A stretch of DNA of 64,000 nt from the NCBI RefSeq assembly GCF_000272005.1, contig NZ_AKKU01000025.1:153493-217492 (forward strand), read 5' to 3'. This document shows, in pieces, positions 1 through 64,000 of the stretch. Positions within the stretch are counted from its first letter, which is position 1. The number at the start of each line of letters is the position of its first letter. Under the pieces are notes generated by a model that saw nothing but the letters and a program-made list of their open reading frames with translations, did not search any database and had not been told where the DNA came from. The translations under genes were made by a program, and so were the position numbers. The stretch is from Alishewanella agri BL06. Lineage in GTDB: Bacteria; Pseudomonadota; Gammaproteobacteria; Enterobacterales; Alteromonadaceae.

Positions 1-1023
1 AAAAGAACCGAAGGTCATGATATACAACACACTCATAATCCAGGTGTGTTTGTTATTAAAGATTTTGTATTGCCGATCCAGGCTGGTACGGATCGCGCCA
101 GGTAACAGCTTTAATAAAAATACGGTAGCGAACAGTACCCCGACTAACACTATTTCTTTTGGAATACCGAAACCTGAACCATTAGCAGACTCGGGTAAAA
201 TCAGCCATAAACCCGCGATCGAAGTGATAAAGCCGATCCCCAACATCGCCAGAATAATGCTAAAGGAGGTCACTGCGGCGGGCAGCTTCGGTGTGACTTC
301 GTCGGTATGGATATTATTGGTTCCAAACCAAAGCAGAAAGGCCAGTGGAATTAGGGTTATTAACCAGGCAAAGCCAGCATTCTGGATCCAGGTTTGGGTG
401 CCTGCCGGGATAGTGCCGGTAACGGTACCGCTGGCTTTCGCCAGAACCATTGGATCGCCGCCACCCAACAACGTAAAGACGCCATAAGACATAAAAATTG
501 GCACCAGAATTTGTACTGTGGTGACACCAAAATTGCCCAGGCCGGCATTTAGCCCCAGCGCCAAACCTTGTTGTTTTTTAGGAAAAAAGAAGCTGATATT
601 CGACATTGATGAGGCAAAGTTACCACCGCCGATACCTGACAGTAAGGCCATTAATTGAAACACCCACAGCGGCGTATCAATACTTTGTAATGCCAAGCCG
701 GTACCGACCGCAGGAATCATCAATAAACTGGTGGTCAGGAACAAGGTATAGCGACCACCGCAAAGCCTGACAAAGAAGCTTGATGGGATCCGCAGTGTCG
801 CGCCGGTAAGCCCGGCGATCGCGGTTAGGGTGAATAGCTCGGCGGTGCTAAACGGATAGCCGACATTCAGCATCTGCACCGTGACCACGCTCCACAACAT
901 CCAGACCCCAAAGCCGCAGAGCAGGCTCGGAATGGAAATCCATAAATTGCGGTTGGCAATACCGCGCCCGCTTTGTTGCCAGAAATTCTCGTCTTCTGGC
1001 TGCCATTTTCTTAAATCAGACAT
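1..1023 (-). CDS. narK: NarK-family nitrate/nitrite transporter (partial, C-terminus off window)
   Basis: Inner-membrane MFS transporter for nitrate uptake or nitrite/nitrate exchange. The reading frame is open from an ATG at 1023 to the window edge, so at least 341 residues are present and the C-terminus is missing. It begins MSDLRKWQPEDENFW and is very hydrophobic with many membrane helices. The segment GLALGLNAGLGNFGV matches the nitrate signature of the NarK/NNP family. An AGGAG ribosome-binding site lies 7-8 bases before the ATG. It diverges from narL, and the shared intergenic region carries a NarL-like palindrome and an FNR-like box, which fits nitrate- and anoxia-controlled expression. 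Whether it is a symporter or an antiporter cannot be told from this part. Confidence 0.88.
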   Translation of the reverse strand, partial: MSDLRKWQPEDENFWQQSGRGIANRNLWISIPSLLCGFGVWMLWSVVTVQMLNVGYPFSTAELFTLTAIAGLTGATLRIPSSFFVRLCGGRYTLFLTTSLLMIPAVGTGLALQSIDTPLWVFQLMALLSGIGGGNFASSMSNISFFFPKKQQGLALGLNAGLGNFGVTTVQILVPIFMSYGVFTLLGGGDPMVLAKASGTVTGTIPAGTQTWIQNAGFAWLITLIPLAFLLWFGTNNIHTDEVTPKLPAAVTSFSIILAMLGIGFITSIAGLWLILPESANGSGFGIPKEIVLVGVLFATVFLLKLLPGAIRTSLDRQYKIFNNKHTWIMSVLYIMTFGSF

Positions 1024-1138
1024 CTGGTAACTCCTGTTGTCTTGGCAGAGTGCTTAATGCAGCAAGTCTGATTGGCATTGGCAGGAGGCACAATGTATCT
1101 AAGGAGTTAGCCAAAGGCGTGGGCCAGCAAAGACGAGG

Positions 1139-1154
1139 TATCACTAAAGTGGTA
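1139..1154. promoter_or_regulatory. Candidate NarL/NarP 7-2-7 binding site upstream of narK
   Basis: TATCACT-AA-AGTGGTA is an inverted repeat of two heptamers spaced by two bases. The known NarL/NarP 7-2-7 consensus is TACYYMT-N2-AKRRGTA; this site departs at two positions in the left half and one in the right. It lies about 120 bases upstream of the narK start. Function is inferred. Confidence 0.5.
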
Positions 1155-1267
1155 GTTGCAAGGGTTTAGGCTGCAATTATCAAATATTTTCAATAAGATA
1201 ATACTGCTTAGTGTTGCGTTGCCTGCCCGCAGATCTCCGGCGGCCAAAATAGGTAGAGGCGGCTAAC

Positions 1268-1281
1268 ATGATTTATATCAA
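1268..1281. promoter_or_regulatory. Candidate FNR/Anr box upstream of narL-moeA
   Basis: ATGAT-TTAT-ATCAA matches the FNR consensus TTGAT-N4-ATCAA at nine of ten positions. Its centre (about 1274.5) is about 34 bases before the middle of a candidate -10 hexamer TAATAT at 1306-1311. That places the box near -42, the usual class II activating position for FNR. Confidence 0.6.
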
Positions 1282-1347
1282 AGTATCCGCAGCATAGATC
1301 TAAGCTAATATGGGTAAAGCCACGAGACAGGCAGTCAGGAGCAGGTT

Positions 1348-2001
1348 ATGTCAGAGCAAAAATCCAGCGTAATGCTGGTTGATGATCATCCATTATTACG
1401 CAAGGGCTTAAAGCAGTTGCTGGCGTTAGAAGATGAATTAGAGGTGATAGCGGAAGCCAGTAATGGTCAGGATGCAATTAAACTGGCCGCAGAACTGGAT
1501 CCGGACCTGATTATTCTTGATCTGAATATGCAAGGCATGGATGGGCTGGAAACCTTAAAACGGATGCGCGATGAGGGCGTGACGTCCCGCATTGTGATGC
1601 TGACAGTATCAGATGCCGATGAAGACATTGTCAAAGCCATCAGTAATGGCGCCGATGGCTATTTATTAAAAGATACCGATCCGGAAGTGTTACTGGATCA
1701 AATTAAAAAAGCACTGGAAGGTAAGATGGTATTAAGTGAAGCCATTACCCAGGTGCTGGCCACCGCCTTGCGTCGGCCACAGGCGAAAACGCCGGCTGAG
1801 CTAAACAGTTTGACCAACCGCGAATATGAGATTTTGCATCTGATTGCCAAAGGTATGAGCAATAAAGTGATTGCCCGCGAACTGAATATCTCTGATGGTA
1901 CCGTGAAGGTACATGTTAAACATCTGCTGAAAAAGCTGGGCTTACGCTCACGGGTTGAGGCCGCCGTCTGGATGGTGAACCAGCAGGGCGGCAAGCTATG
2001 A
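1348..2001 (+). CDS. narL: NarL-type nitrate/nitrite response regulator
   Basis: DNA-binding response regulator of 217 residues. An N-terminal receiver domain (about 7-122) has the acidic pair D12-D13, phospho-acceptor D58 and the conserved lysine in GYLLKD. A LuxR/GerE helix-turn-helix follows (about 153-210), with TVKVHVKHLLKKL almost as in E. coli NarL. It would be phosphorylated by NarX or NarQ when nitrate is present and would control anaerobic respiration genes; no cognate kinase is in the window. An AGGAG site precedes the ATG by 8 bases. The stop overlaps the moeA start (ATGA), so the two are probably co-translated, an unusual regulator-Moco enzyme pairing. NarP is the alternative name, but similarity to NarL looks closer. 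Confidence 0.9.
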   Translation: MSEQKSSVMLVDDHPLLRKGLKQLLALEDELEVIAEASNGQDAIKLAAELDPDLIILDLNMQGMDGLETLKRMRDEGVTSRIVMLTVSDADEDIVKAISNGADGYLLKDTDPEVLLDQIKKALEGKMVLSEAITQVLATALRRPQAKTPAELNSLTNREYEILHLIAKGMSNKVIARELNISDGTVKVHVKHLLKKLGLRSRVEAAVWMVNQQGGKL

Positions 2002-3218
2002 CAGCGAGCCTTTTGCTGCCGGTGGCGGATGCCCTGGCGCAGATGTTGGCACAGGTCAGCCCCGTCAGTGAGATTGAGCAGGTGCCACTGGCGCAGGCGC
2101 TGGACCGGGTACTGGCAGAGCCGGTGCTGGCCAGTTTTGATGTGCCGGGCTACGACAACTCAGCGATGGATGGCTATGCGGTGCGGGCGGCTGAGGTCAA
2201 AGCCGGACAAGCGTTAACACTGCAAGGTTCGGCGCTGGCTGGCCATGCCTTTGCTGCTGCGTTAGCGCCACAAAGCTGCGTGCGGATTATGACCGGTGCC
2301 GTACTGCCGGCGGGTGCCGATACGGTCATTATGCAGGAGCAGGTACGGCTGCAAGATGGCAAAGTTATCGCAGATTTTGTGCCGAAAGTGGGTGAACATG
2401 TACGGAAAGCTGGCGAAGATCTAAAAAATGGGCAGCAGGTGCTCAGTGCTGGTTGCCGGTTAACCGCGCCACAATTAGGCCTATTGGCGTCGCTGGGTAT
2501 TGCTGATGTGGCGGTCAGGCGTAAGCTTAAGATTGCCATCTTCTCCACAGGTGATGAACTGGTATTACCGGGACAGCCGTTACCGGAAGGTCATATCTAT
2601 GACAGCAACCGGGTAGTATTGCGCGCCATGCTGCAACGCCTTGGGGTCGAGGTCTTGGATCTGGGCTTATTGCCGGATCAGCCAGCAGCAATTCGTTCTG
2701 CGTTTCAAAGCGCGATGCGCGATGCCGATGCGCTGATTACCAGTGCCGGCGTCTCGGTTGGCGATGCCGACTATACGCGGCAAATGCTGTCTGAACTGGG
2801 CCAGGTGAATTTCTGGAAAGTGGCGATTAAACCCGGCAAACCTTTTGCCTTTGGTAAATTGGAAAACTGTTGGTTTTTTGGTTTGCCCGGTAATCCGGTG
2901 GCGGCTGTGGTGACGCTGGATCAACTGGTTCAGCCTGTACTGCTAAAGCTGGCCGGTGCTACTGTCTCGCCAGCCAACCAACTCACGGCAGTGACGACTG
3001 TGACCTTAAAAAAACAGCCAGGTCGCGCGGACTATCAGCGTGGTTACTATTGGACCACTGCCGAGGGGCTGTTCGTAAAAACCTTGGGCAGCCAAAGCTC
3101 CGGCATGCTGAGCTCCATAGCCAATGCTAATTGCTATATCGTGCTGCCGCAAGACAGCGGCAGTGTTGCCAGCGGTGAAGCCGTAACCATTCAGCCCTTT
3201 GGTCAGTTGTTACAGTAA
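1998..3218 (+). CDS. moeA: Molybdopterin molybdenumtransferase MoeA
   Basis: Cytoplasmic enzyme of 406 residues that inserts molybdate into adenylylated molybdopterin, the last step of Mo-molybdopterin synthesis. Family hallmarks include GYDNSAMDGYAV near residue 52, TGAVLPAGADTV near residue 98 and STGDEL near residue 183, followed by the MogA-like fold and a C-terminal MoeA domain IV. The length is typical. It overlaps narL by four bases and is transcribed away from the moa-mod operon. It supplies the step that operon lacks. Confidence 0.95.
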   Translation: MTASLLLPVADALAQMLAQVSPVSEIEQVPLAQALDRVLAEPVLASFDVPGYDNSAMDGYAVRAAEVKAGQALTLQGSALAGHAFAAALAPQSCVRIMTGAVLPAGADTVIMQEQVRLQDGKVIADFVPKVGEHVRKAGEDLKNGQQVLSAGCRLTAPQLGLLASLGIADVAVRRKLKIAIFSTGDELVLPGQPLPEGHIYDSNRVVLRAMLQRLGVEVLDLGLLPDQPAAIRSAFQSAMRDADALITSAGVSVGDADYTRQMLSELGQVNFWKVAIKPGKPFAFGKLENCWFFGLPGNPVAAVVTLDQLVQPVLLKLAGATVSPANQLTAVTTVTLKKQPGRADYQRGYYWTTAEGLFVKTLGSQSSGMLSSIANANCYIVLPQDSGSVASGEAVTIQPFGQLLQ

Positions 3219-3270
3219 ATCCAATCTGGCATTAGTGCACAGCTGCGCTAAGCTTTAAAGCGTTTTCTGC

Positions 3271-3290
3271 CAGTATGCCGCGGCATACTG
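3271..3290. repeat. Perfect 20-bp palindrome between moeA and the VOC gene
   Basis: CAGTATGCCG is followed at once by its exact reverse complement CGGCATACTG. It starts 52 bases after the moeA stop and ends 49 bases before the VOC gene. No T-run follows on either strand, so it does not look like an intrinsic terminator. It could be an operator for the VOC gene or an RNA-stabilising hairpin. Confidence 0.6.
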
Positions 3291-3339
3291 CAAAAGTCCG
3301 TTACCGCCGGAAGCGGTTAATCCAGATTAGGGGCGAGAG

Positions 3340-3804
3340 ATGAGCAAGGTGCAAGCGATCCCGGACGGTTATGCCAGTGCTATTCCTTATTTAACCGTGA
3401 AGAACGCGGCGGCGGCGATTGAATTTTATCAACGGGCCTTTGCCGCTGAATTGGTGTTACGGCTCGATATGCCAGGGGGCAGCGTAATGCATGCTGAGCT
3501 GCGAATCGGCCAGGCGCTGTTTATGCTAAGTGAACAAAATGATGAGTGGGGCAGTAAGAGCCCTGATATGCTGGGTGGTACCCCGGTTACGGTGATGGTC
3601 TATGTGCCTGATGTGGATAAGACGGTGGCTCAGGCTGTTGCGGCGGGGGCGAAGTTATTAATGCCGGTGGCAGACCAGTTTTATGGTGATCGCAGTGCCG
3701 CCTTACTCGATCCCTTTGGTCATGGCTGGATGCTGGCAACCCATATTGAGGACTTGTCGCAGGAAGAAATTGATCGACGGGCAGCGCAGCTGTTTAGTCA
3801 GTAA
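3340..3804 (+). CDS. VOC-superfamily (glyoxalase/PhnB-like) protein
   Basis: Cytoplasmic protein of 154 residues with a vicinal-oxygen-chelate fold. It opens AIPYLTVKNAAAAIEFYQRAF, the usual start of PhnB/YdcE-type glyoxalase-like proteins, and ends its second beta-alpha-beta-beta-beta module with the typical LLDPFGHGW. Members include glyoxalases, dioxygenases and antibiotic-binding proteins, so the substrate cannot be named. GGGGCGAGAG before the ATG is a fair ribosome-binding site. It is convergent with modC (25-base gap). Nothing ties it to molybdenum metabolism except position. Confidence 0.8.
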   Translation: MSKVQAIPDGYASAIPYLTVKNAAAAIEFYQRAFAAELVLRLDMPGGSVMHAELRIGQALFMLSEQNDEWGSKSPDMLGGTPVTVMVYVPDVDKTVAQAVAAGAKLLMPVADQFYGDRSAALLDPFGHGWMLATHIEDLSQEEIDRRAAQLFSQ

Positions 3805-3829
3805 ACCGTTTTAGTGGCGTCGCCGCTGT

Positions 3830-4969
3830 TTAATCCAGTGCGACGGCTTTAATTTGCGCATAGAGCGCCTGGCCAGGCGTTAAGGCCAGCCGCTGTGCCG
3901 ATTGTCGGGTTAGCAGCGCTTGCAGCGGCTGACCCGCCACCTCAAGCTGCACTAGAACTTCTGCCGGGTGCGCAGCAGCCTGAATAGCGATGATCGTTAC
4001 GGCCAGCTGATTAGTGACCGAGCTGCCGGCCAGTGGCTTAAGGCTTAAGGCGACATCGCGCGCCAGGATCCGCAGCCGGTAACTGCCGTTCGCAGTCGGC
4101 GAGCTAACAGGTGCAGGCACTTGCAGTAATTGGCCACCCACAGTGAGCTGTAGCATAAAGTGCTGACAGCCCTGATAGACTGCCGTTAATACCGACATAG
4201 CACCACAGGCGGCGAACTCCGGCTGCAGCAGTTGCTGTGCCAGCGGACCTCGGCTGATTACCCGCCCATCCTGCAGTAACAGCAAGTGATCGGCCAGTTT
4301 TACCACATCTTCTAATTGATGACTTACCAGTAGCATCGGCATATTCAGCTCACGGGCCACTTTTTGTAAAAAAGGTAAGATTTCCTGCCGGCTTTGCTGG
4401 TCCAGCGACGCCAGCGGTTCATCCAATAGCAGCAGCTGCGGCTGGCTGAGTAAGGCCCGCCCCAATGCTACCCGCTGGCGCTGGCCGCCGGACAGTTGGC
4501 CCGGCGCTTGCGTCAGCAATGGGTCTAATTCCAGTAAGTCGATAACGTTAGCCGGCTGCAGCTGCACCTGCAGCCGGCTGACTCGGCGCTGATAGCCAAA
4601 CAGCAGGTTTTGCTGCACATTTAAATGCGGCAACAAACTGCTTTCCTGGAACACCATGCCAATGCGCCTTTGATGCACCGGCATAAAGGTGTCTGCGGTT
4701 TGCCAGGGCTGCTCAGCAAAATGGATCCGGGCTGTCGGGTGGTGATCCAGGCCGGCGATAGCGCGCAGCAGGGTGGTTTTACCGCAGCCGGAGCGGCCAA
4801 ATAGCGCAGTGACGCCTTGCAGCGGGATTTGCTCGTTAAGTTGCAGCCTAAAGTTCTGCTGCTGCACCAGCAAATCGACAGTCAGCACACCCGCATCTTG
4901 CCTGCTTTCCGCCTTGGCAGGTGCGGCGGAGGCAGCGGAACACCAGCGGCTTGGCCAGAACGACATCAT
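3830..4969 (-). CDS. modC: Molybdate ABC transporter ATP-binding protein ModC
   Basis: ATPase of the molybdate importer, 379 residues. An ABC domain has Walker A GRSGCGKTT (58-66), signature LSGGQRQR (near 158) and Walker B LLLLDEP, with a switch histidine in SHQLED. The C-terminal third is a MOBE/TOBE molybdate-binding domain (about 310-377), which lets ModC-type ATPases respond to internal molybdate. The first 28 residues are an extension poor in conserved features. The ATG overlaps the modB stop by four bases; another ATG follows at 4966. It is the last gene of the moa-mod operon. Confidence 0.93.
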   Translation of the reverse strand: MMSFWPSRWCSAASAAPAKAESRQDAGVLTVDLLVQQQNFRLQLNEQIPLQGVTALFGRSGCGKTTLLRAIAGLDHHPTARIHFAEQPWQTADTFMPVHQRRIGMVFQESSLLPHLNVQQNLLFGYQRRVSRLQVQLQPANVIDLLELDPLLTQAPGQLSGGQRQRVALGRALLSQPQLLLLDEPLASLDQQSRQEILPFLQKVARELNMPMLLVSHQLEDVVKLADHLLLLQDGRVISRGPLAQQLLQPEFAACGAMSVLTAVYQGCQHFMLQLTVGGQLLQVPAPVSSPTANGSYRLRILARDVALSLKPLAGSSVTNQLAVTIIAIQAAAHPAEVLVQLEVAGQPLQALLTRQSAQRLALTPGQALYAQIKAVALD

Positions 4970-5655
4970 AGGCTGACCTCGCGTTCCAGACGGCGGTTCA
5001 GGCCATAGACAATAAACAGCACCACAAAGGCGGTGACTAACAGACCGAGTGATAACTGATGAGCCTGGCTGTAGTTCATCGCTTCGGTATGATCGTAAAT
5101 TAACACCGATAACACCTGGGTTTCACCGGGAATACTGCCGCCGAGCATCAGGATCACGCCAAATTCGCCCAGTGTATGGGCAAAGGTCAGGGTCGCAGCA
5201 ACGACAAAGCCGCCGCGGCAAAGTGGCAGCACCACATTAAAAAACTGATCCCATTGATTGGCACCCAGAGTAGCGGCAACCTCCAGTGGACGTTGCCCCA
5301 TGCGGCGAAAGGCTTCCAACAGTGGCTGTACTGTAAAAGGCAGGGAGTAAATCACTGAGCCAATTAAAATACCGCTAAAACTAAAGGCCAGATGGCGCAG
5401 CCCCAGCGCTTCCAGCGTGCTGCCGATAGCGCCGTGCGGCCCCAGTAATAGCAGCAGATAAAAGCCCAGTACCGTCGGCGGCAGCACCAGCGGCAAGGCA
5501 ACCAGAGCCTGAATAGCCGTGCGCCAGCGGCTTTGTGCCTGTGCCAGCCAGAACGCCAACGGCGTGCCGATAAGCAGTAAGATCAGCGTGGTATAAAAAC
5601 ACAGTTTTAGGGTGACCTGAATGGCCAGCCAGTCCTCTGGTGCCAGGTTAAGCAT
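4966..5655 (-). CDS. modB: Molybdate ABC transporter permease ModB
   Basis: Inner-membrane permease, 229 residues from the ATG at 5655, the same length as E. coli ModB. The EAA loop appears as EAFRRMGQRPLEVAATLGAN and five or so membrane helices are evident. The frame is open further upstream, but that segment lies inside modA; the ATG at 5655 has a GGAG site seven bases ahead and gives the expected N-terminus (MLNLAPEDWLAI). It overlaps modA by eight bases and modC by four, so the three subunits are translationally coupled. Confidence 0.93.
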   Translation of the reverse strand: MLNLAPEDWLAIQVTLKLCFYTTLILLLIGTPLAFWLAQAQSRWRTAIQALVALPLVLPPTVLGFYLLLLLGPHGAIGSTLEALGLRHLAFSFSGILIGSVIYSLPFTVQPLLEAFRRMGQRPLEVAATLGANQWDQFFNVVLPLCRGGFVVAATLTFAHTLGEFGVILMLGGSIPGETQVLSVLIYDHTEAMNYSQAHQLSLGLLVTAFVVLFIVYGLNRRLEREVSL

Positions 5656-6424
5656 CGCCAGGCTCCGTTGTAGTACTGATCCCGGGTTGTTCAAAACCAT
5701 ACTGCTGCAGGATAGCCAGTACAGCGGCGCTTTGCATAAAGGCGACAAAGTGCCAGGCACTGGTTTTGGCCTCGCCTTTACGGGTGATGGTGTAAGCCTG
5801 GGTCAGGGGTTGATGCAACTCTGCCGGGATCAGCTGATAGCCATGCCGGGCCAGCTCGGGAAACTTCGCCAGCGATAAAGCAATAATGGCGACCTCTGCG
5901 CCGCCGCTTTGTGCCAGCTGCGCGGTTTGCGCAATATTTTCGCCATAAACTAATTTGGCTTGCAGCGTCTGCCAAACGCCGGCGGCGATTAATGCCTCCT
6001 GAGCACGCTGACCGTAAGGGGCATGGCTGGGCTGTGCAATCGCCAATCGGCGTAGCGCGAGTTGTGGCAGCTCGGTTAAGCTGATGCCGCTCATATTTTG
6101 GCGTGGACTCCACAGCACAATCCGCCCCTGGGCATAAAGTTGCGGCGCCAGTACGGCCAGCCCTTCCTGATACAATTGCTGCGGAAACTGGATATCGGCA
6201 GAAAAGAACACATCATAGGGTGCGCCATGGCGGATCTGGGTGGTCATCTTGCCACTGGAGCCATAAATCACCCGGATCTCGGTCTGCGGCTGTTGTTGGC
6301 GATACAGGCTTAAGATCTCGTCCAGTGCATAACGCAGATCGGAGGCGGCGGCTATGGTCAGCCTTTCACTGGCATAAAGTGGCAAGGCGAAACACAAACA
6401 AAGCAAGCACAGGACTTTTAGCAT
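5648..6424 (-). CDS. modA: Periplasmic molybdate-binding protein ModA
   Basis: Substrate-binding protein of the ModABC importer, 258 residues. Residues 1-18 are a Sec signal peptide (hydrophobic LCLLCLCFALPLYA, cleavage near ASE). The mature protein starts LTIAAASDLRYALDEI, the classic ModA opening in which the serine contacts the oxyanion, and continues with VIYGSSGKMTTQI. It binds molybdate (or tungstate) and delivers it to ModB. Three bases separate it from moaE upstream and it overlaps modB downstream. Confidence 0.93.
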   Translation of the reverse strand: MLKVLCLLCLCFALPLYASERLTIAAASDLRYALDEILSLYRQQQPQTEIRVIYGSSGKMTTQIRHGAPYDVFFSADIQFPQQLYQEGLAVLAPQLYAQGRIVLWSPRQNMSGISLTELPQLALRRLAIAQPSHAPYGQRAQEALIAAGVWQTLQAKLVYGENIAQTAQLAQSGGAEVAIIALSLAKFPELARHGYQLIPAELHQPLTQAYTITRKGEAKTSAWHFVAFMQSAAVLAILQQYGFEQPGISTTTEPGDA

Positions 6425-6427
6425 CGG

Positions 6428-6877
6428 TTACTCCCAACGCTTTAATGCGGCTTGATCGCTGACTTTCGCCGCAACCCAGTATTCGCCGCTGGACGTGTGT
6501 TCTTTTTTCCAGAACGGTGCGCGGTTTTTCAGGTAATCCATAATAAATTCGCCAGCCGCAAAGCCTGCGGCCCGATGCGCACTGGCGACGCCGACAAACA
6601 CGATTTGCTCGTTGGGTAACAGGGTACCGATCCGATGGATAATGCTGACCGCGCCCAGTTGCCAGCGCTGCTGCGCCTCTGTTGCGATCTGGGTTAACGC
6701 CTGTTCGGTCATGCCCGGATAATGTTCCAGTGTCATGCCAAGCAGCTCTGCCTCTGCCAACTCCCTTACCAGACCCGTAAAAGTGACGACGGCGCCACAG
6801 CGGGCATCCTGCCGCAGCAGCTCGTATTCGCTGGCAACCGAAAAGTCCTGTTGTTGTACCTGTATTCGCAGCGTCAT
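6428..6877 (-). CDS. moaE: Molybdopterin synthase catalytic subunit MoaE
   Basis: Large subunit of molybdopterin synthase, 149 residues. With thiocarboxylated MoaD it adds two sulfurs to precursor Z (cyclic pyranopterin monophosphate). Diagnostic segments are GAVVTFTGLVRE, LEHYPGMTE, IHRIGTL and the catalytic-lysine region FWKKEHTSSGEYW. Length and order match E. coli MoaE. It starts one base after the moaD stop. Confidence 0.95.
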   Translation of the reverse strand: MTLRIQVQQQDFSVASEYELLRQDARCGAVVTFTGLVRELAEAELLGMTLEHYPGMTEQALTQIATEAQQRWQLGAVSIIHRIGTLLPNEQIVFVGVASAHRAAGFAAGEFIMDYLKNRAPFWKKEHTSSGEYWVAAKVSDQAALKRWE

Positions 6878-6878
6878 G

Positions 6879-7130
6879 CTAGCCTCCGGTCACCGGCGGA
6901 AAGAATGCCAGTTCATCGCCGGCAGCAACCGGGTGTGATAAGTCGACCAATTGTTGGTTAACGGCACACAGCAGCTCGGCGTTGGCTAGATGTTGCTGCC
7001 AGTGCGCAGATTGACTGGCGAGTTTGTTCAGCACCTCGCGCGCGGTCAGGTGCTGCCCAGTGATATCCAGTGTGGTATTGGCGCAAGCCAAACGTTCACG
7101 CAGGGCGGCAAAAAATAAAATTTTAAGCAT
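6879..7130 (-). CDS. moaD: Molybdopterin synthase sulfur-carrier subunit MoaD
   Basis: Small ubiquitin-fold sulfur carrier, 83 residues from the ATG at 7130. An open frame extends to 7205 but lies inside moaC; the 7130 start gives the usual [13 protein letters not shown]-terminus. It ends in PPVTGG: the terminal Gly-Gly (82-83) is adenylated and thiocarboxylated, and donates sulfur to MoaE. The adenylating enzyme MoeB is not in the window. It overlaps moaC by eight bases (ATGCTTAA). Confidence 0.94.
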
Positions 7131-7623
7131 CGGTGCTCTCCCATGCTGACTGATACTGATAATGGCCGGATTTACCGCCGGTTTTCTCCAACAAACGAAT
7201 ATCACTAATGGTCATAGCTTTATCTACCGCTTTACACATATCGTAAATCGTCAGGGCGGCGACACTGGCCGCGGTCAGGGCTTCCATCTCGACACCGGTA
7301 CTGCCGCTAAGCTGACAGCAGGCTTCGATACGGATCTGACCGGCGGCCGCATCCAGCTGAAAATCGACACTGACTTTGCTTAACAGCAGCGGATGACAGA
7401 GCGGGATCAGGTCGCTGGTTTTTTTTGCCGCCATAATGCCGGCAATGCGCGCAGTGGCCAGCACATCGCCTTTTTTTAGCAGTGCCTGTTCAATCAGTCG
7501 GATCACCTCGGGGCGGGTTTGCACCAGGGCGCCGGCTCGGGCCAGGCGTTGGCTGTCGGCTTTAGTGCTAATATCAACCATCGCCGCCGCACCTTGTTGA
7601 TCAAGATGGGTTAGGGTATTCAT
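7123..7623 (-). CDS. moaC: Cyclic pyranopterin monophosphate synthase MoaC
   Basis: Second enzyme of Moco synthesis, 166 residues. It converts the MoaA product 3',8-cyclo-7,8-dihydro-GTP into cyclic pyranopterin monophosphate. The segments [46 protein letters not shown] and KTGGKSG are family signatures containing the active-site His, Glu, Asp and Lys residues. It overlaps moaB by four bases upstream and moaD by eight downstream. Confidence 0.96.
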
Positions 7624-8171
7624 GCGCCGGTCTCCGCAGTAGTACAGCCGCTGGCCGGACTATTTTTCAGGTGTGGAATAAAATTACAGGGGCCGGTATG
7701 GCCATCCAGCTGTGGCAAAATCAGTTGTTGCATCGCCAGGGTGCAGGCGGAGCCTGAGCCCGGCATCGCAAACACTAAGGTGCCATTGGCCAGCCCAGCC
7801 AAAGCACCAGATTGCATCGCCGCCGAGCCGAGTTGCTGCCAGGATAATTGCCGAAACAGCTCACCAAAGCCCGGTACCGTTTGATCCAATAACGGTGTGA
7901 CAGCAGCAACGGTGCAATTATCGGCGGCATAGCCGGTACCACCATTGATCAGGACAACCTGCACCTCGGTACTGGCGATCCAGCGGCTTAGCAGCGCCCT
8001 GAGCTGATAACGGTTATTCGGTAGCAGCGCGCGCTCAGCCAGTTGATGACCGGCCCGGGTTAGCAACTGGCATAGCAGCTCACCACTGCTGTCATTTGCT
8101 GCGGTACGGCTGTTGGAGACGGTCAATACCGCCAGTTGGAGCGGATAAAATTGTCGCGCAATTTTAGTCAT
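7620..8171 (-). CDS. moaB: MoaB/MogA-type molybdopterin adenylyltransferase
   Basis: Protein of 183 residues with the MPT-binding fold shared by MoaB, MogA and Cin[17 protein letters not shown] is the MoaB-type N-terminus, [19 protein letters not shown] holds the TGGTG-like motif, and [15 protein letters not shown] is the second phosphate-binding loop. It probably adenylylates molybdopterin before MoeA inserts Mo. No separate mogA is in the window, so this gene may supply that step, but E. coli MoaB itself is inactive and activity is inferred. The last 12 residues are weakly conserved. It overlaps mobA by eight bases. Confidence 0.88.
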
Positions 8172-8733
8172 GGCGTGGTTCCTCCAAAATGGCAGCCTGC
8201 TGTAGTGTGCTCAGGCACTGCTGCCATTCTGCCGGGGTATTTGTATTGAATAGTTCAGCGTCGGGCGCCGGGCGCACTGTGCAGCGCAGTTTTGCCAGCA
8301 GGGCCTTAACTGAGCGTTCACCGGCATCCAATTGTTGTTCGATCAGGTGCGCCAGCTTGGGATCTGGTCGCAGTGCCAGTGGCAGTGGCCAATCGCGAAA
8401 ACAGACCGCTTGTTCGTTGTCACCGGGCACTAATAGTTGCAGGCTGCCGGCGCTCAGCAGCGGTAAATCAATCGGCAGTACCAGCAACACCGGCTCAGTA
8501 CAATAGCGCAGTGCAGCCGCGATACCGGCCAGTGGCCCCTGACCAGGCCTGAGATCCTGAATATAAGTCGTGCCGGGCTGATTGCGACTAAGCAGAATCT
8601 GGCTGGCGCCGGCTTGCTGCGCCAGTTGCTGCATATGTTGCAGCAAGCTTAGCTTACCCAGGCGCAGTTCGGCTTTATCCTGTCCCATCCGACGGGATTG
8701 GCCACCAGCTAAAATCAGTGCGCTAAATGACAT
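8164..8733 (-). CDS. mobA: Molybdenum cofactor guanylyltransferase MobA
   Basis: Nucleotidyltransferase of 189 residues that joins GMP to Mo-molybdopterin to make MGD, the cofactor form in periplasmic and membrane nitrate reductases. The N-terminal LILAGGQSRRMGQDKAEL is the GTP-binding signature, and LVLPIDLPLLS is the metal-binding region. It lies 38 bases downstream of moaA and overlaps moaB. Its presence means the cofactor is destined for the DMSO-reductase family, which fits nitrate respiration. Confidence 0.94.
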   Translation of the reverse strand: MSFSALILAGGQSRRMGQDKAELRLGKLSLLQHMQQLAQQAGASQILLSRNQPGTTYIQDLRPGQGPLAGIAAALRYCTEPVLLVLPIDLPLLSAGSLQLLVPGDNEQAVCFRDWPLPLALRPDPKLAHLIEQQLDAGERSVKALLAKLRCTVRPAPDAELFNTNTPAEWQQCLSTLQQAAILEEPRHD

Positions 8734-8771
8734 TGGTTACTCCAGCATGCTGTTGTAGACAAGACTGCGTC

Positions 8772-9743
8772 TTAGCCGCCAATTTGCGCTAAATGCCGGG
8801 TGCTGCCACTGTGCTGCTGTTGCAGTTGATGGCTCTGGGCTTTACCGGCTAGCGCTTGCTGCAGAAAGCGCTCCAAGGGTGCACTGTGCTCACTTTGTAG
8901 CAAGCTGCGTAGATCCTGATAGCTGTCGGTAAACAGACAGAGATACAGCTGCCCTTTGCTGGAAACCCGCAGGCGATTGCAATCGGCACAGAAATCTTTG
9001 CTGTAGGGCATAATCAGGCCGATGCGGCCCTGATAGTGCGGATGGGCGTATTCCAACGCCGGGCCATCACTGATGCCTTTTGGCAGTAACTGCCAGCCTT
9101 GGGTTTCCAACTGCTGCTGAATACTGGCGCCACTTAAATGCTGACGCTGATAGAAGCTGAGGTTGTCGTTGGTGCGCATCAGCTCAATAAAGCGCAGCGA
9201 CAAGTCCTGCTGTTTTACAAAGCTAAGAAAATCCGGCAACGCCAGCGCATTATGCTGCTTTAACAGCACCGTATTGATTTTGACTTGCTTAATGCCAACG
9301 GCTTTGGCTGTGGCGACACCGGCCAGGATGTCGGCCAGTTTGTCCTGCCCTGTGACCAGATGAAAGGTCGCCGCGTCCAGGCTATCGACACTGACATTAA
9401 CCGCATCCAGCCCTGCGGCTTGCCAGGCAGCGGCATCACGCTGTAAGCGATAGCCATTAGTCGTCAGGGCGACTTTTTCGATGCCGGGTACTGCCTTACA
9501 GGTGGCGATAATTTCCGTTAAATCTTTACGCAGCGAAGGTTCACCACCGGTGATCCGCACTTTGCGGGTGCCGAGGCGGGCAAAGGCAGTAACCAGGCGG
9601 CGGATTTCCGGCAGCGTCAGCTCGCCGGCCCGGGAGTCGCAATCAGTGCCATCGGGCAGGCAGTAAGTGCAGCGAAAGTTACAGCTTTCGGTTACGGAGA
9701 GCCGTAAATAGGTAAAACGGCGCTGATACGCATCAATAAGCAT
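8772..9743 (-). CDS. moaA: GTP 3',8-cyclase MoaA (radical SAM)
   Basis: First enzyme of Moco synthesis, 323 residues. The radical-SAM cluster is C21-x3-C25-x2-C28 (CNFRCTYC). A second 4Fe-4S site near the C-terminus uses C252, C255 and C269. The chain ends in the Gly-Gly tail (322-323) needed for activity. The frame is open to 9818, but the ATG at 9743 has an AAGGTG site about eight bases ahead and gives the normal N-terminus MLIDAYQRRFTYLRLS. It is the first gene of the nine-gene operon. Confidence 0.95.
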   Translation of the reverse strand: MLIDAYQRRFTYLRLSVTESCNFRCTYCLPDGTDCDSRAGELTLPEIRRLVTAFARLGTRKVRITGGEPSLRKDLTEIIATCKAVPGIEKVALTTNGYRLQRDAAAWQAAGLDAVNVSVDSLDAATFHLVTGQDKLADILAGVATAKAVGIKQVKINTVLLKQHNALALPDFLSFVKQQDLSLRFIELMRTNDNLSFYQRQHLSGASIQQQLETQGWQLLPKGISDGPALEYAHPHYQGRIGLIMPYSKDFCADCNRLRVSSKGQLYLCLFTDSYQDLRSLLQSEHSAPLERFLQQALAGKAQSHQLQQQHSGSTRHLAQIGG

Positions 9744-9880
9744 ACTAATGACACCTTTCCAGGTTGGGAGGTGAGGCCGTTTCCCGCCACACCCGGTGGT
9801 ATTATTACCACGGCACACCGTTCATACCTGCAGGCAGGGTTAGAGCCGGTGGCTTCGGCGTTGTGTAGTAAGCTTAAAGT
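9744..9880 (-). promoter_or_regulatory. Structured 5' leader of moaA (possible Moco riboswitch)
   Basis: The moaA leader is long and rich in inverted repeats. One hairpin pairs bases 9796-9801 with 9806-9811 (GTGGTA, loop ATAA, TACCAC on the coding strand). Close to the start codon a CACCT can pair with the AGGTG of the ribosome-binding site, which would hide it. Moco-sensing RNA (Rfam RF01055) precedes moaA in many gammaproteobacteria and uses such control. I could not fit the full consensus by eye, so the riboswitch reading is tentative. Confidence 0.4.
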
Positions 9881-9921
9881 AGTGAAGCAGCTTTTGTTAT
9901 TGCCATGAAGGAGCGTTTGGC

Positions 9922-9937
9922 TACCCCCTTGGGGGTA
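9922..9937. promoter_or_regulatory. Candidate NarL/NarP 7-2-7 site upstream of moaA
   Basis: TACCCCC-TT-GGGGGTA matches TACYYMT-N2-AKRRGTA except for the inner base of each half. The dyad extends one base on each side (9921-9938). It lies about 180 bases upstream of the moaA ATG, directly after the stop of the neighbouring c-di-GMP gene. No T-run follows on the minus strand, so a terminator is unlikely. Confidence 0.55.
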
Positions 9938-9942
9938 GTCGC

Positions 9943-12471
9943 TTAGTAGTCAATCGTCGGGCGGCTCTGCGTTAAAAATGGCGTTAGGTCTGCAGCTGGT
10001 ACAGCAGGTGACACCAGAAAACCCTGGCCAGTGTCGCAGCCCGCAGTCAACAGAAAATCGCGCTGGGTGTTTTGCTCAATCCCCTCGGCGATCACCTCTA
10101 AGCCCAGCGCCTTGGCCATGGCGATAATGGCCAGGGTGATCTGACTATCACTTTCACTTTGCGGTAAATCGCGGATAAAGCTGCGATCAATTTTTAGCGC
10201 ATCCAATGGCAGGCGGCGCAGATAAGACAGAGAAGAGTAACCGGTACCAAAGTCGTCAATTGATAGGCGTAAACCCAGTGCCTTTAGCTCCGTCAGTACT
10301 TCCAGGGTATAGTCAGCGTGCTCCGGGATTAAACAGCTTTCGGTTAGTTCCAGCTCCAGCAATGACGCATCAATATCAGTTTGCTGTAAAATCGCCCGTA
10401 GCCGTGGCAGAAAATCGGTTTCCGCCAGTTGTAATGCAGAAATATTGACGGCAACTGGCAGCGCCCGCTTGCCCCAGTGTCTGAGTTGATGACAAACCTG
10501 ACGTAGTACCTGTTCACCTAATTGGTGGATCAGCCCGAGCTTTTCCGCCAGCGGAATAAACAATGCCGGTGAAATCATCCCCAGCTCCGCATCCTGCCAG
10601 CGCACCAGCGCTTCCAGGCCGATAATATCGCCACTCTGTAACGCAAATTTGGGCTGATAATAGACCTGTAGCAGTTGCTGACGCAGTGCCAGGCGCAGGG
10701 CTTGCTCCAGCTTGAGCTCTTCTTCATTTTGTAAGCCGCTACTGGCCTGATAAAAACTAAACTGATTACGGCCGGCACTTTTCGCCTGATACATGGCAAC
10801 ATCAGCATGTTTGACTAACAGCTCGGCATTATGACCATCTTTCGGATAAACGCTGATGCCAATACTGGTGGTTAAGAAAAATTCTTGTTCCAGCAACTGC
10901 ACCGGCCGCTCAAACTGCGAAATCAGTCGCTGCGCCAGCCGCTCCAGCGATTTCACACAACTGACTTCCGGGATCAAAATAGTAAATTCATCGCCACCAA
11001 TACGGGCCACCGATTCGCCCTCGCGCACCGTGGCCTGAAGGCGCCGCGCCACCTCTTTTAATGCCTGATCGCCGGCCAGATGTCCCAGTGTATCGTTAAT
11101 CCGTTTAAATAAATCTAAATCCAGAAACATCACCGCCAGCGTATGTTGATGACGATGGGCATTGGCCAGCGCCAGTTGCAGCCGGTCGAAAAACATCCGC
11201 CGGTTCGCCAAGCCGGTTAGCTCATCCATATAGGCTAACTGATGGATTTTCTCTTCCTGCTGTTTGCGCTCGGTAATATCGCTAAAAATTGACGCATATT
11301 GCGTAATCTGGCCATCTTCGGCGCGAATGGCCGTAATGCTTAACCACTGCGGATAGAGCTCGCCGTTTTTACGCTTATTCCAGATTTCGCCCTGCCAGTG
11401 GCCTTGTTCGAGCAGAATTTGCCACATGCGGCGGTAGAAATCGGCAGTATGCAAACCGGAACTAAGCAAACGCGGGGTTTGCCCAACAGCTTCTTCCTGA
11501 CTATAGCCGGTTAGTTTAGTAAAGCTGGGATTGACCGACTGAATAAAGCCGTGTTGATCGGTGATCATAATGCCGTCCATCGACGCATCAATCACCTTAT
11601 GTGCCAGCCGTAAATAGTCGGCTGAGGTACGCAGTGCGTTATCGCGGTCGCGTAATGCCGTTTTCAGCTGCTCGATATAGGCATATTCAACGTTGCGCAG
11701 AATGGCACTAAAAGAGAGTAAACCACAAATATTGTCATCTTTGGTGACGCCAAGATGACGAATGCCATGCTCGGTTAACTGCTCTACCGCTTGCAGCAGC
11801 GTCAATTCCGGCGCTACCGTGAGTAGTGGTCGGCTGGCCAGCTCGCCTATTGATGACACGTCACAGTTCTCTGCCAGTAAACGCACCAAATCGCGTTCAG
11901 TGACCAGCCCGTAATCATCAGCGCCAAAGCAAATAATGGCGGCGTCAGCGCGGTGATGGCGCATTTCCGCCACCGCTTCAGCCAAAGGCAAGGCGGCAGC
12001 CAAATGCAGCGGTGCCTTGTCAACACAGCTGCCAACGTCCCGAAAGCGCAGATAAAATTCAATTTTTTGCTGGCGGATAATATCGCTTTGCGTCAGTAAC
12101 CCTATCGGCCGTTGTTGTGGGTCCACTACCAGCAAGCGGCGGATATTATGATTCAGCATTAAACTGGCTGCACCGCTAACCCGGGTCAAACCACTGGCAC
12201 TGATCACAGGTGATGACATCACTGAGCCAACCTTGATCTCTGACGGTTTGCTGCCGGCAAAGTCGAGTTTCCGGGTGTCAGCTTCGGACCAGATGCCAGT
12301 GATCTGACCTTGCTCTTCTACCAAAATACAGCTGACACCATGGCTGCGCATCAGCTTTGCCGCTTGTTGCAGGCTGGTTTGTGGCGGGCAGGTTAGCAAG
12401 GGCTTTTTAATCAGCTCGGCGATGGTCGGCTCGGCGTCGGTATTTTCAGTACCTAATAACAGCTCAGACAT
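9943..12471 (-). CDS. CBS-PAS-GGDEF-EAL dual c-di-GMP enzyme
   Basis: Cytoplasmic signalling protein of 842 residues. The first about 270 residues hold four CBS-like repeats in two pairs (LLTCPPQTSLQQAAKLM; PVISASGLTRVSGAASLM; LHLAAALPLAEAVAEM; LLTVAPELTLLQAVEQL). A PAS domain follows (about 290-410, DGIMITDQHGFIQSVNPSF, closing with FSDITERKQ). A GGDEF domain has an intact RIGGDEF, and a C-terminal EAL domain has LEALVRW, LELTES and DDFGTGYSS. Both catalytic motifs are intact, so it may make and break c-di-GMP. CBS pairs often bind adenine nucleotides; the PAS ligand is unknown. No membrane helices. It sits just upstream of the moa operon on the same strand. Confidence 0.9.
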   Translation of the reverse strand: MSELLLGTENTDAEPTIAELIKKPLLTCPPQTSLQQAAKLMRSHGVSCILVEEQGQITGIWSEADTRKLDFAGSKPSEIKVGSVMSSPVISASGLTRVSGAASLMLNHNIRRLLVVDPQQRPIGLLTQSDIIRQQKIEFYLRFRDVGSCVDKAPLHLAAALPLAEAVAEMRHHRADAAIICFGADDYGLVTERDLVRLLAENCDVSSIGELASRPLLTVAPELTLLQAVEQLTEHGIRHLGVTKDDNICGLLSFSAILRNVEYAYIEQLKTALRDRDNALRTSADYLRLAHKVIDASMDGIMITDQHGFIQSVNPSFTKLTGYSQEEAVGQTPRLLSSGLHTADFYRRMWQILLEQGHWQGEIWNKRKNGELYPQWLSITAIRAEDGQITQYASIFSDITERKQQEEKIHQLAYMDELTGLANRRMFFDRLQLALANAHRHQHTLAVMFLDLDLFKRINDTLGHLAGDQALKEVARRLQATVREGESVARIGGDEFTILIPEVSCVKSLERLAQRLISQFERPVQLLEQEFFLTTSIGISVYPKDGHNAELLVKHADVAMYQAKSAGRNQFSFYQASSGLQNEEELKLEQALRLALRQQLLQVYYQPKFALQSGDIIGLEALVRWQDAELGMISPALFIPLAEKLGLIHQLGEQVLRQVCHQLRHWGKRALPVAVNISALQLAETDFLPRLRAILQQTDIDASLLELELTESCLIPEHADYTLEVLTELKALGLRLSIDDFGTGYSSLSYLRRLPLDALKIDRSFIRDLPQSESDSQITLAIIAMAKALGLEVIAEGIEQNTQRDFLLTAGCDTGQGFLVSPAVPAADLTPFLTQSRPTIDY

Positions 12472-12691
12472 AGGATGCTCAATGTAGCAGTAAGATGGCG
12501 GCTAGTATAAAAGTATCAGTTCAAGGGGTATTGATCTGGAACAAAGCCGGTTAATAACTGAGCATTAAAGCGGACTGACCAGTATATGAAGAGAGTGTGA
12601 CTTAGTCAGCTGGTGAAGCTTGCGCTGGATCAATGCATGCGGCCGCTAGCTGGTTAAAATCGGCGCCCTGATCCTGACTGAGACCCTACTG

Positions 12692-14008
12692 ATGTTTAAA
12701 CCTGAACTCTTATCGCCCGCCGGCAGTTTAAAAGCAATGCGGCTGGCCTTTGCCTATGGTGCCGATGCCGTCTATGCCGGTCAGCCACGTTATAGTTTGC
12801 GGGTACGCAATAATGAGTTTGACTTAGCCGCGCTGGAAACCGGGATCAACGAAGCCCATGCCTTGGGTAAGCGCTTTTATGTGGTGGTCAATATCGCACC
12901 GCACAACAGTAAGTTGACCACCTTTATTCGCGATATGCAGCCGGTGGTGGCGTTAAAGCCGGATGCACTGATTGTTTCTGACCCCGGGGTAATCTTTTTA
13001 TTGCGCCAGCACTTTCCGCAGCAAGTCTTGCACCTTTCGGTACAGGCCAATACCGTTAACTGGGCGGCGGTAAAGTTCTGGCAAACGCATGGCGTGCAGC
13101 GGGTCATTCTGTCACGCGAGTTAGCGGTGGAGGAAATTGCTGAAATCCGCCGCGAAGTGCCAGAGATGGAACTGGAAGTCTTTGTGCATGGCGCGCTCTG
13201 TATGGCCTATTCCGGTCGGTGTTTATTATCGGGTTATATTAATAAACGGGATCCGAATCAGGGCACCTGCACCAATTCCTGCCGCTGGCCCTATCAGGTG
13301 CACGCTGCTGTGGAAGATGAGGTCGGGCAGTTTAAACCGATCAGTACTCCGGCGTTGCTGGAAGAGCAGGGGCGGCCGGGTGAACTGATGACCATCGACG
13401 AAGATCTGCATGGTACCTATATTCTGAATTCTAAAGACTTACGGGCGGTTGAGCATGTGCCGGCATTAACGGCGATGGGGATACATTCGTTAAAAATCGA
13501 AGGCCGTACCAAGTCACCTTATTATGTTGCCCGTACTGCGCAGGTGTATCGCAAGGCGATTGATGATGCGGTGGCCGGCAAGGCTTTTGATAGCAAGCTG
13601 TTAAGTGAATTGGAAGGCATGGCTAACCGCGGTTTTACTGAAGGGTTTTTACGCCGCCATAAGCCGCAGGAGACGCAAAATTACGATACCAGTCACAGTG
13701 AGGGCGAGCAGTTGCTGGTTGGTGAATTTATTGGCGAGCAGGATAGCGAGGGCTTTGCGTTACTGGAGGTAAAAAACCAGTTTGCGGTTGGTGATCAGCT
13801 GATTTTAATGACGCCACGGGGTAATCAGAACTTCCGACTGGAAGCATTGCGTAATCAGCAGGATCAGGATCTGCTGCTTGCGCCCGGTGCCTGTTATCAG
13901 CTCAAGGTAAAGTTACCGGCACGGGTGCTGTTGCAGCACGCTATGTTGCTAAAACAGCTACCCGTTACTAGTGCGGCAGCAGCCGGTTTAGCAACAGAGA
14001 TTGTCTGA
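12692..14008 (+). CDS. trhP: tRNA 5-hydroxyuridine synthase TrhP (U32 peptidase family)
   Basis: Protein of 438 residues equivalent to E. coli YegQ/TrhP, needed for prephenate-dependent hydroxylation of uridine 34 in tRNA (ho5U, the precursor of cmo5U). It begins PELLSPAGSLKAMRLAFAYGADAVYAG, the U32 signature, and has the conserved cysteine cluster around VHGALCMAYSGRCLLSGY and GTCTNSCRWPY. This likely binds an Fe-S centre. Despite the family name it is not expected to be a protease. It runs into a YfhL-type ferredoxin gene with one base between stop and start. Confidence 0.88.
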   Translation: MFKPELLSPAGSLKAMRLAFAYGADAVYAGQPRYSLRVRNNEFDLAALETGINEAHALGKRFYVVVNIAPHNSKLTTFIRDMQPVVALKPDALIVSDPGVIFLLRQHFPQQVLHLSVQANTVNWAAVKFWQTHGVQRVILSRELAVEEIAEIRREVPEMELEVFVHGALCMAYSGRCLLSGYINKRDPNQGTCTNSCRWPYQVHAAVEDEVGQFKPISTPALLEEQGRPGELMTIDEDLHGTYILNSKDLRAVEHVPALTAMGIHSLKIEGRTKSPYYVARTAQVYRKAIDDAVAGKAFDSKLLSELEGMANRGFTEGFLRRHKPQETQNYDTSHSEGEQLLVGEFIGEQDSEGFALLEVKNQFAVGDQLILMTPRGNQNFRLEALRNQQDQDLLLAPGACYQLKVKLPARVLLQHAMLLKQLPVTSAAAAGLATEIV

Positions 14009-14009
14009 G

Positions 14010-14201
14010 ATGACGGCCGTTATCGAGGTAAGTTGCATTAATTGCGATATGTGTGTGCCGGAGTGTCCAAACGAGGCCATCAGCATGGGGCCACTGCACT
14101 ATCAGGTCGATCCGGCACGCTGCACCGAGTGCGTTGGGTTTTACGATAAACCAACCTGTATTGAAGTTTGCCCGATTGATTGTATCGAAATTGTCAGTTA
14201 A
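14010..14201 (+). CDS. yfhL: YfhL-family 2x[4Fe-4S] ferredoxin
   Basis: Small ferredoxin of 63 residues from the ATG at 14010, one base after the trhP stop (a TTG at 14001 is less likely). Two cluster motifs are visible: CINCDMCVPECPNEA and CTEC followed by an insertion, then CIEVCP, the spacing typical of YfhL/Alvin-type ferredoxins. It is an electron carrier. The tight coupling to trhP suggests that it may supply electrons or help assemble the Fe-S centre in tRNA hydroxylation, but this is inference from position. Confidence 0.88.
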   Translation: MTAVIEVSCINCDMCVPECPNEAISMGPLHYQVDPARCTECVGFYDKPTCIEVCPIDCIEIVS

Positions 14202-14270
14202 CACTGTGCTTGCATTGATGTAGTGGCCTGTCTAATATGTTGTAACCAAAGGGCAGCAGTTAGCCAAACT

Positions 14271-16061
14271 ATGCAAGCACGCTTTAGTACTGAGGAAATT
14301 TTCCGGCAATTAGCCGATGTGTTAACACAGAGCGGCTATCCGGATTTTTTACCCACCTTGGTACAGCGATTAGCCGAAATTCTTAACGTTGAATACTGCC
14401 TGATTGCTGAAGCCACAGCGACCTCAACCGAAGCCCGCACCATAGCGCTGTGGGGCCAGGGTCAACTGCTCGACAATATCACCTATCCGCTAAAAGGCAC
14501 GCCCTGCGAAACCGTGCCGGAGCGCGAGCCTTGTGTTTATGCACAGGGCGTTTGTCAGGTATTTCCGGATGATGTGCTGCTGGTTGACCTGAAGGTCGAA
14601 AGCTATCTTGGTATGCCGATTTTAAACACCAGTGGTCAGAAGCTGGGTATTCTGAGCATAATGGCGACCAAACCACTACAAATGCCGGAAATCGGCCGCG
14701 AAGTGCTGCGGATTGCGGCAGCCCAAGTGGGTGCAGAGCTCGAGCGCACGCAGAGCGAACGCTTTATCCGGAAATTGACCTATCGCGATAACGTCACACA
14801 ACTGCCTAACCGGGCGCATTTGCTGGAAAAACTGCAAAACTGGCCGAAAGCTGATGTCTCGAAAGCTGCACTGGGTCTGGCGTTAATTGATATCAGCCGT
14901 TTTAAAGAACTGAATGATCTGTTTAGCTTTAAAGTCGGCGATGAGTTATTAGCGGCCGTAGCCGGCCGCTTGCGCCAGGATTTACCAGAGAGCTGTTATC
15001 TGGCGCGCTATTCTGCCGATCAATTTGCGCTGCTCAGCCCGGTGTATTCTGTGCGGGAGCTGGAGCAATTATGCCGGCAGGTACAAAAGCTGTTTATGTG
15101 GCCCTTTCATTGTGCCGGTAAGGATTTTGCGCTGCATGTAAATTTGGGTTGTGCCCTGGTTGCCAGCGATGAATTAAATGGTCCGGAATTGCTGCGGTTT
15201 GCCAGCATTGCGCTGGCCGAGGCGAAGAGCAGTGGTGGTGGGCTGAAAGTATTCGAGCCGTCGATGAGCCAGGCACTGAGTCAGCGGCAAATCGTGCTGG
15301 AGCGCTTTATGCTGGCGCTACGCAGTGGCAAACTCAGTTTGCACTATCAGCCGCAGATCGATTTAGCCAGTTGTCTGCTTTCCGGCGCCGAGGCGCTGTG
15401 TCGCTGGTATGATGAGGAATGGGGGTGGGTGCGGCCGGATACCTTTATTCCGCTGGCGGAAGAACGCGGCCTGATGCCGGAGCTGGGAAACTGGGTAATG
15501 CAAACCGCCTGCCGGCAACTGAATTTATGGCAGCAAAGAGGTTATCGTTTACCCGGACGCCTATCAGTTAACGTTTCGGCCCGGCAATTGGATAATGAAC
15601 AACTGGTCAGTGATTTTGCGACTTGCAGTAGTGGTATTACACCTACTCAGATAGAACTGGAAGTCACCGAATCGTTGATTATGCAAAATGCGGAGCGTTC
15701 GCTGCGACAAATGGCCGAGTTAGAAGCCATGGGTTTCAGCTGGGCCATTGATGATTTTGGCACCGGCTATTCTTCGCTGGCTTATCTGACCCGTTTTCGT
15801 GCCTCCACGCTAAAGATTGACCGAGCCTTTATCAATAATATCCCCGGTGATCACCATCATAATATGGTGGTAAAAACCATTCTGGCGATGGCAAAAAGTC
15901 TGGATATGCTGACCATTGCCGAAGGGGTGGAAACGGCAGAGCAGGCGGCTTATCTGTTGCAGCTCGGCTGTGCCCGGGCGCAGGGCTACCATTTTGGTAA
16001 GCCGGTACCGGCCGATGAGTTTGCTGAGCGTTGGTTAAAGCCGCTGGCAGTAAAATCCTGA
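14271..16061 (+). CDS. GAF-GGDEF(degenerate)-EAL c-di-GMP phosphodiesterase
   Basis: Cytoplasmic protein of 596 residues from the ATG at 14271; a GTG at 14223 would add 16. A GAF domain (about 12-155) precedes a GGDEF domain whose signature has decayed to SADQF, so it should not make c-di-GMP. The EAL domain is intact (AEALCRW, LEVTES, IDDFGTGYSS), so the protein should act as a phosphodiesterase, perhaps with the dead GGDEF as a GTP sensor. The GAF part contains several cysteines (GTPCETVPEREPC), which could respond to redox or a cofactor. Convergent with the LysR gene. Confidence 0.88.
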   Translation: MQARFSTEEIFRQLADVLTQSGYPDFLPTLVQRLAEILNVEYCLIAEATATSTEARTIALWGQGQLLDNITYPLKGTPCETVPEREPCVYAQGVCQVFPDDVLLVDLKVESYLGMPILNTSGQKLGILSIMATKPLQMPEIGREVLRIAAAQVGAELERTQSERFIRKLTYRDNVTQLPNRAHLLEKLQNWPKADVSKAALGLALIDISRFKELNDLFSFKVGDELLAAVAGRLRQDLPESCYLARYSADQFALLSPVYSVRELEQLCRQVQKLFMWPFHCAGKDFALHVNLGCALVASDELNGPELLRFASIALAEAKSSGGGLKVFEPSMSQALSQRQIVLERFMLALRSGKLSLHYQPQIDLASCLLSGAEALCRWYDEEWGWVRPDTFIPLAEERGLMPELGNWVMQTACRQLNLWQQRGYRLPGRLSVNVSARQLDNEQLVSDFATCSSGITPTQIELEVTESLIMQNAERSLRQMAELEAMGFSWAIDDFGTGYSSLAYLTRFRASTLKIDRAFINNIPGDHHHNMVVKTILAMAKSLDMLTIAEGVETAEQAAYLLQLGCARAQGYHFGKPVPADEFAERWLKPLAVKS

Positions 16062-16108
16062 GCTCCAAGATCCTAAGCCTAAATCCTGATAACTTTCTAA
16101 GTGTAGTG

Positions 16109-16948
16109 TTAAAGCGCACTACTCTGGCTACAGAGCTGTTGCAGTACCGGCAAGGCCGGATGGGCGTTGTCACTGCGATAGGCCAGGGCAATGGTGCGCT
16201 CCAGCTGCAGGCCGGCAATGGGTTTTAACGCCACATCACTACGCTCTAGCAAGTTGTCAAAATCCGGTACCAGCGCACAACCCACCCCGGCCGATACCAG
16301 GCCCAAGGCATATTCTATGGTTTGAATATCAGCACGGATCGCCGGCTGAATATTGCGCCGGCTTAGCTGCGGGTACAGTAAATCCCAGGCATCACAGGGC
16401 GTGCGTTTAATCAGTGGCAGGTCCTGAAAATCGTCCAGTGTCAACTGCGATTGCAGGCTGAGCGGCCAGGCCGGTGGCAGTGCCAATAAATAGCGGTCCC
16501 GCCAGATCGGTTGTAATACTTCCCCCCCTTGTTGCTGCGCCGGGGTAATAATCCGCGCATCGCAAGGCGCATCCGGCTCGACCAGGTGCAGTTCCAGCCC
16601 CGGCACTTGCTGGCTAAACTCACGCAGCAGTGCACTCATCCGCTCGACGCCTAGGGCGCGAATTAAACCGAGGCGAAAACGTACCTTGGCAGCCGGGGCC
16701 TGAAACGAGGCTTTTAGCGAGGCCAGCTGAGCCAGTAATTTACCGGCATGGCCATATAGCTTATCGCCTTCCTCTGTTGGGGTAACCCCTTTGGGCAGGC
16801 GCAGAAATAAACTCACTCCCAGCTCCTGCTCTAACTGCAACAGGGCCGCCGATAACGAGGGTTGGGCGACACAGCATTGGCGCGCCGCGGCGCTGATGCT
16901 GCGCTGCTCATAGACCGCAACAAAGTATTTGAGTTGGCGAATATCCAT
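16109..16948 (-). CDS. LysR-family transcriptional regulator
   Basis: Regulator of 279 residues. An N-terminal winged helix-turn-helix (1-60: MDIRQLKYFVAVYEQRSISAAARQ, then LSAALLQLEQELGVSLF) is followed by a periplasmic-binding-fold effector domain. It is divergent from the glutaryl-CoA dehydrogenase gene with 149 bases between the start codons, the usual layout when a LysR protein activates its neighbour. By position it probably controls the gcdH-E1-acyltransferase genes; the ligand is unknown. Confidence 0.88.
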   Translation of the reverse strand: MDIRQLKYFVAVYEQRSISAAARQCCVAQPSLSAALLQLEQELGVSLFLRLPKGVTPTEEGDKLYGHAGKLLAQLASLKASFQAPAAKVRFRLGLIRALGVERMSALLREFSQQVPGLELHLVEPDAPCDARIITPAQQQGGEVLQPIWRDRYLLALPPAWPLSLQSQLTLDDFQDLPLIKRTPCDAWDLLYPQLSRRNIQPAIRADIQTIEYALGLVSAGVGCALVPDFDNLLERSDVALKPIAGLQLERTIALAYRSDNAHPALPVLQQLCSQSSAL

Positions 16949-17097
16949 AGTTAAAAGCTATAGCATCTACAGAATTAATATATTTTAACTTTATATCAGG
17001 CCGCAGTAGAGTGAGCAACAGAGTAAGACGTTTTGGCGTTAACTGTCGGTTATTACAGCGAATGTCAGGCGTTTCCCATGACATAATGAGGTGTAAG

Positions 17098-18273
17098 ATG
17101 GCGCGTCCACAATTTGACTGGCAAGATCCGTTTCAATTTTCCCAACTGTTAACCGAAGAAGAGCGGCTGATCCGTAATACCGCCCATCAGTATTGTCAGG
17201 AGCGTTTACAACCCCGGGTGTTAATGGCCAACCGCGAAGAGCATTTTCACCGTGAAATTATGAATGAGCTCGGCGAACTGGGTTTGCTTGGCGCGACCTT
17301 ACCGGAAAAATATGGCTGCTCAGCGGTTAACTACGTCAGCTATGGCCTGGTCGCGCGCGAAGTGGAGCGGGTTGATAGCGGTTATCGCAGCGCCATGAGT
17401 GTGCAATCCTCGCTGGTGATGCATCCGATCCATGAATACGGTACCGAAGCACAGCGCCTGAAATATCTGCCCAGGCTGGCGACCGGTGAGTGGGTAGGCT
17501 GCTTTGGTTTAACCGAACCGGATGCCGGCTCCGATCCGGCCAGTATGCGCACTACCGCCAAACGGATTGACGGCGGTTATCTGCTTAACGGCAGCAAGAT
17601 GTGGATCACTAATAGCCCGATCGCCGATGTGTTTGTAGTATGGGCTAAGCTGGACGGTGAAATTCGCGGCTTTGTGCTGGAAAAAGGTATGACGGGTTTG
17701 TCGGCACCAAAAATTGACGGCAAGTTCTCACTGCGCGCCTCCATTACCGGTGAAATTGTGATGGATAATGTCGCCGTGCCGGAAGACGCCTTACTACCTA
17801 ATGTCAGTGGCCTGAAGGGCCCCTTTGGCTGTCTGAATAAAGCCCGTTACGGCATAGCCTGGGGGGCGTTGGGTGCGGCCGAGTTCTGCTGGCATGCGGC
17901 GCGGCAATATACGCTGGATCGGATCCAGTTTGGTCGGCCGCTGGCGCAAACCCAATTGGTACAAAAGAAACTGGCTGATATGCAAACCGAAATTAGCATT
18001 GGCTTACTTGCTTGCTTACAGGCCGGCCGCTTAATGGATGCCGGTTTGCTGCCACCCGAAACCATTTCGCTGATTAAACGTAATTCCTGTGGCAAAGCAC
18101 TGGAGATTGCCCGTATCGCCCGCGATATGCACGGTGGTAATGGTATTGCCGATGAATATCATGTTATTCGCCATGTGATGAACCTGGAAGCGGTGAATAC
18201 CTACGAAGGTACCCATGATGTGCATGCGCTGATCCTGGGCCGTGCCCAGACCGGCTTGCAAGCCTTTAGCTAA
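17098..18273 (+). CDS. gcdH: Glutaryl-CoA dehydrogenase
   Basis: FAD enzyme of 391 residues that oxidises and decarboxylates glutaryl-CoA to crotonyl-CoA, the end of lysine/tryptophan/glutarate breakdown. Similarity to human GCDH is extensive: [16 protein letters not shown] with the glutaryl-binding arginine, [14 protein letters not shown], and TYEGTHD with catalytic Glu370. The ATG at 17098 has GAGGTG six bases ahead; the frame is open to 17011 but the extra residues are not conserved. It is followed 13 bases later by the E1 gene, so they are probably one operon. Confidence 0.95.
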
Positions 18274-18286
18274 GCCGGAGGCCAGC

Positions 18287-20488
18287 ATGACCGAAGCCTT
18301 GCACCCCTGGTTGCAGGGGTTTTTGGCGCGCATCGAACAAGGCGCCTTACCCACACCACACTGGCCGGACAGCCTGAGCGATAGCGATCTGTACCGGCTG
18401 TGGCACAGTCAGCTTTGTAGCCGGTTACTGGATTTACAGTCACGCTTACTGCAGGCCAAGGGCCAAAGTTTTTATACCATTGGCAGTGCTGGCCATGAGG
18501 CTAATGCTGCGGTGGCCGCTGCGCTGCGCCTGAGCGATCCGGCATTTTTACATTACCGCAGCGGCGCCTTTTTTATTGAGCGTAGCAAGCAGTTATCCGG
18601 TAGCACGCCGCTGTACGATATGTTGTTGTCGTTCTGCGCTTCCAGTGAAGATCCGATCTCAGGCGGCCGGCATAAAGTGCTGGGTAGCCTGGCACTGAAT
18701 ATTCCGCCGCAAACCAGTACCATTGCTTCGCAATTACCAAAAGCGGTCGGCACGGCCTTTGCCATTGATCTTAGTAAGCGGCTTGGCCAGCCCGGTAACT
18801 GGCCGGAAGATGCGATAGTGGTCTGTAGCTTTGGTGATGCTTCGGCCAACCACTCGACGGCACAGGGCGCCATTAACTCAGCCTGTTGGGCGGCCTATCA
18901 GCATGTGCCGCTGCCGATTTTGCTGGTCTGTGAAGACAATGGCCTGGGGATTTCCACCCCGACACCGCAAGGCTGGATCGAGCAAAGCCTGGCTGAGCGG
19001 CCAGAGCTGCGCTACTTTGCTGCTGATGGCAGTGATTTAGCCGAAACACTGCGCGTCGCCAAGGCGGCCGCACACTATGTCCGCAGCAAACGCGCACCGG
19101 CACTGCTGCATCTATCGACGGTACGCTTATTTGGTCACGCCGGCGCCGATGCAGAAGTGGCCTATCGCAGCAAACAGCAAATTGACAGCGAGCTGGAGCA
19201 GGACCCGTTATTAGCCAGCAGCGGTATGCTACTCAGTCGCGGCACCTTATCGCAGGCTGCACTGTTACAAAGTGTGCAGCAGCTGGCGGCGCAAATTGCC
19301 CGCGTGGCTGCCGTGGCCAGTAGCCGGCCCAAACTGACCAGCGCGGCCGCTGTGATGGCCTCGATTGCGCCGAATTATCCCGCTTTATCGACACCGCCGT
19401 TGCCGCTGCCAGCTGTGCGACAGGCGTTATTTGCCTTTGACCAGCATAACCTGGGTAAAGGCCAGCATTTAGCCAAGCTGTTAAACTGGGCGCTGCACGA
19501 TCTCTTTGCGCAATATCCACAAACCCTGCTATTTGGCGAAGATGTCGGCAAAAAAGGCGGCGTTTATGGCGTATCGCAGCATTTGGTCCATGCTTTTGGC
19601 GCCAACAGAGTGATTAATACCTTGCTCGATGAGCAAAGTATTCTCGGGCTGGCGATTGGACTGGCGCAGCAGGGCTTTTTGCCTATTCCGGAAATTCAGT
19701 TTCTGGCCTATGTGCATAATGCCGAGGATCAGATCCGTGGTGAAGCGGCAACGCTGCCGTTTTTCTCCAATGGCCAGTACCATAATGCGATGGTGATCCG
19801 TATAGCGGGTCTGGCCTATCAGCGCGGCTTTGGTGGCCACTTTCACAATGATAATTCCTTTGCGGTGTTTCGCGATATTCCGGGCATTATTCTGCTCTGT
19901 CCGTCTAACGGTGCTGATGCGGTGTTGCTATTACGCCAGGCGGTTGAGCTGGCCTATCAGCAAAAGCGGCTGGTGATCCTGCTCGAGCCGATCGCGCTCT
20001 ATATGACGCGGGATCTGCTACACCCTGGCGATGGCTTATGGCTTTGTCAGTACCCAGAGCCGGAGCAACCGTTGCCAGCGCTCGGCGAGCCGGCGGTTTA
20101 TGGCGAGGGTGAGCAGCTGGCGGTCATTAGCTACGCTAATGGTTATTATTTAAGTCGCCAGGCGTTAGCGGAATTGCCGCAGCAGGCAGCGGACATCCGC
20201 TTACTTGACCTGCGCTGTCTGGTGCCGCTGCATATCGATGCCATTATTCAGGCGCTGGGCCCTTGTCGCAAAATTCTGCTGGTGGATGAATGCCGCCGTC
20301 GCGGTTCACTCAGCGAAGAACTGTTTACACTGCTGCATGAAGCGCGGCCCGGGTTTTATCAGATCCAGCGTATTACCGCTGAAGACAGCTTTATTCCACT
20401 GGGGGCGGCCGCCTATCAGGTGCTGCCATCGAAAGCGCAAATCAGCAGTGCCATGCAGCAGTTACTGACTGCGGAGGTATTAGTATGA
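18287..20488 (+). CDS. Fused alpha-beta E1 component of a 2-oxoacid dehydrogenase
   Basis: Thiamine-diphosphate enzyme of 733 residues in which the alpha and beta chains of a BCKDH/PDH-type E1 are joined. The alpha half (about 1-370) has the ThDP site GDASANHSTAQGAINSA ... CEDNGLGIST. The beta half (about 400-733) has FGEDVGKKGGVYGVSQ, EIQFLAYVHNAEDQI and LLEPIALY. The start at 18287 has GGAGG six bases ahead. No E2 or E3 gene is adjacent. Given gcdH upstream it might decarboxylate 2-oxoadipate to glutaryl units or a branched-chain oxoacid; the substrate is not readable from sequence. It overlaps the acyltransferase gene by four bases. Confidence 0.85.
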   Translation: MTEALHPWLQGFLARIEQGALPTPHWPDSLSDSDLYRLWHSQLCSRLLDLQSRLLQAKGQSFYTIGSAGHEANAAVAAALRLSDPAFLHYRSGAFFIERSKQLSGSTPLYDMLLSFCASSEDPISGGRHKVLGSLALNIPPQTSTIASQLPKAVGTAFAIDLSKRLGQPGNWPEDAIVVCSFGDASANHSTAQGAINSACWAAYQHVPLPILLVCEDNGLGISTPTPQGWIEQSLAERPELRYFAADGSDLAETLRVAKAAAHYVRSKRAPALLHLSTVRLFGHAGADAEVAYRSKQQIDSELEQDPLLASSGMLLSRGTLSQAALLQSVQQLAAQIARVAAVASSRPKLTSAAAVMASIAPNYPALSTPPLPLPAVRQALFAFDQHNLGKGQHLAKLLNWALHDLFAQYPQTLLFGEDVGKKGGVYGVSQHLVHAFGANRVINTLLDEQSILGLAIGLAQQGFLPIPEIQFLAYVHNAEDQIRGEAATLPFFSNGQYHNAMVIRIAGLAYQRGFGGHFHNDNSFAVFRDIPGIILLCPSNGADAVLLLRQAVELAYQQKRLVILLEPIALYMTRDLLHPGDGLWLCQYPEPEQPLPALGEPAVYGEGEQLAVISYANGYYLSRQALAELPQQAADIRLLDLRCLVPLHIDAIIQALGPCRKILLVDECRRRGSLSEELFTLLHEARPGFYQIQRITAEDSFIPLGAAAYQVLPSKAQISSAMQQLLTAEVLV

Positions 20489-21510
20489 GTGGTAAAAAAA
20501 CCGCCGTCGTCGTTTGCCCCGGTCGTGGCAGCTATAACCGCACTGAGCTGGGCTATCTGAAGCAGGTCGCCGCCGACCGTAGCTGGCTTAAGCAATTTGA
20601 TACTGTGCGGGAGCAGCTCGGGTTAAGCACGGTAACGGCACTGGATCAGGCGCCGGCCTTTAGTAGTCGCGAGCATTTAAAAGCCGAGAATGCGGCAGCA
20701 CTGATTTATAGCTGTGGCATCGCCGATTTTGCGGCCATTGATCGCGAACAGGTAAAGATCGTGGCGGTAACCGGCAATTCGATGGGTTGGTATACTGCGC
20801 TCGGCTGTGCCGGTGTCTGGCAGGGCGACAGTCAGATGCAGCTGGTCACCGGTATGGCGCAGCTGACGGCGGAGGCGGCCGGGGCGCAGTTTATCTATCC
20901 GCTGGTTAATAGCGACTGGCAGCCCGATGCCGTAAAGCAACGCGCCGTAGCAGAGCAGCTATGGCAACATCAGGGTGCGCTCTTTATGTCGATTGTGTAT
21001 GGTGGTTACGCGGTACTGGCGGGGGCGCAGCAGGCTGTGCAAGCCGCGATGCAGGCCCTGCCGCCCTGTGATGAGCGTTTTCCGCTATTGTTACCCGGCC
21101 ATGCCGCCTTTCATAGCCCACTAATGCAGCCGGCCTCAGATCAGGCGATGAGTCGTTTTTCTGAGCAACTGTTTCACCCGCCGCAACTCCCGCTGATTGA
21201 TGGCCGCGGCCAGATTTGGCCTGCCGGTTTAGCCCAGGCCACGGCACTAAAAGCCTATACCCTTGGCGATCAGGTCTGTCAAACCTATCACTTTAGTAAG
21301 GCTATCGAGGTAGCAGTAAAAGAGTTTGCGCCGGACCATCTGATCTTACTCGGCCCTGGCAGCAGCCTCGGTGGCGCCGTCGCACAAAGTCTGATTGCGG
21401 TTAACTGGCACAACTGGCAAAGCAAAGCCGATTTTAGTCAGGCGCAGCAGGCAGCATCCCCCTTTGTACTTAGTATGGGGCTACCGGAGCAGCGCCGCCA
21501 GGTAGGTTAA
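20485..21510 (+). CDS. FabD-like acyltransferase lacking the malonate-binding arginine
   Basis: Protein of 341 residues with the malonyl-CoA:ACP transacylase fold. The nucleophile is Ser99 in GNSMG (usual GHSLG) and the partner is His210 in GHAAFHSPLM. In E. coli FabD the arginine of LVEMRGKFMQ binds the malonyl carboxylate; the matching stretch here, LVTGMAQLTA (120-129), has Met124 in its place. In related enzymes, loss of that arginine favours uncharged acyl groups, so malonyl transfer is doubtful. It overlaps the E1 gene (ATGA), so they are co-translated. The acyl donor and carrier are unknown. Confidence 0.75.
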   Translation: MSGKKTAVVVCPGRGSYNRTELGYLKQVAADRSWLKQFDTVREQLGLSTVTALDQAPAFSSREHLKAENAAALIYSCGIADFAAIDREQVKIVAVTGNSMGWYTALGCAGVWQGDSQMQLVTGMAQLTAEAAGAQFIYPLVNSDWQPDAVKQRAVAEQLWQHQGALFMSIVYGGYAVLAGAQQAVQAAMQALPPCDERFPLLLPGHAAFHSPLMQPASDQAMSRFSEQLFHPPQLPLIDGRGQIWPAGLAQATALKAYTLGDQVCQTYHFSKAIEVAVKEFAPDHLILLGPGSSLGGAVAQSLIAVNWHNWQSKADFSQAQQAASPFVLSMGLPEQRRQVG

Positions 21511-21608
21511 TTCACCAAAACGTCGTACAGCGGGTCAGCAGACTCGCTGCTACACTTTATCCCATGTCTGACGCCATTAAACGCATGCCAGAATTTTTGC
21601 GCTTGATA

Positions 21609-21626
21609 ACATACAGTCGTGTATGT
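21609..21626. promoter_or_regulatory. Candidate TetR/AcrR operator upstream of the RND pump
   Basis: ACATACA-GTCG-TGTATGT is a perfect 7-4-7 inverted repeat, 68 bases before the acrA-like ATG. It resembles the E. coli AcrR operator in size and in its TACA/TGTA arms. The TetR gene just past the pump is the obvious candidate to bind it. Confidence 0.55.
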
Positions 21627-21694
21627 ATATTGTTAGGCAAGGTAGGATTGGCAAAGTCCGCCTGACATAATTTCTTCAATCTTCAGGGGCAAGC

Positions 21695-22825
21695 ATGCAG
21701 CAATTTCAAGTTATTCTGCGCAAGAGCAGCGTTTTCGCGATCCTAATCGGGCTGTTAAGTGGCTGCAGTGAACCGGCTCCGCAAGCGCAAGCCGCGCCGG
21801 GTTTACCGGAAGTCGGGGTCTATCAAATCCAGTCTCAGTCGTTAGCACTGGTCACCGAATTACCCGGCCGGACCACCGATTTCAGACAGGCAGAAATCCG
21901 GCCGCAGGTCAGCGGTATTTTGCAAAAACGGCATTTTACTGAAGGCCAGCAGGTGACTGCCGGTGAACTGTTATATCAGATAGACCCGGCGCCTTATCAG
22001 GCGGCACTCGCCACCGCGGAGGCTAATTTAAGCCGGGCACAGGCGGCAGCAACCAACGCTGAGCAGCGTCTGAAGCGGTTACAAGGTCTGATAGCGTCGC
22101 AAGTGGTCAGCCAGCAAGATGTTGACGATGCCCGCGCCACCTTACTGCAAGCCGAAGCGGAAGTGCAAGCTGCTGCGGCACAGCGGCAGGTCGCTCGCAT
22201 CAATTTGGATTACACCCGCATTAGCGCACCCATCGCCGGTCAGATTGGCCGTTCAATGGTCACCGAAGGTGCACTGTTAACAGCGAATCAGGGCGAAGTA
22301 TTAGCCACTATCCGGCAACTTGATCCTATCTACGTTGATTTAACGCAATCCAGTAGCGAATTGCTGCAATTACGGCGGCAATTAACCGGTACGCAGCAAC
22401 AGGCTGTCAGCGTCAAGTTGGCGCTGGAAGATGGCAGTCAGTATCCGGCTGCGGGTGAGTTACAGTTCTCAGAAGCCAGTGTTGATCCCAGCACCGGTAT
22501 GGTGACTTTAAGGGCGGTGTTCCCGAATCCGGATAGGCTGTTATTACCTGGTATGTTTGTCCGTGCCAGTCTGGCGCAGGCTGAACAGTCCAATGTTGTA
22601 CTGGTACCACAAGCCGCAGTACAGCGTTTGCCGAAAGGCGCGACTCAGGTCCTGGTGGTGAATAACGAGCAACAGGTTGAAGCCCGGCAAATCACGCTCG
22701 GTCGCAGTTATCAACAGTACTGGGTAGTACAGGATGGGCTGGCCGCGGGTGAACGGGTAATCGTTGCCGGCCTGCAAAAAGTGCAGCCGGGTGCTCAGGT
22801 TAATGCTGTAGCAGTACAGGAGTAA
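21695..22825 (+). CDS. acrA: RND efflux periplasmic adaptor (AcrA/MexA-like lipoprotein)
   Basis: Membrane-fusion subunit of a tripartite efflux pump, 376 residues. A lipoprotein signal ends in LLSGC (Cys24). The barrel-sandwich opening is EIRPQVSGILQKRHFTEGQQVTAGELLYQIDP, followed by a coiled-coil hairpin (about 95-165) and beta-barrel and membrane-proximal domains. It links the RND permease to an outer-membrane channel. No TolC-type gene is adjacent, so an unlinked one is probably used. Three bases separate it from the permease gene. Confidence 0.93.
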   Translation: MQQFQVILRKSSVFAILIGLLSGCSEPAPQAQAAPGLPEVGVYQIQSQSLALVTELPGRTTDFRQAEIRPQVSGILQKRHFTEGQQVTAGELLYQIDPAPYQAALATAEANLSRAQAAATNAEQRLKRLQGLIASQVVSQQDVDDARATLLQAEAEVQAAAAQRQVARINLDYTRISAPIAGQIGRSMVTEGALLTANQGEVLATIRQLDPIYVDLTQSSSELLQLRRQLTGTQQQAVSVKLALEDGSQYPAAGELQFSEASVDPSTGMVTLRAVFPNPDRLLLPGMFVRASLAQAEQSNVVLVPQAAVQRLPKGATQVLVVNNEQQVEARQITLGRSYQQYWVVQDGLAAGERVIVAGLQKVQPGAQVNAVAVQE

Positions 22826-22828
22826 CAG

Positions 22829-25800
22829 ATGGCGAATTTCTTTATCAGCCGGCCGATTTTTGCCTGGGTTATCGCCATCGTTATTATGCTGGCCGGTGCC
22901 TTGTCGATTATGCAGCTGCCGGTAGAGCAATACCCGCGTATTGCGCCGCCTGCGGTCACGATTTCTGCCAGCTATCCAGGTGCTTCGGCACAAACAGCAG
23001 AAGATGCGGTGACCCAGGTCATCGAGCAGTCGATGACCGGTTTAGATAACCTGATGTATATGTCGGCGCAAAGTGATTCGTCCGGCAATATCAGTTTAAC
23101 CCTGACCTTTGAAACCGGCACCAACGCCGATATCGCGCAGGTGCAGGTACAAAACAAGTTACAGCAGGCCATTCCGTTACTGCCACAGGAAGTACAGCAA
23201 CAAGGGGTGCGGGTCGCTAAATCCAATGGTGCCTTCTTGATGGTAGTCGCCTTTATCTCGGCTGACGGCAGTTTAAGCCGCGATGATATTGCCGACTATG
23301 TGGTAGCGAACGTGCGGGATCCGCTCAGCCGTACCCCGGGCGTCGGTAATGTCACGGTGTTTGGTAGTCAGTATGCGATGCGGATTTGGCTCGATGCTGC
23401 CAAATTAAACCAGTTTAATCTGACGCCGGCCGATGTTACGGCGGCGGTTAGGGTGCAGAATAATCAGGTCACCGCCGGTCAGTTAGGCGGCGCACCGGCA
23501 TTGCCCGGTCAGCAGTTTAATGCGCCGATACTGGCGCAAACCCGCTTAACCTCAGCCGAAGAATTTGCCGATATTCTGCTGCGGGTTAATGCCGACGGTT
23601 CCACCGTAAAATTGGCTGATGTAGCCCGGGTTGAGCTAGGCGGGGAAAACTACTCCATTATGGGCCGTTTTAACGGTCAGGAAGCGACCGGTATTGCGAT
23701 TGAGTTAGCGACTGGTGCTAATGCTCTGGATACGGCAGCGGCAGTACGGCAGCGGTTGGAAGAGTTAAAACCTTACTTTCCGGCAGGTCTGGCGACGGAA
23801 ATTCCGTATGACACCACGCCCTTTGTCGAAATCTCGATTACCTCAGTGGTACAAACGCTGATTGAAGCGGTGATCCTGGTATTCCTGGTGATGTATCTGT
23901 TCTTGCAGAATTTCCGCGCGACCCTGATCCCAACCCTGGCAGTGCCAGTGGTGTTACTGGGTACCTTTGGCGTGATGGCTGCCTTTGGCTTTTCGATTAA
24001 TACCCTGACGATGTTTGGTATGGTACTGGCCATAGGTTTATTGGTTGACGATGCGATCGTGGTGGTGGAAAACGTTGAGCGGGTAATGACCGAAGAAGGT
24101 TTGCCACCGGAGGAAGCAACCCGTAAGTCGATGGGGCAGATCACCGGTGCACTGATTGGTATAGGTCTGGTGTTGTCGGCTGTCTTTGTACCGATGGCAT
24201 TCTTTGGTGGCGCGACCGGTGCCATCTATAAACAGTTCTCCATCACTATCGTGACAGCGATGGCGCTGTCGGTGCTGGTAGCATTAATTTTTACTCCAGC
24301 GCTATGTGCCACCATGTTGAAAGCCGGTCATGCACCATCTAACAAGGGCTTCTTCGGTTGGTTTAACCGTAACTTCGATCGCAGCAATAAAGGCTATCAG
24401 CGCGGTGTGGCTGCCATGTTAAAGCGGCCCGGCCGCTCCATGCTAGTGTACGGAGCTATTGTTGCCATTATGGCGGTGATGTTTATACGGCTGCCTACCT
24501 CGTTTCTGCCGGAAGAAGACCAGGGTATTTTCTTGTCGATCGTACAATTACCTGCTGGCGCCAGTTTAGAGCGCACTGAAGCGGTCATGGACAAAATCAG
24601 TGCCCACTATCAGCAGGATCCGGCAGTCATTTCAGCGTTCACCGTTAGTGGCTTTAGCTTCGCTGGCCGTGGGCAGAATGTCGGTTTGGCTTTTGTGCGG
24701 CTGAAAGATTGGTCAGAGCGTGGTCCGGAGGACAGCGTGCAGGCGGTGATTGGCCGGGCCTATGGTTTCTTTAGTACGATTAAAGAAGCGCAGGTATTTG
24801 CCTTTAACCTGCCACCTATTGCCGAACTGGGACGGGCAACCGGCTTTAACCTGTACCTGCAGGACCGTGGTGGCTTTGGCCATGAAGCCCTGCTTAACGC
24901 CCGTAATCAGTTATTGGGCATGGCGGCACAGGAACCGACATTAATGCAGGTGCGGCCCAATGGTATGGAAGATGCTGCTCAGCTAAAAATTGAGGTGGAT
25001 CAGCTAAAAGCTCAGGCACTGGGGGTATCCTTAAGCGAAATTAACCAGACACTGGCCATTGGCTGGGGCTCGGCTTATATCAATGATTTCGTTGATCGCG
25101 GCCGGGTAAAAAAGGTTTATGTGCAGGCTGAACCGGAGTTCCGGATGACACCAGAAGATCTGAACAAATGGTATGTGCGCAATAATAGCGGCGAGATGGT
25201 GAATTTCAGCTCCTTTGCCAGCAGTCGCTGGGAATATGGGCCCTTGCGCTTAGAGCGCTATAACGGCGTAGGTGCGATGGAAATTCAGGGTGAGCCGGCG
25301 CCGGGCGTGAGCTCGGGTGATGCGATGGCGACGATGGAGCGTTTGGTCAGTCAGTTACCTGCCGGTATCGATTTTGAGTGGACGGCAACCTCATATCAGG
25401 AAAAGCTGTCCGGCTCGCAGGCGCCGGCGCTGTATGCACTGTCTATTTTGGTGGTCTTCCTCTGTCTGGCCGCACTGTATGAGAGCTGGTCGGTACCTTT
25501 TGCCGTGATCTTAGTGGTACCGCTGGGGATTTTCGGCGCCCTCTGTGCCGCCTATATGCGTGGCCTGGGTAATGATGTCTATTTCCAGGTGGGGTTGCTG
25601 ACCACCATGGGGCTGGCATCGAAAAACGCCATTCTGATTGTCGAGTTTGCCCGCGAGTTGCAGCAGCAGGGGCGTGAGTTAACTGCCGCCATTATCGAAG
25701 CGGTTCGCTTACGGTTGCGGCCGATTATTATGACATCAATGGCATTCTCATTAGGGGTGTTGCCACTGGTGATCAGTAGCGGTGCCGGTTCGGCCAGCCG

Positions 25801-25924
25801 TAATGCGATTGGTACCGGGGTATTAGGCGGGATGATCTCGGCAACAGTACTGGCGGTGTTTTTAGTGCCAATTTTCTACTATGTGGTGATGCGGTTCTTT
25901 GCTGCGAAACCAAAAGTGGCGTAA
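22829..25924 (+). CDS. acrB: RND multidrug efflux permease (AcrB/MexB-like, HAE1)
   Basis: Proton-driven inner-membrane pump of 1031 residues, the usual HAE1 size. It starts [25 protein letters not shown] and has twelve predicted membrane helices with two large periplasmic loops. The proton-relay aspartates lie in [16 protein letters not shown] in TM4. It probably exports hydrophobic drugs, dyes and detergents. It is the second gene of the acrAB-type operon and ends at a hairpin terminator that overlaps the end of the convergent TetR gene. Confidence 0.94.
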
Positions 25925-25952
25925 GCCACTTTTGGTAAAGGTTGTACCTTTT

Positions 25953-25989
25953 GCCAGTCTGTTAACTTCGGTTTCAGACTGGCTTTTTT
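25953..25989 (+). terminator. Intrinsic terminator of the RND operon
   Basis: GCCAGTCTG (25953-25961) pairs with CAGACTGGC (25975-25983), followed by six T. The right arm and T-run lie inside the last codons of the convergent TetR gene. Confidence 0.8.
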
Positions 25990-26591
25990 ATGCCGTTTAA
26001 CATCAAATCGATATAGGCTGCGGCTTGCTGCAAATCGCAAAAATCAGGTTTCAGTAAGTATTTACGGATCAAACCACCCAGATACGCATGAATAGCGCAG
26101 GCTGCCTGATCCGGCTCTACGCCAGCTTGCAGCGTACCGGCAGCGCGGGCACGTTGCAGGGCCCGACTGATAATGTCATTGGCCGTTTTATCCAGCTCTT
26201 CCTGCCGTGAAACCGCCGGGTTAAGTTCGTCAATATATTCACAGCGCAGAAAGACAATCGACAGCACCCGGAAGTGCCGTTCACTGCTGGTGATCAGGAT
26301 TAAGGATTGAATTAGAAAATCCCGCAATTGCGCCAAAGGGTCGGCTTGCTGCTCGCTATCCAGCTGGCCGAGCATTTGCTGAAATGGCAGGCGGATCCGA
26401 TCTAACATGGCGCTAAACAGCGCCGATTTGTTATCAAAATGCCAGTAAATGGCGCCCCGGGTGACCCCCGCGGCAACGGCAATTTTTTCCAGCGTGGTGC
26501 GTGATACACCGTACTGAAAAAACATCTGCTCAGCTGCATCCAGGATCTGTTCTCGGGTCGCCTCGGCTTCTGCTTTCGTTTTTCGTGCCAT
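25974..26591 (-). CDS. acrR: TetR-family efflux repressor (AcrR-like)
   Basis: Repressor of 205 residues. The N-terminal helix-turn-helix (about 10-57: REQILDAAEQMFFQYGVSRTTLEKIAVAAGVTRGAIYWHFDNK) is of AcrR/TtgR type and the C-terminal domain resembles the TetR_C_2 drug-binding fold. It is convergent with the pump genes and likely represses them through the palindrome at 21609-21626. It starts MARKTKAEAEATREQILD as AcrR does. Confidence 0.88.
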   Translation of the reverse strand: MARKTKAEAEATREQILDAAEQMFFQYGVSRTTLEKIAVAAGVTRGAIYWHFDNKSALFSAMLDRIRLPFQQMLGQLDSEQQADPLAQLRDFLIQSLILITSSERHFRVLSIVFLRCEYIDELNPAVSRQEELDKTANDIISRALQRARAAGTLQAGVEPDQAACAIHAYLGGLIRKYLLKPDFCDLQQAAAYIDLMLNGIKKPV

Positions 26592-26677
26592 CCGGGTTAC
26601 CGGTTATTCAAGGTCTGGGCAGTGTAGCACGCTCTTGCAACTGACACTACGATCTGAAATATCATGCTAAGCCAGAG

Positions 26678-28081
26678 TTAAATCATCAAAAATCCGGTCA
26701 AGACAAAGGCTAGCAAGGCCAGAACGCCACAAAACAGCGCATAGGGCAGCTGAGTTTTCACATGCTCCAGCAGATCACAGCCCGCTGCGACCGAGCTTAC
26801 CGCAGTACTATCAGAAATTGGCGAGCAGTGATCGCCAAAAATACCACCGCTAAGGATGGCTGCCAGCACCAGTTGTGGCGGTAAGTCGAGTAGCGTCACC
26901 ATCGGCATACCAATGGGTACCAGAATCGCAAAAGTACCCCAACTGGTACCGGTGGTAACAGAGATCAGCGAACCCGCCAAAAACAGCAGTGCCGGGATTA
27001 AAAAATGCGGCACGTTTTGATCGACGATGCCGGCAATCACGGCACCGGTGCCCAGCACTTTTAAGCTGGTGCCCAGTGCCATCGACAGCAGCACTATAGT
27101 CACCACCGGTAATAATTCCGAGATACCTTTAAAGCCAATATTGACCAGTTGCTGGTGCTGAAAACGCCGGCTAAACAGCATCATACTGTAGGCAACCAGA
27201 CAAGCGAGTACAGTGGCATACAGCACGGATTTTGAACCTGATCCCTGCACCAGATTGCCGTTACCGGTCATCAACATAAAGGCAACCATCGAAAACACCA
27301 GTGTCAGTAGCGGTACCAGCATATAAGACGGATGGCTGGCCGGGGTATCAATTTCAGTATGATCAGCCAACCGGTTTTGCTGTTGTTCGGCACGGCGTAA
27401 GGGGCCATAGACCTTACCGCTAATAATGGTGTACAGCACCACGGCCAGCGTGAAGAGGGCATAGAAGTTCAGTGGAATGGTGCCGAGCAGCACCGACACT
27501 GCAGGTACGGATAATTCGTAGGTGCTAAGCAGTCCCAGCACATAAGCGCCCCAGCCATTAAGCAGAATAATAATGCAGATCGGCGAACTGGTACTATCGA
27601 TGATATAGGCCAGCCGCGCCCGGCTCATGCCGAATTTATCGAACAGACCGCGGGTACTGATGCCTTTAGTCAGCGAGCTTAAATTCGATTCAATAAAGGT
27701 AAAAAAGCTGATGCCAAAGGTTAGCAAGCCAGCCTGACGCCCGGTGCGGGCGACGCCTTTGCGGACCAGTAAATCGACCATGGCCGTCACGCCACCGGAG
27801 TAACGCAGATAGGCCAGTAAGCCCCCCACCAACAATGAGAACATCAGAATGCGGGCATTGCCGGCGTCGGCGGTGACCTCAATAATTCGCTCCAACGTCT
27901 GGATACTGCCGTTTAACAATAAACTAGCGCCCAGTCCCTGACCTTGCTGGATAAAGATCAATAATTCAGCGGTACAAAGCGATAACAATAACGCCAGGAT
28001 CACTTCCTTGCGCCACAGTACGACAGCAATAGCGACTATTGCCGGTAACAGGGTGAGCCAGTCTGTCACGGGATTCTCCAT
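26678..28081 (-). CDS. NhaC-family Na+/H+ antiporter
   Basis: Inner-membrane transporter of 467 residues with about eleven to twelve hydrophobic helices. Typical segments are ESNLSSLTKGISTR, SVTTGTSWGTFAILVPIGMPM and GGIFGDHCSPISDSTAVSS, which mark the NhaC/YuiF group of the ion-transporter superfamily. It probably exchanges sodium (or an organic acid such as malate/lactate) for protons. It has no obvious operon partner and is divergent from the M14 peptidase gene. Confidence 0.85.
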   Translation of the reverse strand: MENPVTDWLTLLPAIVAIAVVLWRKEVILALLLSLCTAELLIFIQQGQGLGASLLLNGSIQTLERIIEVTADAGNARILMFSLLVGGLLAYLRYSGGVTAMVDLLVRKGVARTGRQAGLLTFGISFFTFIESNLSSLTKGISTRGLFDKFGMSRARLAYIIDSTSSPICIIILLNGWGAYVLGLLSTYELSVPAVSVLLGTIPLNFYALFTLAVVLYTIISGKVYGPLRRAEQQQNRLADHTEIDTPASHPSYMLVPLLTLVFSMVAFMLMTGNGNLVQGSGSKSVLYATVLACLVAYSMMLFSRRFQHQQLVNIGFKGISELLPVVTIVLLSMALGTSLKVLGTGAVIAGIVDQNVPHFLIPALLFLAGSLISVTTGTSWGTFAILVPIGMPMVTLLDLPPQLVLAAILSGGIFGDHCSPISDSTAVSSVAAGCDLLEHVKTQLPYALFCGVLALLAFVLTGFLMI

Positions 28082-28279
28082 TAGGTTCGGTCTGCCTTAT
28101 TTGTCAGGGTGCTGAGCCGATAACAGGCTTGCCGCCGTAGCAATAGCAGTTTCTTCTGTTAAGATTTTATACAGGGGAAACGACAGCGCTGCAAGGCTTG
28201 TCGGAGTGACATTTTCTAGTGTCTTTACAACCTTTTGTATTTGTGTCTGAATAAGTATTGCAGCAGCAAGGGGTTTTTT

Positions 28280-29686
28280 ATGAATAAATTTATACTAATC
28301 TTACTTTGGCTGGGGAGTATGATGTTGGCACAGGCAACGACCATAGAAAATTATCAACCCTACTTGCAGCCCGGCCTGGATAAAGCACGGCTGCAACTTG
28401 CCGATATTGAACCCTTAATTAAACAGTATGCGGCGGATCCGGCACTCAAGGTAACCGAGTTAGGGCGCTCGGTGGAAAATCGCCCTATCTATCTGCTGCA
28501 ACTGGGACAAGGCGAGAAGCGCGTGATGGCCTGGTCACAAATGCACGGTGATGAACATACCGCGACAGCGGCCCTATTCGACTTTCTTAACTACACATTA
28601 GCGCCTGAGCAGCAAGCCTGGCGCGAGCAGTGGTTCTCTGAGATTACGCTTTATATCGTGCCGATGTTAAACCCGGATGGTGCTGCCCGTAATAGCCGGG
28701 TTAATGCCCAGGGCATAGATATCAATCGTGATGCGCTGGCGCTGCAAAGCCCGGAGGGCCGTCTGCTGATGCAACTGGCACGTCGAATTCAGCCGCACTA
28801 TGGCTTTAATTTACATGATCAAAACCGTTTTCATGCTGCCGGTGATGCCCCCAATCCTGCGACCATATCCTTACTGGCACCGGCTTATAACGCGGCGCGG
28901 GAAATTAACGACAGCCGTCGTCGTGCAATGCAGCTAATCGCGCACGTTAAACCCTGGCTCGATCGGCAGATCCCTGACCATCTTGGCCGTTATAACGACA
29001 GCTGGTCGCCACGCTCCTTCGGCGATACCTTCGCCGGTATGGGTATCAGCACTGTTCTGGTAGAAGCGGGTGGCCATCGCAATGATGACAATCGTCAGGT
29101 CGCCAGACGCCTGAACTTTCAACTCTATGTTGCCTGGATCAACGCCATTGTCAGCGGCAGTTATCGTGACGCCGCGCTGAGTGATTACGAGGCGATTCCG
29201 TTTAATAACAGTGGCGGCTTAAAAGATCTGATTTTAAGCAAGTTACAAGTCAGGGTGGCGGATACTGAGGCGACATTGGATATCGGCGTAAACTTTCATA
29301 CCGAAGGCGACCGCTATGCGCGGATCCACGAGTTGGGCGATCTGACCGGGTATGGCGCTTATCATCAGTTTGATGTCAGTGGTCTACGCTATCAACAGGG
29401 GCGGGCTTATCCGTTAACTGAAGCGCTACTACTGGATGACCAGCGCTACCAGCAGTTGTTACGGCTCGGTTATACCCACTTTAGTGGTGACGCCAAGTTG
29501 TTGCAGCGCCAGACTAATCTGCCGGTACTGGTTAATCCGCTGCGCCCGACGCAAAGTTCGCCGCAACTGCGCCAGGGGGCCACCTTTTTACTGGTGAATG
29601 CTCAGGGCGAGGTGATTCAGGTACTGTTAAACGGCCAGCTGCTAGACTTAGCCAGGTTAGAGGTACTTAATCCTCTGGGAACCTGA
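28280..29686 (+). CDS. Exported M14-family zinc carboxypeptidase
   Basis: Metallopeptidase of 468 residues from the ATG at 28280, which has AAGGGG six bases ahead. Residues 1-19 form a signal peptide (FILILLWLGSMMLAQA). Zinc ligands are His89 and Glu92 (MHGDE) and His180 (NLHDQ); NPDG and INRD are the usual substrate-pocket motifs, and VLVEAGG carries the catalytic Glu. A C-terminal domain of about 150 residues is less conserved. It likely trims peptides or peptidoglycan stems in the periplasm. Seventeen bases separate it from the NlpE-META lipoprotein gene, so they are probably one operon. Confidence 0.88.
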   Translation: MNKFILILLWLGSMMLAQATTIENYQPYLQPGLDKARLQLADIEPLIKQYAADPALKVTELGRSVENRPIYLLQLGQGEKRVMAWSQMHGDEHTATAALFDFLNYTLAPEQQAWREQWFSEITLYIVPMLNPDGAARNSRVNAQGIDINRDALALQSPEGRLLMQLARRIQPHYGFNLHDQNRFHAAGDAPNPATISLLAPAYNAAREINDSRRRAMQLIAHVKPWLDRQIPDHLGRYNDSWSPRSFGDTFAGMGISTVLVEAGGHRNDDNRQVARRLNFQLYVAWINAIVSGSYRDAALSDYEAIPFNNSGGLKDLILSKLQVRVADTEATLDIGVNFHTEGDRYARIHELGDLTGYGAYHQFDVSGLRYQQGRAYPLTEALLLDDQRYQQLLRLGYTHFSGDAKLLQRQTNLPVLVNPLRPTQSSPQLRQGATFLLVNAQGEVIQVLLNGQLLDLARLEVLNPLGT

Positions 29687-29703
29687 GACATAAGGAACTG
29701 AGC

Positions 29704-30543
29704 ATGTTAAAACGCGCGCTTTATCTACCATTATTTGTCGCTACGACTGCGATGTTGTTAAGTGGCTGTTCGCCTGAGCCAGCAGGCAACGCCGGACCAG
29801 CTTCAACCAGCACGGCAGCGGCAATGAGCAGTAATAGCCGCAATGCCCTGGATTGGGCCGGCACCTATCAGGGAGTATTGCCTTGCGCCAGTTGTGAGGG
29901 TATTAAAACCACTATTACGCTGACGGCAGACGGCCAGTATCAACTGCAAAGTATTTATCTGGGTGAAGAGCCGGCTAATCAATTTGACGAAAGCGGCAGC
30001 TTTAGCTGGGATGACAGTGGTGGGAAAATCCGGCTCAACTCAGAAAGCAATGAAGCGCGTTGGTTTCGGGTTGAAGAAAATGCGTTACGGCAGCTGGATT
30101 TAGAGGCGGAACTGATTAGCGGTGAGCTGGCAGAGCATTACCGGCTGGCAAAAGTCAGTACAGACGTTGCGGCCAGTACAGCGCCGGATCCGGTAGTGGC
30201 AGCTTTGATTGATCGTGACTGGCAATTAATCGAATTAGCGGGGCAGGCCGTTGCTGCAGACAGTGGCGCCTTTATTCATTTTAGCGCCGATGGCAAAGTC
30301 TGGGGTAGTGCCGGCTGCAACCGCTTTAGCGGTAGCTGGCAACCGGCGGCTTACCGGCTGGCTTTAGGTCAGCTGGCCAGCACCATGATGGCGTGTAACG
30401 AAGAGAAAATGCAGCTGGAACAAGCGATGCTGGCTCAGCTCGCGCTGGCAGACAACTACAGTCTCGGCGATGGCCAACTCAGCCTGAATAAAGCACGAAT
30501 GGCACCATTGGCACGCTTTAAACTTAAAGCTGACCCGGAATAA
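29704..30543 (+). CDS. NlpE-META two-domain lipoprotein
   Basis: Lipoprotein of 279 residues (lipobox LLSGC, Cys22). After a Ser/Ala-rich linker comes an NlpE N-terminal domain (about 52-150) with its CASC motif (LPCASCEGIKTTITL). The C-terminal META/HslJ domain (about 165-275) has DRDWQLIELAG, GSAGCNRFSGSW and LASTMMAC. NlpE reports surface sensing and copper or lipoprotein stress to Cpx in enterobacteria; META proteins are linked to heat shock and novobiocin resistance. The fusion suggests an envelope-stress role. Confidence 0.85.
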   Translation: MLKRALYLPLFVATTAMLLSGCSPEPAGNAGPASTSTAAAMSSNSRNALDWAGTYQGVLPCASCEGIKTTITLTADGQYQLQSIYLGEEPANQFDESGSFSWDDSGGKIRLNSESNEARWFRVEENALRQLDLEAELISGELAEHYRLAKVSTDVAASTAPDPVVAALIDRDWQLIELAGQAVAADSGAFIHFSADGKVWGSAGCNRFSGSWQPAAYRLALGQLASTMMACNEEKMQLEQAMLAQLALADNYSLGDGQLSLNKARMAPLARFKLKADPE

Positions 30544-30554
30544 ACCGGCGCTGC

Positions 30555-31709
30555 TTATTCCGGATAAAGCAAGTATGGCTGGCGCTGTTGCTTAAACCGC
30601 TGCAGCGCCCCTTGCCAGCTATCGCGGATTTGTTGCTCGCTGTCACCGCGCTCGATTTGTAACCTAAGCTTATCGGTGCCAGCCAGCTTATCCATAAAAT
30701 CGGGTGCCGTGAATAACACCTTGGCATGGCTGGCAAACAGTTGCTGCCAGCGCATCAGATACGCCAACGTCAGGCCATCGGTCGCCACCTGGCGTAAGTC
30801 TTCACCATAGAGTTGCTTATCTTTTAGCGGTGGATTTAATGCTGCCCCCGGGGTACTTACCGGCATAAAGCTAAATTCATCCGTTGCAAACTGATCATAA
30901 CCCAGCACCTGAAACGGGAAGGGCGTACCGCGCCCCACCGACATCGGCGTGGCTTCAAAAAAGCCCAGTGACGGATACAACTTTATGGCCTGGCTGTTAG
31001 GTAAATTCGGGCTGGGCGGAACGGGCAGCTCATAGGGCAGCTCGCGCTGGTAATTGGCATTGGGGATCACGGTCAGTTGCAGCTTATCGGCATTGGCAAT
31101 CCAGGCTTCGCCTTTAATCATTTGTGCCAGCTCGCCCACTGTCATGCCATGCAGCAGCGGAATGGGGTGCATACCAACAAAAGACTGAAATTTTAACTCC
31201 AGTACCGGGCCATCCAGATAAGCACCATTTGGATTAGGCCGATCCAATACCAGCATCGCAACACCTGCGGCAGCGGCGGCCTCCATCATATAGTGCATCG
31301 AGCTGATATAGGTGTAATAGCGCACTCCGACATCCTGAATATCGAAGATCACCACATCCAATTGTTGCAGCAAACTCAGATCGGGCTTTTTACTGGCGCC
31401 ATACATCGACCAGATCGGCAGACCGGTACGGGCATCCCGGCTATCTTCGACTTTAGCGCCGGCATCGGCATCGCCACGAAAGCCATGTTCCGGTGCAAAG
31501 ATGCCAACCACCTGCACTTGTTGCTGCAACAGGAAATCGACCAGATGTTGCTCACCGACGCGCGAGGTCTGATTAACCAGTAAACCCACTTTCTTACCGG
31601 CTAGCAGCGGTAAATAACGTTCAGGTTGCTCCGCTCCGGTGAGGATCGGATCTCTGGCCGCCAGTAACGGCGCCATGATAAGCAGTAGTAGCGTCAGTAG
31701 CCATTTCAT
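30555..31709 (-). CDS. namZ: Exo-beta-N-acetylmuramidase NamZ (DUF1343)
   Basis: Exported hydrolase of 384 residues from the ATG at 31709, which overlaps the murQ stop (ATGA). A signal peptide is clear (MKWLLTLLLLIMAPLLAA). The DUF1343/GH171 core is marked by VGLLVNQTSRV, GIFAPEHGFRGDADAG, FDIQDVGVRYYTYISSMHYMMEAA and LDRPNPNGA. The family removes MurNAc from the non-reducing end of peptidoglycan fragments. In B. subtilis namZ is next to nagZ and murQ, and the same genes cluster here. Confidence 0.88.
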   Translation of the reverse strand: MKWLLTLLLLIMAPLLAARDPILTGAEQPERYLPLLAGKKVGLLVNQTSRVGEQHLVDFLLQQQVQVVGIFAPEHGFRGDADAGAKVEDSRDARTGLPIWSMYGASKKPDLSLLQQLDVVIFDIQDVGVRYYTYISSMHYMMEAAAAAGVAMLVLDRPNPNGAYLDGPVLELKFQSFVGMHPIPLLHGMTVGELAQMIKGEAWIANADKLQLTVIPNANYQRELPYELPVPPSPNLPNSQAIKLYPSLGFFEATPMSVGRGTPFPFQVLGYDQFATDEFSFMPVSTPGAALNPPLKDKQLYGEDLRQVATDGLTLAYLMRWQQLFASHAKVLFTAPDFMDKLAGTDKLRLQIERGDSEQQIRDSWQGALQRFKQQRQPYLLYPE

Positions 31710-32626
31710 AACATTGCCTCCAATGCCAGACGGACAAAACCTCCCTGCGCCGCCAGTTGCGCCTGACATGTCGCTACCGGCTGTCCGCTTAACAGATGCA
31801 GAATGGCCAGTTTAGCGCTTTGCTGGCACTGCGCCAGCGCCTGTTCGGCCGTCTGTTGATCGCAGTCTGTGGCCTGCATCACAATCCGGATGGCGCGGGC
31901 CACCAATTTCTGGTTACTGGCATGCAAGTCGACCATCAAATTCTGATAGACCTTACCACTGCGTACCATGGCGCCGGTGCTCAGCATATTCAGAATCATT
32001 TTTTGCGCTGAGCCGGCTTTCATCCGGGTTGAGCCGGTGACCACTTCCGGTCCCACTTCGGCACAAATCGCAATATCGGCCTGCTCCAGAATCGGCGCGC
32101 TGGCATTACAGCTAATGGCCACAGTGACGGCACCTTGTTGCCGCGCGTACGCCAGACCACCTAACACATAAGGCGTGCGACCACTGGCGGCGATACCGAC
32201 CAGAATATCTCTGGCACTAAAGCCGATGGCCTGTAAGTCCTGCTCCGCTAACTGTGGATTATCTTCAGCGCCTTCTACCGCTTTATAGATTGCATTGGCA
32301 CCACCGGCAATCAGGCCCATGACCTGGGTATCCGGTACGCTGTAAGTCGGTGGACATTCCACCGCATCCAGGATCCCGAGCCGGCCACTGGTGCCGGCTC
32401 CCAGATAAATTAAACGCCCGCCGTTGGCGAAGGCTTTAACAATTTCATCAATCGCCAGCGCAATTTGGGGCAGAGCAGGCGTAATACTATTGGCAACTTG
32501 CTGATCAGCCTGATTAATTAATTGCACCAGCTCCAGGCTGTTTAGCCGGTCAAGCTGTAAACTGGCGGCGTTACGCGCTTCGGTACTCAGGCTGGCCAAT
32601 TGTTGTAGTAATGCGGTAGTACTCAT
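31706..32626 (-). CDS. murQ: N-acetylmuramic acid 6-phosphate etherase MurQ
   Basis: Cytoplasmic SIS-domain lyase of 306 residues that splits D-lactate from MurNAc-6-phosphate to give GlcNAc-6-phosphate. Characteristic segments are GGRLIYLGAGTSGRLGILDAVECPPTY, GGANAIYKAVEGAEDN and TGSTRMKAGSAQKMILNMLSTG. Seven bases separate it from the kinase gene upstream, which would supply its substrate, and it overlaps namZ downstream. Confidence 0.95.
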   Translation of the reverse strand: MSTTALLQQLASLSTEARNAASLQLDRLNSLELVQLINQADQQVANSITPALPQIALAIDEIVKAFANGGRLIYLGAGTSGRLGILDAVECPPTYSVPDTQVMGLIAGGANAIYKAVEGAEDNPQLAEQDLQAIGFSARDILVGIAASGRTPYVLGGLAYARQQGAVTVAISCNASAPILEQADIAICAEVGPEVVTGSTRMKAGSAQKMILNMLSTGAMVRSGKVYQNLMVDLHASNQKLVARAIRIVMQATDCDQQTAEQALAQCQQSAKLAILHLLSGQPVATCQAQLAAQGGFVRLALEAML

Positions 32627-32633
32627 AGGGTCC

Positions 32634-33500
32634 TCAAATTTTTGTGCCGTTGGCCAGCGCTTGCGCTAACACCAGGCCGCCCGACAGCGCATCGCCCGCC
32701 GCCGGTTGAATACGTTGTTGTAGTTCAGCTGTCAGATAAGGGCGGCAGGCCTCAGCTAAGCCACCCAACAGTACCAGCGGTAACGGCTGCCCGGCGAGGC
32801 AACAAGCCGCCAGCTCGTTGATGGCGGTAGCCTGACGTTGTAACAGCTGTAAGGCGGTTGGATCAGCTGCATGTTGATAAACTAACGGCGCCAGCGCCGC
32901 AAAGTCGCTGGCCGTGGCCTGCTTCAGCCAGGGTAGAAGCGCAGCAGCATCGCGGCCACATTGTGTGGCAACGGCGACCAAGAGCGGGGTTAGCGGCTTT
33001 TGCCAATCCAGATACCATAGTAACTGCCGCACTAACTCGCGTCCCAGCCAGGCGCCACCGCCTTCATCACCAATATTAAAACCCCAGCCGCCGACTTGTT
33101 GCTCAGTTCCATCTGCCTGCAGCCGCATACCGACTGAGCCGGTACCAATAGCGACTACGGCAACGGGCTGGCCGTGATTGGCCCCATATAAAGAGGTACG
33201 CGCATCTGTTGTCAGCTGCCAGCGGGCAAAGGGTAATGCTAACTGTTGACTAAAAGCTTGGTGCAAAACCGGATTACCGGCGCCGGCCAGACCGATCACC
33301 GCGGTCAGTTGATGCGGAGCAATGACGGCTTGCTGGCAGAGGTCCTGAATCAAGGCGCGCACATTTAGCAGGGCCTGCTGCAAGTCGTTAGTTAACTGCG
33401 CCGGGCCGTTCACGGCTTGCCAGCGTTGACCTGTCGGCTGGTGATACAGCACCGCCGCCGTTTTGGTTCCGCCACCATCGATGGCCAGAAGGTATGACAT
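32634..33500 (-). CDS. murK: BadF/BadG-type amino-sugar kinase (MurK-like)
   Basis: Sugar kinase of 288 residues in the ASKHA fold. DGGGTKTAAVL is the first phosphate loop, AIGTGSVG the second, and GWGFNIGDEGGGAWLGRE the family motif of eukaryotic-type GlcNAc kinases and MurK. MurK phosphorylates both MurNAc and GlcNAc; the position next to murQ and namZ favours that activity. A GlcNAc-only kinase is the alternative. Eleven bases separate it from the symporter gene. Confidence 0.82.
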   Translation of the reverse strand: MSYLLAIDGGGTKTAAVLYHQPTGQRWQAVNGPAQLTNDLQQALLNVRALIQDLCQQAVIAPHQLTAVIGLAGAGNPVLHQAFSQQLALPFARWQLTTDARTSLYGANHGQPVAVVAIGTGSVGMRLQADGTEQQVGGWGFNIGDEGGGAWLGRELVRQLLWYLDWQKPLTPLLVAVATQCGRDAAALLPWLKQATASDFAALAPLVYQHAADPTALQLLQRQATAINELAACCLAGQPLPLVLLGGLAEACRPYLTAELQQRIQPAAGDALSGGLVLAQALANGTKI

Positions 33501-33511
33501 AACGCTTCCTC

Positions 33512-35086
33512 TTACCCGCCATGGGCGGGGGTGCCTGGCACCGGCCTGGCCGGGGCACCACTAACACAGACTAAAAAGGCAATCAGACTACCCAGACAAA
33601 GCTGCCAGGTAAAGCCAAGATCCAGCGCCGCCAGCGTTGGGCTGATTTTTTGTAGTACATAAGGTTGCAGCAGCAAGGTGATGACAAAACCCGTGAGCAA
33701 TGCCGCTGTCACGCTACGGCTGTTGCCGCGCCGGGTAAAGAGCGCGGTAAAGAACACACCCAGCAAGCCGCTATAGGAGAACACCATCACACTTAGAGCA
33801 AAGGCCAGCAGTGGCATATCGGAATACTGTTGCCAGTAGTAGCAGAGAATCGCCATCAGCGCTAATGCTATAGCGGTGCCTAACATCGCCAGTTGGCCGG
33901 CCCGCACAAAATGCCGCTCGCTGGTTGCCGGCTGCCGTTTGCGCCGCCAGGGGGCATAGAGATCCGCCACCAGCACCGACGCCATAGAATTCAGACCTGA
34001 GGTAATGGTTGATAACGCTGCCGCGATCACACCCACCACCACCAAGCCACGCAGGCCAGAGGGCAGTTCGTTTAATACATAGTACATAAAGACCGTGACC
34101 TTCTCGCCCTGAAAGCTATCGGCTAACAGCGCACTGCCCTGATACAAATCGCCGCGTTGGTAAAAGATGTAGAGCAAAAAGCCAATTACAATAAACACCA
34201 GCATTACCGGAATCACCAGTAATGCCGAAGATAGCAGTGCTTTGGCGCCTTCCCGTGGTGTTTTGCAGGTCAGCACCCGCTGCGTCATATCCTGATCCAT
34301 ACCAAAGGCGGCGATATTCAGCAGTACAAAGCCGGTTAGTGCCGACCAGATATTAAAGACGCCGTTACTGCTAAAATCGACCGAAAAGTCCAACAGCAAT
34401 AATTTCGACCCGTCTTGATCAATCGGATGGCGTAATGCTTCCAGCAATACTGGCCACGGCAGGTTTAAACTACTGTACAGATACACCAGCACCACCAGTG
34501 CGGCAGTAACATAGACCGCACACTGCAGCGCATCGGTATAGATCACCGAGCGGATGCCGCCGGCCATGGTACTTAACAAACCAATCACGGCTAACAGTAG
34601 CACCGACAGAATGATGCCATCGGCGTTGATATGATTAAACAGCAACATTGAAACAGCGAGGGCTGCCATAAAGAGCCGGGCGCCACTGGCAAAAACCCGG
34701 CCAAACAGATACATCTGACCAGCATGGTTTTTGGCACTGGCGCTAAAGCGCTGCTCCAGCAGTTCGTAGACGGTGGTGACTTTCAGGGCGTAATAGCGCG
34801 GGATTAAAAACCGGATCACAAAAAACGCGGCCAGTATCGCGCCAAGATTAGAGGCCAGATAACTCAGATTGCCACGAAACCCCATATCGGGCCCGCCAAG
34901 AAAGGTGGCCGCAGACTGAGAGGTCGCCAGCACTGAGATCGCGACTAAGGCTGCCGGCATAGTATTAGCGCCAAGAAAGTAGTCGCTGCTGTTACTGGCG
35001 CGCTTTTGATTAACCCACCAGGCAAGCAGGGCCAGGATAAAAAAATAGCTGCAAAAGACCAGCCAATCTACTAAGGTGAGCTGCAT
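33512..35086 (-). CDS. Sodium:solute symporter, probably for MurNAc/GlcNAc
   Basis: SSS-family transporter of 524 residues with about thirteen membrane helices. It opens with VDWLVFCSYFFILALLAWWVN and has SDYFLGANTMPAALVAISVLATSQSA, the sodium-site region. It is first in the operon with the MurK-like kinase, MurQ and NamZ, so it probably imports the amino sugars released in the periplasm, replacing the PTS MurP of other bacteria. The substrate is inferred from context only. Confidence 0.82.
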   Translation of the reverse strand: MQLTLVDWLVFCSYFFILALLAWWVNQKRASNSSDYFLGANTMPAALVAISVLATSQSAATFLGGPDMGFRGNLSYLASNLGAILAAFFVIRFLIPRYYALKVTTVYELLEQRFSASAKNHAGQMYLFGRVFASGARLFMAALAVSMLLFNHINADGIILSVLLLAVIGLLSTMAGGIRSVIYTDALQCAVYVTAALVVLVYLYSSLNLPWPVLLEALRHPIDQDGSKLLLLDFSVDFSSNGVFNIWSALTGFVLLNIAAFGMDQDMTQRVLTCKTPREGAKALLSSALLVIPVMLVFIVIGFLLYIFYQRGDLYQGSALLADSFQGEKVTVFMYYVLNELPSGLRGLVVVGVIAAALSTITSGLNSMASVLVADLYAPWRRKRQPATSERHFVRAGQLAMLGTAIALALMAILCYYWQQYSDMPLLAFALSVMVFSYSGLLGVFFTALFTRRGNSRSVTAALLTGFVITLLLQPYVLQKISPTLAALDLGFTWQLCLGSLIAFLVCVSGAPARPVPGTPAHGG

Positions 35087-35257
35087 AAGCCGGTTCCGAA
35101 TCAGGTAAACTGCGCGGCATCAGATGCCGGCTGTTATTTTAAGCAGCAGTAAAGCATAACTCGAATTGGTTGAACAGACTAAACTATTCTTGTTTGCGAA
35201 ATTTCTATGAATAATTTATGTTTGCCATGGCCACAAAATCAGCAAAAGGACCAGGGT

Positions 35258-37129
35258 GTGTCACAACGCAAGAGATCTGCCATCTGCGGATGGCTCGGGA
35301 GTGTAATCGTCATGTGTAGTATGGCAGCCTCTGGCTTGGTTACTGCCGCCGCCAGTAAAACAACGCCCTCATTACAGCAGGTGCTGGGACAGAAGTTAAT
35401 GCTGGATCTGCGCTACTACTGTGAGCAGCCGGTAGCGCCAGGTGCCTGCCGCACCCCCTTAACGCAATTGCCACCGGCGCTGGCAGAGCTAATTAGCAAA
35501 CATCATATTGGTGGGGTGATCCTGTTTGCAGAAAACCTGCAGCATCCAGAGCAGATCGTGACGCTGAATCAGCAGTTACAACAGGCTGCTGCTGCCCAGG
35601 GTACGGGCTTGCCACTATTTATTGGTATCGATCAGGAGGGTGGTCGGGTTGCCCGGCTACCGCGCCAGCAATCAACCTCCTTTAGCGGCAATATGGCGAT
35701 TGGTGCCACCTTTGCTGAGCATGGTAACCGTTTCGCCACCGAAGTTGGCGAAATTATGGCAAAAGAGCTGCTGAGCCTGGGAATCAATGTTAATTTTGCC
35801 CCGACGGTCGACGTGAACGTGAATCCGCAAAATCCGGTGATTAATGTGCGATCCTTCGGTGAGGATCCGCAGCAGGTCGCCCTGCTGGGTAAGGCGATGA
35901 CTGAGGCGATGCAGCAGCAGGGTATGCTGGTGTCGCTAAAACATTTCCCTGGCCATGGCGACACCCATGTAGATAGTCACCTTGGCATGCCGCGGGTTGA
36001 TCACAGTAAAGAGCAGATCGCCCGTGTCGATTTATTGCCGTTTGCGCAAATTATTGAGCAGGCCGCGCCGGCGATGATTATGACGGCGCATATTCAGTTT
36101 CCGGCATTAGACAGTAGCACCTTTAGCAGCAAAACCGGTGAACAGATGATCAAGCCTGCGACCTTATCGCGCAGTATTCTGACCGGTGTACTGCGCGAGC
36201 AGCTGAAGTTCCGTGGCCTGATTGTTACTGATGCACTGGACATGGCGGGGATCAGCCATTTCTTTACTGTGCCGCAGGCGGTGATTGAAACCTTTGCCGC
36301 TGGCGCTGACATTGCGCTGATGCCGGTTAAGCTGCAAAGCCCGGCTGAGCTGGCAAATTTGGCGGCGTTGCTGAACGAGCTGGAAGCTGCAGTACAAAGC
36401 GGTAAATTACAACAGCAGGAACTGCTGGCATCCTACCAACGTATCGTTGCCGCCAAGCAGCGTTTAAAGGAACTGCCCAAAGCTGATACAACTCTGGCGC
36501 AAAGTGTGCTGGCGAATCCATTGCATCGCGCCAGTGAATTGGCGTTGGCACGCGCTGCGGTCACGGTAGTAAAAGGTGAGGCCAGCTTGCCGCTGACCTT
36601 AAACAATAAAACCACTGTGCTGCTGATGCCTGACCTGAGCAAAGGCACCTTGCTAAAAACCTACCTGCAGCAGCTGGCACCGGAGGCCGGCAAGATTGAA
36701 CTGATTAGCCTGCAACGGCTGGACCTGGATCTTGCCAAGCGGCAAATTGCTGCGGCTGATCAGGTAATCGCTGGCTTTATCTCGCCAATGCAGTCGTTAG
36801 CGGAAATCGGTGGCATGGATGACTTATCCGGCATTCGCAATCTCGGTGAAGCCTATCAACAACAGCAGCAGTATTTTTTACAACTACTGCAATACGGTGC
36901 CGCGCTGAAAAAGCCGCAAACCTTCGTCAGCCTGCGCTCGCCTTATGAAATTAGCCTGTATGCCCCTTATGCCGAACGCACCCTGGCAACCTATGCCTAT
37001 CACGGCTGGCAGGATGAAAAAGGTAACTGGGTTAGCCCGGTGTATCAGGCATTAGCCGAGGTGTTATTGGGGCATAGCAAAGCAACCGGCCGCTTGCCGG
37101 TGACGCTAGTGGCGCAACCGGAAAACTAA
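35258..37129 (+). CDS. nagZ: Exported two-domain GH3 beta-N-acetylhexosaminidase NagZ
   Basis: Glycosidase that removes GlcNAc from peptidoglycan fragments. A GTG at 35258 has AAAAGGA seven bases ahead and starts a good signal peptide (MSQRKRSAICGWLGS), giving 623 residues. An ATG at 35207 would give 640 but has no clear ribosome-binding site. In the longer numbering the Asp256-x-His258 dyad is in KHFPGHGDTHVDSH and the nucleophile is Asp342 (IVTDALDM). The C-terminal 230 residues form a second domain, as in the 642-residue B. subtilis NagZ and unlike the short cytoplasmic E. coli enzyme. Divergent from the symporter operon. Confidence 0.9.
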   Translation: MSQRKRSAICGWLGSVIVMCSMAASGLVTAAASKTTPSLQQVLGQKLMLDLRYYCEQPVAPGACRTPLTQLPPALAELISKHHIGGVILFAENLQHPEQIVTLNQQLQQAAAAQGTGLPLFIGIDQEGGRVARLPRQQSTSFSGNMAIGATFAEHGNRFATEVGEIMAKELLSLGINVNFAPTVDVNVNPQNPVINVRSFGEDPQQVALLGKAMTEAMQQQGMLVSLKHFPGHGDTHVDSHLGMPRVDHSKEQIARVDLLPFAQIIEQAAPAMIMTAHIQFPALDSSTFSSKTGEQMIKPATLSRSILTGVLREQLKFRGLIVTDALDMAGISHFFTVPQAVIETFAAGADIALMPVKLQSPAELANLAALLNELEAAVQSGKLQQQELLASYQRIVAAKQRLKELPKADTTLAQSVLANPLHRASELALARAAVTVVKGEASLPLTLNNKTTVLLMPDLSKGTLLKTYLQQLAPEAGKIELISLQRLDLDLAKRQIAAADQVIAGFISPMQSLAEIGGMDDLSGIRNLGEAYQQQQQYFLQLLQYGAALKKPQTFVSLRSPYEISLYAPYAERTLATYAYHGWQDEKGNWVSPVYQALAEVLLGHSKATGRLPVTLVAQPEN

Positions 37130-37130
37130 G

Positions 37131-38315
37131 ATGCTATTGCGACACTGTCAGCAGATCTTAGCCAAACAACCGGCCAACCGCATGCTGGCGCTGGATGCGC
37201 TGCGCGGGCTGGCGATCCTGGCGATGATACTGGTGAATAATCCGGGCAGCTGGCAGTATGTCTACCCGCCGTTGTTACATGCCGAGTGGCATGGCTGGAC
37301 GCCCACCGATCTGATTTTCCCGGCCTTTCTGGTAATGGTGGGGATGGCGATCCCCTATAGCCTGGCTGGCCGGCAAATGCTACCCAAAGCGGAGCTGCTC
37401 CGCCAGGGCGCCATCCGGGCACTAAAGCTGTATTTACTGGGGCTGTTTCTGGTGCTGTTTTACTATAATTTCCGCGATCCCAATTACAGCTATCTGCAAC
37501 AAAAACTGCTGACAGTGCGCTGGTCCGGCGTATTACAACGCATTGGTATTGTCTATTTTTGTACTTTACTGATCGTGCTATACAGCGGGACCCGCGGCCG
37601 TGTGCTGTGGTTAAGCGGGTTATGCCTGTTATATTTTTTGCTGATGCAGTTCGTGCCCTACCGCGACAACTACGGCCATACCTTTGTTGGCTTGTGGGAG
37701 CATGGCAATAATCTGGCGGCCTGGCTCGATCACCATGTGCTGGGTCCAAACCATGTGTTCTTTCGTAGCGCCACCCCCTTTGCCTTTGACCCTGAAGGGA
37801 TTTTAAGCACCCTGCCGGCCATTGCCAGCTGTTTGAGCGGGGTATTAATGGCGCAGCTGCTACAGAGTAAGGCGGAGCTGGCATTTAAGCTGCGGGTATT
37901 ATTTTTAGCGGGTTTAGCGGCAATCTGGGTTGCTGAGCTGGCACATCCGGCCTTGCCAATTAATAAGATGCTGTGGACGCCAACCTTTGTGCTGCTAAGT
38001 AGTGGCTTCACTGCGCTAATCCTTGGGTTGTTTTTGTGGCTCACAGAAATGAAACGTTACCGGCTCTGGACGGCGCCGCTGTTGGTATTTGGCGTAAATG
38101 CCATTTTATTCTTTATGTTGGCCGGGGTGGCGGCGCGGGTGTTATCGATGGTGCCGGTTGCCGGCACCACGCTGGGTAACTGGCTTTACCGCAGTGCTTT
38201 TCAGCCACTGTTTGGTGACTACAACGGCTCGTTAGCCTACGCCATCTGCTTTTTGCTGTTGTCTTATATCGGTATGCTTTATTGCTATCGTCGCGGCTGG
38301 ATTTTTAAGGTGTAG
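37131..38315 (+). CDS. nagX: NagX-like membrane acyltransferase (HGSNAT family)
   Basis: Integral membrane protein of 394 residues with ten or more helices. It opens NRMLALDALRGLAILAMILVNNPGSW and continues HAEWHGWTPTDLIFPAFLVMVG, matching the heparan-alpha-glucosaminide N-acetyltransferase/DUF5009 family. Bacterial members near GlcNAc genes are called NagX and are thought to act on amino sugars at the membrane. It starts one base after the nagZ stop, so the two are one transcript. Confidence 0.85.
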   Translation: MLLRHCQQILAKQPANRMLALDALRGLAILAMILVNNPGSWQYVYPPLLHAEWHGWTPTDLIFPAFLVMVGMAIPYSLAGRQMLPKAELLRQGAIRALKLYLLGLFLVLFYYNFRDPNYSYLQQKLLTVRWSGVLQRIGIVYFCTLLIVLYSGTRGRVLWLSGLCLLYFLLMQFVPYRDNYGHTFVGLWEHGNNLAAWLDHHVLGPNHVFFRSATPFAFDPEGILSTLPAIASCLSGVLMAQLLQSKAELAFKLRVLFLAGLAAIWVAELAHPALPINKMLWTPTFVLLSSGFTALILGLFLWLTEMKRYRLWTAPLLVFGVNAILFFMLAGVAARVLSMVPVAGTTLGNWLYRSAFQPLFGDYNGSLAYAICFLLLSYIGMLYCYRRGWIFKV

Positions 38316-38318
38316 CAG

Positions 38319-38966
38319 CTAGCTGAATAAGGCCAGCCGGCTTAAGAACTGCTGGCCATGTTGCGACATCAGCCATAACAATAACAGGCAGTTTCCCAGT
38401 ACCACTAACCAGAATTCCCGTTGAAACAAAGGTTTGCTGCGCTTATGCGCCAGTTTTTGCTGCGCCACCAGCGCGCCGGGCCAGCCGCCAATCAGGCTAA
38501 ACATTTGCAGGCTTTCTTCCGGCAGGCGTTGGGTTTGCCGGGCAACAGCAGCATTTTTATCGGCCTGATACAACCAATAGGTAAAGAGGCTGGCTTCCAG
38601 ATACAAGATAGGTAACAGGTAGGGCAGGGTTCCGAACAGCAGCGCAATAATCACCAGCATCAAAAAGGCGGCGCGAAAATACAGCGCCATATCCTGGGTA
38701 TAATCCAAATCAACGCTGCTAAGCCGTGGTAAAGGAGGCTGCCGGGCCGCCGGGTTGGCGCTTAGGATGCTCAGCTCAGTGGCAATAGGCCGGCCCTGTT
38801 TATCGGTGCCAAGACTAAACTGCAGCTCATCGCCTTCGGCCGGGCGGCTTTTACTGTCGGTAAAATCCCGGATGTGAAAAAACAGCTTCTGCTCAGTTTG
38901 CTGACACAGCAAAAAGCCAAAGCCCTTTTTATCTTGCCAGAATACTACCTTACCCGTCAGCTGCAT
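38319..38966 (-). CDS. Cold-shock domain + DUF1294 membrane protein
   Basis: Protein of 215 residues from the ATG at 38966 (GGGAG nine bases ahead). Residues 1-70 are a cold-shock nucleic-acid-binding fold (GKVVFWQDKKGFGFL, LFFHIRDF). The rest is membrane-bound: two helices near 105-150, then the DUF1294 motif SLIGGWPGALVAQQKLAHKRSKP with a final helix. The family occurs widely in gammaproteobacteria without known function. It may tether RNA or DNA to the inner membrane, but this is speculative. Confidence 0.85.
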   Translation of the reverse strand: MQLTGKVVFWQDKKGFGFLLCQQTEQKLFFHIRDFTDSKSRPAEGDELQFSLGTDKQGRPIATELSILSANPAARQPPLPRLSSVDLDYTQDMALYFRAAFLMLVIIALLFGTLPYLLPILYLEASLFTYWLYQADKNAAVARQTQRLPEESLQMFSLIGGWPGALVAQQKLAHKRSKPLFQREFWLVVLGNCLLLLWLMSQHGQQFLSRLALFS

Positions 38967-39021
38967 CTGCCATACTCCCGGTGCACCCAAGGTTTAAGTG
39001 TAGCAGAGCGCGGGCCCATCC

Positions 39022-40510
<1,489 letters not shown>

Positions 40511-40578
40511 AAAAGATCCCCAGCATCGACAATAGGCTTACAGTGTACTAAGACCAGAGCGCTACGGCAAAATTCCCG

Positions 40579-41136
40579 ATGATTGCAGCCAAGCCACCGC
40601 TGATCCTTCGCCCCAGCGCGCATTTTGATGAGCGCCCTGACCCCACCGATATCAGTTTACTGGTGATCCACAATATCAGTTTACCCGCTGGTGAATTTGC
40701 TGCCCGCCCGGAGCAGAGTTATGTCGATGCGCTCTTTTGCGGCCAGCTGGATTGCAGCGCGCATCCGAGTTTTAGTGACTTAGCCAACCTCAGAGTCGCG
40801 GCGCATTGTGTGATCTGGCGCGATGGTCAAATCTTCCAGTATGTGCCGTTTGAAAAACGCGCCTGGCATGCCGGTGTCAGCCAGTTTGCTGGTCGCGAAC
40901 GCTGTAATGACTTTTCGATCGGTATTGAGTTAGAGGGCACCGACAATATACCCTATACTGAACAACAATATAGCAGCTTGCTTCAGCTAAGCCGTTATTT
41001 GTTGGCGCAGTACCCTGCCATCACCGCGGAGCGGATTGTTGGCCATTGCGATATCGCGCCCGGTCGCAAAACGGACCCCGGCCCGGCTTTTGATTGGGCC
41101 CGCTATAAAACGGCGCTAAAGGAGAACAAGGCATGA
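40579..41136 (+). CDS. ampD: 1,6-anhydro-MurNAc-L-alanine amidase AmpD
   Basis: Cytoplasmic zinc amidase of 185 residues that removes the stem peptide from anhydromuropeptides and so lowers the signal for AmpR-controlled beta-lactamase. Zinc ligands are the His of LLVIHNISLP, and the His and Asp of GHCDIAPGRKTDPGPAFDW. It overlaps ampE by four bases. Together with the 30-38 kb cluster the organism has both cytoplasmic and periplasmic wall-recycling steps. Confidence 0.95.
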   Translation: MIAAKPPLILRPSAHFDERPDPTDISLLVIHNISLPAGEFAARPEQSYVDALFCGQLDCSAHPSFSDLANLRVAAHCVIWRDGQIFQYVPFEKRAWHAGVSQFAGRERCNDFSIGIELEGTDNIPYTEQQYSSLLQLSRYLLAQYPAITAERIVGHCDIAPGRKTDPGPAFDWARYKTALKENKA

Positions 41137-42122
41137 CCCTGATAAGTATGTTACTGGCATTAATTATTGAGCGGCTGGCAGTGCGTAGCGACGCCTGGCA
41201 AGCCCGCCCTTATTGCCAGGCGTATCTGAAACTGACCGCAGGTTCCGGCCTGACTAAACTGGCTGAGCATCAGCTTGGCCGTTATCTTTGGATCCTGTTA
41301 CCCGGCTTACTGGTCGCATTACTGCTGCACCTGCTGGATAACCGTTTACTGACACTGGTGGTGAATACGCTAGTGTTACTGGTGGGGATTGGTTGCTGGC
41401 ATTACCGGCAGCTGTATAAGCAGTATTTAAATGCGCAGGAACGCGGTGATGAAGAAGCCGCTTATCTGGCGATGCAGCAGATCCGCCACGATAGCCGCAG
41501 CGATATCGATAGCAGTAACGGTTTAACCCTGGTGTGGTTGAATTTCCGCTATTACGCTGCCGTGGTGTTCTGGTTCCTGGTGTTAGGCGCTTTTGGTGTG
41601 ATTACCTATGCCTTATTACGGCATCTGAATGAGCAGACCCAAACCGAAGGTGCAGAACCGGTCGCTGCCAGCAGTGATACTTTTGCCGCCACTGATGATG
41701 CGCTGGCAGAGACTGAAACCGGTGCCGCCAGCACAGCAGATGCGGTGACGGTTGATGAGCCTGTTGTCTTTGCCGAAACCGCCGCCGATACACCTGACAG
41801 CAGCGCAGCAGTTGCGAAAAAAGATGCCTTAAGTTGTATGCTGCACTGGGCCGATTGGTTCCCGGCACGGTTATTTGGTTTGGGTTTTGCGCTGGTGGGG
41901 CATTTCTCGCGCGCCTCGAATGCCTTGCTTGGCTATTTCCTGGATTTTACTGCCAGCAACGAACAGGTGGTAAAGGATGTGGCGCGTGCCGCTGAACCTT
42001 TACCGGAAGAAGCACTGAATGGTATTGAAGATACCAGCAGCATGGTGCAGTTATCTAAACGTAATATGCTGTTCTTCCTGGCCTTTACCGCGATTTTAAC
42101 GTTAACCGGTTGGTTGGGTTAG
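41133..42122 (+). CDS. ampE: AmpE-like membrane protein with an acidic insertion
   Basis: Inner-membrane protein of 329 residues related to AmpE, which acts with AmpD in sensing wall damage. It starts MTLISMLLALIIERLAVRSDAW, typical of AmpE, and has four to five helices. It is about 45 residues longer than E. coli AmpE. The excess is an Ala/Thr/Glu/Asp-rich, low-complexity stretch (about 167-230) between the helix around 145-165 and DALSCMLHWADWFPARLFGLG. The role of AmpE is still poorly understood. Confidence 0.88.
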   Translation: MTLISMLLALIIERLAVRSDAWQARPYCQAYLKLTAGSGLTKLAEHQLGRYLWILLPGLLVALLLHLLDNRLLTLVVNTLVLLVGIGCWHYRQLYKQYLNAQERGDEEAAYLAMQQIRHDSRSDIDSSNGLTLVWLNFRYYAAVVFWFLVLGAFGVITYALLRHLNEQTQTEGAEPVAASSDTFAATDDALAETETGAASTADAVTVDEPVVFAETAADTPDSSAAVAKKDALSCMLHWADWFPARLFGLGFALVGHFSRASNALLGYFLDFTASNEQVVKDVARAAEPLPEEALNGIEDTSSMVQLSKRNMLFFLAFTAILTLTGWLG

Positions 42123-42149
42123 AACAGGCCGCGGGAATTTTCTCATACT

Positions 42150-42173
42150 AAGGCGCCGTTTGGCGCCTTTTTT
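42150..42173 (+). terminator. Intrinsic terminator of ampD-ampE
   Basis: AAGGCGCC pairs with GGCGCCTT around a four-base loop and is followed by a run of T. Confidence 0.88.
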
Positions 42174-42234
42174 ATTGCCGCTGACGTAAAGCAGTATCTT
42201 GGTTAGCCTCAGTTGGCGCAGCAATATTTTACAT

Positions 42235-42251
42235 AATTGGTCAGACCAATT
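42235..42251. promoter_or_regulatory. PdhR operator 1
   Basis: AATTGGTCAGACCAATT is a perfect dyad matching the E. coli PdhR consensus ATTGGTNNNACCAAT. It is centred 147 bases upstream of operator 2, about fourteen helical turns. Confidence 0.9.
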
Positions 42252-42381
42252 TATTTCAGTATTGAAACATTTGTCAATTATTGAGTAATTACTCTAACGA
42301 AATCGGGCTTGCCAGCCCCGAAAAATTCTGCTTTATTTACAAGCTGTGCAGAAAATGCTAGCCTGCTGCCCAAATGTTGAA

Positions 42382-42398
42382 AATTGGTAAGACCAATT
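42382..42398. promoter_or_regulatory. PdhR operator 2
   Basis: AATTGGTAAGACCAATT is a second perfect PdhR dyad, 60 bases before the pdhR ATG. It should mediate autoregulation and pyruvate-responsive control of pdhR-aceEF. Confidence 0.9.
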
Positions 42399-42457
42399 TA
42401 CCGGGCGCGAAATTGCAGCTAGCCTGGCGAGCAAATAAAGGATCTCTGCCACCCATT

Positions 42458-43216
42458 ATGGCTGATTTAAAAATTAAGCCTGCCAAATTATCCGATCAGA
42501 TAGTGGCGCAGCTGGAACATTTACTACTGGAGGGCAGCTTTAAGCCCGGCCAGAAGCTACCTTCAGAGCGCGAGCTGGCTGAGCGCTTTGCGGTATCGCG
42601 TCCATCGCTGCGTGAAGCTATCCAAAAGCTGGAAGCCAAGGGCCTGGTCAACCGGCGCCAGGGCGGTGGTACTTACGTCTGCGACAATATGGTCAAACAG
42701 CTGACTGATCCGCTGTTTATGTTGCTGGCACAATATCCGGACTCGCAGTTCGACTTTCTGGAATTTCGCCACGCGCTGGAAGGTATTTGCGCCTATTACG
42801 CGGCGCTACGTGGCACTGAAGCCGATCATAAAAAGATTAAAGCCTCGTATGAGGATATCTGCCTGCAGCAGCAGTTGCAGGACAGTGATGCCGAAGCCAA
42901 AGCCGTGACCCAGTTTTATCTGGCGGTGGCGGAAGCGTCACACAATATCGTGTTGTTACATCTGGTCAGAAGCCTGACGCCGCTGACCGAACAGAATATC
43001 CGCTTAAACTTAGCCGCCTTGCAACAGCGTGACGGCTACGCCGACAAATTAAATGAGCATCGGCGCCGGTTAATGCAGGCGGTAATTAGCAGGGAGCCCG
43101 AACTGGCCCGTCAGGCCAGTAACGGGCATTTAGCTTATATAGAAGAAGCTTTGCTGGAAGTGAGCAAAGAGCGCTCCCGTATTGAGCGCTCGTTGCGACG
43201 GTCGCAGCAGGCATAA
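42458..43216 (+). CDS. pdhR: Pyruvate dehydrogenase repressor PdhR
   Basis: GntR/FadR-type repressor of 252 residues from the ATG at 42458. The winged helix-turn-helix (about 8-75) reads KLPSERELAERFAVSRPSLREAIQKLEAKGLVNRRQGGGTYV, near-identical in pattern to E. coli PdhR. The C-terminal FCD domain binds pyruvate, which releases the repressor. An earlier ATG at 42374 is rejected because it precedes an operator and the extra residues are not conserved. It is first in the pdhR-aceE-aceF transcript. Confidence 0.93.
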   Translation: MADLKIKPAKLSDQIVAQLEHLLLEGSFKPGQKLPSERELAERFAVSRPSLREAIQKLEAKGLVNRRQGGGTYVCDNMVKQLTDPLFMLLAQYPDSQFDFLEFRHALEGICAYYAALRGTEADHKKIKASYEDICLQQQLQDSDAEAKAVTQFYLAVAEASHNIVLLHLVRSLTPLTEQNIRLNLAALQQRDGYADKLNEHRRRLMQAVISREPELARQASNGHLAYIEEALLEVSKERSRIERSLRRSQQA

Positions 43217-43264
43217 TTATTTTTGCAGCACGCCTCGGCGTGATTAACCAAAGGAAACCTCGAT

Positions 43265-45931
43265 ATGTCTGAAGTCAGTAAGGTTGACATCGACGCTCTG
43301 GAAACCAAAGAGTGGCTGGAAGCGTTGGAGTCGGTGGTGCGTACCGAAGGGGTAGAGCGGGCGCAGTTTTTGCTGGAGCAGGTACTGGAGCAGGCCCGGC
43401 TGGAAGGCGTCGATATGCCGACCGGTGTCACCACCAACTACATCAATACCATTCCACCGCAACAAGAGCCGGCCTATCCGGGCGATGTGAACCTGGAGCG
43501 GCGTATTCGCTCGGTGATCCGCTGGAACGCCATTATGATCGTGCTGCGTGGCTCGAAAAAAGATCTGGAACTGGGTGGCCATATGGCGTCGTTCCAGTCT
43601 TCAGCCGCCTTCTATGAAACCTGCTTTAACCACTTCTTCCGCGCGCCGAACGAAAAAGACGGCGGCGACTTGGTGTACTATCAGGGCCATATTTCACCGG
43701 GTATCTATGCCCGTGCCTTTGTTGAAGGCCGTTTAACCGCAGAGCAGCTGGATAACTTCCGTCAGGAAGTGGATGGCAAGGGCCTGTCGAGCTACCCGCA
43801 CCCGAAACTGATGCCGGAATTCTGGCAATTTCCGACCGTATCGATGGGTTTAGGCCCAATTACCGCCATTTATCAGGCGCGTTTCTTAAAGTACTTAAAT
43901 GGCCGTGGTTTAAAAGACACCAGCGCGCAGCGCGTTTATGCCTTCCTCGGTGACGGTGAGATGGACGAGCCGGAATCACGCGGCGCCATTTCGTTTGCTG
44001 CCCGTGAAAAACTGGGCAACCTGTGCTTCCTGGTCAACTGTAACCTGCAGCGCCTGGATGGTCCGGTAATGGGTAACGGTAAGATTATCCAGGAGCTGGA
44101 AGGGTTATTCCGCGGCGCCGGCTGGAACGTGATCAAAGTGGTGTGGGGCCGTGGTTGGGACAAGCTGCTGGCCAAGGATACCACCGGTAAGTTGCTGCAG
44201 CTGATGAATGAAACAGTAGACGGTGACTACCAAACTTACAAAGCCAAAGATGGCGCCTATGTACGCGAGCATTTCTTTGGCCGTTACCCGGAAACGGCGG
44301 CACTGGTTGCCGACATGACTGACGAAGAGATCTTCGCCTTAAAACGCGGCGGTCATGAACCATCGAAGCTGTATGCGGCCTTTAAAGCAGCCCAGGCCTG
44401 TACCGATAAGCCAACGGTTATTCTGGCGAAAACCGTTAAAGGTTACGGCATGGGTGACGCCGCCGAAGGTAAAAACATTGCGCACCAGGTCAAGAAGATG
44501 GACCTGACGCATGTTAAACAACTGCGTACCCGCCTGGGTTTAGAAGACTATATCAGCGAAGAGCAGGTTGCCGATTTACCTTATATCAAGCTGCCGGAAG
44601 GCTCGCCGGAATTGCAATACCTGCACGATCGCCGTAAAGCCTTACATGGCTATACGCCGGTGCGGTTACCGAAGTTCAGCGAAACTCTGACACTGCCAGA
44701 GCTGTCGGCCTTTGATTCGCTGCTGGAAGAGCAAAAGCGCGAAATCTCCACTACGCTGGCTTATGTGCGGGCGCTGAATATCCTGCTGAAAGATCAGCAT
44801 ATTGGTCAGCGCATCGTGCCAATTATTGCCGACGAAGCCCGTACCTTTGGTATGGAAGGCTTATTCCGTCAGATTGGTATCTATAACCCGCACGGTCAGA
44901 ACTATACGCCGGAAGACCGCTCAGTAGTGTCTTACTACAAAGAAGATACCGCGGGTCAGGTACTGCAAGAGGGTATTAACGAACTGGGTGCCATGTCGTC
45001 GTGGGTAGCGGCGGCAACGTCTTACAGCACCAATGATCTGCCGATGATCCCGTTCTATATCTACTATTCGATGTTCGGCTTCCAGCGCGTTGGCGATATG
45101 GCCTGGCTGGCCGGTGATCAGCAGGCGCGTGGTTTCCTGTTAGGTGCCACTGCCGGTCGTACTACGTTAAACGGTGAAGGCTTACAGCACGAAGATGGTC
45201 ACAGCCATATTCTGGCCGGCACAGTACCGAACTGTATTTCTTATGATCCGACCTATGCCTACGAGCTGGCGGTTATTCTGCAAGACGGCATCCGTCGCAT
45301 GTATGGTCCGGAGCAGGAGAATATCTATTACTACATTACCGTAATGAACGAAAGCTACCATCATCCGGCGATGCCAAAAGGCGCCGAAGAGGGTATCCGC
45401 AAGGGTATCTATAAGCTGGAGTCGTACAACGGTGGTCGCGGTAAGGTGCAATTACTGGGCTCAGGTACCATCCTGAACGAAGTGCGTAAAGCGGCCGACA
45501 TTCTGAGTAAAGACTACGATGTCGCTTCAGATGTGTACTCTGTGACTTCCTTTAACGAGCTGGCGCGGGATGGTCAGGATTGCGAGCGTTTCAATATGCT
45601 GCATCCGGAAGCGGCCGAGAAGGTGCCATTTGTGGCGCAGGTGCTGAACAAGGCGCCGGCGATTGCCGCCACCGACTATATGAAAAACTACGCCGAACAG
45701 ATCCGTGCCTTTATCCCGGCCAATAGCTACAAGGTACTGGGTACCGACGGTTACGGTCGCTCGGATAGCCGCGAAAACCTGCGTCGCCATTTTGAAGTTA
45801 ACGCCGGCTATATCGTGGTAGCAGCGCTAAACGAACTGGCGAAGCAAGGCGAGCTGAAAAAAGCGGTAGTGGCCGAAGCGATCAAGAAATTTGGCATTGA
45901 CGCCGACAAAACCAACCCGCTGTACGCATAA
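43265..45931 (+). CDS. aceE: Pyruvate dehydrogenase E1 component AceE
   Basis: Homodimeric thiamine-diphosphate enzyme of 888 residues, the normal size. It decarboxylates pyruvate and acetylates the lipoyl groups of AceF. The ThDP motif is [10 protein letters not shown] ... NCNLQRLDG, and segments such as [14 protein letters not shown] and [15 protein letters not shown] are typical. AAGGAAACC precedes the ATG. It is 48 bases downstream of pdhR and 11 bases upstream of aceF. Confidence 0.97.
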
Positions 45932-45942
45932 GAGGATTTGTC

Positions 45943-47910
45943 ATGACGATTGAAATTAAAGTACCAGATATTGGTACCGATGAAGTAGAAGTGACCGAGA
46001 TCCTGGTAAAGGTGGGTGACGTTGTTGCTGCCGACCAGTCGCTGTTAAGCGTAGAAGGTGACAAGGCTTCAATGGAAGTACCTGCTGCCGTGGCCGGCAC
46101 GGTACAGGAAATTAAGGTTAAGGTAGGCGATAAAGTTAAAACCGGTAGCCTGATTATGGTGTTTGCCGGTGCCGGTGCCGGCGCCGAAGCCAAAACCGAA
46201 GCCAAGGCTGCGCCAGCGCCAGCCGAAACGCCAGCCGCCCCGGCACCCGCAGCAGCGGCCAGCGCCGAGGTAACAAGCGCAGAAGTAAAAGAAGTGCAGG
46301 TGCCGGATATCGGTGGCGATGAAGTCGAAGTCACCGAGATTATGGTGAAGGTTGGCGATAGCGTCACAGCCGATCAGTCACTGCTCAGCGTCGAAGGTGA
46401 CAAGGCCTCGATGGAAGTGCCAGCGCCGTTCGCCGGTGTGGTAAAAGAAATCAAAGTACAGGCCGGCAGTAAGGTGAAAACCGGCAGCCTGATTATGCTG
46501 TTTGAAGTTGCCGGCAGCGGCAAAGCGCCGGCCGCTGCGGCTCCAGCCAGTGCTCCGGCTGCGGCTGCGCCGGCTGCTGCCAGCACAGAGCAAAAAGACG
46601 TTAAGGTACCGGATATCGGTGGCGATGAAGTCGAAGTGACTGAGATTATGGTCAAGGTTGGCGATACCGTTGCGGCCGATCAGTCACTGCTTAGCGTTGA
46701 AGGTGACAAGGCCTCGATGGAAGTGCCAGCGCCGTTCGCCGGTGTGGTAAAAGAAATTAAGGTACAAACCGGTAGCAAGGTGAAAACCGGCAGCCTGATT
46801 ATGGTGTTCGAAGTGGCTGGTGCTGCCAAAGCGGCCGCGCCTGCCGCTGCCAGTAGAGCTGCTACCACTGCAGCTGCTACCACTGCTACCGCGCCAACGG
46901 CTAGCGCCAGCCCAGCGGCTGCGCCAGCAACAACGGCAGCGGCTGACGGCTTTGTGGCTAATAGTGCCTATGCCCATGCTTCGCCAGTGATCCGCCGCTT
47001 AGCGCGCGAGTTTGGCATTAACCTGGCCAAGGTAACAGGCACTGGCCGTAAAGGCCGCGTCGTGAAAGAAGACGTGCAGAACTACGTGAAGCAGTTAGTG
47101 AAGCAGGTAGAAAGCGGTGCTGCACCGGCTGCTGCGGCAACCTCTGCCGGCGGTAACAATATGGGCTTTGACTTACTGGCCTGGCCAAAAGTCGATTTTG
47201 CCAAGTTTGGTGCCGTAGAAGAGAAACCGCTGTCGCGGATCCAGAAAATCTCTGGTGCTAACCTGCATCGCAACTGGGTACGCATTCCGCATGTAACCCA
47301 GTTTGACGAAGCCGATATCACTGGCCTGGAAGAATTCCGCAAAGAGCAGAATGCGCTGGCGGATAAGAAAAAGATGGGCGTTAAATACACCCCGCTGGTC
47401 TTTATTATGAAAGCGGTGGCCAAGGCGCTGGAAGAGTTCCCAACTTTTAACAGCTCTTTATCAGAAGATGGCGCCAGCCTGATCCTGAAAAAGTATGTGC
47501 ATTTAGGCATCGCTGTTGATACGCCAAATGGCCTGGTGGTGCCGGTGGTACGGGATGTTAACAAAAAAGGCATTATCGAATTATCCCGCGAGCTGCAGGA
47601 CATTTCGGTGAAGGCGCGCGAAGGTAAACTGACGGCCAGCGATATGCAGGGCGGCTGTTTTACTATCTCCAGCCTGGGTGGCATTGGCGGTACCGCCTTT
47701 ACCCCTATCGTTAACGCGCCGGAAGTGGCCATTTTGGGTGTCTCGAAATCCGACATCAAACCAAAATGGAATGGCAAAGAGTTTGAGCCTAAGCTGATGC
47801 TGCCATTATCGGTATCCTACGACCATAGGGTAATTGACGGTGCCCTGGCGGCGCGCTTTACTGCCACCTTAGCCAGTTATCTGGCCGATATCCGGCAAAT
47901 TATTATGTAA
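45943..47910 (+). CDS. aceF: Dihydrolipoamide acetyltransferase AceF with three lipoyl domains
   Basis: E2 core of pyruvate dehydrogenase, 655 residues. Three lipoyl domains (about 1-75, 119-193 and 219-293) each carry the lipoylated lysine in [10 protein letters not shown]. Alanine/proline-rich linkers join them. A peripheral-subunit-binding domain follows (about 346-385, [14 protein letters not shown]), then the catalytic domain with DHRVIDGA. Lipoyl domains 2 and 3 share a 59-base identical DNA stretch. E. coli AceF also has three domains. Co-transcribed with aceE. Confidence 0.96.
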
Positions 47911-47917
47911 AAAAGCC

Positions 47918-47945
47918 ATTACGCCACGAAAAGTGGCGTAATTTT
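47918..47945 (+). terminator. Intrinsic terminator after aceF
   Basis: ATTACGCCAC pairs perfectly with GTGGCGTAAT around GAAAA, with T residues following. lpdA must then have its own promoter or depend on read-through. Confidence 0.8.
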
Positions 47946-48075
47946 CACTCAGCCATGCAATCTATGGTTACAGAGCGGCGGCTCTGATGTTAAAATTCCG
48001 CCAATTTTTTCGCCTGACAGCCCTTGCCCTACACTTGGCTGTTGGAAAAATTTACTGATGATAAAAGGTAAAATG

Positions 48076-49485
48076 ATGAGCAACGAAATTAAAACCCAAG
48101 TGGTAGTGCTGGGCGCAGGCCCTGGCGGTTACTCTGCAGCCTTCCGTGCCGCAGACTTAGGCTTAGAAGTCACACTGGTTGAAGCACGCAGCACCTTAGG
48201 TGGCGTGTGCTTAAACGTGGGTTGTATCCCATCTAAAGCACTGCTGCACGTTGCAAAAGTGATCGACGATGCCAAAGAAATGGCCTCACACGGCGTGACC
48301 TTTGGCGCACCGGAAATTGATTTAGATAAAATCCGTGCCTGGAAAGACAAGGTCATTGGTCAGCTGACCAACGGCCTGGGCGGCATGGCGAAAATGCGCA
48401 AAGTTAAGGTAGTTAACGGCTACGGTAAATTTACCGGCGCGAACACCTTACAGGTTGGCGATACTACCATTACCTTCGAACACGCTATTATTGCAGCCGG
48501 TTCAGAGCCAGTGGCGCTGCCATTTATTCCAAAAGATGACCGCGTAATCGACTCTACCGGCGCGCTGGAATTAAAAGATATCCCAGGCGAAATGCTGGTA
48601 TTAGGTGGCGGTATTATCGGCCTGGAAATGGGTACTGTATACCGTGCGCTGGGTTCTAAAGTATCAGTAGTAGAATTTGCTGATCAGTTAGTACCAGCCG
48701 CTGATGCCGATATCGTTAAAGCCTACACCAAGTACAACAGCAAAAACTTCAACATTATGCTGTCAACCAAGGTAACAGCAGTAGAAGCCAAGAAAGATGG
48801 TTTATACGTGACCTTTGAAGGCAAAAACGCCCCGGCTAACCCGGTACGTTACGACAAGATCTTAGTTGCGGTTGGCCGTAAGCCAAACGGCAACCTGTTA
48901 GACGCGGCCAAAGCCGGTGTTAACGTCGATGAGCGTGGCTTTATCAATGTTGATAAGCAACTGCGCACCAACGTGCCACACATCTATGCTATCGGTGACG
49001 TTATTGGCCAGCCAATGTTAGCGCACAAAGCGGTACACGAAGGCCACGTAGCGGCTGAAGTGATCTCTGGCTTAAAGCACTTCTTCGATCCACGCTGCAT
49101 TCCATCAGTCGCCTATACCGATCCGGAAATGGCTTGGGTAGGTGTCACCGAGAAAGAAGCAAAAGAGAAGGGCATCGCAGTAGAAACCGCCACCTTCCCA
49201 TGGGCAGCCTCTGGCCGCGCTATTGCTTCAGCCCGTACTGAAGGCTTCACTAAGTTAATTTTCGACAAAGAAACCCACCGTATCCTGGGTGGCGCCATTG
49301 TCGGTATCAACGCCGGTGAAATGCTGGGTGAAATCTGCTTAGCAGTAGAAATGGGTGCCGACGCCGAAGATATCGCGTTAACCATCCACGCTCACCCAAC
49401 GCTAAACGAGTCTATCGGCTTAGCAGCAGAGATCTACGAAGGTTCTATCACCGACCTGCCAAATCCAAAAGCGAAGAAGAAGTAA
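48076..49485 (+). CDS. lpdA: Dihydrolipoamide dehydrogenase LpdA
   Basis: FAD disulfide oxidoreductase (E3) of 469 residues serving pyruvate and 2-oxoglutarate dehydrogenases. It has the dinucleotide fold VVVLGAGPGGYSAA, redox pair C45/C50 (GGVCLNVGC) and the active-site HAHPTLNE near the end. AAAAGGT lies 7-8 bases before the ATG at 48076; ATGs at 48073 and 48058 are alternatives. It is separated from aceF by a terminator. Its codon choice (CCA, TTA, GCA) differs from aceEF, which prefer CCG and CTG. Confidence 0.95.
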   Translation: MSNEIKTQVVVLGAGPGGYSAAFRAADLGLEVTLVEARSTLGGVCLNVGCIPSKALLHVAKVIDDAKEMASHGVTFGAPEIDLDKIRAWKDKVIGQLTNGLGGMAKMRKVKVVNGYGKFTGANTLQVGDTTITFEHAIIAAGSEPVALPFIPKDDRVIDSTGALELKDIPGEMLVLGGGIIGLEMGTVYRALGSKVSVVEFADQLVPAADADIVKAYTKYNSKNFNIMLSTKVTAVEAKKDGLYVTFEGKNAPANPVRYDKILVAVGRKPNGNLLDAAKAGVNVDERGFINVDKQLRTNVPHIYAIGDVIGQPMLAHKAVHEGHVAAEVISGLKHFFDPRCIPSVAYTDPEMAWVGVTEKEAKEKGIAVETATFPWAASGRAIASARTEGFTKLIFDKETHRILGGAIVGINAGEMLGEICLAVEMGADAEDIALTIHAHPTLNESIGLAAEIYEGSITDLPNPKAKKK

Positions 49486-49507
49486 TTTTTCTAAGTTTTT
49501 GAGAAGA

Positions 49508-49535
49508 CAAAGGCCGCGAATGCGGCCTTTGTTTT
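49508..49535 (+). terminator. Intrinsic terminator after lpdA
   Basis: CAAAGGCCGC pairs with GCGGCCTTTG around GAAT and is followed by TTTTG. Confidence 0.88.
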
Positions 49536-49590
49536 GTTAAGAAATATATAATTACATCTATCTTAAGAATATGCTTTCAAGCAACATTAC

Positions 49591-51897
49591 TTACCCATAT
49601 CTGAAAATCGCAGATTTGCATCTTTTTAGTAATCTCTTTACATCGTGAACCTTATTCGAAGGATTGATTTCATCTTCCAACCATTCTTTAGCCTGAACAA
49701 GATATCTAAAAGCTGTATCATCTGCATACTTATCAAAATACCTAAGAGCATGATCTGCGAACGTCATTGCATGGAATACCTTTCGTATATCAGAGGAGTA
49801 ACATTCTTTTAGAGTATTTAAACTATCATCTAGAACGAGCCTTACTTCGTCAGACATGTCTCTATCAATGTTGGCTCGAAATTTAATAATGGCGTACGAA
49901 TTTTTAATTGCCCAGTTCTTTGATCCTGAGTGAGCGACTGCTTCATCAATAACTTTAAATGCCTCTTGATGATCACCTCTCCTACTTAAGTATAAAGCTT
50001 TTTGTTGGAGATTAAATGGCGAGGGGTGTTTCTTATAAATCACATCGTAGATCGCAATGCCATCTTTTATATTTGGGAACGCTTTTTCAAATAATCGTGC
50101 GTCGTACGCTTTGCGTTTAAAAATATCGTAGACAGGAATGCTGTATCTGCTCACATTCGTATGGAAACGTCTTAAAACTTGGGCAAGCACGTTTACAGGT
50201 GCCAGGTTAGAAATTAAATCTGCCAATATATTTGACCTGACAAGATACGCATCTTGATTGTAAGTTAATAAGCTACCATCGTGTTCCGCTAAATTTCTGC
50301 CAAGTCCTTCGACTAAACTATAAATTTCCTTGTAACTTAATTGGTTATCTTGGAAATATGAAATAAGAATGTCCATTGAAGCGACACTTCTTGAACGATG
50401 TAGATAACAAATAAGAACGAACAATTCAACTAGCTTGCTATCAATCCTATCTAACTGCTTTATTACACTAGTGAATCGGTCTCTTATATTAGATGACGTG
50501 CAGTTTTGTTCAATCAATTCGAATATGGATTCCCCTTCCTTTTTCTGAATTAAGGGAACTCTTCTTATATCATAAGGAATACTATCATATATGCTTTGAA
50601 CATCTTCTTCAGATATATCTGTTATATCTATTATGTCTATGTTTCTATGGAAAAAGGCATGATTTGAGGAAGATAGGTAAGCATAATCTCTTTCTGCGGC
50701 TATAAATTTATAGCTACTATTGTTAGATATCAAAGAAATTGCTTCTAATGATGACTGACTATCATCTATGAAGAATATTGCTCCGTTACTTCCAATTTTA
50801 TTTTCTATTTGATGTAGCTGCTCCTTTGTAAGGTCTTTAACAAAGAATTTAAACGCGGGTGTTTCGTAGTCAGTTGCCATCTGCATTAACAGCGTCGATT
50901 TTCCGGTTGCAGCAGCCCCAGTTATTAATACATTCTTATCACCATCAAGCATATCCTTAATTTTTCTAAAATAAGTCGTTTTAATTACTCTTTTAGAATA
51001 CGCATCACTCCAGACAGGAGTTGCACCTTGAAAAAACTCCTTGATTTCTCGATGAGTAACTTGTGCGTTGCTTGGGACTAAAATATTCTTAAATTCATCT
51101 AAATCTAGACTTTTGACATCAGTATTTTCTGGATAAATTTTGTCAAAGTAACGAAGAAAATCTAATGTGTTTGATTCAATGATGCTCAGGCCAAGAGATT
51201 TAAAATATGATATCTGATCATCATTTCCTGGCTCAGGTTTTACGACTATCCAAGAATCTTTCCTGCCGCTATCTTTCAATACATCAGATAAAGTTGCAAG
51301 AGTTCCAGCATCATTCATGGAGTATCCCCAGAATATGGTGGGGAACTCTATCATCTTCCTGCTTAGATGAGTCCATCTAGCTGGTTCTGAACTTACTATT
51401 TTTGATATGTCTAGATCTCTGAATATTAGCTCTGAGTCCGGATTTGAAATTGAACCGTGCAAGTGGTACAGATCTATAGCAGAGTTTTTATTATAGGATG
51501 CACCATTGTAATCTACATCGTTGATGTATTTTTTTTTCGAGCTATTAAATATTTTCTGTATCAGGTTGTCTATGTTTGTTGTGAAAATATTCTTTATCTG
51601 TATATTTTCAATTTTTTCGTATTCACGTTCGAAGGAAGTAACGTTAAACCTTTTTCTTAAGTATGAATCTAGCTCTTCTTTCTTGCTTCGGCTCAGGTAA
51701 GTGCATAACTGTGGTAGCTCTAAACTTGATGGGGAGTTTGGAAATTCAATCAGCAATTCTCCTTTTAGCGCATTACCAGCAGGGAGAGAGCCTAATTCTG
51801 AAGATGCATGAACGGAAAACCCTGAGCCTATAAATAAATTAATACCTGAAGATAAATGCTTTTTTAAGGTGTTTTCAAAATCAATCTTTAATTTCAT
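49591..51897 (-). CDS. SIR2-domain NTPase, Avs5/STAND-like defence protein
   Basis: Protein of 768 residues that I read as an anti-phage effector-sensor. Residues 1 to about 265 are a SIR2-like NADase domain: GSGFS (24-28), FTTNIDNL with N108 and D110, HLHGS with His147, and WGYSMND (190-196). A P-loop NTPase follows, with Walker A GAAATGKST (327-335, Lys333) and Walker B FFIDD (375-379). The C-terminal 200 residues are helical, TPR-like (LQQKALYLSRRGDHQEAFKVIDEAV). SIR2-STAND proteins of this size (Avs5) sense phage proteins and deplete NAD. Base composition (about 36% G+C by eye) differs sharply from its neighbours, suggesting recent transfer. It stands alone; no partner gene is adjacent. 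Confidence 0.82.
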   Translation of the reverse strand: MKLKIDFENTLKKHLSSGINLFIGSGFSVHASSELGSLPAGNALKGELLIEFPNSPSSLELPQLCTYLSRSKKEELDSYLRKRFNVTSFEREYEKIENIQIKNIFTTNIDNLIQKIFNSSKKKYINDVDYNGASYNKNSAIDLYHLHGSISNPDSELIFRDLDISKIVSSEPARWTHLSRKMIEFPTIFWGYSMNDAGTLATLSDVLKDSGRKDSWIVVKPEPGNDDQISYFKSLGLSIIESNTLDFLRYFDKIYPENTDVKSLDLDEFKNILVPSNAQVTHREIKEFFQGATPVWSDAYSKRVIKTTYFRKIKDMLDGDKNVLITGAAATGKSTLLMQMATDYETPAFKFFVKDLTKEQLHQIENKIGSNGAIFFIDDSQSSLEAISLISNNSSYKFIAAERDYAYLSSSNHAFFHRNIDIIDITDISEEDVQSIYDSIPYDIRRVPLIQKKEGESIFELIEQNCTSSNIRDRFTSVIKQLDRIDSKLVELFVLICYLHRSRSVASMDILISYFQDNQLSYKEIYSLVEGLGRNLAEHDGSLLTYNQDAYLVRSNILADLISNLAPVNVLAQVLRRFHTNVSRYSIPVYDIFKRKAYDARLFEKAFPNIKDGIAIYDVIYKKHPSPFNLQQKALYLSRRGDHQEAFKVIDEAVAHSGSKNWAIKNSYAIIKFRANIDRDMSDEVRLVLDDSLNTLKECYSSDIRKVFHAMTFADHALRYFDKYADDTAFRYLVQAKEWLEDEINPSNKVHDVKRLLKRCKSAIFRYG

Positions 51898-52068
51898 TTT
51901 GATACCGTCAGCCTTTTACTACTTCGTATCTGTAATTGTTAAGTTTTTCTATAAACCAACAAGCACTATAATAATTAATCAATTTATGTTTACACTAAAA
52001 TAGAATTACCTCAATTAAATTCACTGGTCAAGATTTTTTTGACTTTTATTAAAGTGAGGTATAGAAAA

Positions 52069-52185
52069 GTGACGGAGCCCGGTTTATTTCTGCCTGGTGC
52101 GGCGAGGCTAAAAGAGATTAGCCGTCATAGCGAGCAGTTGTTCTTAGGGGCAGATACTGCAAAGTTAGGTGAGTTTAGCGAGTGA
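52069..52185 (+). CDS. Small unidentified reading frame (38 aa) or gene fragment
   Basis: A GTG start with GAGGT eight bases ahead opens a 38-residue frame beginning VTEPGLFLPGAARLKEISR and ending in TGA at 52183-52185. I do not recognise it. It begins exactly where foreign-looking A+T-rich DNA gives way to native composition. It could therefore be the 3' end of a native gene cut by the insertion, or a real short gene. Confidence 0.3.
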   Translation: MTEPGLFLPGAARLKEISRHSEQLFLGADTAKLGEFSE

Positions 52186-52216
52186 TTCGGGCTTTCACCA
52201 CTAAGTTATCCTTCGG

Positions 52217-52329
52217 CTAGTTCCTGACACCAGAATTACGGTCACTATGCTGCATGCGGTCGATCAATATTACCACTGCCAAAAGTTGCGCTGTCCACTC
52301 CGGTTTTAGGATCTGCACCGCATAGGTAT
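52217..52329 (-). pseudogene. 3' remnant of a duplicated LURP-one-like gene
   Basis: Bases 52228-52329 match 53011-53112 without gaps and with seven mismatches; the last 50 or so bases are identical. The match is in frame with the end of the intact gene at 53000-53497. The conceptual product ends ILIDRMQHSDRNSGVRN and then a TAG at the homologous position. Most changes are silent or conservative, so the paralogue probably diverged while functional and was later truncated at about 52330. Confidence 0.8.
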
Positions 52330-52515
52330 TGACCTTCGGGGTCAGATACCAAGGCGTCTAGTAGAGATCATACATCCAAGAAACCCACAGCAAAATGCTG
52401 GAACAGCTGTAACCCAGAGTGACTTGCCCAATTAAGCGAACACTGCTCTGAAAGTCGTTAGCTTGCACAGTAAATTTCAGCAGAAGTTGCTACCATAGCC
52501 AGAGGTAACAACTTC

Positions 52516-52989
52516 ATGCAATGCTGGAGCTTAAAGATGGATTTAGACGACGCACAAGACTGGGCCTGGTGTGACAGCCAGTTTGCGGCCATTGAAACTT
52601 ACGTAAAAACCCAGCAAATCCCGCATGGTATGATTTGCGACTGGCCGGAATGGTATACCGCGCCTTACGTTGGGTTATGGGCAGTAGAAAACCCGGAGGA
52701 TCCGGGGTTTGTTGGGCACTGGATCCTGGCCGGCGATAGCACCGGCGCACAGCCTCAACCCGTACCATTTGACCACCTTAGCGCCACCGATTTACCCGAG
52801 CCCCGTGATGCTATGGCCGCCTTTGCGCATAAATGGACCACGCTTGCCGCAGCCGCCAATAAAGGTATAGCCTGGCAAGGCAGCCCGGAGCTTAGCGGCG
52901 ATTTGGCCGCCAAAGCAAAACAACTTAGTCGTCAGGCGCAGTTGTTGGCGCTGTGGGCGGCTGATGATGAGTTATGGGATTTGGATTAG
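52516..52989 (+). CDS. DUF4826-like protein
   Basis: Cytoplasmic protein of 157 residues, rich in tryptophan and acidic residues. The order ... WCDSQFAAIETYVKTQQI ... WPEWYTAPYVGLWAVE ... GFVGHWILAGDSTGA ... is reminiscent of DUF4826, an Alteromonadales family of unknown function. The alternative start ATG at 52537 would drop seven residues. It lies between the LURP-one-like remnant and the intact copy and is convergent with the latter. Confidence 0.7.
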   Translation: MQCWSLKMDLDDAQDWAWCDSQFAAIETYVKTQQIPHGMICDWPEWYTAPYVGLWAVENPEDPGFVGHWILAGDSTGAQPQPVPFDHLSATDLPEPRDAMAAFAHKWTTLAAAANKGIAWQGSPELSGDLAAKAKQLSRQAQLLALWAADDELWDLD

Positions 52990-52999
52990 TGTTAAATCG

Positions 53000-53497
53000 C
53001 TAATCCCCCACACCCGAATTACGATCACTATGCTGCAAGCGGTCAATCACTATTACTACCGCCAAAAGTTGCGCTGTCCACTCCGGTTTTAGGATCTGCA
53101 CCGCATAGGTATCAGACCAGCTAAACCATTTTTTTGAGATGCTGGCAATCAGCTGGCCCTGTTGGCGGATTTCATATTCGTGTTGCCAGAAATTGCCGGT
53201 CATCTCTAGTTGCCCGTGCGGCGTTTCCACCACAAAGCGGCTTTTTAACAACGCCCAGAACCGCTTGCGCACCAGCCATTCGCTGCCATCGTTATTAACA
53301 ATCCTGCAGGCGGGTAACAGCGTCAGGTATTTGCGGCGGATCTTTAGTAGTGGCTGGGCGCTGGCATTAAACAGCGTTTGGCTACTGCTAAAACTAAAGA
53401 CTTTACCTTTTACCATGTAGGCCGCACGGCCGTGCTCATCTTCAATGCTAAAGCTATCGCTTAGACTAAGCAGTTTTTGTTTAATCAGATATTTCAT
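53000..53497 (-). CDS. LURP-one-related (YxjI-like) protein
   Basis: Protein of 165 residues opening MKYLIKQKLLSLSDSFSIEDEHGRAAYMVKGKVFSF, typical of the LURP-one/YxjI beta-barrel fold related to Tubby. The repeating pattern (KIRRKYLTLLPACRIV, GNFWQHEYEIRQQGQLIASISKKWFSWSDTYAVQI) supports this. These proteins may bind membrane lipids, but bacterial function is unknown. A truncated second copy of its 3' end lies at 52217-52329. Confidence 0.78.
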   Translation of the reverse strand: MKYLIKQKLLSLSDSFSIEDEHGRAAYMVKGKVFSFSSSQTLFNASAQPLLKIRRKYLTLLPACRIVNNDGSEWLVRKRFWALLKSRFVVETPHGQLEMTGNFWQHEYEIRQQGQLIASISKKWFSWSDTYAVQILKPEWTAQLLAVVIVIDRLQHSDRNSGVGD

Positions 53498-53599
53498 AGC
53501 GGTTGTCCTTGCCTTAGCTCGCTGGGGCCTTGCTCACCATTTTGCTGAAAGTATGTTAACTTATACATAAACCTGATGCGTGATTTTTAAGGTGTTTTT

Positions 53600-53992
53600 A
53601 TGCAGCAAGCCGCTGTGCTTAATCGTTTAGTATCGCTGGCAGCCGCCAATCCTCAGATAGCGGCATTGTGGCTATACGGCTCGCGTGCGCGGGGCACTGC
53701 TGGTGACGCCAGTGACTACGATTTGGCGGTACTGTTTGCTGACTATCAAAACGATCCGGTTGAGCGTCGTTTGGCGCCGGAGTTACTGGCGTTGGATTGG
53801 CAAAGCGAGCTACCGGATATTCAATTATCTGTGCTTGATGTGCAGCAAGTGCCACTACCACTGGCTTTTACTGTAGTAAGCGACAATACCTTACTGTATT
53901 GCCGCGATGATTTTGCCCGGCTGGAGTTTGAACGCCGCACGCTGTCAAAGTGGGAAATTGATCACCTTTACCATAAGGCGCACTATGCTTAA
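53600..53992 (+). CDS. mntA: MntA-type nucleotidyltransferase antitoxin
   Basis: Minimal nucleotidyltransferase of 130 residues. It has the family motif GSX10DXD: G27-S28, then D39 and D41 (GSRARG ... DYD). In type VII toxin-antitoxin systems MntA transfers AMP groups to a tyrosine of the HEPN toxin and silences it. The gene overlaps the HEPN gene by eight bases (ATGCTTAA), the usual coupling. AAGGTG precedes the ATG by seven bases. Confidence 0.9.
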   Translation: MQQAAVLNRLVSLAAANPQIAALWLYGSRARGTAGDASDYDLAVLFADYQNDPVERRLAPELLALDWQSELPDIQLSVLDVQQVPLPLAFTVVSDNTLLYCRDDFARLEFERRTLSKWEIDHLYHKAHYA

Positions 53993-54398
53993 TGCCTATT
54001 TAGACCATATCGAAGAACATTGTAGTGCCAGCCTGGAGTTGCTGGAGCAACTGGCAACAATCGCCAGTCAGCAACCTTTATCCCGTATTGAGCAAAGTGC
54101 TGCAGAACGCCAGCTGCAAGTGTTGGTTGAAGCGGCAATTGGTGTCGCTAAACAGTGGGTCAAAGCCGTTAGTGGTTCAGCACCTGCTGATGCCTATGGT
54201 AGTTTTGAAAAACTCAGTCAACTCGGTAAGCTAAGCGGTAATGAACTGCTACAATGGCGAAAAATTATTGGGTTGCGTAATGCGCTGGTGCACGATTATT
54301 TAAATTTTAGCGTCGACGTATTGCAGCGGGTATTAGTGCAGCGGCAATTTTTACAGGTCTTTCAGTTTATTCAGCTCGCCAGTGCAGCGTTACGATAA
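53985..54398 (+). CDS. hepT: HEPN-domain RNase toxin HepT
   Basis: HEPN protein of 137 residues from the ATG at 53985. The catalytic and modification motif RX4HXY is present as R98-NALV-H103-D-Y105. HepT toxins are ribonucleases, reported to cut tRNA or mRNA, and Tyr105 would be the residue AMPylated by MntA. The frame is open back to 53907 inside mntA, but the overlap start fits the family. The order here is antitoxin first. Confidence 0.9.
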   Translation: MLNAYLDHIEEHCSASLELLEQLATIASQQPLSRIEQSAAERQLQVLVEAAIGVAKQWVKAVSGSAPADAYGSFEKLSQLGKLSGNELLQWRKIIGLRNALVHDYLNFSVDVLQRVLVQRQFLQVFQFIQLASAALR

Positions 54399-54401
54399 CG
54401 G

Positions 54402-55013
54402 CTAACGCTGTGTAGGTTCCGCATTCTTAACCTGCCAATTACCCCATACCGGGTTACCCTCTACCTTAAGCCCCAGCGCTCTTAACCAGTCGGCGGCCTG
54501 ATGGTTGGAGTTATAGTGCATGGTATAGGGCTTATCGCTGGGGATAAAACTAAGATGGCGCTCAGGGCTATAAAAAGGCGCGATCTGACTATGCTGAAAT
54601 TGTTGCTCCAGTGTTTCGATCAGGGCATCGACTTTGGCGGCTTCAACTTGAAATTGCCAGCGCTGACCAATACCAACGCCAATTTGCGCTTCGAGGTTTT
54701 CTCCGGTGCTGGCTGGGGCGATCTGTTGCCGGCCCAGTGCGCCTTTACTGTCCAGAAATAACGCCCGGCTGCCGCTGGCCAGGCTTTGCTCGTTTGCAAC
54801 ATACCAGGCCCAGTCACCAAAGGAATAACGCAGCCGGCTGTGATCGGCAGCGGTTAGCAGAATAGAGCTGTGGCGACCATGCAGCAGTAACTGCACTTCA
54901 CGCGGCTCTGCCACCTGTGCCGGCAAGCTAATGGTGGCGCTGCAGCCGCTTACTAGCAGCAAGGGTAAGCAAATTAACAGTATCAACACTCTTGGTATCA
55001 AAACGTTCTGCAT
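54402..55013 (-). CDS. Putative lipoprotein of unknown function (possibly DUF2459-like)
   Basis: Protein of 203 residues from the ATG at 55013, which has GGGGAGAG six bases ahead. The signal ends in LLLVSGC (Cys24), so it should be lipid-anchored. The body has HGRHSSILLTAADHSRLRYSFGDWAWYVANEQ and ends with PYTMHYNSNHQAADWLRALGLKVEGN. The arrangement recalls DUF2459/TIGR02117 (a conserved His early, an FGDW-Y motif, then NSNH), but I am not certain. The frame continues upstream to 55100 through a 15-base tandem repeat. Confidence 0.65.
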   Translation of the reverse strand: MQNVLIPRVLILLICLPLLLVSGCSATISLPAQVAEPREVQLLLHGRHSSILLTAADHSRLRYSFGDWAWYVANEQSLASGSRALFLDSKGALGRQQIAPASTGENLEAQIGVGIGQRWQFQVEAAKVDALIETLEQQFQHSQIAPFYSPERHLSFIPSDKPYTMHYNSNHQAADWLRALGLKVEGNPVWGNWQVKNAEPTQR

Positions 55014-55028
55014 CAATGCTCTCCCCAT

Positions 55029-55088
55029 AAGTATTTTGTGCATAACTATTTTATGCATAACTACTTTGCGCATAATTACTTTGCGCTT
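55029..55088. repeat. Four 15-bp imperfect tandem repeats
   Basis: Four units run head to tail: AAGTATTTTGTGCAT, AACTATTTTATGCAT, AACTACTTTGCGCAT, AATTACTTTGCGCTT. They lie just upstream of the lipoprotein gene. The unit is a multiple of three and stays in frame with it, so the extended frame would encode a repeated Lys-[Val/Ile]-Val/Leu-Met-His-like peptide. Confidence 0.85.
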
Positions 55089-55270
55089 TAGTGGCCGCAT
55101 CCTGGCTCCTTAGTCTTTTACTATAACGGCGACGATTTTTCTGGCCCAGGCTGACCGCGCGATGTCAGAGCGGCCTTTACATCATAATAGCGACTTTTGG
55201 CGCAGGCAGCGCGGATCTGCATCCGGTTGGATCGCGGCTTAAGGCGCTTGCGATTATTGCGCTAGGAATG

Positions 55271-55300
55271 AATATACACTTCATATATAATTCGTATATT
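55271..55300. promoter_or_regulatory. Inverted repeat upstream of the ParD-like gene
   Basis: AATATAC (55271-55277) is repeated inverted as GTATATT (55294-55300), enclosing the A+T-rich TTCATATATAA, which could be a -10 region. ParD-type proteins usually bind such dyads to repress their own operon. Function inferred. Confidence 0.4.
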
Positions 55301-55322
55301 GCGAACTGCAGGAGTCAGGAAC

Positions 55323-55541
55323 TTGGGTATTGTAAAAATTGCTGATGAGCTACACGAAGAAATTCGCAAAGCCAGTGGCGCTATGTCGCGCTCGATTAAT
55401 GCGCAGGCGGAGTTTTGGCTAAAAATGGGCATGCTGGCTGAGCTGCATCCGACCCTTAATTATCAGCAATTGGTAGTGATGTTGTTACAGCAGGCTGATG
55501 TGAAATGGGCGGGGGGCCTGGATGAGCGGCGTTCAGCTTAA
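55323..55541 (+). CDS. ParD-like antitoxin-family protein
   Basis: Small protein of 72 residues starting at a TTG (55323) with AGGAG eight bases ahead. GIVKIADELHEEIRKASGAMSRSINAQAEFWLKMG is a ribbon-helix-helix arrangement of the ParD-like family (PF11903). Its downstream neighbour is not a ParE toxin but a methionine aminopeptidase, which it overlaps by 20 bases. It probably binds DNA, perhaps the dyad at 55271-55300. Confidence 0.75.
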   Translation: MGIVKIADELHEEIRKASGAMSRSINAQAEFWLKMGMLAELHPTLNYQQLVVMLLQQADVKWAGGLDERRSA

Positions 55542-56316
55542 AACGGCAGCCGAGCTGGCATTACAGCGCGAGGCTGGCCGGTTGTTAACCCGGGTGTTTG
55601 CGATGCTGGATACTGCGATCACGGCCGGAATTTCAACCCTGCAAATTAATGAACTGGCTGAGCGCTATATCGTCGATGAGTTACAGGCCCGCCCGGCCAG
55701 CAAGGGCCAGTATGGCTTTGCCTATGTGCTAAATACCTCGGTGAATGAGGTGGTGTGTCACGGCGTGCCGTCGGCCAGTCAACGCTTAAAAAACGGCGAT
55801 ATTATCAACGTCGATATTACGCTGGAAAAACATGGCTTTATTGCCGATTCCAGCAAGATGTATCTGATTGGCGAGGTGGCACCGGCAGCCCGGCAGTTGG
55901 TGGCCGACTGTTATCAGGCGTTGTGGCTGGGTATTAAAGCGGTTAAACCCGGCGCCCGGCTGGGCGATATTGGTTTTGCCATTGAGCAGTTTGCCTTAAG
56001 CCGCGGCTACAGTGTGGTGCGGGAATACTGTGGGCATGGCATTGGCCGTGAGATGCACGAAGCGCCGCAGGTGCTGCATTATGGTGCCGCCGGCAGCGGT
56101 ATGCTGTTAAAGCCCGGCATGGTATTTACGATTGAGCCGATGCTTAATCAGGGCAGCGCCAAGGTGAAAACCAAAAAAGATGGCTGGACTGTGGTCACCC
56201 GCGATAAGAAATTATCGGCACAGTGGGAGCACACCGTGGCAGTAACAGAAAACGGGGTAGAGGTATTAACGCTGCGCCCGGAGGAGCTGGCGCAGCAGTT
56301 AGCAACGGCTGGTTAG
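55522..56316 (+). CDS. map: Type I methionine aminopeptidase, accessory copy
   Basis: Dinuclear metalloenzyme of 264 residues. All five metal ligands are present: D98, D109, H172, E205 and E236; His80 is the substrate histidine. The reaction is removal of N-terminal methionine. The main map gene normally stands next to rpsB; this one instead overlaps a ParD-like gene by 20 bases, so it is probably a second copy with a special role. Its end overlaps the convergent DUF3297 gene by four bases. Confidence 0.9.
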   Translation: MSGVQLKTAAELALQREAGRLLTRVFAMLDTAITAGISTLQINELAERYIVDELQARPASKGQYGFAYVLNTSVNEVVCHGVPSASQRLKNGDIINVDITLEKHGFIADSSKMYLIGEVAPAARQLVADCYQALWLGIKAVKPGARLGDIGFAIEQFALSRGYSVVREYCGHGIGREMHEAPQVLHYGAAGSGMLLKPGMVFTIEPMLNQGSAKVKTKKDGWTVVTRDKKLSAQWEHTVAVTENGVEVLTLRPEELAQQLATAG

Positions 56317-56561
56317 CGGTAAAAGGCTTCTACGGTACCTTTTACGGTCAGTAATAATGGCTGGCCACGGCGATCCAGTGCCTTGGCGGAGGCGACCTTT
56401 ACCCAGCCTTCGCTGATGCAATATTCTTCCACGTCAAAACGCTCTTTGCCGTTGAGCTTAATGCCTACTTCGTGCTCAAAGATAGCCGCGTTGTAAAATT
56501 TGCTGCGTGGATTTACTGATAAACGATCTGGTAACTCGGGGCGGATAGTCGCGTCGGTCAT
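56313..56561 (-). CDS. DUF3297 protein
   Basis: Small protein of 82 residues. It matches DUF3297 (DRLSVNPRSKFYN followed by GIKLNGKERFDVEEYCISEGWVKV), a family of short cytoplasmic proteins of unknown function widespread in proteobacteria. No signal peptide or membrane segment. A possible stress or ribosome-related role has not been established. Confidence 0.82.
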   Translation of the reverse strand: MTDATIRPELPDRLSVNPRSKFYNAAIFEHEVGIKLNGKERFDVEEYCISEGWVKVASAKALDRRGQPLLLTVKGTVEAFYR

Positions 56562-56642
56562 AACATCACTCTATTAAGTTTAAAGCCGCTATATTAAGCT
56601 CAGAGCGAAGCTGACTCAAGGCTCTGGCTTTCAGGTAAAAAG

Positions 56643-57566
56643 TTATTGCGGTAAAAAGTTGGCGCCACCGGGGACCCGAAGCTCCAATCGAGTGACGTAG
56701 ATCGCACTGCGCTGCTCGTGCGACGAGTAATAACTGATATAGAGGCAATTTTCCCGTAAGACCATACCGGCGTAACTGCAATCACCACCGGATGGCAGAA
56801 CTTGTAATTCGGTCAGTTTTCCGGTTAACCGGTCCAGCTTGCACAGACTGGTGCGAACCTGTTGATCATATAAGCGTACACAGACCAGAAGCTGGCCATC
56901 CGCTAACCGGAGCATCGCCGGACCTCCAATCCGACAGCCGATATCTGTCCACTGCCAGTCATGATAGGGTGGCCGCGCAACACCCAATAAGCCGTTTTCG
57001 GGATCCCGACGCAGTAAACAAAGTGCGGTACCGTCAGGCTCAAAGCAGATAGCGCTTTCGTTAGCGTAGCTGCCCTGATAAATCGCCTGACCAAGGGGTA
57101 CAAAGTGCCTCGCATCCCGGGTTTGATACGTCCTTACCAGACGTGGCTGGCCACAATGATAGCTAACGGCAAGGGCTTGCTGCCCGAACCATGCCAGGCG
57201 CCATAACCAAAAATTTGGTTCACCAATCGCGACCGGTGCTGACCACTCCAGACCATTATCAGAAAACCAGGCGAAACTCTGATGGCTCTGCTGGCTTTTG
57301 TCATGCAAAGCGCCGGCGCCATAAAGCATCAAGCGGCCATCAGGTAGCAGACTAAATTTTGCATCACGTAAATCTGCGCCCGCCATACTGATCACGGCAG
57401 AGCTGAGCCAGTGAATACCGTCCAGGGAGCGTAAGATCCGAAACTGACCATCAGGGGAGACATGAGCGCTACCTTCGCGAAATACACACCAGAGGGTATA
57501 GTGAAAATAAATCAAATCGGTAAAAGCATTATGAGGCGCCTGCTGCCAAATCCTTAGTGTTTGCAT
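56643..57566 (-). CDS. Sialidase-fold beta-propeller protein
   Basis: Protein of 307 residues from the ATG at 57566 (an ATG at 57590 adds eight). Repeated blades have the sialidase-like pattern of short Asp-box-like turns (SPDGQFRILRSLDGIHW, FSDNGLEWSAPVAI), and PSGGDCSYAGMV resembles the end of bacterial exo-sialidase-like proteins. No signal peptide is visible, so it may be cytoplasmic. Catalytic activity is uncertain: the usual arginine triad was not traced. Confidence 0.65.
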   Translation of the reverse strand: MQTLRIWQQAPHNAFTDLIYFHYTLWCVFREGSAHVSPDGQFRILRSLDGIHWLSSAVISMAGADLRDAKFSLLPDGRLMLYGAGALHDKSQQSHQSFAWFSDNGLEWSAPVAIGEPNFWLWRLAWFGQQALAVSYHCGQPRLVRTYQTRDARHFVPLGQAIYQGSYANESAICFEPDGTALCLLRRDPENGLLGVARPPYHDWQWTDIGCRIGGPAMLRLADGQLLVCVRLYDQQVRTSLCKLDRLTGKLTELQVLPSGGDCSYAGMVLRENCLYISYYSSHEQRSAIYVTRLELRVPGGANFLPQ

Positions 57567-57692
57567 CTTAGTGAGACCCGAGACCATCATTTAAGCATTA
57601 CATTAACAGAAGTCAGCTTAGTCGCAAGCTGCACTGGATCGTCACTGCTAAACAAGCTAGAGTCGCGAGTTAAAACTATTCGAGGGCAAGTC

Positions 57693-58172
57693 ATGAAATC
57701 CTGGCTGTTAACGCTATTGCTGGCAGGCTGCATGTTCTTTGGTATCAGTTGGTATAAAGAGCAGACTTTGCTGAAGAGCGCCAGTACTGCGCCGGCTTTT
57801 ATCGCTATGACTGCCGAGGGGGATCTATTTCGTTCGACGGAGCTGCAGGGCAGACAAACCTTACTGTATTTTTTTGCGCCCTGGTGCGGTATCTGTCGCT
57901 TAAGTATGCCGAATTTGAAGTATTTGCAGGCTGATAACGAGGGGCTGGCGGTGTACGCTATTGCGCTACAGTATGATTCAGCGCAGCAGGTAGCGGACTT
58001 TGTTGCTGATTTAGATCTAGAGGTTCCGGTACTCTTGGGTAACCAGCAGCTGGCCACTGATTATCAGATTCAGGCTTTTCCGACTTATTATGTTATCAAT
58101 GCAGAAGGGCAGATTAGTGCTAAGTCGCTGGGATATAGTACGGCGCTTGGACTTTGGTTGCGCAGTCGCTAG
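57693..58172 (+). CDS. TlpA/ScsD-like membrane-anchored thioredoxin
   Basis: Protein of 159 residues from the ATG at 57693 (GAGGG upstream). A single N-terminal helix (LLTLLLAGCMFFGISW) anchors or exports it; a cysteine in that helix could be a lipid site but the lipobox is poor. The redox motif is WCGIC in LLYFFAPWCGICRLSMP, and the cis-proline is in QAFPTYYVI. It is a periplasmic disulfide exchange protein; the partner is unknown. Confidence 0.85.
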   Translation: MKSWLLTLLLAGCMFFGISWYKEQTLLKSASTAPAFIAMTAEGDLFRSTELQGRQTLLYFFAPWCGICRLSMPNLKYLQADNEGLAVYAIALQYDSAQQVADFVADLDLEVPVLLGNQQLATDYQIQAFPTYYVINAEGQISAKSLGYSTALGLWLRSR

Positions 58173-58181
58173 TAGTAGACA

Positions 58182-58958
58182 TTAGTGTTGCTCGGGAGTG
58201 GATTGTTGCGAGTGCTGACCTAGTAACTTTTCTCGAGATAATTCAATTTGTTGCCAGAGCTGAGCCCGCCGCTCGTCGTCAAGCTTGCTACTTTTCCGGC
58301 TTAAAACCAGGTACAGTGGCTGCGCCATAAACCGCGGTTCGAGCTTGCGGATCTTATCAGCCTCGGAGTGGCCTTTGAGTTGCGCTGCCGCCACTTCATC
58401 CGGCAACACGTAACCATCAAGGCGGTGCTTTAAAACCAAATCAATACCAGAGTCGAGAGCTGTATCCAGTTCACGCCATACGCCCAGTTGTTGTAGACGC
58501 TGCTCTGCTACGTAGCCCTTGGGTGCCGCTAAACCATGTTGTATACCGGTTAACTGCTGACCATCCCACTGCAATGTGCTGTCATATCGGGTATAGATAG
58601 AATAATTCAGATGCAATAATCGCTTACTTGGGTCCAGTTCCAATTGTGATCTGGGAAAGTGATATGCGCTATCGCGCTCAGCAGTCCAGCCAACCCCAAT
58701 GGCCCCATCCAGCTCGCCCCGGCTTACCGCTGCCAAACAACGACGCCAGGGTAGTCGCTGCAGTTGATACGGCATTGCCAGGCTATCTAAAGCATCGCTA
58801 ACAACCCTGGCCTGGAACTCAAAAATCTGCTCTAAACCAACCCCCAGACTGTTTTTTAAAGTCGATTTTTCTTGTAGCTCATAACAGAACAGTAACGGGG
58901 AATGTGCAGCGACCGGCTGACACACAAGTAGCAGCGCCAATAAGGCGTATTTACGCAT
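58182..58958 (-). CDS. Periplasmic solute-binding protein (SBP_bac_3 type)
   Basis: Protein of 258 residues from the ATG at 58958, with GGAGG seven bases ahead. A signal peptide is clear (MRKYALLALLLVCQPVAAHS). The fold resembles amino-acid-binding family 3 proteins (LPWRRCLAAVSRGELDGAIGVGWTAERD, LPDEVAAAQL). No ABC permease is nearby. Such orphan proteins in Alteromonadales often act as periplasmic sensors; the next gene on this strand upstream is a membrane diguanylate cyclase. Confidence 0.78.
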   Translation of the reverse strand: MRKYALLALLLVCQPVAAHSPLLFCYELQEKSTLKNSLGVGLEQIFEFQARVVSDALDSLAMPYQLQRLPWRRCLAAVSRGELDGAIGVGWTAERDSAYHFPRSQLELDPSKRLLHLNYSIYTRYDSTLQWDGQQLTGIQHGLAAPKGYVAEQRLQQLGVWRELDTALDSGIDLVLKHRLDGYVLPDEVAAAQLKGHSEADKIRKLEPRFMAQPLYLVLSRKSSKLDDERRAQLWQQIELSREKLLGQHSQQSTPEQH

Positions 58959-59142
58959 AGTTGTCCTCCAGCTATGAGCGTCACAGCACAGAGTGTATTG
59001 TTTAATTAATAACCTAAATAACCTTGCGGTCAACTTCAAATAGGCTTTTACGCCAATATAATGAAAATTAATCACAATTTGCTGTCTGAAAATGCTGGCA
59101 GCATGATGCGCCAAACCAATAGCGGATCTAGGTTGTGATTAG

Positions 59143-60333
59143 CTAGCTTGGGATAGTCGCCACCTGGGTTGATTTCACGGCGGAAAAGCTTTGCACCTGA
59201 TTGCGGCCCAAAGATTTTGCTATGTAAAGCGCCTGGTCGGCTTGTGTCAGTAGACTTTGCCAGTCTGTGGCTCCGGGAGTGCTGGCTACCCCTATGCTCA
59301 CGGTCAGTGTAAATTGATCAGTGTGTTGTACCCTTTGTTTTTCGATACTCTGACGTAGTCGCTCGGCGATTTGCAGTGCAATATGATGCTCGGTATCGGG
59401 TAAACACAGTAAAAACTCTTCGCCACCAAAACGGAATAGTAAATCGTAGTCGCGTAGCTGTTGTTCAGCGATATGGGCGATATGCTGCACAGCTTGGTCG
59501 CCTGCAGCGTGCCCCAGCGTATCATTAATCTTCTTGAAGTGGTCGGCATCCAGTAGCAGCAAACTCAGGCTGCTGCCCTTGCGCCGACAACGATTAAATT
59601 CAGCAGCCAGTCGCAGGTCCAGGGTGCGGCGATTCAGGGCACCAGTCAAGGCATCCCGCTCAGACAGCTGCTGCAGCATTAGCTTTTGTTGGCGATGGCT
59701 CAGCATGATAATGCAGCAGAAGACCAGAATGGCGAACACGGTAAGACAAAAAAAACCAATACTGTGTACCAGACTGCTGTAATTCGCCGTAACAACCTGG
59801 GTTTGCTCCAACAACAGATAGATTGAACGAGCACTAAATTGCAGGATGTTAAAGATAAAGGTCGCCATAAAGGCCAGATAGACTTTACCGAGCTCCGAGT
59901 GGCGGGCCTGCCAAAGCATAGCAATACACCATAAATTAACTATCAGTACTATCGGGATATTGAGCAGCATCCGGTATCCCAGATTGCTACTGATGGCATC
60001 GACAAAATGTAGTGCAAAAATCAGTAAGAATACCAGTAGCAAGCCGAGCCGTTTGCCGGGTTTTTGTAGATGCCGGTGAATGCCAGCGGCCAACGCCAGA
60101 CTTGCTCCGACACTCAAGCTGTTGGTAAGGGCAGGAAACAACCAGTATGGTAAAGGATAACCGGCATACCTTAAGGCGCTGAAACTGGCGTTTAGCAGCA
60201 TGCACAGGCCGGCCAGGACAAAATAGCGTTGATAACGAAATTGCCGGTCTGCACTATCTTGCAATACCAGTACAGCGGTCGCCACCAGTGCGATAAAGGC
60301 ATTGACGATTGTCAGAGTTAACAAATCCATCAC
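59143..60333 (-). CDS. Membrane diguanylate cyclase (GGDEF)
   Basis: Protein of 396 residues. Seven or so membrane helices fill the first 210 residues. The GGDEF domain follows with active signature RFGGEEFLL and, five residues upstream, the inhibitory-site motif RDYD (RxxD). It should make c-di-GMP with product feedback. The periplasmic binding protein gene lies 184 bases downstream on the same strand and could conceivably feed it a signal. Confidence 0.9.
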   Translation of the reverse strand: MMDLLTLTIVNAFIALVATAVLVLQDSADRQFRYQRYFVLAGLCMLLNASFSALRYAGYPLPYWLFPALTNSLSVGASLALAAGIHRHLQKPGKRLGLLLVFLLIFALHFVDAISSNLGYRMLLNIPIVLIVNLWCIAMLWQARHSELGKVYLAFMATFIFNILQFSARSIYLLLEQTQVVTANYSSLVHSIGFFCLTVFAILVFCCIIMLSHRQQKLMLQQLSERDALTGALNRRTLDLRLAAEFNRCRRKGSSLSLLLLDADHFKKINDTLGHAAGDQAVQHIAHIAEQQLRDYDLLFRFGGEEFLLCLPDTEHHIALQIAERLRQSIEKQRVQHTDQFTLTVSIGVASTPGATDWQSLLTQADQALYIAKSLGRNQVQSFSAVKSTQVATIPS

Positions 60334-60474
60334 AGGCTAGCTTCGTCGGAAAAGGGCGCAGAATCTAGCACAAAAAAGCAACAGCAAGCAATTGGCATTA
60401 GAGCGTTATTTTTATTCTCAGACACAGCAACAAGTTACCTTGGTCTTGGGTATCTCCCGATACCAGAAAGGCAT

Positions 60475-60504
60475 AAAAATACCGGGAGCAAGGGCTCCCG
60501 GTAT
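60475..60504 (-). terminator. Intrinsic terminator of the S8 protease gene
   Basis: Reading the minus strand, ATACCGGGAGC (60504-60494) pairs with GCTCCCGGTAT (60489-60479), followed by a T-run. It begins 11 bases after the protease stop codon. Confidence 0.88.
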
Positions 60505-60514
60505 GGCGAGCGTA

Positions 60515-63085
60515 TTAACGTTGAATACTAATGACCGGAGACATCCACACTTCCCAATGCGCCGGGTTGTTTTTATCACCGAGCGCTTTCAGGACACGGA
60601 TCTCAAGCACATAATCACCGTTTGGCACTTCCATGGTTTTACCCTTGCCACCATTGCTGTGGAGGCGAGTACCGTCCCAGGTATAGTTAAAGAAACCGGT
60701 TGCCGTACTGTTCCGCGGTAAATATTCCATCACGTTCGTTTTGTGGAATACCGGATGGACCGGACGCTTAGTTGCGGCATGCAGAATGTTCATCTCCATA
60801 TAGCGGGCGTGATGATCAAAATGCATTAAGAACCATGGCATATCAGTACCTTGCATCGAGTAAGTACAGCTTTCGAGGCAGCGGCTGAAGGTATTGCCGT
60901 TTAAGGTTGCTAGCCAGGGGAAACCATTTGCCGTAGGGGTCAGGATTTGAATCCCCTGATAGTCGCCAACAAAGCCTGCGAACGGCACGCGATATACCTG
61001 GCCGGCTGCTTGCGGTGTAAAAACGATATAACCGCCGTACTGACCATTTACTGGCGTCGTAGCGGGATTGATAGTGACATCCACAGTGGTGCTGCCGCCT
61101 GCAGGTACGGTTAGCGTATCTGAACTAAAGCTGACACTGGCATTGCCTTGGAAGAAGCTTGGCGTAATCACACCGCCAGTACTCAGCGCGTTAACTGACG
61201 ATAACTGGTAGGTCACCGCTTCGCTACCGCTGTTACTGACTGTCAAACGTTGCGTAAAGGGACCCGCTTCGCCTTCACCGGCAGCAATTTTCCCTGGCGT
61301 AATATAGGTGGTCGCATTGGCACTGGAGGCAACATTAATCATCCCAGCTCCCTGACGATGCACCATATCCAGGAAGCCTAGTGCAGGGTTGCCTGACCAC
61401 AGTTTGGGTTCGGCGCTATTTTGCAGAATATTGCGCATCGACATGGCTGGGATCTGTGGATTGTTTTGCAGCAACAGTGCCGCTGCACCGGCGACATGCG
61501 GCGATGACATTGATGTGCCGCCCAAGGTAGCAAAACCACCAGCCTCCATCGGATAAGTAGAGAAAATGCTCCCGCCAGGTGCACCTAAATCTGGTTTTAG
61601 TTGCAAATCCGGTGACAAACCGTACGAACTAAAGCTGGAAATCCGGCCGCCTGTCGCAGATGGCGTTACGACCATACGGTTAGTCCAGTTTAAAACCGGG
61701 TTTTCCTGGCTACGAATAAAGAGACCGTCTTGTTGCGTTATGGCAACCACCGGTACCGAACCGTTACCTAATGGTGCGCCCAAAGTGCCACTGAAAGTAC
61801 CCGCGGCATTATTGTGAATAACCACCGAGGTAGCTCCGGCCGCGATTGCATTAGCAGCCTTTTCACCAAATGGGCAAACCCCGCGCACCGCTAACGCAGT
61901 TTTACCGGCTGGGTTTGCCAGTAGCGGGTCGGTGTTACAGGCTTGTCCGATAAAGACGACATCCGACGAACCTGTGGTTGGCGCCATGCCACTAAAGGTC
62001 ATGATATTGTATGGGATATCCCGGTTGTTGACGGTGGCAATTTGTTGCGCTGAGCCAAGGTTATCGTAGGAAGCGACACCGATAACATGTTCACCAAGAC
62101 CAGGCACTCCGGCTGAATATAAGCCATTAGCCCCACTGTTGCCGATAGAGGCCACAACAACAACACCTTTTTCTACCAGTCGGTCTGCTGCCTGAGCGGT
62201 TGGATATTGCGGCCACTGAAACGCCGCGCCCAGGCTCATATTTACGATATGCATACCATCGTTATAGGCTTTCTCCATTGCCTCGATGATAATATCAGCC
62301 GACGTGCTACCGGCACAGCCAAATACCCGGTAGGCGCCGAGGGTAACGTTGGGCGCGACACCCTTTACCCGACCGTTGGCACCAACAATACCCGCAACGT
62401 GGGTACCGTGACCACCACAGTCATCTGGGTTGAAATCCGGGGTAGGAACGGGATTATAAGTCGCACTGCTTGGGTCGGCGTTGAAGGCATCGCCAACAAA
62501 ATCATAACCGTAGGCAATTCGTGTAGTAGGGAAAGACGTTGAACCGTTGCTACCGGAGCCCCCGAAATCCGGATGGTCGATATCAATACCAGAGTCGATA
62601 ATCGCGACCTTAATACCAGTACCGTCCAGATTCATACTATTCTGGGCAAAATTAGCGCCCGTCATGCCCAGTGCAACGGCCATATCAGCGGCTGAGCCGC
62701 CTTCGCTACTCTCTACTGCGGGAGCATGAAATACCTCTACCGGGTAAATCGCTTTGACACCAGGGATCTGCATCAGTTTAGCCCGGTTTGCTGCAGAAAT
62801 TTCGACCGAGAAACCGTTAAACAGTGTTTCAAAACGGCGTTTTTCAACAAAGCTCAGATCTGCATCTCTTGCCGCATCTTTGAATTTGTTTTGTGCTGCG
62901 CGCACGTTACTTTTGCTATTGCCGCCCGCTACCGGTTTATCACTCAATTCGATAAACCACAGGTTAGTGCTCTCGCTGTCGCTGATATTTAGTTGTTCGG
63001 CCGCCGCACAGGGTAGCCCGAGTGCCAGCATACAGGCTAGGGTCAGCCGGTTTCTGGCGACCTTGAAATGTTTTTGATAAGACAT
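60515..63085 (-). CDS. Secreted S8-family subtilisin-like protease
   Basis: Exported serine protease of 856 residues. A signal peptide (about 1-29) precedes an inhibitor-I9 propeptide (about 40-120). The catalytic triad is Asp164 (IDSGID), His226 (GGHGTHVAG) and Ser525 (GTSMSSPH), with oxyanion Asn316. A PA domain is inserted at about 370-465. After the protease domain come a fibronectin-like domain (about 590-690) and a C-terminal beta-sandwich of about 130 residues. It degrades extracellular protein. A strong terminator follows. Confidence 0.93.
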   Translation of the reverse strand: MSYQKHFKVARNRLTLACMLALGLPCAAAEQLNISDSESTNLWFIELSDKPVAGGNSKSNVRAAQNKFKDAARDADLSFVEKRRFETLFNGFSVEISAANRAKLMQIPGVKAIYPVEVFHAPAVESSEGGSAADMAVALGMTGANFAQNSMNLDGTGIKVAIIDSGIDIDHPDFGGSGSNGSTSFPTTRIAYGYDFVGDAFNADPSSATYNPVPTPDFNPDDCGGHGTHVAGIVGANGRVKGVAPNVTLGAYRVFGCAGSTSADIIIEAMEKAYNDGMHIVNMSLGAAFQWPQYPTAQAADRLVEKGVVVVASIGNSGANGLYSAGVPGLGEHVIGVASYDNLGSAQQIATVNNRDIPYNIMTFSGMAPTTGSSDVVFIGQACNTDPLLANPAGKTALAVRGVCPFGEKAANAIAAGATSVVIHNNAAGTFSGTLGAPLGNGSVPVVAITQQDGLFIRSQENPVLNWTNRMVVTPSATGGRISSFSSYGLSPDLQLKPDLGAPGGSIFSTYPMEAGGFATLGGTSMSSPHVAGAAALLLQNNPQIPAMSMRNILQNSAEPKLWSGNPALGFLDMVHRQGAGMINVASSANATTYITPGKIAAGEGEAGPFTQRLTVSNSGSEAVTYQLSSVNALSTGGVITPSFFQGNASVSFSSDTLTVPAGGSTTVDVTINPATTPVNGQYGGYIVFTPQAAGQVYRVPFAGFVGDYQGIQILTPTANGFPWLATLNGNTFSRCLESCTYSMQGTDMPWFLMHFDHHARYMEMNILHAATKRPVHPVFHKTNVMEYLPRNSTATGFFNYTWDGTRLHSNGGKGKTMEVPNGDYVLEIRVLKALGDKNNPAHWEVWMSPVISIQR

Positions 63086-63257
63086 AGATTTATTTGCTCC
63101 GATTTTATTCTGGTTTTTAGTTTTGTTGGTTTAATTATCGAGCTGAATTAGAGTGGGTTTTTGCCAGCGTTGTGCCGGCGACTTATCATGCATAATCAAT
63201 GCCGGGAACGTGGTGGTGGTGGCAGGACAGATGCCACGCGATATGAGGCCGGATTTA

Positions 63258-63271
63258 ACAACAGCTGTTGT
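63258..63271. repeat. 14-bp perfect palindrome upstream of the S8 protease
   Basis: ACAACAGCTGTTGT is a perfect dyad in the 246-base gap between the protease gene and the universal stress protein gene. It lies 173 bases upstream of the protease ATG and could be a regulator site. Confidence 0.4.
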
Positions 63272-63331
63272 CGGTGACTGTAAAAAAAGCTGACACTTTT
63301 GAACGTTATAAAGGATGCTGTCTGAGGGGGG

Positions 63332-64000
63332 TCAGGACACCTGTCGTCCCGCAATTACAGTGCCGGGTTTTAACACCAGCATATCGGTCGGTGTTTGCTG
63401 ACATAGATAATGTGCTGTATTACCCAATACCGCCGACAAACGACTGTGGCAGTGGTTATTGCCAATTAAAGTTAAGCCCGCTTGTAACTGGGCTGCGACT
63501 AACGGAACTTCATTATCCGGGCAGCCCTCTTTGATGTGAATTTGGCAGGGCGAAACTACATTGCCCTGTAGCAGATAAGACTGCAACAGCCGTTGATGAT
63601 TACCCAGCTCATCAGGGTGTTTTTTGAAACCATGCGCAGTGTCATAGCTCAAATCCATCGTCATTAACTCGTCCTGAAAACAGTTTAACAGGTGGAGCGG
63701 CTCTCCCAACGCATTGGCAAGCTCCGCCGCGACCTGCAGTATCACTTCATTTAGATGTTGGTTGCGTAGCGAAGCATCTTCAATATCTAAACATGCCAGG
63801 ATGCTGTCTTCCGTGAGTGGTAGGGGTGTTTTCACCAACCAAACTGGTAACTCGCAGTCATTGATCAGAAAGTGACACAGTTTGTCGTATAAGCCTGGCA
63901 GTAAGCCGCTGCCGCTAAGTGGCGCCGTAATCACTAAACTGATATCTGACTCATTCAGATAATTACGTAACCAGTGGATTTCGGCATTACCTTTATTTTC
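63332..64000 (-). CDS. Universal stress protein, UspE-like (partial, N-terminus off window)
   Basis: The frame is open from the stop at 63332 to the window edge with no start, giving at least 222 residues. It contains one full USP domain in the C-terminal part (ILACLDIEDAS ... LTLIGNNHCHSRLSAVLGNTAHYLCQQTPTDMLVLKP) and the end of another before it (ISLVITAPLSGSGLL, LPVWLVK), so it is a tandem UspE-like protein. Such proteins respond to growth arrest and stress. Confidence 0.82.
   Translation of the reverse strand, partial: ENKGNAEIHWLRNYLNESDISLVITAPLSGSGLLPGLYDKLCHFLINDCELPVWLVKTPLPLTEDSILACLDIEDASLRNQHLNEVILQVAAELANALGEPLHLLNCFQDELMTMDLSYDTAHGFKKHPDELGNHQRLLQSYLLQGNVVSPCQIHIKEGCPDNEVPLVAAQLQAGLTLIGNNHCHSRLSAVLGNTAHYLCQQTPTDMLVLKPGTVIAGRQVS

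Follow-up and report, generated by a model that had tools for sequence, protein, structure and literature searches.

The 768-residue protein encoded beside lpdA in the window (the whole 64,000-nucleotide stretch of Alishewanella agri BL06 DNA analysed here) is the product of an acquired, probable defence gene. We favour, with a probability of about three in four, the reading that it is a mobile one-gene SIR2-STAND system against phages that follows an Avs5-like plan yet forms its own family, and whose activity is putative. Sequence and structural model together give three domains with catalytic and nucleotide-binding motifs in an uninterrupted reading frame; relatives occur on DNA of satellites, phages and a plasmid, and the gene sits at what looks like a hotspot. 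The SIR2-STAND class thereby gains a sequence family that had no full-length PADLOC model match here.

Pfam analysis and the structural model revealed the class traits, namely an N-terminal SIR2_2 domain with GxGxS, TNxD and HG motifs, a STAND NTPase with Walker A and B motifs, and C-terminal helical repeats. Three Pfam models matched above their curated cut-offs: SIR2_2 (PF13289, residues 103-240, E 1.6e-19), nSTAND_NTPase5 (PF25199, residues 287-406, E 8e-14) and the lower-scoring nSTAND3 (PF20720, residues 306-380, E 3.8e-9); TPR_14 reached only E 0.27. The best PADLOC matches of the protein were ThsA (4.2e-11, residues 60-221) and PDC-S73 (2.8e-6, residues 301-399). In the alignment with five relatives, N108 (in TTNID), H147 (in LHGS) and K333 (in GKST) are invariant, as are D378 and R403, so that the SIR2 and Walker motifs and the three residues singled out by the first-pass annotation are real. 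We further modelled the protein with AlphaFold2 on the basis of six family sequences (mean pLDDT 71.4, pTM 0.42). Consistent with the predicted fold and the helical C-terminus of that annotation, the model shows an alpha/beta SIR2 domain (1-255) resembling DSR2, ThsA and KomC, a P-loop NTPase (296-425), a helical region (458-540) and an alpha-solenoid (556-767), the last mostly well predicted (block pLDDT 78-93 over 601-740). In STAND proteins, a winged-helix region occupies the position that follows the NTPase. Because of the low pTM and of pLDDT values below 50 at residues 125-174, which include H147, and within 588-598 (the YDIF/AYDA motif; residues 588-591 and 594-598), the domain packing, the active site and part of the solenoid core are not resolved in the model.

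Table 1 Features of the SIR2-STAND gene and its surroundings, in window positions.
Feature	Position	Strand	Basis
SIR2-STAND gene, 768 aa	49591..51897	-	ORF list and Pfam; ATG start
SIR2-like NADase domain, residues 1-255; GSGFS 24-28, TTNID 106-110, HG 147-148	51133..51897	-	Pfam, AlphaFold2 model, fold matches to DSR2, ThsA, KomC
STAND P-loop NTPase, residues 287-425; Walker A G332-K333-S-T335, Walker B D378, R403	50623..51039	-	Pfam, invariant residues, model
Helical region after the NTPase, residues 458-540	50278..50526	-	Model
C-terminal alpha-solenoid, residues 556-767, presumed sensor	49597..50232	-	Model; TPR folds among structural matches
Conserved solenoid core, residues 575-710; YDIF 590-593, YDA 598-600, AF 606-607, Q632, A634, D651	49768..50175	-	Alignment of six family members
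Palindromic hairpin after lpdA	49507..49532		Read from sequence; not listed by pattern scan
Segment of 2541 bases present where sister G146 has 271 bp (spacer and 5' part of yafN)	49534..52074		Comparison with G146
yafN antitoxin remnant, C-terminal 36 codons, 72% identity	52075..52182	+	Comparison with G146
MntA-type antitoxin	53600..53992	+	NF047752 1.1e-21
HepT-type RNase toxin	53907..54398	+	NF047751 8.9e-21

By analogy with characterised systems, a trigger, assembly, NADase activity and protection may be ascribed to the protein. In the resting cell, the C-terminal solenoid would hold it closed. Binding of a phage-encoded product to the solenoid would let the STAND NTPase exchange or hydrolyse ATP, and the protein would then assemble, probably as a filament, whereupon the N-terminal SIR2 domains would hydrolyse NAD+ to ADP-ribose and nicotinamide; the loss of NAD+ would abort the infection. 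We infer the trigger binding, the ATP-driven assembly and the NAD+ hydrolysis from PaAvs5, for which the available text of PMC12931631 reports NAD+ hydrolysis upon infection and loss of protection with N110A and Walker A changes, and from the filaments of Avs5 and ThsA described in the available text of PMC12700824.

The label Avs5-type given by the first-pass annotation holds in a broad sense. The published Avs5 plan of SIR2 PF13289, nSTAND3 PF20720 and repeats (PMC12931631) is present in the window protein, profile homology links the two families, and the model could be matched over its whole length, with a large rmsd, to the solved structures of two Avs5 filaments. A closer assignment is less likely. 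The PADLOC Avs5 model PDLC02170 listed no match to the protein at E up to 10, a range in which the HMMER filters drop most matches above 0.1, whereas as a positive control it matched the Avs5 of a sister genome (L093) at 7.7e-78. In the second tree, which included one EfAvs5-type row and three from the PADLOC-type group (one of these PADLOC-tested), the window family formed its own clade (support 100/100); the first tree likewise set it apart. The C-terminal halves alone gave no significant profile match to either Avs5 type (probabilities of 0.3% and 0.9%); the C-terminus is not significantly similar to that of EfAvs5 (9jap) or of an EfAvs5-type protein from the same bacterial family (L007:871-3324, minus strand), a type placed outside the family clade, and is not alignable with significance to that of the Avs5 of PDLC02170 and the 9nah-9nc9 AVAST5 structures. 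We dropped the argument that a PADLOC miss means "not Avs5": the EfAvs5-type protein, with a phmmer match to 9jap of 2.9e-70, is missed by the same model, so the miss is not decisive. The PADLOC Avs5 model is thus narrower than published Avs5. Across 295 genomes of the order the model gave only four partial matches, and an Avs5 query found no match in the viral contigs.

Taken together, the protein is broadly Avs5-like in plan but belongs to a separate clade. It is unlikely to be a true Avs5 activated, like Pseudomonas Avs5, by the jumbo-phage protein JADA, for instance as part of clade four in the published tree. The domain plan and the whole-length structural matches speak for that assignment, as does the divergence within Avs5 itself, since the three tested Avs5 proteins are mutually only 18-21% identical (PMC12931631); the PADLOC result with its positive control, the separate clade in both trees and the C-termini that do not align significantly speak against it. 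The last of these, together with the low pTM and the large rmsd, also counts against the anti-phage, Avs5-like explanation that we favour.

Other SIR2 systems are more distant in plan. DSR2 and ThsA are SIR2 defence NADases that have the SIR2 domain in common with the window protein; chains of DSR2 align over 222-353 residues and ThsA over the SIR2 part only. In Thoeris, ThsA carries a SIR2 domain followed by a SLOG sensor and is encoded beside the TIR gene ThsB. The window protein has instead an NTPase and a solenoid, and Pfam found no TIR domain in it or in the seven neighbouring proteins scanned. Nezha, another SIR2 system, works with a separate HerA helicase according to the available text of PMC11559045, a plan unlike that of the window protein.

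The C-terminal sensor had been described as divergent. Compared with Avs5 this was borne out, but within the family residues 575-710 are the best conserved part. Among six family members, mean pair identity is 46.3% in this core, with 33/136 positions invariant, against 42.7% in the SIR2 part (1-260), 34.6% in the NTPase part (261-440) and 28.4% in residues 441-560, and the tip (721-768) is variable. In three Avs5 proteins of the PADLOC-type group, a small sample in which one row lacks part of SIR2, the C-terminal 600-720 region shows 24-31% identity vs 29-37% for SIR2. Wherever it was found, the core was joined to the same SIR2-STAND part. Such conservation is unusual for a phage-driven sensor and counts against the favoured explanation. 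It suggests either that the core is a hinge coupling sensor and NTPase, with sensing at the tip, or that the protein senses something conserved. For PaAvs5-1, conserved Tyr661, Trp675 and Gln677 are proposed to couple sensor and NTPase, in the available text of PMC12931631. Since the core is conserved across phyla at least as well as the catalytic domain and was joined to SIR2-STAND in every case found, one might also suppose that it is no fast-evolving sensor of phage proteins and that, in bacteria as far apart as gammaproteobacteria and clostridia, the protein guards a conserved host component or senses a signal common to unrelated phages; we put this forward tentatively and consider it doubtful. 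The conserved core is a tangible starting point for working out how proteins of this kind detect infection.

The gene was also described as A+T-rich and horizontally acquired; the first point was confirmed and the second is supported. Its GC content is 0.351 (GC3 0.307), compared with a mean of 0.532 (sd 0.020, minimum 0.485) in the 1142 other 2307-base stretches of the window. With the window protein as query, matches at E<=0.001 were found in 11/395 genomes of the bacterial family and 2/369 of the class, its own genome counted and the sole full-length match in both searches. None of 30 genus mates was among the 10 other matching genomes of the bacterial-family search, which is not exhaustive for distant SIR2 proteins and missed the Avs5 of G335. 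A family-profile search matched 5/398 genomes of the phylum at E<=1e-10, full length in its own genome only. The low GC, the absence from sister genomes and the relatives on mobile DNA support horizontal acquisition.

The SIR2-STAND gene comes right after the lpdA hairpin. When the window was compared by BLAST with the lpdA loci of the 30 genus mates, lpdA-side homology stopped between 49487 and 49559 in all 30 and, in 26 of them, at the hairpin itself, between 49524 and 49541. G146, one of the two mates closest to the window genome, has an intact YafN-YafO toxin-antitoxin pair behind the hairpin. By this comparison, the SIR2-STAND gene stands in place of most of such a pair, whether through a single event or multiple ones. 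An 8-bp word common to both segment borders was the sole transposition footprint found and was judged close to chance; a promoter scan (8 sites vs 9.9 expected) was uninformative. Toxin-antitoxin genes do lie nearby, as had been pointed out together with the adjoining lpdA: a ParD-like antitoxin is present downstream in addition to the MntA and HepT genes. Right behind mntA, about 280 bp inside hepT are absent in G146 and G242 (53995 joins 54278); mntA is whole in G146 and hepT is whole in the window.

Outside the window, we found seven full-length relatives, 29-37% identical to the window protein. One, from an Oscillospiraceae plasmid (L012), was the sole match among 72,556 plasmid records. 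Two came from genome contigs (one Gastranaerophilales, one Marinisporobacter) and four from distinct IMG/VR contigs (L019, L020, L085 and L160). As read from translations, the surroundings of L085, L019 and L160 are phage genes (terminase, portal, tail, lysis), L020 (36-37% identical to the window protein) lies next to an integrase, and serine-recombinase-like ORFs flank the relative on L015 on both sides; the L014 contig is too short to judge. Judged from these surroundings, mobile DNA carries six of the seven relatives, one of them by the reading of translations alone. The plasmid relative adjoins genes annotated as Ku and DNA ligase (L012 5998-7745). A solenoid-motif search of the viral contigs for effector swapping matched 16 contigs, four of them distinct contigs with true relatives, L160 being new and L019 and L085 being represented by longer loci; swapping was not seen in these four, which all encode the full SIR2-STAND protein. 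Single-protein scans of genome contigs and viral contigs, and searches of phage records, gave no match. Five partial plasmid matches of L020 and three partial genome matches (L016-L018) were not counted as family members; among the former, a K. pneumoniae plasmid SIR2 protein (L090) was best in hhalign (5.4e-19), had a very long branch in the first tree and was left out of the second.

The L020 DNA was found in 12/5426 E. coli genomes, in 11 at >=99% identity (99.2%) and in one at 95.1%; the window gene itself as query had no match in E. coli DNA. In the two copies inspected, the gene is flanked on one side by a remnant annotated as phage polarity suppression protein and on the other by a tyrosine integrase beside tRNA-Leu. 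The available text of Rousset et al. 2022 (PMC9122126) treats psu-int, a slot in P4-like elements, as an anti-phage hotspot and mentions STAND proteins there whose N-terminus can be a sirtuin. The SIR2 family protein WP_073461782.1, from the psu-int slot of a P4-like element in E. coli C21, belongs to the same family and has the full length and domain plan of the window protein, but it resides on a satellite-like element whereas the window gene occupies a chromosomal lpdA site.

Carriers of this kind, namely contigs of phages and satellites, one plasmid and one contig that bears recombinase genes, compete with many invaders, and a conserved solenoid core would fit a signal common to many of them. 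These points fit a system that acts on plasmids or further mobile DNA entering the cell, in place of phages, with the same NAD-depleting SIR2 output. To our knowledge, the known SIR2 anti-plasmid systems use Argonaute, and Pfam found no Argonaute in the window protein. Moreover, the available text of PMC9122126 links anti-phage activity with both the STAND-repeat plan and the psu-int slot of P4, and we regard the anti-plasmid explanation as rather improbable. It is very unlikely that the gene is inactive cargo left behind at a hotspot: one of the two inspected copies among the 12 in E. coli is annotated in three pieces, so that decay does occur in the family, and the window site itself keeps the end of yafN from older cargo, but the window frame is uninterrupted and all motifs are present. 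A role outside defence, as a housekeeping deacetylase or regulator of the sirtuin type, to which the SIR2 fold alone would point, is hardly credible given the absence of matches in 30 sister genomes, the scattered presence mostly on mobile DNA and a SIR2_2, STAND and repeat plan that is that of defence NADases in the available texts of PMC9122126 and PMC12931631.

To return to the favoured reading of an anti-phage system, the site downstream of lpdA looks, from its gene content, like a defence hotspot across the genus, in line with the suggestion of the first-pass annotation. We compared 29 of the 30 sisters (G349 ends at a contig edge); G287, G327, G217 and G242 offered less than 2.2 kb of downstream sequence and G276 3.0 kb. 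Of the 76 ORFs longer than 150 aa that start within about 3.8 kb of the lpdA stop, some are conserved neighbours and not cargo. PADLOC was run on 20 of the 76, from 15 genomes, and Pfam on 20 proteins in all. Recognised defence genes were present in 7/29 sisters (7/15 scanned). The cargo includes a full-length PADLOC-type Avs5 in G335 (L093:2522-4885, minus strand, 7.7e-78), Drt3a and Drt3b in G126, a dGTPase in G342 (6.4e-70) with a truncated ORF of the same cluster in G327, a helicase with DUF2290 and PDC-M11A in G380, PDC-M29A in G318 (7e-130) and an NsnB-like AAA ATPase in G063 (5.6e-47). The seventh sister, G017, encodes a NACHT and NCH1 protein by Pfam, for which PADLOC gave only a weak mad8 match. 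An ORF of G097 had weak HTH-type PADLOC matches and one of G230 a partial PglW match in a NERD protein. The scanned ORFs of G201, G185, G375, G384, G370 and G360 had no PADLOC match, and Pfam identified one ORF of G309 as a catalase and one of G388 as a HipA. In 8/29 sisters a YafN homologue occurs within 4.5 kb (with YafO in seven), and 3/29 have barnase/barstar genes there.

As a control for the hotspot, we used the stretch upstream of aceE. Of 21 genomes compared, 13 (own counted) offered 4 kb or more on each side. In these 13, ORFs that had no relative in the corresponding stretch of another genome numbered 37/66 downstream of lpdA vs 12/53 upstream of aceE, and mean GC was 0.438 vs 0.495. 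Because the aceE stretch is itself fairly variable, the hotspot rests on this contrast together with the cargo itself. In 5/29 sisters (G063, G254, G266, G185 and G166) the lpdA 3' end (49-166 bp, E<=1e-8) occurs a second time further downstream, which suggests that cargo may be exchanged by recombination through lpdA; weaker traces occur in G217 and G380. A literature search aimed at a defence hotspot downstream of lpdA found no paper on one among the papers listed. The site holds uncharacterised cargo across the genus. Three of its ORFs without a PADLOC match (L106:9542-11206, L112:1729-2736 and L094:909-1745), among them one KAP-like NTPase and one without a Pfam match, are candidate new defence genes. 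In G230, a second, partial copy of the DUF4826 region (L052 13375-14148) lies a few kb past the first.
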